Origin: a virus
Strand: one strand, 5' to 3'
IMG/VR virus record: IMGVR_UViG_3300034106_000811
Span: 1 to 24,323 of that record
Length of the DNA stretch: 24,323 bases
The notes under the pieces were generated by a model that did no database searches, had not been told where the DNA came from, and saw nothing but the letters and a program-made list of their open reading frames with translations. Numbering within the stretch: the first letter of the stretch is position 1; each line of letters starts with the position of its first letter. Both the position numbers and the translations under genes were made by a program. This document shows, in pieces, positions 1-24,323 of this stretch.

Positions 1-1402
1 CACCTCCTTGAAATTTTATGTTTTTTAAGTCAAAAAAGATTGTTCCCTTAGTGTTGTCGGTAAACGCTTGGGCGATTGAAGTTGTTTGGTTTCCAATAGC
101 ATCCGCCACCCTTGTGGCACTTGCTGAGGTTGTTGGTATGTAGGATGTGGGGTAAGATGAGGCTTCTAATTGTGCGCCCCAAATGTAAATACCGCTTGTC
201 CCGTCACCCGTATAATTTATTGTCGTTCCGCTTTGAACTAATCGCAAAGCAAAATCCTGGTTGGTGTCACTTGCGTTGCTTGTTGCAATACACCTATACC
301 ATCCGTTCCCCACGCTTTCCATACTAACCGAATAACTTGTACCCCCGCTTACATAGGTTGCTACTCCCGTATTTGCGTTAAAAATTGCTGTCAAATTATT
401 CATTGAGTAATTATACAGCGAAACGGCATTTCTTTCTCCCGCCTTCATATACCAACTCAATGTATACGCTACTCCAATGGTTGATGTTGCGCTAACTCTA
501 ATAATATAATGTTCACCCGTTGAAGTGTTTTCAACTAATTTATCCGCATTCTGTGTGCCATCGGGTGAGGTTGTAGCATTTGCCGTAATAGTGGCATTTG
601 ATTTAGTCCACGCCGCGTTACTAAAATCTTCGGAATATGTCAAAATATTCGTACTCTGCTTCTCCAACAACAAACTCGGACATCCCCCGCCCCCATTTTG
701 GTAGGTTAATCGTGGAACATTTAATCTGTCGGTTGTGGGGAAATAGGGTTTGGCGGTTGAGCCTATGTTGGTTTGTGCGCCCCAAATATATGCCGTTCCC
801 GTTGTGGCTGGTGTATAATCTTCGGCATTACTAAACCCAAATTGATGATAATTATTTGTGTCATTATTCAAAATTCTTGACACCGTACATCTATACCAAC
901 CATCGCCAACGCTTTCAATTGTTCCCTCCATATTTGCACCTTTTGAGCCAATTGTCCCCGTTGCTAGATTGAACCAAACATAATAACCGCTTGACCCGTT
1001 AATTAAAACAAATAAATAATTAAATGTCCCCGCTTTTGCATAAATGCTATTTGCGTAAACACCATTTGGTTGATTAATAAATTGATATGCGCCTGAATAA
1101 ATTGACGCCGCTAAATTTATTCTGTCGGCAGTTAATGTCCCATTGGGTGCGGTTGTATTGTTTGCAGTAATTGATGCGCCCCCTGTTTTTGTCCAAGTTG
1201 CTGAATCAAAAGTTTCTGATTCTTGCAACAAATTCCACGGGCAATCCTCAACCAACCCCGCACTATTTACACGGGTTCCGTTGGATGCTCGGGTGAATGA
1301 CAAATCGCCCGAGCCGTTTGTGGGAATTTGAGAATAAACAACATCCTCTTTGTATCCGCTTGGTATCATTACAAGCGATGCTTGACTTAATAAGTTGCTC
1401 AT
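1..1402 (-). CDS. Tail fibre / receptor-binding protein with duplicated jelly-roll modules, 3' end outside window
   Basis: The frame is open from an ATG at 1402 to the window edge (467 residues, no stop), so the C-terminus is missing. After a short N-terminal segment there are two diverged copies of one module, at about residues 57-223 and 252-425. Both carry an N-(L/I)-L...(W)TK opening, an ITAN-TT-PDGT strand, a SVG-GWYRC strand and a Y-IWGAQ strand. This pattern is typical of carbohydrate-binding-like modules in phage tail fibres. The sequence then runs through TRVAD into TKGTIFFDL, which looks like the start of a LamG/concanavalin-type domain. The ATG overlaps the stop of the 48-residue gene upstream (ATGA). 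Its codons are richer in GGG, GCG and ACG than those of the capsid genes, suggesting exchange. It probably acts at the tail tip in host recognition; that role is inferred. Confidence 0.72.
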   Translation of the reverse strand, partial: MSNLLSQASLVMIPSGYKEDVVYSQIPTNGSGDLSFTRASNGTRVNSAGLVEDCPWNLLQESETFDSATWTKTGGASITANNTTAPNGTLTADRINLAASIYSGAYQFINQPNGVYANSIYAKAGTFNYLFVLINGSSGYYVWFNLATGTIGSKGANMEGTIESVGDGWYRCTVSRILNNDTNNYHQFGFSNAEDYTPATTGTAYIWGAQTNIGSTAKPYFPTTDRLNVPRLTYQNGGGGCPSLLLEKQSTNILTYSEDFSNAAWTKSNATITANATTSPDGTQNADKLVENTSTGEHYIIRVSATSTIGVAYTLSWYMKAGERNAVSLYNYSMNNLTAIFNANTGVATYVSGGTSYSVSMESVGNGWYRCIATSNASDTNQDFALRLVQSGTTINYTGDGTSGIYIWGAQLEASSYPTSYIPTTSASATRVADAIGNQTTSIAQAFTDNTKGTIFFDLKNIKFQGG

Positions 1403-1545
1403 AAGTTGTTCAGTTTACGCAATAGACAAGAGATACCTTCATAATAGCCACCATCGGTTGTGATTCGTGCCTTGTAACCTTGCACAATGTCCCATCCTTG
1501 TCCTTTGTATAGGCGACTTCGTGTGCCAATTCCGATGCCTATCAT
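1399..1545 (-). CDS. Small conserved phage protein (48 aa), translationally coupled to the fibre
   Basis: This short frame begins with ATG one base after the stop of the 86-residue gene and ends in an ATGA overlap with the fibre gene. The product starts with MIGIGIGTR and ends with LRKLNNL. It is glycine-rich at the N-terminus and probably beta-structured (...KARITTDGGYYEGISCL...). Small proteins of this kind are found from memory just before fibre genes in Bacteroidota phages, but I know of no established function. The tight spacing on both sides is the main evidence that it is real. Plausible roles are a fibre attachment or chaperone protein, which is inference only. Confidence 0.6.
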   Translation of the reverse strand: MIGIGIGTRSRLYKGQGWDIVQGYKARITTDGGYYEGISCLLRKLNNL

Positions 1546-1546
1546 T

Positions 1547-1807
1547 TTAGTAGCCGATTACCGATCCTGAAGAGATGATGAACCCTGTGATTTTTGAAGA
1601 ACCACCAGCGGGAAGATACGCACCTTGTTGCAAAGTGACTGCACTCAATCCTCGTGCTGAAAGTACATTTGTACCGTCAACGGAAAAAGATGTGAACACG
1701 GTGTCCTCTTGAACCACAAGAGCTGAATAACCGACTGCGGTCACAGTTCCAGTTGCGTGATACTTGAATCCATCGCCACCAGCGATGATGCTTGTTGAAT
1801 TGCTCAT
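1547..1807 (-). CDS. Hypothetical structural-region protein (86 aa)
   Basis: The 86-residue product is rich in Ser, Thr, Gly and Val with almost no charged residues, a composition typical of extended beta-structure in virion decoration or tail proteins. It overlaps the preceding gene by 4 nt (ATGA) and is followed after one base by the 48-residue gene, so it belongs to the accessory structural block after the capsid genes. The C-terminal motif LPAGGSSKITGFIISSGS resembles head-fibre or trimeric tail segments in style only. I do not recognise a defined domain. A minor virion protein is the best guess. Confidence 0.55.
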   Translation of the reverse strand: MSNSTSIIAGGDGFKYHATGTVTAVGYSALVVQEDTVFTSFSVDGTNVLSARGLSAVTLQQGAYLPAGGSSKITGFIISSGSVIGY

Positions 1808-2133
1808 TGTATGTAGATTTTTTCGTTTAGTGTTGGGTTGTATTCATTCTCGGTGAATGACTTTTGAACTTTCAAAAGACCTATCTCACACAATACGCCT
1901 CCAGCAGTTGAAACACTATATTCGTGTTCTCCCTCCAAAAGGGTTGCAGTAGTGCCTTCAATGAACTGAAATTGATTGTATCGCTCTTTGTGTGCAGATA
2001 TGTCCGTCAATGTTCTTGTGACGATGGTCTCGGTTTGGCGATGAGTAAATGTAAACACATAGGATGCAGCACTTGCCTTCTCCGTCAATGTTAAATACCA
2101 ATTCTTTGTCTGCCCTTTGTTAATTACCAACAT
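1804..2133 (-). CDS. Hypothetical Ig-like/beta-sandwich virion-region protein (109 aa)
   Basis: The product (109 residues) begins with an MLVINKGQTKNWYLTLTEK strand pattern and continues with alternating strands (YVFTFTHRQTETIVTRTL; EHEYSVSTAGG), ending EKIYIQ. The layout suggests a single beta-sandwich. A resemblance to N-terminal domains of phage baseplate upper proteins (BppU type) is possible but unproven. It is the first gene after the terminator at 2166-2193, so it either has its own promoter or depends on read-through. It overlaps the next gene by 4 nt, which supports a role shared with the fibre cluster. Confidence 0.55.
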   Translation of the reverse strand: MLVINKGQTKNWYLTLTEKASAASYVFTFTHRQTETIVTRTLTDISAHKERYNQFQFIEGTTATLLEGEHEYSVSTAGGVLCEIGLLKVQKSFTENEYNPTLNEKIYIQ

Positions 2134-2165
2134 CTATACAAAATAGCGATGCGAAATTTATGTAA

Positions 2166-2193
2166 CAAAAAAGGGAGAGCAATTGCCCTCCCT
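2166..2193 (-). terminator. Intrinsic terminator after the head gene block
   Basis: Read on the minus strand, a 9-bp GC-rich stem with one mismatch (2193-2185 pairing with 2180-2172) closes an AATT loop and is followed directly by six T residues. It sits 26 nt beyond the stop of the 168-residue gene. This is a standard rho-independent layout, and probably ends the main head transcript or reduces transcription into the fibre genes. Confidence 0.75.
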
Positions 2194-2219
2194 CTTTCTC
2201 CTATGAAAACACGAATCAA

Positions 2220-2726
2220 TTAGATACCTAAACTGGTAACAACTGATGCCTGTAATTTGTAAGGGGCTTCCGCTTCAATCGCTGACAAGGTAACCTCATA
2301 TCCATTTGAATCACCCATCGCAGTACCGGTGTTGGCAACCATAGCGGTCACATCACATCCGTACTCCTTACCGACCAAGAAATACTCATCGTTGTTGTTT
2401 TTCACGATGCAGAAACATCTGCCCTGTGCCAACAATTTCATTTCATTTCTTTTGGTGGTTGACAATCTGCGAAGTTTGAAAGCAACATCCGACTGGTTGA
2501 AGGATGTGCCATTCTCTACACTCACATTTGTGGTGATTACCATTGATCCAGTTGCTTTTGGAAGTTCGTAAGTATACACGCTACCACTTGCAACGCTTGT
2601 TGCGGTAACTTCTCCACTTGCAACGGTGAATCCTGAAGTTGCCCAGTTAATCAAGTGGATGCTTTTGATGCCTCCAACTGCATCTTTGCAGTCAAGGGCA
2701 AATCCTGAAGTAAGTAAACAAGGCAT
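2220..2726 (-). CDS. Putative tail tube or other major virion protein (168 aa)
   Basis: The 168-residue product is predicted to be beta-rich, opening with MPCLLTSGFALDCKDAVGGIK and later showing YEVTLSAIEAEAPYKL. I associate this family from memory with structural proteins placed after the capsid gene in Bacteroidota phages. The size, the beta content and the C-terminal YEVTLSA-E pattern fit a tail tube subunit, but a head-tail connector or head-decoration protein is possible. It starts 11 nt after the major capsid gene and is followed by an intrinsic terminator, so it is probably co-expressed with the capsid at high level. The family assignment is inference. Confidence 0.5.
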   Translation of the reverse strand: MPCLLTSGFALDCKDAVGGIKSIHLINWATSGFTVASGEVTATSVASGSVYTYELPKATGSMVITTNVSVENGTSFNQSDVAFKLRRLSTTKRNEMKLLAQGRCFCIVKNNNDEYFLVGKEYGCDVTAMVANTGTAMGDSNGYEVTLSAIEAEAPYKLQASVVTSLGI

Positions 2727-2737
2727 ATCTTAATGGA

Positions 2738-3667
2738 TTAAAGGGTGAAGTAAACGATTTCTCCGGGGAAAGCAACCTGAACACCAGCTTTGAAAGTGAA
2801 ACGAACTCGTACTTCATCGTTATCAATAGAGTACCACATCTTCACTTCTTCTTGCTCGTCAATCAAGTCAGTTCCCATAAAGAAGTTTGACAAAGAACCA
2901 GCAACAATCTTGCTTGTTCCGTTCAAACCACCTACGGCAATCAACTTCATATTTGTACCGGGATAAACCATCTCCATAGTTTGTGCAGCATCTGCAACAT
3001 AATGGAACAAGTTTGCATTCTTCAAGTTAACCAACATCAACTTGTAAGCATCAATTCCCAAGAAGCAAACCAAGTCATCCTTCTCTGCAACGGCAGCGGG
3101 GATGTTAGCGTACACTTGATCCAAGATGTCATCAATGTTTGCAGCGGTGATAGAAGCAAAAGCAGTTGGTGCAGAGTTAGCCAATACTGGAGAAGCAGCA
3201 GCGATGATTTTGTTGAAACCATCAAAACGGCTCAAGTTAGGGTTACCACTTGCGGTGTCACCTTGCCACAATGCAGTTTCCAAAGTTTGTGCAATAACGG
3301 CAGCTTTTTCAGCACCGACTTGCTCTTCAAAAGGAATCATTGTTGGTGAACCGGGCATAATTTGGGTTTGCATCCATTTGGCTTCCAAAGTTTTTGGACA
3401 CAAAGTTTCTTCAACTTTTACTGCACCAACGGTGATATTGCGTTGAGTGAAGGCAGTTGTTCCACTTGGATTGTAACCACAACCATCGGCTTGGAAGAAA
3501 ACGGTTGAAGCAAGAATGTTCAAAGCAGATGCTGATTTAACACCTACCTGAACTTGGTTAGCAGATTGCAAAGTTGAAGAAGTTTTGCTTCCGAACAATG
3601 CTTTAACCAACAAATCAGTTGACTGTTCGTTGGTGTAGTTAGCGAGTGATCCTACTGAAAATGACAT
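2738..3667 (-). CDS. Major capsid protein, HK97-like fold
   Basis: This 309-residue protein forms the icosahedral shell. The C-terminal third has the typical order of an HK97-type capsid protein: a segment around residues 230-250 (YPGTNMKLIAVGGL) leading into SKIVAGSLSNFFMGTDL, then EVRVRFTFKAGVQVAFPGEIVYF, which matches the P-domain and final strands. The length fits the usual mature size range. The gene follows a protease and a coiled-coil scaffold-like gene, the standard head assembly trio, and is 4 nt from the latter. The N-terminal region lacks a long delta domain, so scaffolding is probably supplied by the separate upstream protein. Confidence 0.85.
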   Translation of the reverse strand: MSFSVGSLANYTNEQSTDLLVKALFGSKTSSTLQSANQVQVGVKSASALNILASTVFFQADGCGYNPSGTTAFTQRNITVGAVKVEETLCPKTLEAKWMQTQIMPGSPTMIPFEEQVGAEKAAVIAQTLETALWQGDTASGNPNLSRFDGFNKIIAAASPVLANSAPTAFASITAANIDDILDQVYANIPAAVAEKDDLVCFLGIDAYKLMLVNLKNANLFHYVADAAQTMEMVYPGTNMKLIAVGGLNGTSKIVAGSLSNFFMGTDLIDEQEEVKMWYSIDNDEVRVRFTFKAGVQVAFPGEIVYFTL

Positions 3668-3671
3668 AGTT

Positions 3672-4205
3672 TTATTTGTTTATAGAGTTTTTGAATTTTT
3701 TAAGTGCTTCAAAGCGGTCGTTCTTTTTTGTAGACACAGGTGCTTTCAAGGGTTCTTCGCTTGGCAAGTCAGCAACCTTTTCAATCAGGTCAATCGCTTT
3801 GCTCATAGCTTCTTTGTGTTTGATGTTTGATGCAGTCAATGACTCAACCTTTGCAGACAATTCAGCGATGGCAGATTCCAACTTGGAAACAACATCATTG
3901 AATGCAGATACGGTTGCGAACTCTTCGGCTTCAATTTCAATTTCAATTTCGGGTTCAACGATTTCAGTAACGAAACCACCTTCAGTTGTAACCAACAAAC
4001 CACCTTCAACTTCGTGAGTTGCGTCAGGTGCTGGAATGTCACCTTCAGCGGTTTGAACGAAGATGGCAGTACCGATTGCCAATTCACCGTCATAACTAAT
4101 TACCGTTCCATCAGTCAAGGTGGCAGTTGCCATCTCCACTTTGGTTTCTTCGTCCGAAAATCCCAACATCGTGCGGATTTCTTTCAATGTTTCTTTTGCG
4201 TTCAT
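3672..4205 (-). CDS. Putative capsid scaffold protein (177 aa)
   Basis: The ATG at 4205 (MNAKETLKEI) is preferred over an upstream in-frame start at 4259, because the latter would overlap the protease gene. The 177-residue product has an acidic segment at residues 81-95 with alternating E and I. This is followed by a predicted coiled coil at about 98-148 (SKLESAIAELSAKVESL) and a basic C-terminal tail with KK and FKNSINK. An acidic and coiled-coil body with a basic, capsid-binding tail, placed between protease and capsid genes, is the usual profile of a scaffold. The EIEIEIE run is encoded by a short hexanucleotide repeat near 3935-3952. Function is inferred from context and composition. Confidence 0.65.
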   Translation of the reverse strand: MNAKETLKEIRTMLGFSDEETKVEMATATLTDGTVISYDGELAIGTAIFVQTAEGDIPAPDATHEVEGGLLVTTEGGFVTEIVEPEIEIEIEAEEFATVSAFNDVVSKLESAIAELSAKVESLTASNIKHKEAMSKAIDLIEKVADLPSEEPLKAPVSTKKNDRFEALKKFKNSINK

Positions 4206-4210
4206 TTGTA

Positions 4211-4242
4211 TAAAATTAGAGTTTATGTTTCGGTGTTGCAAT
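4211..4242 (-). promoter_or_regulatory. Weak candidate Bacteroidota-type promoter for scaffold and capsid genes
   Basis: On the minus strand TTG (4241-4239) is followed after 20 nt by TAATTTTA (4218-4211), one base off the TAnnTTTG -7 consensus. The 38-nt gap lies between protease stop and scaffold start, and the transcript would be nearly leaderless. This is only sequence resemblance. Confidence 0.25.
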
Positions 4243-4243
4243 T

Positions 4244-4825
4244 TTACTTGCCATTCCACTTGGAAAGGACTTCTTTCAATGCCTCAAGTATTTGTTCATC
4301 TTTCTCTTCAGGGAAATCAAAAACGCCCTCAACCGAGAACCCTTTGAACTCACCCTCTTTGACTCTTGCCCATACATCGTCATTGTCTACAAGGTAGGAA
4401 ACAAACCACGATCCGTCAGCAACCTCATCAAATCCCTTCGGTGGCATCACGCCTCTCTCCCGGTCAATGATGTATGATTCAAACAAGCTCACGCCATCCA
4501 TTATCGGAGTGCGGTGATGAGTGTTGACTGCATCGTACTTGTTGCCCCTTGCCCATTTCTTTGCAATCTTGAAGATGCTCTCCTTGTCAAATACCACATA
4601 GTATTCACCACGCACATCGTCTCTGCGATAGATGGGTAGGTCAGCAATCATCGCTGCTCCAGTAACGATTCTTTTCTCCTCGTCTTGGATGGCAAACTTG
4701 ATAGGTGTTTCGCTGAATGCGAGGAAATCTTTTTGTATTGCTGGAGATTCCACGAGAGAGACGAACTCAATGCCGGTCTCTTCGTCCCATTCGTTGATGT
4801 CTAATTTGTAAACTGGTAGTTTCAT
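4244..4825 (-). CDS. Head maturation protease, XkdF / peptidase S78-like
   Basis: The product is 193 residues if the ATG at 4825 (MKLPVYKLDI) is used; an upstream TTG at 4834 would add three residues. It contains a histidine pair (H103-H104 in NTHHRTP) and a serine in GFSVEG (S164), spaced as in the XkdF-type serine proteases related to S78 prohead proteases. An acidic C-terminus follows. Its place immediately before a scaffold-like gene and the capsid gene fits cleavage of scaffold or capsid during head maturation. I see no obvious alternative. Assignment of the exact catalytic residues is from family knowledge and would need an alignment. Confidence 0.72.
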   Translation of the reverse strand: MKLPVYKLDINEWDEETGIEFVSLVESPAIQKDFLAFSETPIKFAIQDEEKRIVTGAAMIADLPIYRRDDVRGEYYVVFDKESIFKIAKKWARGNKYDAVNTHHRTPIMDGVSLFESYIIDRERGVMPPKGFDEVADGSWFVSYLVDNDDVWARVKEGEFKGFSVEGVFDFPEEKDEQILEALKEVLSKWNGK

Positions 4826-4840
4826 CGTATTCAAATAGCG

Positions 4841-6544
4841 TTATTTCACAACGGATACTCTTTTGGTGTTTCCGACTCTTGCTTGTGTGCGAGTTATGTC
4901 CCCTTCGGTCACAAATACTCTCTGCGAAAATCCAATTCCTGTTTCACTTGGAAGGGATGATGAAGTGATACTTGTTGGGTTAATTGATATGGGAGTGCCT
5001 CCAGTTAAACCACCTTGTGATGCACTACTTCCTGACAACAATTGTTTTGCTCTTGCGACATTCGCCAAGATTCTTGCAACACCTTGTGCATAGTATGCAG
5101 CGGTGAAGATGGGAGTTGCTGGTCCAAGAATACCCGCAACCTTTGCAGATGCTTGAGCAGATTCCGCATTCAAACCTGAAAACGCCACCGCACTATCAAT
5201 TGCAATCTCAACCAATGCGATACCCTTTTGAATGTTCTCTCTCTTCTTCTCCTCGTTAGTTAGGATGGTATTCAACGAAGTCAAGCCATCAACGGTGCTT
5301 TTTGCCATTGACAACTTTGCATCCATTATTTGTTGATCCGCTTTTCTATTCAGCTCAATTCTTTTTTGGTTGAACTCTGCCTCGTTTGCAAGTGCCTTCT
5401 CTGCATACAATTTGTCAATCTTTTGAATCTCCTCTTCATTGCCTTCAGCCATAGCAATTTGCTCGGCATACCATCGTGATAATTGAGTGATTTGAGCAAC
5501 TTGTTCTGCACCTAATCTCTTAAATTCATCTTCAGTATTGGTGATTCTTTTCTTCAGTTTCTCGTCCTCAATTTGATTGTCTATGTCTTGCAATCTCTTC
5601 CGATGTTCTTTGCGTTTGGCTTCGGCTTCCTTCTCTTTGTCTGCTACATATTTGTCACGCTCTGCATCGGTCACCTTCAATTTGTTATTCAGCTCACGAT
5701 ACAATCTTGCTTCTTCCTCCAATTCATCCTCTGTCAATTTTACACCTGTCTCTTTTCTCTTTGCAATCAATGCCAACTGGTTATTGATGATTTTTTTTCG
5801 CAGTTCAAAGATTTCAAGTTCCTTGTTGCCTTGAACGGAAAGCAAGTCAATTTGACCTTGAATGTCCTCGTTGGTTGTGGTGATTGATTTGGAGAATGCC
5901 TTGTATGAGCGTTCCGCTGCTGAAGTCACACCAATGAAATCCGTAAATTGTTGCACCAAATTACCGATAATCTTTCCAACTTGTGCAAGTCCGGGAATTA
6001 ATTTCAACACGGCTTGACTGACCTTCTCAAAGTTTGCCACCACAAAGCCCAATGCAACCGCCAAAGCACCAATTCCAGTTGCAATAATTGCACCTCTCAA
6101 TGTGCTGAATGCAGTCACAACACGACTTTTGATTGTGTTTGCCAATGCCCCAAATTGTTGTTGAACCTTTCCAAGTCCCTCAAGTCCTTCAGCCAATGCC
6201 ATCGCACCTTGCAACTTGACCATTGTCTTTTGCAAGTCCTCGCTTTCACTACCAAAGAGAGCCATTGCCCCTTGTGCTGCTTGGAATCCACGAGCAACTC
6301 CTTGAACAACCGTATTGATTTGAGCAAACTTGTCGGGGTTTACTGCTGCAACTCGGTCGTTGAAGTCATCCATTCGGTCACGAGCTTGTGCAAGTGCTTG
6401 TTCTGCCCTTATTGCTTCGGGAGAAAACTCGCCAAACTGCATCACCGCCTGTTGTGCTTGGATGGTTAGTTCCTTAATCTCCGACTTCATTGACTTGAAG
6501 TCAGGTTTTTTGACCGTTAGGTCTATCGCTGCCGTTAGTGCCAT
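4841..6544 (-). CDS. Tail tape measure protein (567 aa)
   Basis: This protein is expected to run inside the tail tube and set tail length. Residues 20-135 are helical. Residues 152-170 form a hydrophobic segment (GAIIATGIGALAVALGFVV). Residues 240-420 form a long, highly charged coiled coil rich in E, K, R and A, and residues 430-500 are alanine-rich and hydrophobic. The Gly/Ser-rich C-terminus follows. This helix, membrane-like segment and coiled-coil order is typical of tape measure proteins. At about 1.5 angstrom per residue it would correspond to a tail of roughly 85 nm. The gene lies between the large tail protein and the head protease, with a 3-nt gap upstream. An A8 run at about 5787-5794 (minus-strand reading) does not interrupt the frame. 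Confidence 0.7.
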   Translation of the reverse strand: MALTAAIDLTVKKPDFKSMKSEIKELTIQAQQAVMQFGEFSPEAIRAEQALAQARDRMDDFNDRVAAVNPDKFAQINTVVQGVARGFQAAQGAMALFGSESEDLQKTMVKLQGAMALAEGLEGLGKVQQQFGALANTIKSRVVTAFSTLRGAIIATGIGALAVALGFVVANFEKVSQAVLKLIPGLAQVGKIIGNLVQQFTDFIGVTSAAERSYKAFSKSITTTNEDIQGQIDLLSVQGNKELEIFELRKKIINNQLALIAKRKETGVKLTEDELEEEARLYRELNNKLKVTDAERDKYVADKEKEAEAKRKEHRKRLQDIDNQIEDEKLKKRITNTEDEFKRLGAEQVAQITQLSRWYAEQIAMAEGNEEEIQKIDKLYAEKALANEAEFNQKRIELNRKADQQIMDAKLSMAKSTVDGLTSLNTILTNEEKKRENIQKGIALVEIAIDSAVAFSGLNAESAQASAKVAGILGPATPIFTAAYYAQGVARILANVARAKQLLSGSSASQGGLTGGTPISINPTSITSSSLPSETGIGFSQRVFVTEGDITRTQARVGNTKRVSVVK

Positions 6545-6547
6545 ATC

Positions 6548-9388
6548 TTATCCGTTACCTATTACAAAATAATTTGTTCCATCACACACAATCCATTTCT
6601 TTTCCCAATGGTTGTTGATGACCTCATCGTCTGCTCCGTTTATTGTCGCAGCGGTTGCCGTTGCAATCGTAATTGAATGTGCTGAATTTGTTTTGAGAAA
6701 CACCCAATGCTTTCCACTCAATCCTGATGGATCGGGAAGAGTCACGGTGAACGCTCCAGCGGTCGCATCACACAGGAACAACCAATCGTCTTTGGTCACG
6801 CTTGTTGTAGTTGTTACCGTCTTAACTGCACCTCCACTCAAGAATGATGGATACATCTCGTAATTGCCAAGATAGAGTGTGTCAGGTTTAGTGACTGCAA
6901 AGTCATCACACAATATCGCAGCACTCCCATCCGTTCCCGCTTGGAAGGTTGTGTTTTTGGAAACAACCGCAAATGTATCGGTAAGATTGTTGTTCTGCAC
7001 AATGCCATCTCCCTGAATTATACCTCCTCCTCCTTGACTTACACCAACCGTCACACCTTTGATGCCGGGTTTGATTGGTATATTTCCACCGGGATAGATG
7101 TCGGATTCCGCATCGGTTTGCCCCGCAGTTCCCGCACCGATTGTCTTTTGAACTATTGATGCTGGTTCAATAAATTGCTGAAGCAAGAACTCGCACAAAT
7201 ACACCCCATCCTCAATTGGGTTGTAATCGGTGATTTGATTCAATCTCCAATACTGCCCTTCAAAGAAGTAAGCATCCGAGAATGACAAGTTCAGCCAATC
7301 CTTTGGGGTTATGCGGAAGTATGCTCTTAATATCTTGGAGTTTGATCCTGTAATCTCACTCAAGAAACGATAGTAGTAATTATTAACAAGGTTTGCATTG
7401 GTGTACTTATACCCCGCACCTACACCAATCTCTCTCGGCATTCCAAAAAGAATGTCATAAGTGGGATTGCTGATTGAGTCCAAGTGAATGGTCAATGGGA
7501 TTGAGAATTGATTTGTATAGTTCAAACCAACACCCGCATATTGTGCGTAGAACTTCCAATTGACTCCACTAACAACACCACCAAAATACAATAACCGCAA
7601 GTCACCATCTTGATAATTGGGGACATACGACAAGACAAAGTTCTTTTGGTTGTTGTACGAGTTTATCTGCGTAGGTGCAAAAGCAATTTGAATCTTTTTC
7701 TCATTCTTGATAAACTGGTTGTCAACCTTGTATGTGCGACTTCCGTATGTTGTTTGATACGATTCCTGATACAAGACATTGGCTTCGTCCTTGCCCTCTT
7801 TGTATTGTAGGACATATGGGTTGGCTTCAAGTTCTCCCATAGGAACAATCTCAACAGGTTGAGAATAGTCCAATTTAGCAGTCCAATCAACATTATCTCC
7901 AGTATAGAACTCATCTCGTGGAACGCAACGCAGATTCTTTGGATTGTCTTTGTCAGGTTCAATGTACAAATTGAACATCTTAACAAACGACATAAACATC
8001 TCGCTTTGCTTGACTTCGGAGTTTAGGAATGCAGAGAAGTCAACCGTCTCTCCAAGTCCGTATGTGTACGCTGATTGATTGCTCTCAATAAACGAATCCA
8101 CTCCGATGTCCAAAGAGAATTGTGCATTGGTCAAATTGTAATTGTTTGCATCGTCATAAACTTGTGCCAATCTCACATCCAACACATTGCCTGTAAAGAC
8201 CGCCAAAGGTGAGAAGTACAATCCCACTTGGAATGCTGGTGATCCGAAGTCAACGGTGACCGTGCTTGTTTGCTTCAATACTCCGTCAACATACAATCCA
8301 AACACCAAGTGTATGTCCTCTTGAAATACAGGTGCATACCCGGTGGATGCGTAGTTGATTGAAAGGTCAACATCAAACACATATCGTCCGCCAATGGGTG
8401 CAGTATAACGACCAGTAGTGTTGTTGTAATTGCCACCATTGTCAAAGTTCCCACCTGTGGAATCGTTTTGGAATATAAGGATTGAGTTCAGGTCAAGGGA
8501 TTGTGCCGTTGTTGTGCGAGAAGCTCGGAATCTTCTTGACTCCAATGTCGCAGCATTTGCCGTCAATGCCGATGGTGCTGGTAACACCAACCGCTTAAAC
8601 CTATCCGAGTTGAAAAAGGAATCGTTTGTGTAGGTGAATCCAGCATTGGTGAAGATTTTGTCAACAACCGTCTTTGCATAGAGCGAAGGAGTGAACTGAC
8701 TTGTATCCCACAAAGCGATGTTTGTCGGATGTCCCTTGTCTATCATCGCATACATATAACCTGTGCCATATGCGAATGCTTGTGTCGTTCCGTTCTTGTA
8801 GATTTGGTTTGACCAAGAGTCAATGATGTTGCCACTTGACAAGGTGTGGTTGTATTCGCTGAAATCTAATTGGTTGAGTTTGCGTTCTGCGATGGTCGTA
8901 AAGAAGTCCGCTGATTGTCCGTGACAAGTTACCTCATAGGTGATGTGTGTGGAGTCATCAACACGGATTTGAATCAACCGCAAGAACCCTCTCAACTGCT
9001 CAATGCCATCTACATAGATGATGCACTCGGCTTTGAGATTTGGGTTGAATGTAGGTGCAAATTGTGTGACTGAAGTTGTGGTTTGCTCTACCTCAAAAAG
9101 ATGCGAGAAGATGATGTTGTTTGTCTTTGAACCGGGCAACTCAATTGTCTTTGTCCAATCCGATGACCTTGTGTCAGGTTCACGGATGTCTGCAATTGAG
9201 CGATTGATTAAGACATTGAAATCGTTGTAGGTGTCAAGTTTGCGTTGAACCCAACTACCACCCAATGCAATCTCTTTTGAAATACGGCATTCCTCACCTT
9301 CTTCAAAAGCATCAACAACACGACTCTCAAAACTGCCCTCAATCGTTTCAAGCAACGATGTGGGGATGGCAACATAAATTTCTATCAT
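6548..9388 (-). CDS. Large tail-tip/baseplate protein (946 aa)
   Basis: The largest gene in the window starts in an ATGA overlap with the gene before it. The N-terminal half contains patterns such as FNVLINRSIADIREPDTRSS and ELPGSKTNN, followed by a long beta-rich region that includes a jelly-roll-like insertion around residues 300-430. The region around residues 780-830 is glycine-rich. The last about 110 residues (TKDDWLFLCDATAGAFTVTLPD...KHWVFLKTNS) resemble the beta-structured fibre-tip module seen at the ends of many phage tail and head fibres. It is probably a tail-tip, Tal- or hub-like protein that combines tail attachment with a fibre-like C-terminus. The specific role is inferred from position and fold style. 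Confidence 0.6.
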   Translation of the reverse strand: MIEIYVAIPTSLLETIEGSFESRVVDAFEEGEECRISKEIALGGSWVQRKLDTYNDFNVLINRSIADIREPDTRSSDWTKTIELPGSKTNNIIFSHLFEVEQTTTSVTQFAPTFNPNLKAECIIYVDGIEQLRGFLRLIQIRVDDSTHITYEVTCHGQSADFFTTIAERKLNQLDFSEYNHTLSSGNIIDSWSNQIYKNGTTQAFAYGTGYMYAMIDKGHPTNIALWDTSQFTPSLYAKTVVDKIFTNAGFTYTNDSFFNSDRFKRLVLPAPSALTANAATLESRRFRASRTTTAQSLDLNSILIFQNDSTGGNFDNGGNYNNTTGRYTAPIGGRYVFDVDLSINYASTGYAPVFQEDIHLVFGLYVDGVLKQTSTVTVDFGSPAFQVGLYFSPLAVFTGNVLDVRLAQVYDDANNYNLTNAQFSLDIGVDSFIESNQSAYTYGLGETVDFSAFLNSEVKQSEMFMSFVKMFNLYIEPDKDNPKNLRCVPRDEFYTGDNVDWTAKLDYSQPVEIVPMGELEANPYVLQYKEGKDEANVLYQESYQTTYGSRTYKVDNQFIKNEKKIQIAFAPTQINSYNNQKNFVLSYVPNYQDGDLRLLYFGGVVSGVNWKFYAQYAGVGLNYTNQFSIPLTIHLDSISNPTYDILFGMPREIGVGAGYKYTNANLVNNYYYRFLSEITGSNSKILRAYFRITPKDWLNLSFSDAYFFEGQYWRLNQITDYNPIEDGVYLCEFLLQQFIEPASIVQKTIGAGTAGQTDAESDIYPGGNIPIKPGIKGVTVGVSQGGGGIIQGDGIVQNNNLTDTFAVVSKNTTFQAGTDGSAAILCDDFAVTKPDTLYLGNYEMYPSFLSGGAVKTVTTTTSVTKDDWLFLCDATAGAFTVTLPDPSGLSGKHWVFLKTNSAHSITIATATAATINGADDEVINNHWEKKWIVCDGTNYFVIGNG

Positions 9389-10512
9389 TGGCGTTGTCTC
9401 TTGGATTCAAAGGAATAACTCATATCAACTTCAATGAAGAACGCATTGTCTTGAATATGCTTCTTGACTTCGTAGGTTGTTGCGTCTATGTTCACCGCCA
9501 CCAATGTGCCATCGTAAGCATAGACAACGGGAGATGTAAACAAGTCAAGCAACCACTCGGATTGCTCTTCCGTGATCCAGTTACTAAACATCTTGACCTT
9601 GTGAGTCATATTGGTGTCATAGGTCTTTTGCTTGAATGCCGATGTAGTGTAACCGTATGTCGCACCCAATGTGTATGGGTTGGACTTGAATTGCTTTCGC
9701 TGGATGTCGTAATTGTCACGCCTTACCCGGTTGAATCGGAATGAGTCAAACCCACCTAATGAGTTCAGGAAGAACAAATCGGTTGTGTCGTATTTGCTAC
9801 ACTCCTCAATCAAGTTGACTCGGTAGGTTTCGGATAGAACCGTTCCTCCAAGTTTTAACTGGATGTCGTAATATGTCGCTGCACCCGGTATTGTCAATTG
9901 ACTTCCTGATGGAATGCGAACCACCTTTGTTGATGGTAGATTGATTGTTTGTGTGGATGCGTCCGAGTAAGTTACAAGGGCAGTTGTTGCCGTGTTGCGG
10001 ATAGCATAGAGCCAATCCTTTTGAGTGCGGTGAATCGTCTTGCTTCGGATAGGAGTCAAGAATAATCCATTGCCATCCATTGTGTATTGACCAGCATAGT
10101 TCACCAAGTCAATTGGATTGAGTGCAGCATTCCACACGCTTCCAGTTGCCGATGTCAAGTTGGTGTATTCGGTGACGCTTCCTGTGGCAGATGCAGAGTA
10201 TTCATATCCAAACTCCACCTTGTAATCCATAATTGAATTTGTGCAACCACTTGCTGCACTATCGTTGAAGTTCCAATCATAGGTGACATAATTCTCAAGG
10301 ATGCGTCCGATGTTGAACACCCCCTTGTTTGTGCTGCCATAGTAGATTGGTGCTTTGAGCTTGGCAAGTGAAGTGGTGCTTTGCTTGACCTCTGCAATGA
10401 ACTTGAAATTGTCCTTTGTGTAGATGCCACCTGATGACTCCGTAATGACAAAGTTGGTATCGTTGTACGCTGGAGCGTATTCGTTTGGTTGTTGTGTGAT
10501 AGATAGTGCCAC
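9385..10512 (-). CDS. Putative distal tail / minor tail protein (375 aa), GTG start
   Basis: The only plausible start is the GTG at 10512: an in-frame stop lies a few codons upstream and the next methionine is far inside. The product begins ALSITQQPNEYAPAYND and is beta-rich, with RVNLIEECSKYDTTDLFFLNSLGGFDSFRF in the middle. The C-terminal portion mentions a segment that reads like a tail-interaction domain (WITEEQSEWLLDLFTSPVVYAY). It is directly coupled to the 946-residue protein (ATGA) and follows a large intergenic gap, so it starts a transcription unit or is the first gene after a control region. A distal-tail or tail-tip adaptor is the best guess. Confidence 0.55.
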   Translation of the reverse strand: MALSITQQPNEYAPAYNDTNFVITESSGGIYTKDNFKFIAEVKQSTTSLAKLKAPIYYGSTNKGVFNIGRILENYVTYDWNFNDSAASGCTNSIMDYKVEFGYEYSASATGSVTEYTNLTSATGSVWNAALNPIDLVNYAGQYTMDGNGLFLTPIRSKTIHRTQKDWLYAIRNTATTALVTYSDASTQTINLPSTKVVRIPSGSQLTIPGAATYYDIQLKLGGTVLSETYRVNLIEECSKYDTTDLFFLNSLGGFDSFRFNRVRRDNYDIQRKQFKSNPYTLGATYGYTTSAFKQKTYDTNMTHKVKMFSNWITEEQSEWLLDLFTSPVVYAYDGTLVAVNIDATTYEVKKHIQDNAFFIEVDMSYSFESKRQRQ

Positions 10513-10901
10513 GATAGAAAATAGCGGTTAGGGTTGTGCGTCCCAAATGCACACCAATATGCACATATTGCATAATACAATGGTTAATTACACCGATTTT
10601 GGGGTAGTTTAACCAATATATTGTTAACCTATAGGTTTAGTTTATGACGGATAGATTCAACTTTAAAGTTGAATTTTTGTGATAATGTCACAATTATCCA
10701 ACGATAAAGTGCGATATAATACGCAAAAGCATATAGTTTAGTCCCTTTTATGGCAAGTTATATGTGTATGGGTATAATACCGCTCGGTATAAAACAAGGG
10801 GATTGAATGAACCACCTTCAACATCTTCCCGATAGGGAATGCAAACATTTGCCACTAATCCTATATTTTGGCAATTTGTAACAAATACTGCCAATAATTT
10901 G
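10513..10901. other. Palindrome-dense non-coding region between packaging/chaperone genes and the tail block
   Basis: No supportable gene lies here. The region is AT-rich and holds several inverted repeats: CAATATG/CATATTG around 10555-10570; CAATATATTG at 10614-10623; AACCTATAGGTT at 10626-10637; a perfect 20-bp palindrome at 10655-10674 followed by T residues on the plus strand; TGTGA/TCACA at 10678-10692; GATAAT/ATTATC at 10681-10698; and ATACCG/CGGTAT at 10777-10790. No exact TAnnTTTG motif was found. The arrangement fits a control region for the tail genes, or an origin or packaging-related site; which one is open. Confidence 0.6.
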
Positions 10902-10907
10902 TTACAA
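10868..10907 (-). promoter_or_regulatory. Stem-loop at the end of the chaperone gene with a competing hairpin
   Basis: On the minus strand an 11-bp perfect stem (10907-10897 with 10886-10876) with a 10-nt loop includes the stop codon of the chaperone frame. The loop holds TTGGCA (10894-10889), which is complementary to TGCCAA just downstream (10873-10868), giving an alternative, mutually exclusive pairing. There is no T-tract after it, so it is not a classic terminator. Confidence 0.4.
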
Positions 10908-11192
10908 CATCTCGTTCAAACAAGCCACGACATATGCGTTGAATCCCTTTGTTGCTGACTGCTCCAATCGTTTCTGCCTCTCTTTTGTCTTTGCTTTGTA
11001 GAATGCAATCGTGTTCAGGAACTCAATCAACGGCATTTGCAAGATGGTGTCCCATTTTGTCCGATCCCCTTTGACAATCTTGTCAACTAATTCCAACCAC
11101 GCTAATGGACTTACGCTTCCCGTTTCAATTGGTTCATCTCCTCCTTCAAATAGGTTAGGATAGTTTCCAATAGTTTGGGATAAACTGCCGAA
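10902..11192 (-). CDS. Frameshifted C-terminal part (T) of the tail assembly chaperone
   Basis: This frame is continuously open from the T9 run at 11191-11199 to the stop at 10902-10904 but contains no ATG; the only internal start-like codon is TTG at 11096. It is in the -1 frame relative to the 182-residue gene. The product would be about 96 residues, with WLELVDKIVKGDRTKWDTI and MPLIEFLNTIAFY, features I associate with the T part of Bacteroidota phage tail chaperones. Fused to the first 156 residues of the upstream gene it gives a protein of about 252 residues. In lambda-type phages the longer GT product bridges tube and tape measure proteins during tail assembly. Independent translation from TTG is the alternative. 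Confidence 0.65.
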   Translation of the reverse strand, partial: FGSLSQTIGNYPNLFEGGDEPIETGSVSPLAWLELVDKIVKGDRTKWDTILQMPLIEFLNTIAFYKAKTKERQKRLEQSATKGFNAYVVACLNEML

Positions 11193-11659
11193 AAAAAAAC
11201 TGCATAGGAGTAAGCGGTGGTAACTGGAAGCGATAGAAACAATTCACACTTCTCTTGGTAGTGTGCTTGTGCATCGGTCACCTTCTTTGTGCGTCCCAAC
11301 AAATCAACCTCATAAGTCAGCAACGCCATCACTTTGTGGAGCGACTCAATCATATCACCGTTGAATACTTGCTGGAGTTCAATGAAGTGGTGTCCGCAAA
11401 TCTCGTTCGTTGTCTTTGCCAACTTCCAACGCCTTCCACGATGTCGGAATGAGAATCGCACCTTGTCGGTTGGTAGCGTGTTTAGGAACTCCAACTTCTT
11501 CAGTTCGGTTGTCAGCTCATCAATCGGCATTGACTCCACCTTGTCCATTGACCAATCTTTGACGATGGCAAGGGTGTTCATTGTTTTCTCAATGTGAGAC
11601 ATATCACGACAAGAGTGAATCTCTTGCAGTTGGTATATGGTTATATTATTCCATTTCAT
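11111..11659 (-). CDS. Tail assembly chaperone (G-like, 182 aa)
   Basis: The product begins MKWNNITIYQLQEI and is mostly helical, with EIHSCRDMSHIEKTMNTLA near the N-terminus and RFSFRHRGRRWKL in the middle. It sits 21 nt after the large terminase and directly before the -1-frame T-like region. In 0 frame it reads through the T9 run at codons 154-157 (GTT TTT TTT TCG) and ends at 11111. The pairing of a small helical protein, a slippery run near its 3' end and a second open -1 frame is the standard G/GT arrangement for tail tape-measure chaperones. What is odd is that two large tail genes and a 389-nt gap separate it from the tape measure gene. Family assignment is from pattern, not alignment. 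Confidence 0.62.
   Translation of the reverse strand: MKWNNITIYQLQEIHSCRDMSHIEKTMNTLAIVKDWSMDKVESMPIDELTTELKKLEFLNTLPTDKVRFSFRHRGRRWKLAKTTNEICGHHFIELQQVFNGDMIESLHKVMALLTYEVDLLGRTKKVTDAQAHYQEKCELFLSLPVTTAYSYAVFFSAVYPKLLETILTYLKEEMNQLKREA
11191..11200 (-). promoter_or_regulatory. Probable programmed -1 frameshift site (T9 slippery run)
   Basis: The minus-strand reading G-TTTTTTTTT contains a T_TTT_TTT heptamer in phase with the zero frame (GTT TTT TTT). A -1 slip enters a frame that stays open for 96 codons to 10902. Polymerase slippage on nine T residues could give the same outcome. I did not identify a clear downstream pseudoknot. Confidence 0.6.
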
Positions 11660-11680
11660 AGCGTTTCAATTTGTAACGAG

Positions 11681-12868
11681 TTAGGCAAAGTAAAAAGTAC
11701 CCGGTCTATTGTGTGACTTGCAATCCACCGCCAATGCGAGAGCCATAACGCAGTCATCGTGTAGTCCTGTCGGTGCGGTGTATCTCACACCAGTTCGTGT
11801 GTATTCAAATTCAAAGTTCTCCATCTCGCTTCCGATTGGTTCTTCAGGAAAGAATACCGAGTTCTGCTGAACGCAGAGAACCAGTCCCTCAATGAGTTGT
11901 TGCTTGGATTGTGATGTAAACTTGAATCCCTTGACTCTTTGGCATACCCTTTGGATTTGCTCCACAATAGGATCACCCACACCTGTTGAGTCAATGAACG
12001 CTGGAGTGTTTCCAATCAACCGAATGATTCTATCTTGTGTGATGCCCCAATCCGCTTGGAATCGGTCTACATATGCACATTGATTGTTGGCATCCAATCC
12101 AACGATGACGGTATAATCCGAGTATTTTGCAAGGTCAATTCCCCAAGCGACAACCGTACCCCTTGAGACAGGTCGGTAGCATTTGCGAATGTTGTCAATT
12201 CCAAAAGGGTTGGTCTTGTCATCCGCTGGTTCTGCGAGATACAACTCATTGAATACATTTTCAGGAAGGTCACGCTTTGCTTGTTCCACCTCCTCAAGTT
12301 TAAGAATCCCGGCTTTGACTGCATCGTAAGCGGTTATCTTGAAATAACGATAGTCACTCTCTCCGCTCCTCGCCCTTTCCCCTAACTTGTAGAACCAGTT
12401 CTTTTTGCCTTTGACATTCCCAATCAACTTGCACTTGCCTTGTGTGGCAGTTAGTGTTGAACGCATAGCATACCACGACTCCTCACGCATACGACTTGCC
12501 TCATCAATGACTGCAGCATACACATCGTCTCCATACAGGTTGTCAGGTTTCTCCCCCGACTTGAACTCAATGCGTGATCCTGTTGGTAAGGTGAGCAGTA
12601 ACTTGGTCTCGTTGCTTTGGAAGAAGTCACGGTCATTCACTTGTGTCTTCATCCTTCGGAATGCAATCTCCGCTTGTTGGTATACAGGAGCAACCCACCA
12701 AACTGATTGTCCATCCTTGCACTTGAGAGCTTGTTCAAACAACCATATGATGTGCGATGCGGTCTTGCCTGTTTTGGTAGACGCTGCCGTTATCGTAAAC
12801 CTCTCCTCACAATCAAGGATGGCTTGTTGGTAACTGGTGACATATGGTCGCTTGTAGTTTATTTGCAT
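11681..12868 (-). CDS. terL: Terminase large subunit (ATPase and nuclease), packages DNA into proheads
   Basis: This 395-residue protein has both motor and nuclease domains. The Walker A-like motif is at residues 29-36 (ASTKTGKT), the Walker B at about 116-123 (VYAAVIDE, D122-E123), and a coupling motif near 148-153. The nuclease domain has acidic residues at D245 (GIDLAKYSD), D293 (FIDSTGVGD) and D371/D372 (LHDDCVMALALA), the arrangement of a RNase H-fold terminase nuclease. The length is slightly short but typical of this group. The start ATG overlaps the glycosyltransferase gene by 10 nt. The tail chaperone follows after 21 nt; no portal gene does, which would be usual. Confidence 0.9.
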   Translation of the reverse strand: MQINYKRPYVTSYQQAILDCEERFTITAASTKTGKTASHIIWLFEQALKCKDGQSVWWVAPVYQQAEIAFRRMKTQVNDRDFFQSNETKLLLTLPTGSRIEFKSGEKPDNLYGDDVYAAVIDEASRMREESWYAMRSTLTATQGKCKLIGNVKGKKNWFYKLGERARSGESDYRYFKITAYDAVKAGILKLEEVEQAKRDLPENVFNELYLAEPADDKTNPFGIDNIRKCYRPVSRGTVVAWGIDLAKYSDYTVIVGLDANNQCAYVDRFQADWGITQDRIIRLIGNTPAFIDSTGVGDPIVEQIQRVCQRVKGFKFTSQSKQQLIEGLVLCVQQNSVFFPEEPIGSEMENFEFEYTRTGVRYTAPTGLHDDCVMALALAVDCKSHNRPGTFYFA

Positions 12869-13845
12869 AGTTTATCGTAAACCGACAACCGGGTAAGGTT
12901 GTGCAGTTCCAAATTGTGATAGGTGTTGCAATAGTCAAAGTTGCTCCGTCCCATAGATTGTCTCACCGAGTGACCAGCGTGAATCAGTTTTTCAATGGAT
13001 GCTTTCCAATTGTTTTTGTTGGTGAATATCACTCCATCGTTGGATGTGTGGTACAGGTAAGGGAACACCGCAGAGCATATGATAGGGATGCTATACGCTG
13101 CCGCCTCCACAATCTTCAACTCGCTCTTGCATTGATTGAAGTGGTTGTCCTGAAGCGGTGCAAGTACAAAGTCAAAGTGCTTGTAAACCTCTCCATATTC
13201 CCACACGCTTGTGCCTTCCACAATCTTGGCTTTTGGAATCAGTTTGACGATGTTGTTCCAATGCTCACTCGGAGTGTAACCAACGATGTAGAACTCAACA
13301 TCCATCGCATTGATGTCATCAGCGATGAGCTTCAAATCCTCCTCGTGTGTAATTCCTCCCACCCATCCAATCTTCACCGTCTCATTTTTCTCCTTAACTT
13401 GCGACCATTGGTTGTGTGTTAAGTCCAAGCAGTTTGGCACAACATAGACCTTCTCGTTGATGGTGCGTATCTCTTTCGCCAACATTGGAGTTGTTGTGAT
13501 AACTGCATCCGCATAGTGGATTGCATCCTTGATGGCGGTCTTGATTCCTTTCCTGTATGCCCAATACGCTGGATTATATTTGGGGAGTACCCAATAGTCA
13601 TCAATGTCCACGACATAGGGTTTCCCGGCATCAGCGATCCGCTTGAGAACATCGTATTGGTATTTGCCCAACCATCGTGAGAAAACAACAAGGTCATATT
13701 TGGAGAAGTCAACCGTCATCCATTCCTCTTGTGATTGGCAAACATCAATTGTTGCTTGTCCGTCCAACTGCAAACGAAGATGCGGTGTATAGATGCGGTG
13801 ATAAACCACACCATTCATTCCGTCAGTTAATATCAATAAGTTCAT
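12859..13845 (-). CDS. Glycosyltransferase, GT4-like (GT-B fold)
   Basis: This 328-residue protein is likely to transfer a sugar from a nucleotide donor. The N-terminal domain has MNLLILTDGMNGVVYHRI and DLVVFSRWLGKYQYDVL. The C-terminal domain starts around KIGWVGGITHEEDLKLIADDI, and contains HFDFVLAPLQDN followed by KSELKIVEAAAYSIPIIC, the E-x7-E-type donor-binding region of GT4 enzymes. The gene lies inside the terminase region, overlapping both neighbours (23 nt with the other glycosyltransferase and 10 nt with TerL), so it is co-transcribed with packaging genes. The substrate is not visible: candidates are virion proteins, host surface glycans, or modified DNA bases. Confidence 0.8.
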   Translation of the reverse strand: MNLLILTDGMNGVVYHRIYTPHLRLQLDGQATIDVCQSQEEWMTVDFSKYDLVVFSRWLGKYQYDVLKRIADAGKPYVVDIDDYWVLPKYNPAYWAYRKGIKTAIKDAIHYADAVITTTPMLAKEIRTINEKVYVVPNCLDLTHNQWSQVKEKNETVKIGWVGGITHEEDLKLIADDINAMDVEFYIVGYTPSEHWNNIVKLIPKAKIVEGTSVWEYGEVYKHFDFVLAPLQDNHFNQCKSELKIVEAAAYSIPIICSAVFPYLYHTSNDGVIFTNKNNWKASIEKLIHAGHSVRQSMGRSNFDYCNTYHNLELHNLTRLSVYDKLCK

Positions 13846-14584
13846 TTAGTATTTTTTCAAAGGTGTAGTTCTTGTTGTAATCATAAGCGACTCCTCCCAT
13901 CGGAATCACATTCGGGCAATGATGATAGGACTCAAGCATCCGTTTGACTTTCATTTGCTCTGCAAGTGCAAAGGTTGATGACTGATTCCCAATCACCAAC
14001 TTCACCGAGTTGATGACCTGTGCCAAAGCCAATGCATCTCTCACCTTCAGGTGTTCACAATCTAACTGGTGGCGTGAGCAGAATGCGTGATATTCCTCTT
14101 CGTATCCAAAGAAAATGCACTTGTGATTCTTGAGCGATTTGTAGTTGATGTCATTGTTGCGATAGCGTGTACTGAAATTCAAAAGGATTGTGTCCTTCAG
14201 CTCTTGAATTGGTTCAGGTGCAATCACACAAGGTTGAGTCAAGTCACAAGTCAATTCGGGATAGACAAAGAAGTGGTTTCTTCTCAAGTCACCAGCACTC
14301 AAGTTGAGTTCGTGCCTTCGGAATTTGTCAAAGTCATACACGATGTCAGCGTGAGAGTTCATCTGCACACTTTGGATGTATGGTTGGAACTCAAGCAATG
14401 GCTTGATGTAAGCATAGGAGATTGGGTTCATACAATACCCACCACCGGGATGATTCGGTGTTCCATTCGGTTCACGAAATCCGATGTGAAAATCAATCTT
14501 TTCTCCGTGCAACTCGGATGCTCTCTTTGTTGCAGAAAGGGAATAGATTAAATCACCGATATGTCCTGACTGAATTACTCTCAT
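13823..14584 (-). CDS. Putative GT9-like glycosyltransferase (heptosyltransferase-related)
   Basis: The 253-residue product begins MRVIQSGHIGDLIYSLSATK, the N-terminal pattern of GT-B enzymes related to ADP-heptose transferases (GDxxxxLxxxxxL). The C-terminal segment NSVKLVIGNQSSTFALAEQM matches the conserved sugar-nucleotide-binding GN-SS-x-x-x-LAE region of the family. It is shorter than typical (about 320-350 residues), suggesting a compact form. It starts in an ATGA overlap with the 61-residue gene and runs 23 nt into the GT4 gene, forming a two-glycosyltransferase pair. The pair probably works on the same glycan, but the acceptor is unknown. Confidence 0.68.
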   Translation of the reverse strand: MRVIQSGHIGDLIYSLSATKRASELHGEKIDFHIGFREPNGTPNHPGGGYCMNPISYAYIKPLLEFQPYIQSVQMNSHADIVYDFDKFRRHELNLSAGDLRRNHFFVYPELTCDLTQPCVIAPEPIQELKDTILLNFSTRYRNNDINYKSLKNHKCIFFGYEEEYHAFCSRHQLDCEHLKVRDALALAQVINSVKLVIGNQSSTFALAEQMKVKRMLESYHHCPNVIPMGGVAYDYNKNYTFEKILNELIDIN

Positions 14585-14766
14585 TCATTCGGTAGAATTG
14601 GTATAGGCATCCAGTACACGACCTCAAGCAACCTGTTGGTATGTTCGTCAATCCACATCTCGTCAATGTACCGGGCAAGTGTGAACTCTCCTTGTGATGT
14701 GTGAACTAACTTCAGGTCATCGTCAATAGGCGGATAGACATCCAAGCCCCTCCAAGTTTTCTTCAT
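14581..14766 (-). CDS. Hypothetical protein (61 aa) upstream of the glycosyltransferases
   Basis: The small acidic product (MKKTWRGLDVYPPIDDDLKL...) overlaps both neighbours by 4 nt (ATGA). It has an aromatic-rich C-terminus (VVYWMPIPILPNE). I do not recognise the family. Tight coupling makes it likely to be expressed with the glycosyltransferases. Confidence 0.5.
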   Translation of the reverse strand: MKKTWRGLDVYPPIDDDLKLVHTSQGEFTLARYIDEMWIDEHTNRLLEVVYWMPIPILPNE

Positions 14767-14966
14767 CGTGGTTTGGGAACTGAAAGTGAGTGGGTTGCTT
14801 TGCTTTTCTCGTGTATTGCTTTCATCCGATTGCAGTTCACACGAACATCACCGTATTGATTAACTACCAGTTCACCACTCTTGATGGCTTCGTTTAATTT
14901 GTTGATGTTGATTGATAGGTTGAGTCCGTACTCATTCTCCCATCCGTTACCGAGATAAGTTGTCAT
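14763..14966 (-). CDS. Small conserved phage protein (67 aa) after the candidate small terminase
   Basis: The product begins MTTYLGNGWENEYGLNLSINI and contains a possible helix INKLNEAIKSGEL followed by VRVNCNRMKAIHEKSKATHS. I associate small proteins of this form with Bacteroidota phages, without a known function. It overlaps the gene before it by 20 nt and the next by 4 nt. Its place in the packaging block is the only functional hint. Confidence 0.55.
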   Translation of the reverse strand: MTTYLGNGWENEYGLNLSININKLNEAIKSGELVVNQYGDVRVNCNRMKAIHEKSKATHSLSVPKPR

Positions 14967-15324
14967 TGTCTAAATTCAAAGTTATTGTGAAATTCTTGGA
15001 TTCTATCGTTTGGTCAATCGTTTCTTTTGGTTTGCCTTGTGATCGTGTCAGCAACATCTCCAAGTTGAACAATGAGTTTTTGTCGTGACCTTTCAACAAT
15101 GCACCAGCAATTGTGCGTTCCATTATCGTGTATTCATCACCACGATCTATCTTCTCCAGTTCTTTCCGCCCAAGCGACAACATAGACAACATCGTATCTT
15201 CCACTTGGGATTTGGTGTATCCAATCTCCTTCATTTGTGTGATGAGTTTCTGCGGTCTTCCTTGCAGATTTATCCTTTCATCCCCACCTTTTTTGAATGG
15301 TTTCAAGTTCTGTTCATTTGCCAT
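14947..15324 (-). CDS. Candidate terminase small subunit (125 aa)
   Basis: The 125-residue product has an N-terminal basic segment (MANEQNLKPFKKGGDERINLQGRPQKL), a helical middle with YTKSQVEDTMLSMLSLGRKELEKI, a TIMERTIAGALLKG segment, and a C-terminal acidic tail. A short basic DNA-binding region, helical oligomerisation core and the place between an HNH nuclease and TerL fit a terminase small subunit, which recognises packaging sites. The N-terminal segment resembles DUF5681-type proteins, a group often found at this position. The two glycosyltransferases and two small genes between it and TerL are unusual. Confidence is moderate because small terminases have weak signatures. Confidence 0.6.
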   Translation of the reverse strand: MANEQNLKPFKKGGDERINLQGRPQKLITQMKEIGYTKSQVEDTMLSMLSLGRKELEKIDRGDEYTIMERTIAGALLKGHDKNSLFNLEMLLTRSQGKPKETIDQTIESKNFTITLNLDNDNLSR

Positions 15325-15346
15325 TGCTCTCGTTGTTATTTCGCTG

Positions 15347-15604
15347 TTATTTTACCATTGACAATCTTTGCTCGTGAATGGATTTCAACCACTCCTTGTA
15401 TTGTTTCCTATCTCCAAACTTGATGTGATCCTCACGACATAATGCCATCAGGTTTTCAATCGCATCGGCTTCCTTACTCCCTCCCATTTGTCTTGGTTCA
15501 ATGTGATGGATGTCCACGGCAGTTTTACCACACACCTCACAAGGGATGAAGTCACTTATGTCATAACCAAAGTGATTGAAATATACCATAGTGTGTTTCT
15601 TCAT
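15347..15604 (-). CDS. HNH endonuclease (85 aa), packaging-associated
   Basis: The core motif is complete: C22-E-V-C25 and HHIEP (H33-H34), followed by an N-L-x-x-L-C segment and H60 in CREDH, the layout of a compact HNH nuclease with a zinc knuckle. It is 22 nt upstream of the candidate small terminase. HNH proteins at this position are known in several cos-type phages to help TerL-dependent cleavage during packaging, so this is the likely role. It is in an ATGA overlap with the 73-residue gene. A homing role is less likely because it is small and lacks NUMOD domains. Confidence 0.8.
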   Translation of the reverse strand: MKKHTMVYFNHFGYDISDFIPCEVCGKTAVDIHHIEPRQMGGSKEADAIENLMALCREDHIKFGDRKQYKEWLKSIHEQRLSMVK

Positions 15605-15822
15605 AACTCAAGATTGTACTCATTCAGCAATTCTCTCAGTTTGTCTCTTGTCTCTTGCAATGCGTTGTAGGTGTCTTCGCTTTGATTATCCGGCGGATAT
15701 TTTGTTAATCCTCGCAGATGGTTGTCCAAGTCCCAAATAACTGAATGGTATTTTGACCCATTGACGGCAAAGTCAAACTCTGCTCGTTCTTCGTCAAGGT
15801 TGAATTCAATGATTGCTTTCAT
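15601..15822 (-). CDS. Conserved hypothetical phage protein (73 aa)
   Basis: The product opens MKAIIEFNLDEERAEFDFAVNG and has a conserved HSVIWDLDNHLRG segment followed by LQETRDKLRELLNEYNLEL. Proteins with this layout are common in phages of many hosts, without a known function. It overlaps both neighbours by 4 nt, and a strong GGAGG site in the last codons of the upstream gene probably starts it. Confidence 0.65.
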   Translation of the reverse strand: MKAIIEFNLDEERAEFDFAVNGSKYHSVIWDLDNHLRGLTKYPPDNQSEDTYNALQETRDKLRELLNEYNLEL

Positions 15823-16112
15823 TGCTCACCTCCTCCGTTGTCTAATGGTACTTCAATTACTTGTACTCCGCAATGGTCTGCGTTATCCCATAAAGTTGAA
15901 TCATCACAATTCAGAATCTCTAATAAATGCCTTGCTTCTTCTTCCGTTGTTTCTTTGGTGTTGTAGATGATGAGAGTTCTTTTTGTGGTGATTGGTGCTA
16001 AATTCATAAGATGTTTTTTTACCATTTCTTGTGCAGTATCTGGATTATTCTCGTAGTAATTTTTGATTGCCTCAGCAGTGTTTAACAATTGATGTTGCGT
16101 GTATAGTTTCAT
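15819..16112 (-). CDS. Hypothetical protein (97 aa) with MKLYT leader
   Basis: The 97-residue product starts MKLYTQHQLLNTAEAIKNYYENN and ends ...PLDNGGGEQ. The first 14 nt of its coding sequence match an internal in-frame site in the 84-residue gene at 21020-21274. The C-terminal GGGEQ is encoded by the ribosome-binding site (GGAGGTGAG) of the following gene, so the end of this protein is shaped by overlapping regulation. A GGAGGTAAC site precedes its own start. Function is unknown; the DDSTLWDNAD segment is acidic. Confidence 0.6.
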   Translation of the reverse strand: MKLYTQHQLLNTAEAIKNYYENNPDTAQEMVKKHLMNLAPITTKRTLIIYNTKETTEEEARHLLEILNCDDSTLWDNADHCGVQVIEVPLDNGGGEQ

Positions 16113-16128
16113 TTGTTACCTCCGTATG

Positions 16129-16356
16129 TTAAATTACTAAATTTACTTGGGCTATTCCTGAATCGTTTGAAATGAATATTTTAATACCCATAAATGTTTC
16201 AACTTTTACAATACATTCATAGTCTTTAATAACAGACCTTATTATGAAGTCTTTTGTTGATTCATTCATTAAAATACCAATCGGCTTTTTATTATTTCGT
16301 GATTCGTATTCCTCTATTTTAAATACAGTATCAGCCATTAATTCATCATATGTCAT
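16129..16356 (-). CDS. Hypothetical protein (75 aa)
   Basis: The product, MTYDELMADTVFKIEEYESRN..., has an alternating strand-helix pattern and ends DSGIAQVNLVI. It starts in an ATGA overlap with the MTNDKQQ gene, using a GGAGG site within that gene's GGGKQ-encoding end. I recognise no family with confidence. Composition is higher in A and T than the surrounding conserved genes. Confidence 0.55.
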   Translation of the reverse strand: MTYDELMADTVFKIEEYESRNNKKPIGILMNESTKDFIIRSVIKDYECIVKVETFMGIKIFISNDSGIAQVNLVI

Positions 16357-16622
16357 TGCTTGCCTCCTCCGTAGGTTTCGTTGTAGTATTGTTCACCAGT
16401 TATTGGTAGTGTACTTTCAGGATAATCAATTCCATGAACTGTTCCTTTGTTGTATGCAGTTTCAATTCTTTCTTTCTCCATTTCTTTGGCTTGTTCATAT
16501 AAAGTAGCATAAGTATTTGCATATTCACCTATTGATATTTCACCCTTTTCTAATTGAATTTTCAAAGCCCAAGTTTTTTGGTGAAACCACTCCACTGCAG
16601 TTTGTTGTTTATCGTTTGTCAT
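16353..16622 (-). CDS. MTNNKQQ-type small protein, copy 1 (89 aa)
   Basis: The product begins MTNDKQQTAVEWFHQKT and continues LEKGEISIGEYA, QAKEMEKERIETAYNKG and EQYYNETYGGGKQ. It is a clear paralogue of the 81-residue protein at 22032-22277. The family is very common in Bacteroidota phages from memory, with no known function; helices predominate. The C-terminal GGGKQ overlaps the ribosome-binding site of the next gene. Two copies in one phage, about 5.5 kb apart, suggest gene duplication or cassette exchange. Confidence 0.7.
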   Translation of the reverse strand: MTNDKQQTAVEWFHQKTWALKIQLEKGEISIGEYANTYATLYEQAKEMEKERIETAYNKGTVHGIDYPESTLPITGEQYYNETYGGGKQ

Positions 16623-16882
16623 TTCCGTTTGCGTTTTGGTTTCTGCTCATCATCGGCAAGTTGTGCTTTGGTGATGGCTTCTTGTTGTTGGTTTGCCCAT
16701 ATCAAAAGTGAGTGCAATGCTTCCGTCACACAGGTAGAGCAGTTCGGCAAGTTGCGTCCAAAGATTTCACGATGGACTGCGTTTAGTTTGTTTGCTTCCT
16801 CTCCAGTTGGTTGGAACACTTGGGTTTGCTTCCACTTATCAAAGAGTGGTTGAAGGGATAGGATGAATTCTATATTGCTCAT
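16619..16882 (-). CDS. Conserved hypothetical protein with a CxxC motif (87 aa)
   Basis: Residues 57-65 contain NCSTCVTEAL, with a CxxC pair, and the C-terminus is very basic (KPKRKRK). The first half has helical features (FILSLQPLFDKWKQTQVFQPTGEEANKL). The gene is coupled by 4-nt overlaps to the membrane protein upstream and the MTNDKQQ protein downstream. The neighbour pair with the membrane protein and the sigma-like gene recurs, from memory, in Bacteroidota phages. A metal-binding or nucleic-acid-binding function is possible but unproven. Confidence 0.6.
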   Translation of the reverse strand: MSNIEFILSLQPLFDKWKQTQVFQPTGEEANKLNAVHREIFGRNLPNCSTCVTEALHSLLIWANQQQEAITKAQLADDEQKPKRKRK

Positions 16883-17133
16883 AGTTTAGTTTCAAGGAGT
16901 GCGACAATCACCGTTGCTATGGATGCGTATAATATCCCCACCCATCCGTAGGTGTATAAAAAGAAGGACAATCCCAACCACCACGATAGGCAGAAAGCAC
17001 AGTCAAGGGGTTTCATTCGCTTCCATTTGTGGTATTCGTTTCCGTAGAGATAGCGTTTTAACAAGTCGGCTGGTTTGCCGAAGTTCACAATGATGATTGC
17101 CAAACAAGCAATTCCAATTATTTCTGTGTGCAT
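16879..17133 (-). CDS. Small membrane protein with CxxC motif (84 aa)
   Basis: Three hydrophobic stretches are visible: residues about 5-18 (IIGIACLAIIIVNF), 45-60 (CAFCLSWWLGLSFFLY) and 63-80 (WVGILYASIATVIVALL). Between the first two is a charged loop with KPADLLKRYLYGNEYHKWKRMKP, and the CAFC pair begins the second. This size and profile could suit a DUF1360-like protein or a holin-like role, but neither is established. Its start overlaps the sigma-like gene by 16 nt and its end the next gene by 4 nt. Confidence 0.6.
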   Translation of the reverse strand: MHTEIIGIACLAIIIVNFGKPADLLKRYLYGNEYHKWKRMKPLDCAFCLSWWLGLSFFLYTYGWVGILYASIATVIVALLETKL

Positions 17134-17627
17134 CGTTCTTTCATTAGTTTAACCACCCTCAACACTTCACGGACGGAGATGTCGGTCTTTCTATGGATCG
17201 CCCTTGCGGACATTCCTGAACACCACATCTTGAAAAGTTCCTTCTCATAGAAATATGCTGACTCGGTGACTTGGTTTATTTTGTTGATTCGTTCAAGTTC
17301 AATTGTTTCTTCTTCCTCTCTCTCAAGGAGTAGGTCAGGTTCTTCAGCGAAGTCAAGCTCATAGACATCGTACTGGTCATATATGCGAGAGTTACCGAAG
17401 GGATGCCGGTTGCCGTTGATAGCCAAATAAAGGAGACGGATTGACCAAAACTGGATGTATCCGTCCCTGTATATTTTCTCAATTTGCTCATCAGGTTTCT
17501 CAAGTAAAGTCAAAAAGTAGAATTGATACAACTCCCTTGCCAACTCTCGGTCTTTGGCGATATTCCTCGTTGCTTGGGTGAGCCAATCAGCTTTGGATAG
17601 TTCCAATATGATGTCGGCTTTGTTCAA
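17118..17627 (-). CDS. Sigma-factor-like / helix-turn-helix protein (169 aa), TTG start
   Basis: The frame is preceded by a stop four codons upstream, so the only early start is a TTG at 17627 (NKADIILELSK). The N-terminal part (AKDRELARELYQFYFLTLLEK) resembles sigma region 2 helices, and the C-terminal part (EKELFKMWCSGMSARAIHRKTDISVREVLRVV) looks like a region 4 or helix-turn-helix unit. An acidic linker with EREEEETIELE lies between. A TATATTTG motif just upstream suggests its own promoter. It probably regulates later phage genes, either as an alternative sigma factor or as a DNA-binding regulator. This is family resemblance from memory, not alignment. Confidence 0.55.
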   Translation of the reverse strand: MNKADIILELSKADWLTQATRNIAKDRELARELYQFYFLTLLEKPDEQIEKIYRDGYIQFWSIRLLYLAINGNRHPFGNSRIYDQYDVYELDFAEEPDLLLEREEEETIELERINKINQVTESAYFYEKELFKMWCSGMSARAIHRKTDISVREVLRVVKLMKERCTQK

Positions 17628-17645
17628 ATTTTCTTTTCAATACTA

Positions 17646-17653
17646 CAAATATA
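17646..17653 (-). promoter_or_regulatory. Bacteroidota-type -7 element upstream of the sigma-like gene
   Basis: TATATTTG on the minus strand is an exact match to TAnnTTTG and sits 19 nt before the TTG start, in the 48-nt gap after the DnaA-like gene. No good -33 TTTG at 19-21 nt spacing was seen. Confidence 0.35.
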
Positions 17654-17675
17654 ACCATCTTTTTCGTATTTTTTC

Positions 17676-18173
17676 TTACACCTCAACAACTCCTCCTCCG
17701 TCTTGTAGATGGAGATGCTCTGCGTGAGTCCTTTCTTGCAAGTAATCACCCAATAGGGCAAGTGCTTTCGTATAATGTTGACTTGTGATTCGGTCATATT
17801 GAATTAGGTCGGTGTAAACATTGACGGAGTTAATGATGGATGAGTGATCCCGATGAAGGATGTTGCCAACCCCAGCGAAGGTCATCTTCAAATGCTTCCT
17901 ACATAAATAGCAAAATAGATGCCGTGCATAGGAGATGTGTTGTTTGCGATTGTGAGAAACGATTTGGTCAGGGGTGACATCGTAAACTTGACAAGCCACT
18001 CTCATTGCATCCGTCCAGTCCGCTTCTATGTCGTTAATGTCGCAGCGTGGTCGGAGTATTTCATTCTTCAATCGCTTGACCTCCTGTGCGTGAGAAGTGT
18101 GAAGTTGCTGAATCGTCAAACGCAATCTGCGTATTTCTTGCTTTAGGTTGTGGGTTTCTTGGTAGTGGTTCAT
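17676..18173 (-). CDS. DnaA domain IV-like replication initiator without AAA+ domain (165 aa)
   Basis: The ATG at 18173 is chosen over one at 18230 because it overlaps the helicase stop by ATGA and follows GAGGAG at a suitable distance. Residues 1-45 are a predicted coiled coil (LKQEIRRLRLTIQQL). Residues 52-146 match the DNA-binding domain IV of DnaA: SHNRKQHISYARHLFCYL, then the signature VGNILHRDHSSIINSV. The whole ATPase domain is absent, so this protein can bind DnaA-box-like sites but not hydrolyse ATP. It probably marks the phage origin, or recruits or titrates the host initiator, together with the adjacent DnaB and loader-like protein. The origin itself is not identified. Confidence 0.8.
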   Translation of the reverse strand: MNHYQETHNLKQEIRRLRLTIQQLHTSHAQEVKRLKNEILRPRCDINDIEADWTDAMRVACQVYDVTPDQIVSHNRKQHISYARHLFCYLCRKHLKMTFAGVGNILHRDHSSIINSVNVYTDLIQYDRITSQHYTKALALLGDYLQERTHAEHLHLQDGGGVVEV

Positions 18174-19405
18174 AACTTCTCCTCGTACATTGTCCGACTG
18201 CCTGTGAAGGTTGTGGGGATGGTGTGACATTCTCCGTGACGATTCTTTGCGATGATGACCTCCGCTTCTTCAACTTCCATCTTCTCACCTGAATAGTATG
18301 CCGGGCGAAACGGAAACATCACAACATCTGCATCTTGTTCAATGCTTCCGCTCTCCCTGATGTCACTCAACATCGGTCTCTTGTCTGCTCTCTCCTCACA
18401 TTTGCGAGATAATTGGGCAAGAACGATGACGGTGATTTGCAACTCCTTTGCCAACAATTTCAAGTTGCGTGAAATCTCTGCAATCTCTTGCTCTCGGTTT
18501 TGCTTTGTCCCTTTGATTAACTGGATGTAGTCAATCACGAGAAGCTCAAGTCCGTGCTTTGCTTTGTGAATCTTTGCTTTGGATTTGATTTGCTGAATCG
18601 TGCAGTTCGGATCGTCATCAACAAAGAACTCAACCTTTGAATTGTTTACCTTGTCACAAAGGGTTATGACCTCCACCTCCTTCAGGTTGGCGTTGCGTAT
18701 CTTCCAATTAGGTATGTCTACAAGGAGTGATAAATATCGCTTTGCAAGTTGCTCGGATGACATCTCCAAACTCACAAACAAACCCTTCCCTTCCAACTTC
18801 CCAAACTCATACATCAAGGACAAAGCAAGTGCCGTCTTTCCTTGACCGGGACGAGCAGCCATCACCACCAAATCACCAGCGTTCCAACCTCCCAAGATTC
18901 TATCAATTGAAATCCATCCGCTTCGCTTACCTGTTATTCTATCGCCTCGCTCAATTGCTTGGGTAATGTTGTCAACGGCTTCACCGCTCAACTTGTGGAT
19001 GCTCACAGGATCGTTGATTGTTGTGAATTTGGTGTTGTCAATGATGCTTTGAGTTTTTGTGAGCAACTCTTTCAAATCAATTGTCAAGTCAATAGAAGAG
19101 ATTTGAGCAACAAACTCCTTGTGAAGGTACTTGGCTTCCAACTTTGGAATATAACTGCTCACATTTGCTACATTGCTGACATTCTGCCCAATGTAAATCA
19201 CTCTCATTCTATCATCGTGGTTCATCCCTTTGGTCAAGGACATATAATCAATTACCTCGTTTCCGTAGTAAGCAACCGACATCCGCTGGATGACCTCACG
19301 GTGAAGGGGTTGTTCAAACCATTGGTGTTTGATTCTTGGAAGCAAAGCTCTTGTCTGCTCGTAGAACAAAAGTTGTCCGAGTATGTAATCTTCAAGTTCA
19401 TTCAT
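18170..19405 (-). CDS. dnaB: Replicative DNA helicase, DnaB-like
   Basis: The ATG at 19405 (MNELEDYILGQ) is preferred to a further upstream start because it overlaps the previous stop by only 8 nt. The 411-residue product has the short N-terminal helical domain, then the RecA-like domain from about residue 160: SGWISIDRILGGWNAGDLVV, Walker A AARPGQGKT (183-191), VSLEMSSEQLAKR, Walker B LLVIDYIQL (288-296) and the downstream RESGSIEQDADVVMF segment. All the SF4 helicase motifs are in order. It unwinds DNA at the phage fork as a hexamer. The preceding gene is a likely loader or primosome partner and the following one a DnaA-IV protein. Confidence 0.92.
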   Translation of the reverse strand: MNELEDYILGQLLFYEQTRALLPRIKHQWFEQPLHREVIQRMSVAYYGNEVIDYMSLTKGMNHDDRMRVIYIGQNVSNVANVSSYIPKLEAKYLHKEFVAQISSIDLTIDLKELLTKTQSIIDNTKFTTINDPVSIHKLSGEAVDNITQAIERGDRITGKRSGWISIDRILGGWNAGDLVVMAARPGQGKTALALSLMYEFGKLEGKGLFVSLEMSSEQLAKRYLSLLVDIPNWKIRNANLKEVEVITLCDKVNNSKVEFFVDDDPNCTIQQIKSKAKIHKAKHGLELLVIDYIQLIKGTKQNREQEIAEISRNLKLLAKELQITVIVLAQLSRKCEERADKRPMLSDIRESGSIEQDADVVMFPFRPAYYSGEKMEVEEAEVIIAKNRHGECHTIPTTFTGSRTMYEEKL

Positions 19406-20009
19406 AGTCCGACAAATTAAATACTTTTTTGTGAACAACTTGTGGAGTTGCTGAATTATTTTTTTGATTAATCTTCCAAGTCCTGACTGATGCTTTCCAA
19501 TCCTTCATCTTGACTTTGCCTACCATCCATCCATTTGCTTCGTAATGGTTTAACCAGTTCTCTGCGATGTCGTTCATCCCTTGTTCGCTCATATACTCTT
19601 TGAGTTGTTCAATAGTGGGTTTTTGGAATCGTGCTACCTTCTTTTTTTCAATTAAATTTTCATTTTCATTTTCATTTTCCATATGTTGAACATATGATAA
19701 AGATGTGTTATTCATATCTTCTTTCTTCTTACGATTATTCCTTCTTGATTCGGAGTACGCTTTACGCTTACCTACCTCCTCTTCCAACCTGATGTTATAG
19801 AACTTGCCTTGTTCATCTTTTTGAAATTTGGTAAATACATCTTCGTCATATGAACCACATATGTGCAACATATCTTTTTCGGATAAATGACCTTTTTGAT
19901 GTTGGATGCAAAGCAAGGTGATAAACTTGCCTTTCTGCTCCATTGACATCAACAATGTGCCGGTCAAAAAGTCCGAAGAATAAAACAGGAACGCTGGATC
20001 TTTGCTCAT
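19398..20009 (-). CDS. DUF1376-like replication protein, possible helicase loader (203 aa)
   Basis: The N-terminal segment (MSKDPAFLFYSSDFLTGTLLMSMEQKGKFITLL) is characteristic of DUF1376-type phage replication proteins, a winged-helix module. A central charged region carries RRNNRKKK and a run of NE dipeptides encoded by a hexanucleotide repeat at about 19660-19678. The C-terminal part (NWLNHYEANGWMVGKVKMKDWKASVRTW) is typical of phage replisome organiser or loader proteins. Its placement directly before DnaB (8-nt overlap) supports a role in origin binding or helicase loading. It starts in an ATGA overlap with the HNH gene. Confidence 0.7.
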   Translation of the reverse strand: MSKDPAFLFYSSDFLTGTLLMSMEQKGKFITLLCIQHQKGHLSEKDMLHICGSYDEDVFTKFQKDEQGKFYNIRLEEEVGKRKAYSESRRNNRKKKEDMNNTSLSYVQHMENENENENLIEKKKVARFQKPTIEQLKEYMSEQGMNDIAENWLNHYEANGWMVGKVKMKDWKASVRTWKINQKNNSATPQVVHKKVFNLSDYE

Positions 20010-20515
20010 AGGTAAAAAAATCGTTGATTTTGTGATTTTCTGAATATTCTTGATTTGTGACGACTATATGGTTCGTTAATATCAATACAAGCCCGTGTTA
20101 AAGAATCATATTTCTTGCCAGTTTCAATGTCTACTACTGGCTTTGATAGGCTCTCAAGTAATGCCAATCTCGTTGTTTCAAATAACCCATTATCCCATCC
20201 ATGCTGTATATTTTCCTTTCGTGTTACCCATTCAAGGTTGTCAATGTGATTATTTGTCTTGTTTGCATCTTTATGGTTTACTTCAGGTTTGTTGTCAATG
20301 TTTTCAATAAATGCAGTTGCGACTAAGCGGTGAATCTTGTGCATTTTTTGTTTGTCATTTACCAAAATTCCAATTCTTAAATACCCCATAGCAGTTGTAT
20401 AGGGTTTCATAATTCGTTCATTGCCACATTTGTAGCTCTTAACCCGTCCCCAACTGGAGACATAATACTCCCCATTGCATTCCGCAACAGGTTTCCAAAT
20501 TTCTTGTGTGTTCAT
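20006..20515 (-). CDS. NUMOD4 / HNH homing-type endonuclease (169 aa)
   Basis: Residues 7-50 match NUMOD4 (WKPVAE...YYVSSWGRVKSY). The HNH_3-like core spans about 60-107: HRLVATAFI, VNHKDANKTNNHIDNLEWVT. The C-terminal region 125-165 (KPVVDIETGKKYDSLTRAC) resembles a NUMOD1 DNA-binding unit. This architecture is that of free-standing homing endonucleases in phages. It probably spreads by cutting related genomes that lack it. It begins 12 nt after the T-tract of a terminator and ends in an ATGA overlap with the replication gene. No intron is evident. Confidence 0.85.
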   Translation of the reverse strand: MNTQEIWKPVAECNGEYYVSSWGRVKSYKCGNERIMKPYTTAMGYLRIGILVNDKQKMHKIHRLVATAFIENIDNKPEVNHKDANKTNNHIDNLEWVTRKENIQHGWDNGLFETTRLALLESLSKPVVDIETGKKYDSLTRACIDINEPYSRHKSRIFRKSQNQRFFYL

Positions 20516-20526
20516 TTTTCCGCATT

Positions 20527-20576
20527 AAAAAACCCTCGGAATAGATGGTCTGCGGGAACACATCTACCACGAGGGT
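20527..20576 (-). terminator. Intrinsic terminator between the small early genes and the HNH/replication block
   Basis: On the minus strand two stacked stems, CGAGGG/CCCTCG (20575-20570 with 20538-20533) and CATCTA/TAGATG (20566-20561 with 20547-20542), are separated by a 3x3 internal loop and closed by a 13-nt loop. Six T residues follow (20532-20527). The HNH ATG begins just 11 nt later, so this could also act as an attenuator. Confidence 0.75.
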
Positions 20577-20593
20577 AAGGTCTTTTGATTTTG

Positions 20594-20611
20594 GACAAAC
20601 CCGCATTTGTC
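20594..20611. repeat. Short inverted repeat GACAAA/TTTGTC before the terminator
   Basis: GACAAA (20594-20599) and TTTGTC (20606-20611) flank a 6-nt spacer in the gap between the 55-residue gene and the terminator. It could be an operator or an extra RNA hairpin; the role is unknown. Confidence 0.3.
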
Positions 20612-20635
20612 AATCAACTATACGAAGATAGCGAT

Positions 20636-20803
20636 TTAGTTTGATTGTTTCAACTTAAAATCTTTTTTGATCCGTGAATAAAGATACCTGGCTTTCCACT
20701 CACTGCACCCCATACGCTCTGCGATTAATCTCCAGCAATGGTGATAGTCCTCACGAAGGAGGGCGATTGCCCACATCAGGTTGTAGGTGCTTTGTTTAGT
20801 CAT
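20636..20803 (-). CDS. Small helix-turn-helix-like protein (55 aa)
   Basis: The frame begins with ATG at 20803 and ends with TAA at 20636, giving 55 residues. WAIALLREDYHHCWRLIAE and MGCSEWKARYLYSRIKK look like two helices around a turn, so a compact DNA-binding unit is likely. The start follows a GGAGGTAAC site formed by the last codons of the DUF4177-like gene, overlapping it by 8 nt. It is the last gene before the terminator. From memory, similar short proteins occur in Bacteroidota phages. A regulator of the early genes is inferred. Confidence 0.6.
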   Translation of the reverse strand: MTKQSTYNLMWAIALLREDYHHCWRLIAERMGCSEWKARYLYSRIKKDFKLKQSN

Positions 20804-21023
20804 TGTTACCTCCGAATATTTTCTGCTTCATAAAGATTTCCCACCTCATTCTAACACTACCTTCACTATCAAGCTGATCAGTTTCAAAAAGTTCTCTAGG
20901 TGTAGATATAATATCCCAACCCTCAGAACCTAATTCGTTTAGTTTTTTGCTTAATTCTGGTCTACTTAAAGTCATAAACCCGTATTGATATTTAAACTTA
21001 TCTTGTTGTTTATTGTTGCTCAT
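20796..21023 (-). CDS. DUF4177-like small protein (75 aa)
   Basis: After the MSNNKQQ leader, the product has KFKYQYGFMTLSR and LSKKLNELGSEGWDIIS, the strand, helix and GW pattern of DUF4177 proteins, of unknown function. It ends GGNND, and the codons for GGN form the ribosome-binding site of the 55-residue gene. It is in an ATGA overlap with the upstream gene. Small DUF4177 proteins are found in many phages and bacteria. Confidence 0.65.
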   Translation of the reverse strand: MSNNKQQDKFKYQYGFMTLSRPELSKKLNELGSEGWDIISTPRELFETDQLDSEGSVRMRWEIFMKQKIFGGNND

Positions 21024-21274
21024 TTGCTACCTCCTTGTACTAAGTCACGCATCCATTTTGCACCATAAATTCTACCAAATTTTTCTGCACCTGTTGGTTC
21101 ACACAAAGATTGCATTTCAGCCCATTTTTCTATCTCCTCATCACTTAGTAGTTCAATAGGGGTTAAAAGTGATACAAATGAATCGGCTTGATCTTCGTCT
21201 GCTAAATGTATTTTTAACAAACTTAAAATTTCTTCTTCTGTGTATAGTTTCATGATTTGTTTATTGTTGCTCAT
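21020..21274 (-). CDS. Hypothetical protein (84 aa) with a double leader
   Basis: The frame starts MSNNKQI and then MKLYTEEEILSLLKIHL; both starts are possible, but GGAGG lies directly before the first. The first leader shares its nucleotide sequence with the neighbouring DUF4177-like gene and the second with the 97-residue gene at 15819-16112, so this gene joins two leader types. The rest is acidic and helical (LLSDEEIEKWAEMQSL), ending WMRDLVQGGSK. Function is unknown. Confidence 0.6.
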   Translation of the reverse strand: MSNNKQIMKLYTEEEILSLLKIHLADEDQADSFVSLLTPIELLSDEEIEKWAEMQSLCEPTGAEKFGRIYGAKWMRDLVQGGSK

Positions 21275-21465
21275 TTGTTACCTCCTTTGATTTCAGTTAG
21301 TTTTTCTTCTATGCATTGTTTTTGATACTCAAGATGCAGTATTTCTGAATGTTTTTTGATTACTAAATACGCATTGTCTAATAATTCTTTTTCTTGTTCT
21401 GTTCGCCATCCTGTTTTCACAATGCAAAGTGCATCAATTAGCGATAGATTTTTATAGTTACTCAT
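21271..21465 (-). CDS. Hypothetical helical protein (64 aa)
   Basis: The start MSNYKNLSLIDAL at 21465 is favoured over the longer frame from 21570: it follows GGAGGGAAC and overlaps the preceding lipoprotein stop by 8 nt. The remainder is helical and charged (EQEKELLDNAYLVIKKHSEILHLEYQKQ) and ends EIKGGNK, whose codons form the next ribosome-binding site. I recognise no family. Confidence 0.55.
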   Translation of the reverse strand: MSNYKNLSLIDALCIVKTGWRTEQEKELLDNAYLVIKKHSEILHLEYQKQCIEEKLTEIKGGNK

Positions 21466-21694
21466 TGTTCCCTCCTTTGTGTATAGGGTTCTTACAGTTT
21501 CCTTTGTGGGTGAACATTGCACTTCGGTCAAAAGTGCCAAGAAAATACTCACATCCTTCAATTTCAACAACTTTTAATTCTTTGACATCTACTCCGATTT
21601 TGACTGTGTGTTGAGTTGATTTTGTTGTGGTTGTTGGTTCCTCGCAACTACTTACCATTCCGATAAGTAATGTTGCTATTAATAGTTTTTTCAT
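21458..21694 (-). CDS. Putative lipoprotein (78 aa)
   Basis: The N-terminus MKKLLIATLLIGMVSSCEE is a short lipoprotein signal with a VSSC lipobox, so the mature protein would begin at C17 and be anchored in a membrane. A Thr-rich linker follows, then a compact domain with KELKVVEIEGCEYFLGTF and FTHKGNCKNPIH. The C-terminal motif is shared, from memory, with small phage proteins of unknown function. Phage lipoproteins sometimes act in superinfection exclusion, a possible role here. The end GGNNE overlaps the next gene's ribosome-binding site. Confidence 0.65.
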   Translation of the reverse strand: MKKLLIATLLIGMVSSCEEPTTTTKSTQHTVKIGVDVKELKVVEIEGCEYFLGTFDRSAMFTHKGNCKNPIHKGGNNE

Positions 21695-21696
21695 TT

Positions 21697-22035
21697 CTAC
21701 TTTATTGATTTGTTAGTTGTGTTTCGACTTAGCATTACATAAATACCGCAATAAGCAAATACCAAAAGAAGAAGAATTATTAGCCCAAGAAAAATATGTA
21801 TACTCTTATGCATGGCTATTGTAAGGGCTAAAATTCCTATCAAAATAATTAAAGCGTTTATTGCCTTTTGTTTTTTATCTCTTTCCATTTGTTTTTTATC
21901 TTTTTCCATAAGTTCTTTTAGTTTTTGTTTTCTTTCTTTTCTTAATTGTTCACGATTTTCAATGCGCCATTTGTTTCTTGCTATTGCATCCGATTTCTCT
22001 GCCGTATCGAGTAAGTGTTTTATTTTGTCATTCAT
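21697..22035 (-). CDS. Two-helix membrane protein with charged N-terminal domain (112 aa)
   Basis: Residues 1-57 are charged and probably a coiled coil (ENREQLRKERKQKLKELMEKDKKQ). Two hydrophobic segments follow at about 58-75 (AINALIILIGILALTIAM) and 80-103 (IHIFLGLIILLLLVFAYCGIYVML). It starts in a 4-nt overlap with the upstream gene behind a GGAGAAGG site. The AT-rich composition is like that of nearby small genes. Function is unknown; a host membrane-interacting or holin-like role cannot be excluded. Confidence 0.6.
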   Translation of the reverse strand: MNDKIKHLLDTAEKSDAIARNKWRIENREQLRKERKQKLKELMEKDKKQMERDKKQKAINALIILIGILALTIAMHKSIHIFLGLIILLLLVFAYCGIYVMLSRNTTNKSIK

Positions 22036-22277
22036 TGCTCACCTTCTCCGTAGGTTTGTTCGTAGTATTCCTTGATATTCATTTCTCTTGAAATAAACCA
22101 ATCAATGCAAAATTTAATCATTCTTTCCTTTTCCATTTCTTTTGCTTTGTAAAGCAATATAACATAGGCAACTGCGTATTCATCTACGCTTATTTCTTGA
22201 TTATCTAATTGGACTTTAAGTTGACAAGATTCATTAGCAAACCACTCTACTGCCGTCTGTTGTTTATTGTTTGTCAT
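22032..22277 (-). CDS. MTNNKQQ-type small protein, copy 2 (81 aa)
   Basis: This paralogue of the 89-residue gene at 16353-16622 shares MTNNKQQTAVEWF, the L-x2-(Q/G)-EIS-x3-YA segment, KEMEKER and the YYEQTYG end. It ends GEGEQ, which, like its paralogue's GGGKQ, is written by the following ribosome-binding site. It overlaps both neighbours by 4 nt. Function is unknown. Confidence 0.7.
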   Translation of the reverse strand: MTNNKQQTAVEWFANESCQLKVQLDNQEISVDEYAVAYVILLYKAKEMEKERMIKFCIDWFISREMNIKEYYEQTYGEGEQ

Positions 22278-22408
22278 TGTCGGTCTATAAATTCTGCGTA
22301 ATCTCGTGCATCTTTTTCCGTTTCAAAGGTGGCGAGTAGTTCTCCAGCGAAGTACACACGCCACTTGGTGATGAAGTTGATTGTGGCTTTAATTACGACC
22401 GCTTTCAT
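22274..22408 (-). CDS. Hypothetical protein (44 aa)
   Basis: The start MKAVVIKATINFITKW at 22408 is preferred over a longer frame from 22456, because the longer one overlaps the upstream gene far more. The product has a strand-rich first half and ends FETEKDARDYAEFIDRQ, a helix. It overlaps the upstream gene by 20 nt and the next by 4 nt. No family is recognised. Confidence 0.5.
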   Translation of the reverse strand: MKAVVIKATINFITKWRVYFAGELLATFETEKDARDYAEFIDRQ

Positions 22409-22676
22409 TCTTGATTGCGTTATATTGGTTCTCCCAAGTCCTCGCCTTGTCCTCAAGCTCTTGCTTGGTTTTCTCGTGACTCATTTTTGCCAAGTTCAAT
22501 TGGTTAGTGGCAGTTTGCAAGTCAATGCGATTCTGCCAAAGTTCCCCTTCCAGTTCGGTGTTGATCCGATGTAGACGGTAGATTTCTTCCAAGTAACTTT
22601 GTGACTTCTTTTCATCAGCATACACCTTGTACACCAATAGGACGAATGTCAATCCAAATAGTATTGTTGTTATCAT
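22389..22676 (-). CDS. Single-pass membrane protein with coiled coil (95 aa)
   Basis: Residues 2-17 are hydrophobic (ITTILFGLTFVLLVYK). The remaining about 75 residues form a predicted coiled coil (LEEIYRLHRINTELEGELWQNRIDLQ). A short N-terminal anchor followed by a long helix resembles an i-spanin, but the location in the early region and absence of other lysis genes argue against a firm lysis call. It is coupled by 4 nt to the upstream membrane protein, suggesting a pair that work together at the inner membrane. Confidence 0.55.
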   Translation of the reverse strand: MITTILFGLTFVLLVYKVYADEKKSQSYLEEIYRLHRINTELEGELWQNRIDLQTATNQLNLAKMSHEKTKQELEDKARTWENQYNAIKNESGRN

Positions 22677-22879
22677 TTTGCTTTTCCTTTGTAGAATTTG
22701 TGGTTGAAAATTGCCTGACTGAATTGGTCAAAGTCAGGATTGTACTCGTCCCTCTCAAACTCATATGGTTTGGCTTCGGGAAGTTCTTGCTTCATTGACT
22801 TGCGGAATGCGTGGATTCCGTAGCCCACCGCAAATGCGATGGGAGTCAAGATGATTGGGTAGATGATGTCAAGTGCCAT
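22673..22879 (-). CDS. Small membrane protein (68 aa)
   Basis: The start MALDIIYPIILTP at 22879 follows the upstream stop by 4 nt; a start at 22897 would overlap that gene. Residues 3-22 form one hydrophobic segment (IIYPIILTPIAFAVGYGIHAF), then the protein is charged (KSMKQELPEAKPYEFERDEYN). Its end overlaps the coiled-coil membrane gene by 4 nt. The two may act as a pair. Function is unknown. Confidence 0.55.
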   Translation of the reverse strand: MALDIIYPIILTPIAFAVGYGIHAFRKSMKQELPEAKPYEFERDEYNPDFDQFSQAIFNHKFYKGKAK

Positions 22880-22883
22880 AGTG

Positions 22884-23105
22884 TTATTTGATGCCAAAAG
22901 GTTTCAATGCTTCCAAGATTGTTGGATGAATGGGAGATTGCTCTCCCAATTCATACATCAAGGTGTCATCCGTGTCAACCAACTTCTTGGCTGTGCCTTG
23001 TTTGATGTGCTTGTTTACAAGTGACATAATTTCTGAATTTTTGGTGATTACTCCGTTCAATGTTCCGAAGGTTTCGTTGCGGTTGATGATTGCTTTGTCT
23101 TTCAT
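22884..23105 (-). CDS. Hypothetical protein (73 aa)
   Basis: The product (MKDKAIINRNETFGTLNGVITKNSEI...) has no recognised domain. It ends LEALKPFGIK, 4 nt before the membrane protein start. A short gap with a possible promoter precedes its ATG, so it may begin the small-gene transcript. It is included because its start, spacing and coding pattern fit the operon. Confidence 0.55.
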   Translation of the reverse strand: MKDKAIINRNETFGTLNGVITKNSEIMSLVNKHIKQGTAKKLVDTDDTLMYELGEQSPIHPTILEALKPFGIK

Positions 23106-23140
23106 AGTGATTCAAACTAACAACCTTTTTTTCACTTATG

Positions 23141-23148
23141 CAAATTTA
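23141..23148 (-). promoter_or_regulatory. Candidate Bacteroidota-type -7 element for the small early genes
   Basis: TAAATTTG on the minus strand matches TAnnTTTG and lies 35 nt before the start at 23105, in the 72-nt gap after the exonuclease gene. No good -33 element is seen. Confidence 0.3.
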
Positions 23149-23177
23149 TTTTCAAAATCTTTTTGTGAATGACCGAT

Positions 23178-23825
23178 TTATTTTGTGATTGACAAAAATA
23201 GTTCTCCAGCGTATGTCAATTTCTCGTCAATGATTTCTTGCGAGTCCTCGTCCAAAGTGATGAGCGTTCCTGTGACCTTCTTGCCTTCAGGCATTCGTGG
23301 ATCGTAGGAAACGAAAATCCCTTCGGTCAACCCGGTTGCAATCATTCCCATCTGCATCTGCCAATAATACTCCGTCCGTTTGCTCTTGAGTTGCTCGTTG
23401 TTTTTGATGAAGAAGTTTTGCAAGTGGTTGCCTGAATTAAAAGGACATTTGATTTCAATGAGCTTGTCACCAAGTGCATCGGGAGAGTAACCACCCCAAA
23501 GTCCATAGGTGATGAAGGTGTAGGTCTCTGCTCCGTAGTAGGTATAGAAGTCATCGGTTTGTTGCTGGAAGTAGTGGAACGCTTCTTTCTCGTGTTCCTT
23601 GCCCCAATCCAAAGCACGACCATAAATCTCCGTGCGGTTGCCTGTGAGATACTCCGCTGCTTTCTCAAACACAAAGGACTTTGCAGTTTCCGACAGGTAC
23701 TCCGATTTGTTTTTCGGAGTTCCCATCAGCTTGTGGATTTCGGAAGCGGTGAAGCGTGACCTTCTCAAATCTTGCCAATCCTCCTCCGTCAAAGAAGAGT
23801 GAATAGTTGGAAGTTGATGTTTCAT
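23178..23825 (-). CDS. YqaJ-like recombination exonuclease (215 aa)
   Basis: The start ATG at 23825 overlaps the ERF stop by ATGA; an upstream start in the same frame would overlap that gene by over 100 nt. The sequence shows the YqaJ/lambda-exonuclease core: RRSRFTASEIHKLMG (24-35), LDWGKEHEKEA (72-82), SPDALGDKLIEIKCP with D116, E124 and K126, and YYWQMQMGM (153-161). These form a PD-(D/E)xK active site. It resects DNA ends to give single strands for the annealing protein next to it, a typical phage recombination pair. Confidence 0.88.
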   Translation of the reverse strand: MKHQLPTIHSSLTEEDWQDLRRSRFTASEIHKLMGTPKNKSEYLSETAKSFVFEKAAEYLTGNRTEIYGRALDWGKEHEKEAFHYFQQQTDDFYTYYGAETYTFITYGLWGGYSPDALGDKLIEIKCPFNSGNHLQNFFIKNNEQLKSKRTEYYWQMQMGMIATGLTEGIFVSYDPRMPEGKKVTGTLITLDEDSQEIIDEKLTYAGELFLSITK

Positions 23826-24323
23826 TTCTCGCCAATTAATAGTTTTTGGTTGACTGGAGAGACATCGTACTTGTTTGTGATGTCGGTCATCAGTCCACCG
23901 GTCTTGAGATGCTCCATTGCTTTTGCCCAATTAGGATGCTTGGGAGTGAGTTCTTCTTTCTTTGGTGCAGATGTTCTACCCATTGCCTTCTCACCGTCAT
24001 CGTCATCGTCAATGTTCAGGTTCAAGATAGAACCGAGTGCATACCTCCGAGCGTAAGTAATTGCAGAACCCATCGCTTGTGGATCGTTCTGCTTTGCCAC
24101 AGGCATCGTGTAGGATGACTCCATCCACTCACCTGATTCGGAGTGAACGATGATGGTTGTGAGTGCGTCACCATCGGGAAACTGACTGATTGCCAAACCA
24201 CATTCGCTCAATGGCTTTTGGATGGTTGACAAGATGTTTGCCAATGACGCATACTTTGACTTGAAGAAAGGGTTGTTGGACTCCTTTGCTACCTTGCTCA
24301 CCGATGCTTGGAATTTTACCAAC
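23822..24323 (-). CDS. erf: ERF-family single-strand annealing protein, N-terminus outside window
   Basis: The reading frame reaches the window edge. Only a TTG is available as a start inside the window, and family members usually carry a longer N-terminal segment, so the gene is almost certainly cut. The core has VKFQASVSKVAKESNNPFFKSKYASL, followed by ILSTIQKPLSECGLAISQ, then YTMPVAKQNDPQAMGSAITYARRYAL, the ERF signature. Residues after about 110 are an acidic stretch (IDDDDDGEK), then a tail for partner binding. It anneals complementary single strands and works with the coupled exonuclease downstream. Confidence 0.88.
   Translation of the reverse strand, partial: LVKFQASVSKVAKESNNPFFKSKYASLANILSTIQKPLSECGLAISQFPDGDALTTIIVHSESGEWMESSYTMPVAKQNDPQAMGSAITYARRYALGSILNLNIDDDDDGEKAMGRTSAPKKEELTPKHPNWAKAMEHLKTGGLMTDITNKYDVSPVNQKLLIGEK

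What the first reader, a model, noticed from the sequence alone, without database searches (positions are those of the whole stretch)
10902..11659. Probable programmed -1 frameshift joining tail chaperone G and T regions
A T9 run (11191-11199) lies in phase with a T_TTT_TTT heptamer of the 182-residue gene. The -1 frame stays open from there to 10902 (96 codons), has no ATG, and encodes a sensible C-terminal domain. The 0 frame also ends shortly after in a plausible protein. This matches the G/GT tail chaperone arrangement of siphoviruses, with about 81 nt read in both frames.
Basis: partly seen in the sequence, partly recalled or inferred. Interest (0 to 1): 0.78.

Follow-up and report, generated by a model that had tools for sequence, protein, structure and literature searches.

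The report
Nine-T slip site joins phage genes
A virus, probably of Bacteroidota bacteria, appears to make a short and a long version of one probable tail-building helper protein from overlapping genes by slipping on a run of nine T's; distant relatives keep the run, and a few have simply fused the two parts.

Summary
In detail: a 182-codon ORF (11659-11111, minus strand) carries T9 at 11199-11191, in phase with T_TTT_TTT, and the -1 frame runs open to 10902. One detail is wrong: that frame does hold ATGs (11036, 10910). Recoding is strongly supported. Of 395 split-form loci held (many overlapping), 394 have T9 or T10 at the junction; the exception lies at a contig end. They give 216 unique sequences in 16 clusters, including a Mucilaginibacter prophage and cultured Nonlabens phages. 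The -1 frame is under purifying selection (dN/dS 0.04-0.30), and 83 of 216 lack any ATG/GTG/TTG that could start it. Three distinct relatives (five loci) encode both parts in one ORF without T9: a natural control for a real fusion protein. What slips is uncertain. Nine T's kept in two codon registers exceed the seven a ribosome needs and match the 9-base RNA:DNA hybrid, so I lean to RNA-polymerase slippage (0.52) over ribosomal -1 frameshifting (0.41); both give the same protein. The tail-chaperone function is inferred from context and architecture, not shown.

The parts
11111..11659 (-). 0-frame ORF, 182 aa (G-like product)
   Evidence: alignments A1, A3, A9, A12
11191..11199 (-). T9 slip site (GTT TTT TTT TCG)
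   Evidence: T9/T10 in 394 of 395 split-form loci
10902..11198 (-). -1 frame from the slip site to its stop, 98 codons (T-like C-terminal domain)
   Evidence: dN/dS of its non-overlapping part 0.04-0.30 in 5 clusters
11111..11191 (-). 81 nt read in both frames
11681..12868 (-). terminase large subunit, next gene upstream
   Evidence: phrog_2 E 4.5e-34
9385..10512 (-). 375-aa protein, next gene downstream; 204 of the 221 loci then held carry a match to it
   Evidence: phrog_35281 unknown function
4841..6544 (-). tape-measure-like protein, 567 aa
   Evidence: phrog_339 'tail length tape measure protein', weak, E 0.0012; better match phrog_21917 (E 3.6e-06) has no known function

Best explanation
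The locus makes two products from one start. Standard reading of 11659-11111 gives a short G-like protein. A fraction of expression events slips at T9 and continues in the -1 frame, giving a G-T fusion (...AYSYAVFF-FGSLSQ...). The most likely slipping machine is RNA polymerase: with nine T's the whole RNA:DNA hybrid is a U run, the transcript realigns, one extra U is added, and ordinary translation of that RNA yields the fusion. By analogy with lambda G/GT, the short protein and the fusion probably chaperone the tape-measure protein and recruit tail-tube subunits. Shown here: two overlapping frames, both under selection; T9 or T10 wherever the frames are split (one contig-end exception); no T9 where they are fused. 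Inferred: the fusion product in this phage, polymerase as the agent, and the chaperone function.
For: Recoding in general: T9/T10 in 394 of 395 split-form loci. Two sets were found by patterns outside the site: 75 of 80 have T9, the other 5 being native fusions, and 80 of 80. A scan open to any homopolymer of 7 or more found only T9 and T10. 16 clusters at 50% identity. Over 33 G proteins of split-form loci the only invariant columns are the two Phe of the slip site. dN/dS of the T-only part 0.04-0.30. 83 of 216 have no ATG/GTG/TTG for T. Native single-ORF fusions are hit by the G profile (E 9e-16 to 2e-14) and the T profile (E 5e-26 to 1e-25), both built from split lineages only. Polymerase in particular: the run keeps nine T's in two codon registers (xTT TTT TTT Txx; and ACT/GCT TTT TTT TTG). 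The second Phe codon is TTT in all 16 clusters although TTC would keep the first product and give Leu in the second; TTC makes up 30 of 108 other Phe codons in one member per cluster. No conserved hairpin. Published passages: slippage in bacteria on runs of 9 A or T (PMC5009743); Tn with n>8 in programmed transcriptional realignment (PMC3711429); E. coli polymerase is biased towards T runs (PMC6260861); 9-base hybrid, and single-base insertions that rise exponentially with run length (PMC5574713).
Against: No RNA or protein data. Outer T's of the run can partly be explained by protein constraint: the T-frame residue after the run is F or L, and I or L in native fusions, and the residue before FF is V/I/L in 14 of 16 clusters. 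Only two clusters use the second register. The PMC6260861 passage says that E. coli polymerase already slips on T7 and T8 (reporter signal of 5% and 10%), so nine is not a strict need. L307, a native fusion, still holds T7 with an in-phase T_TTT_TTT, which a ribosome could use. The G/GT cases in the review passages that I read are described as ribosomal. The homopolymer cannot tell the two machines apart on sequence alone.
Confidence: 0.52

Rival explanations
1. Programmed -1 ribosomal frameshifting: tRNA-Phe in P and A sites slips back one base on T_TTT_TTT, as in lambda G/GT; the same fusion protein results.
For: T9/T10 in these registers always contains an in-phase T_TTT_TTT. Ribosomal -1 frameshifting is the known way for G/GT (review passages), and 7% frameshifting was measured for an HK97-like tail chaperone cluster (PMC3711429 passage). 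Protein constraint (FF plus a hydrophobic residue) explains much of the run. L307 keeps an in-phase T_TTT_TTT without T9.
Against: A T7 with TTC at the A site, or a shorter run, would serve, yet none is seen in 16 clusters. No conserved downstream structure: of four clusters tested the best is the window's, z -2.75 against column shuffles but with a consensus energy of only -1.65 kcal/mol; the others have z -1.31, -0.52 and 0.40.
Confidence: 0.41
2. T is a separate gene with its own internal start or re-initiation after G; no fusion is made.
For: P12024L_41 is annotated that way. The window has TTG 11096 and ATG 11036 in frame. 82 of 216 have a start codon, mostly TTG, between the run and the conserved motif, and 133 of 216 have one if the open stretch before the run is included.
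Against: The conserved [LI][FY] motif of T lies upstream of the G stop in 216 of 216, and 83 of 216 have no ATG/GTG/TTG between the preceding -1-frame stop and it. Native fusions exist. It does not explain T9.
Confidence: 0.04
3. Sequencing error, pseudogene or phase-variable switch: the true gene is one frame, or toggles by DNA indels.
For: T9 runs are error-prone; L029 shows T8A.
Against: Many separate assemblies, a bacterial strain genome and two cultured phages have the same frame-preserving length. The T10 clade differs by a C-to-T substitution, not an indel. L029's site lies in the last 20 bases of a contig whose other end (L027) has T9.
Confidence: 0.02

Closest known systems
Phage lambda G/GT and the siphovirus -1 frameshift tail chaperones
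   Different: The site is a uniform T9/T10 homopolymer; the gene lies next to the large terminase with two genes between it and the tape-measure-like gene; no significant sequence similarity to characterised chaperones.
Programmed transcriptional realignment, e.g. Thermus dnaX on nine A's and Shigella type III secretion genes (PMC3711429 and PMC5009743 passages)
   Same: A homopolymer of about nine at the frame transition; extra bases in the transcript would open a second frame.
   Different: T run instead of the nine A's of dnaX; phage gene; slippage itself not demonstrated here.
Acinetobacter prophage tape-measure gene said to appear to use transcriptional slippage (PMC6095929, one passage)
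   Same: Suggested polymerase slippage in a phage tail gene.
   Different: Another gene and host phylum; the passage gives no site or test.
[quoted passage not shown]
   Same: Suggested route other than classical ribosomal frameshifting for tail chaperones.
   Different: Details not read; no T9 claim known to me.
HK97 tail assembly chaperone (PDB 2OB9)
   Same: Top row of the structural second look, for residues 1-63 of the G model.
   Different: Z 3.0, 56 residues, rmsd 3.0, tied with unrelated rows; Foldseek against PDB gave nothing with E<=0.001.

Membership tests
Siphovirus G/GT tail chaperones with programmed -1 frameshift | Two overlapping ORFs, the second in the -1 frame and without a start of its own | tested here: met
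   Overlap. Starts: 83 of 216 have no ATG/GTG/TTG ahead of the conserved motif; in the window the first ATG and TTG after the run (11036, 11096) lie past that motif
Siphovirus G/GT tail chaperones with programmed -1 frameshift | Slippery sequence at the junction, conserved in relatives | tested here: met
   394 of 395 split-form loci
Siphovirus G/GT tail chaperones with programmed -1 frameshift | Position between major tail protein and tape-measure gene (recalled as the usual place) | tested here: not met
   In the window it follows the large terminase, and two genes lie between it and the tape-measure-like gene. In L223 a gene that I read as tape-measure-like lies before it
Siphovirus G/GT tail chaperones with programmed -1 frameshift | Homology or shared fold with characterised G proteins | tested here: inconclusive
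   33 G proteins: Pfam only single-member hits (best PF06479, E 3.7e-05), NCBIfam likewise, PDB best E 0.11; PHROG 32199 of unknown function in 11 of 33, PHROG 166 'tail protein' in 2 of 33 (best E 0.0005); HK97 chaperone Z 3.0; viral structures named tail assembly chaperone only at E 0.04 to 0.5
Siphovirus G/GT tail chaperones with programmed -1 frameshift | Short and long products both made, in a set ratio | not testable with these tools
   needs proteomics
Programmed transcriptional slippage | A/T homopolymer of about 9 at the frame transition, conserved in length | tested here: met
   thresholds from PMC3711429 and PMC5009743 passages
Programmed transcriptional slippage | Heterogeneous transcripts at the run | not testable with these tools
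   needs RNA sequencing

The most novel reading that the evidence does not exclude
A very broad group of tailed phages and prophages, probably of Bacteroidota, sets the ratio of its two tail-chaperone forms in transcription, not translation: RNA polymerase slips on a T run as long as its RNA:DNA hybrid, and this has been kept while the proteins diverged to 13-27% identity. One lineage has abandoned the trick and hard-wired the fusion.
Probability: 0.48. Interest if true: 0.72.

Novelty: new variant of a known kind. Interest (0 to 1): 0.52.

Why it matters
G/GT recoding is a textbook case of ribosomal frameshifting. A whole phage group that keeps T9 at the junction, together with natural fusions that lack it, makes it directly testable whether the same two-product need is met by polymerase slippage, and whether the short form is needed at all. 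It also suggests that genes now filed as separate hypothetical proteins, as in P12024L and P12024S, are one recoded unit that can be annotated as such.

Tried and rejected
Conserved RNA structure: RNAalifold upstream of the run in 5 clusters and downstream in 4 (too few usable sequences in the fifth), against column shuffles, and both sides for one representative of each of 16 clusters, gave no consistent hairpin. Rfam (gathering scores) and tRNA scans of the window: nothing. Pfam, NCBIfam and PDB profile searches with the G family: no consistent match. tblastn in 50,697 phage records with eight G or T proteins of split-form loci and one native fusion: below E 0.01 only the Nonlabens phages. 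The A4 (T) scan of the genome collection found no relative. G-profile searches of bacterial genomes found few: 1 of 301 in the family of L223's genome, the centre itself, and 4 of 395 of the class in each. A first structure model from a shallow alignment was poor (pLDDT 50); the deep one was good (88.2).

Against the pattern: a Flavobacterium phage 6H protein came up as a weak structural match (E 5.1e-4, TM 0.38). I took it to be gp10 from its length of 191 aa. The end of gp10 has T6, not T9, and its -1 frame stops at once. Relatedness is too uncertain to count it; if it is a true relative it is a form without T9. L029 (T8A) was set aside as a contig-end error. L033 ends before the run; L224 and L225 hold terminase but I found no G/T pair there.

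PDB second look: in effect only residues 1-64 were tested; the rest of G and the T domain were not searched alone.

Literature: nine searches listed no paper that I recognised as describing this site in Bacteroidota phages; the library lacks most subscription journals.

Full report
What is there. The window is a 24,323-base virus record. The genes named here lie on the minus strand. After the large terminase (12868-11681; phrog_2, E 4.5e-34) comes a 182-codon ORF, 11659-11111, whose 3' part holds nine T's at 11199-11191, the only A/T run of nine in the window. The phase is GTT TTT TTT TCG, so T_TTT_TTT is in the 0 frame. The -1 frame is open from the run to 10902 (98 codons).

Close relatives. 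Of the 158 loci of the first three viral-contig scans, 156 match the -1-frame domain; 133 keep T9 and 23 have T10, the latter through a C-to-T substitution that leaves the frame unchanged. These scans keep at most 80 loci each and repeat many contigs.

Distant relatives. A terminase profile reached four bacterial contigs, two of which carry the pair: a Bacteroidetes MAG (L222) and Mucilaginibacter pedocola TBZ30 (L223). Both have T9 in the same register and a -1-frame domain. L223 is 24% identical to the window in G and 22% in T. Further profile searches gave L228-L234 (L228 is L223's prophage again, and L233 and L234 have the same G and T), L235-L237 and L241; each has T9. The cultured Nonlabens phages P12024L and P12024S have T9 in the gene after the terminase, with the -1 part annotated as a separate hypothetical gene. 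Matches in bacterial genomes are rare: 1 of 301, 4 of 395 and 4 of 395 genomes.

Site-blind tests. A scan with patterns inside the T domain kept the best 80 of 525 relatives: 75 have T9, and 5 have no frame change at all (L244-L248 repeat contigs already seen). A scan with patterns in the N-terminal part of G kept the best 80 of 460: 80 of 80 have T9. A scan of the 403 loci then held for any homopolymer of seven or more in such an overlap found 367: T9 in codon position 2 (294), T10 (69), T9 in codon position 3 (4); no other length or base. Of the 404 loci finally held, 37 lack a hit in that scan: 27 show T9 or T10 but are truncated or fail the length filters, 5 are native fusions, and L029, L033, L224, L225 and L404 are described under Tried and rejected. 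That gives 394 of 395 split-form loci covering the site, the window's own locus included. The 367 hold 216 unique sequences, in 16 clusters at 50% identity.

Natural control. In L273, L274 and L307 (L316 and L319 give the same protein as L307) G and T are one ORF. The profile of G, built only from split lineages, matches the first half (E 9e-16 to 2e-14) and the T profile the second half (E 5e-26 to 1e-25). At the junction these read TTC TTT ATT, TTT TAT CTT and TTT TTT CTT, with no T9. By my reading of the translations they lie between a terminase and genes like those downstream of L223's pair. So the fusion is a real protein architecture, and T9 goes with the need to change frame. A caution: L307 keeps T7 with an in-phase T_TTT_TTT (CGT TTT TTT CTT), where a -1 slip would end within about five codons and give a short form; L273 and L274 do not.

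Selection and starts. Pooled dN/dS of the non-overlapping T part, read in the -1 frame, is 0.08, 0.05, 0.09, 0.04 and 0.30 in five clusters; G upstream of the run gives 0.15, 0.09, 0.12, 0.09 and 0.19. In the overlap it is 0.42-0.96 in the -1 frame and 0.50-0.71 in the 0 frame, with low synonymous change in both, as expected where two frames constrain each other but no proof by itself. In 216 of 216 the [LI][FY] motif of T lies before the G stop; in 83 of 216 there is no ATG, GTG or TTG from the preceding -1-frame stop to that motif. 82 of 216 do have a start codon after the run, mostly TTG, so separate initiation is excluded as a general explanation, not in every single genome.

Which machine slips. 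Both a +1 U insertion by polymerase and a -1 ribosomal slip give the same protein. For polymerase: nine or ten T's in all 16 clusters, in two codon registers (14 clusters with T1 at codon position 2; L236 and L237 with T1 at position 3, where the run is extended on its 3' side instead); never TTC at the second Phe codon, although TTC is 30 of 108 other Phe codons in G in one member per cluster and 781 of 1651 over all unique sequences; no conserved hairpin. Runs of nine or ten are rare elsewhere in these loci. The published facts were read as passages. For the ribosome: it is the known G/GT mechanism (passages); the heptamer is in phase; protein constraint explains part of the run; and E. coli polymerase slips already on T7-T8, so nine is not a strict need. 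My estimate is 0.52 to 0.41, with the rest for other readings.

Function. The deep-alignment model of G is confident (pLDDT 88.2, pTM 0.78), mostly helical with a strand pair. Foldseek against PDB gives nothing with E<=0.001. In the VIA second look the top row of 331 chains is the HK97 tail assembly chaperone, but at Z 3.0 over 56 residues, tied with unrelated rows. In the viral library 36 matches have E<=0.001; they are uncharacterised or unnamed phage proteins, one of them from Nonlabens phage P12024S (E 1.8e-8, TM 0.66), and weaker ones (E 0.04 to 0.5) include proteins named tail assembly chaperone. The chaperone role thus rests on architecture, neighbourhood (terminase, a weakly matched tape-measure-like gene, XkdF-like protease) and analogy. 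It works like G/GT; membership by homology is not shown, and the usual position beside the tape-measure gene is not met.

Host. Inferred, not shown: the terminase profile reached a Flammeovirgaceae MAG contig (74% identity) and two other Bacteroidota records, but also a Phycisphaerales MAG (48%) without the pair.

Literature. I saw search listings (nine searches) and passages of PMC3711429, PMC5009743, PMC10885494, PMC2853527, PMC6095929, PMC6149199, PMC5574713 and PMC6260861; none in full. In none of these did I see a T9 site in tail genes of Bacteroidota phages described. The library lacks most subscription papers, so absence from print is not claimed.

Noticed in passing
window 10513-10901: 389-nt gap between T and the 375-aa gene with a perfect 20-nt palindrome (10655-10674) and an 11-nt inverted repeat spanning the T stop (10876-10907); in L109 the same genes are only about 30 nt apart, so the spacer varies.
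   Followed up: partly
L273, L274, L307: Relatives with G and T natively fused in one ORF; L273 and L274 show no evident way to make a short form, while L307 keeps an in-phase T_TTT_TTT that might. This questions whether the short form is essential.
   Followed up: partly
L242 3528-3695, L243 3528-3695: P12024L_41 and P12024S_39 are annotated as separate genes; they look like the -1-frame half of a recoded unit.
   Followed up: yes
window 12859-14584: Two genes that look like glycosyltransferases (my reading of the translations, not searched) sit between a small-terminase-like gene and the large terminase.
   Followed up: no
window 6548-9388: 946-aa protein with a C1q-like stretch (PF00386, E 3e-4, just under the cut-off).
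   Followed up: no
L027 and L029: Both ends of one 31.9-kb contig lie in this gene and overlap, so that genome may close into a circle of about 31-32 kb.
   Followed up: no
L224: A Phycisphaerales MAG contig has a terminase 48% identical to the window's, followed by a portal-like gene (my reading of the translation) and no G/T pair that I found: the terminase may travel across phyla.
   Followed up: no
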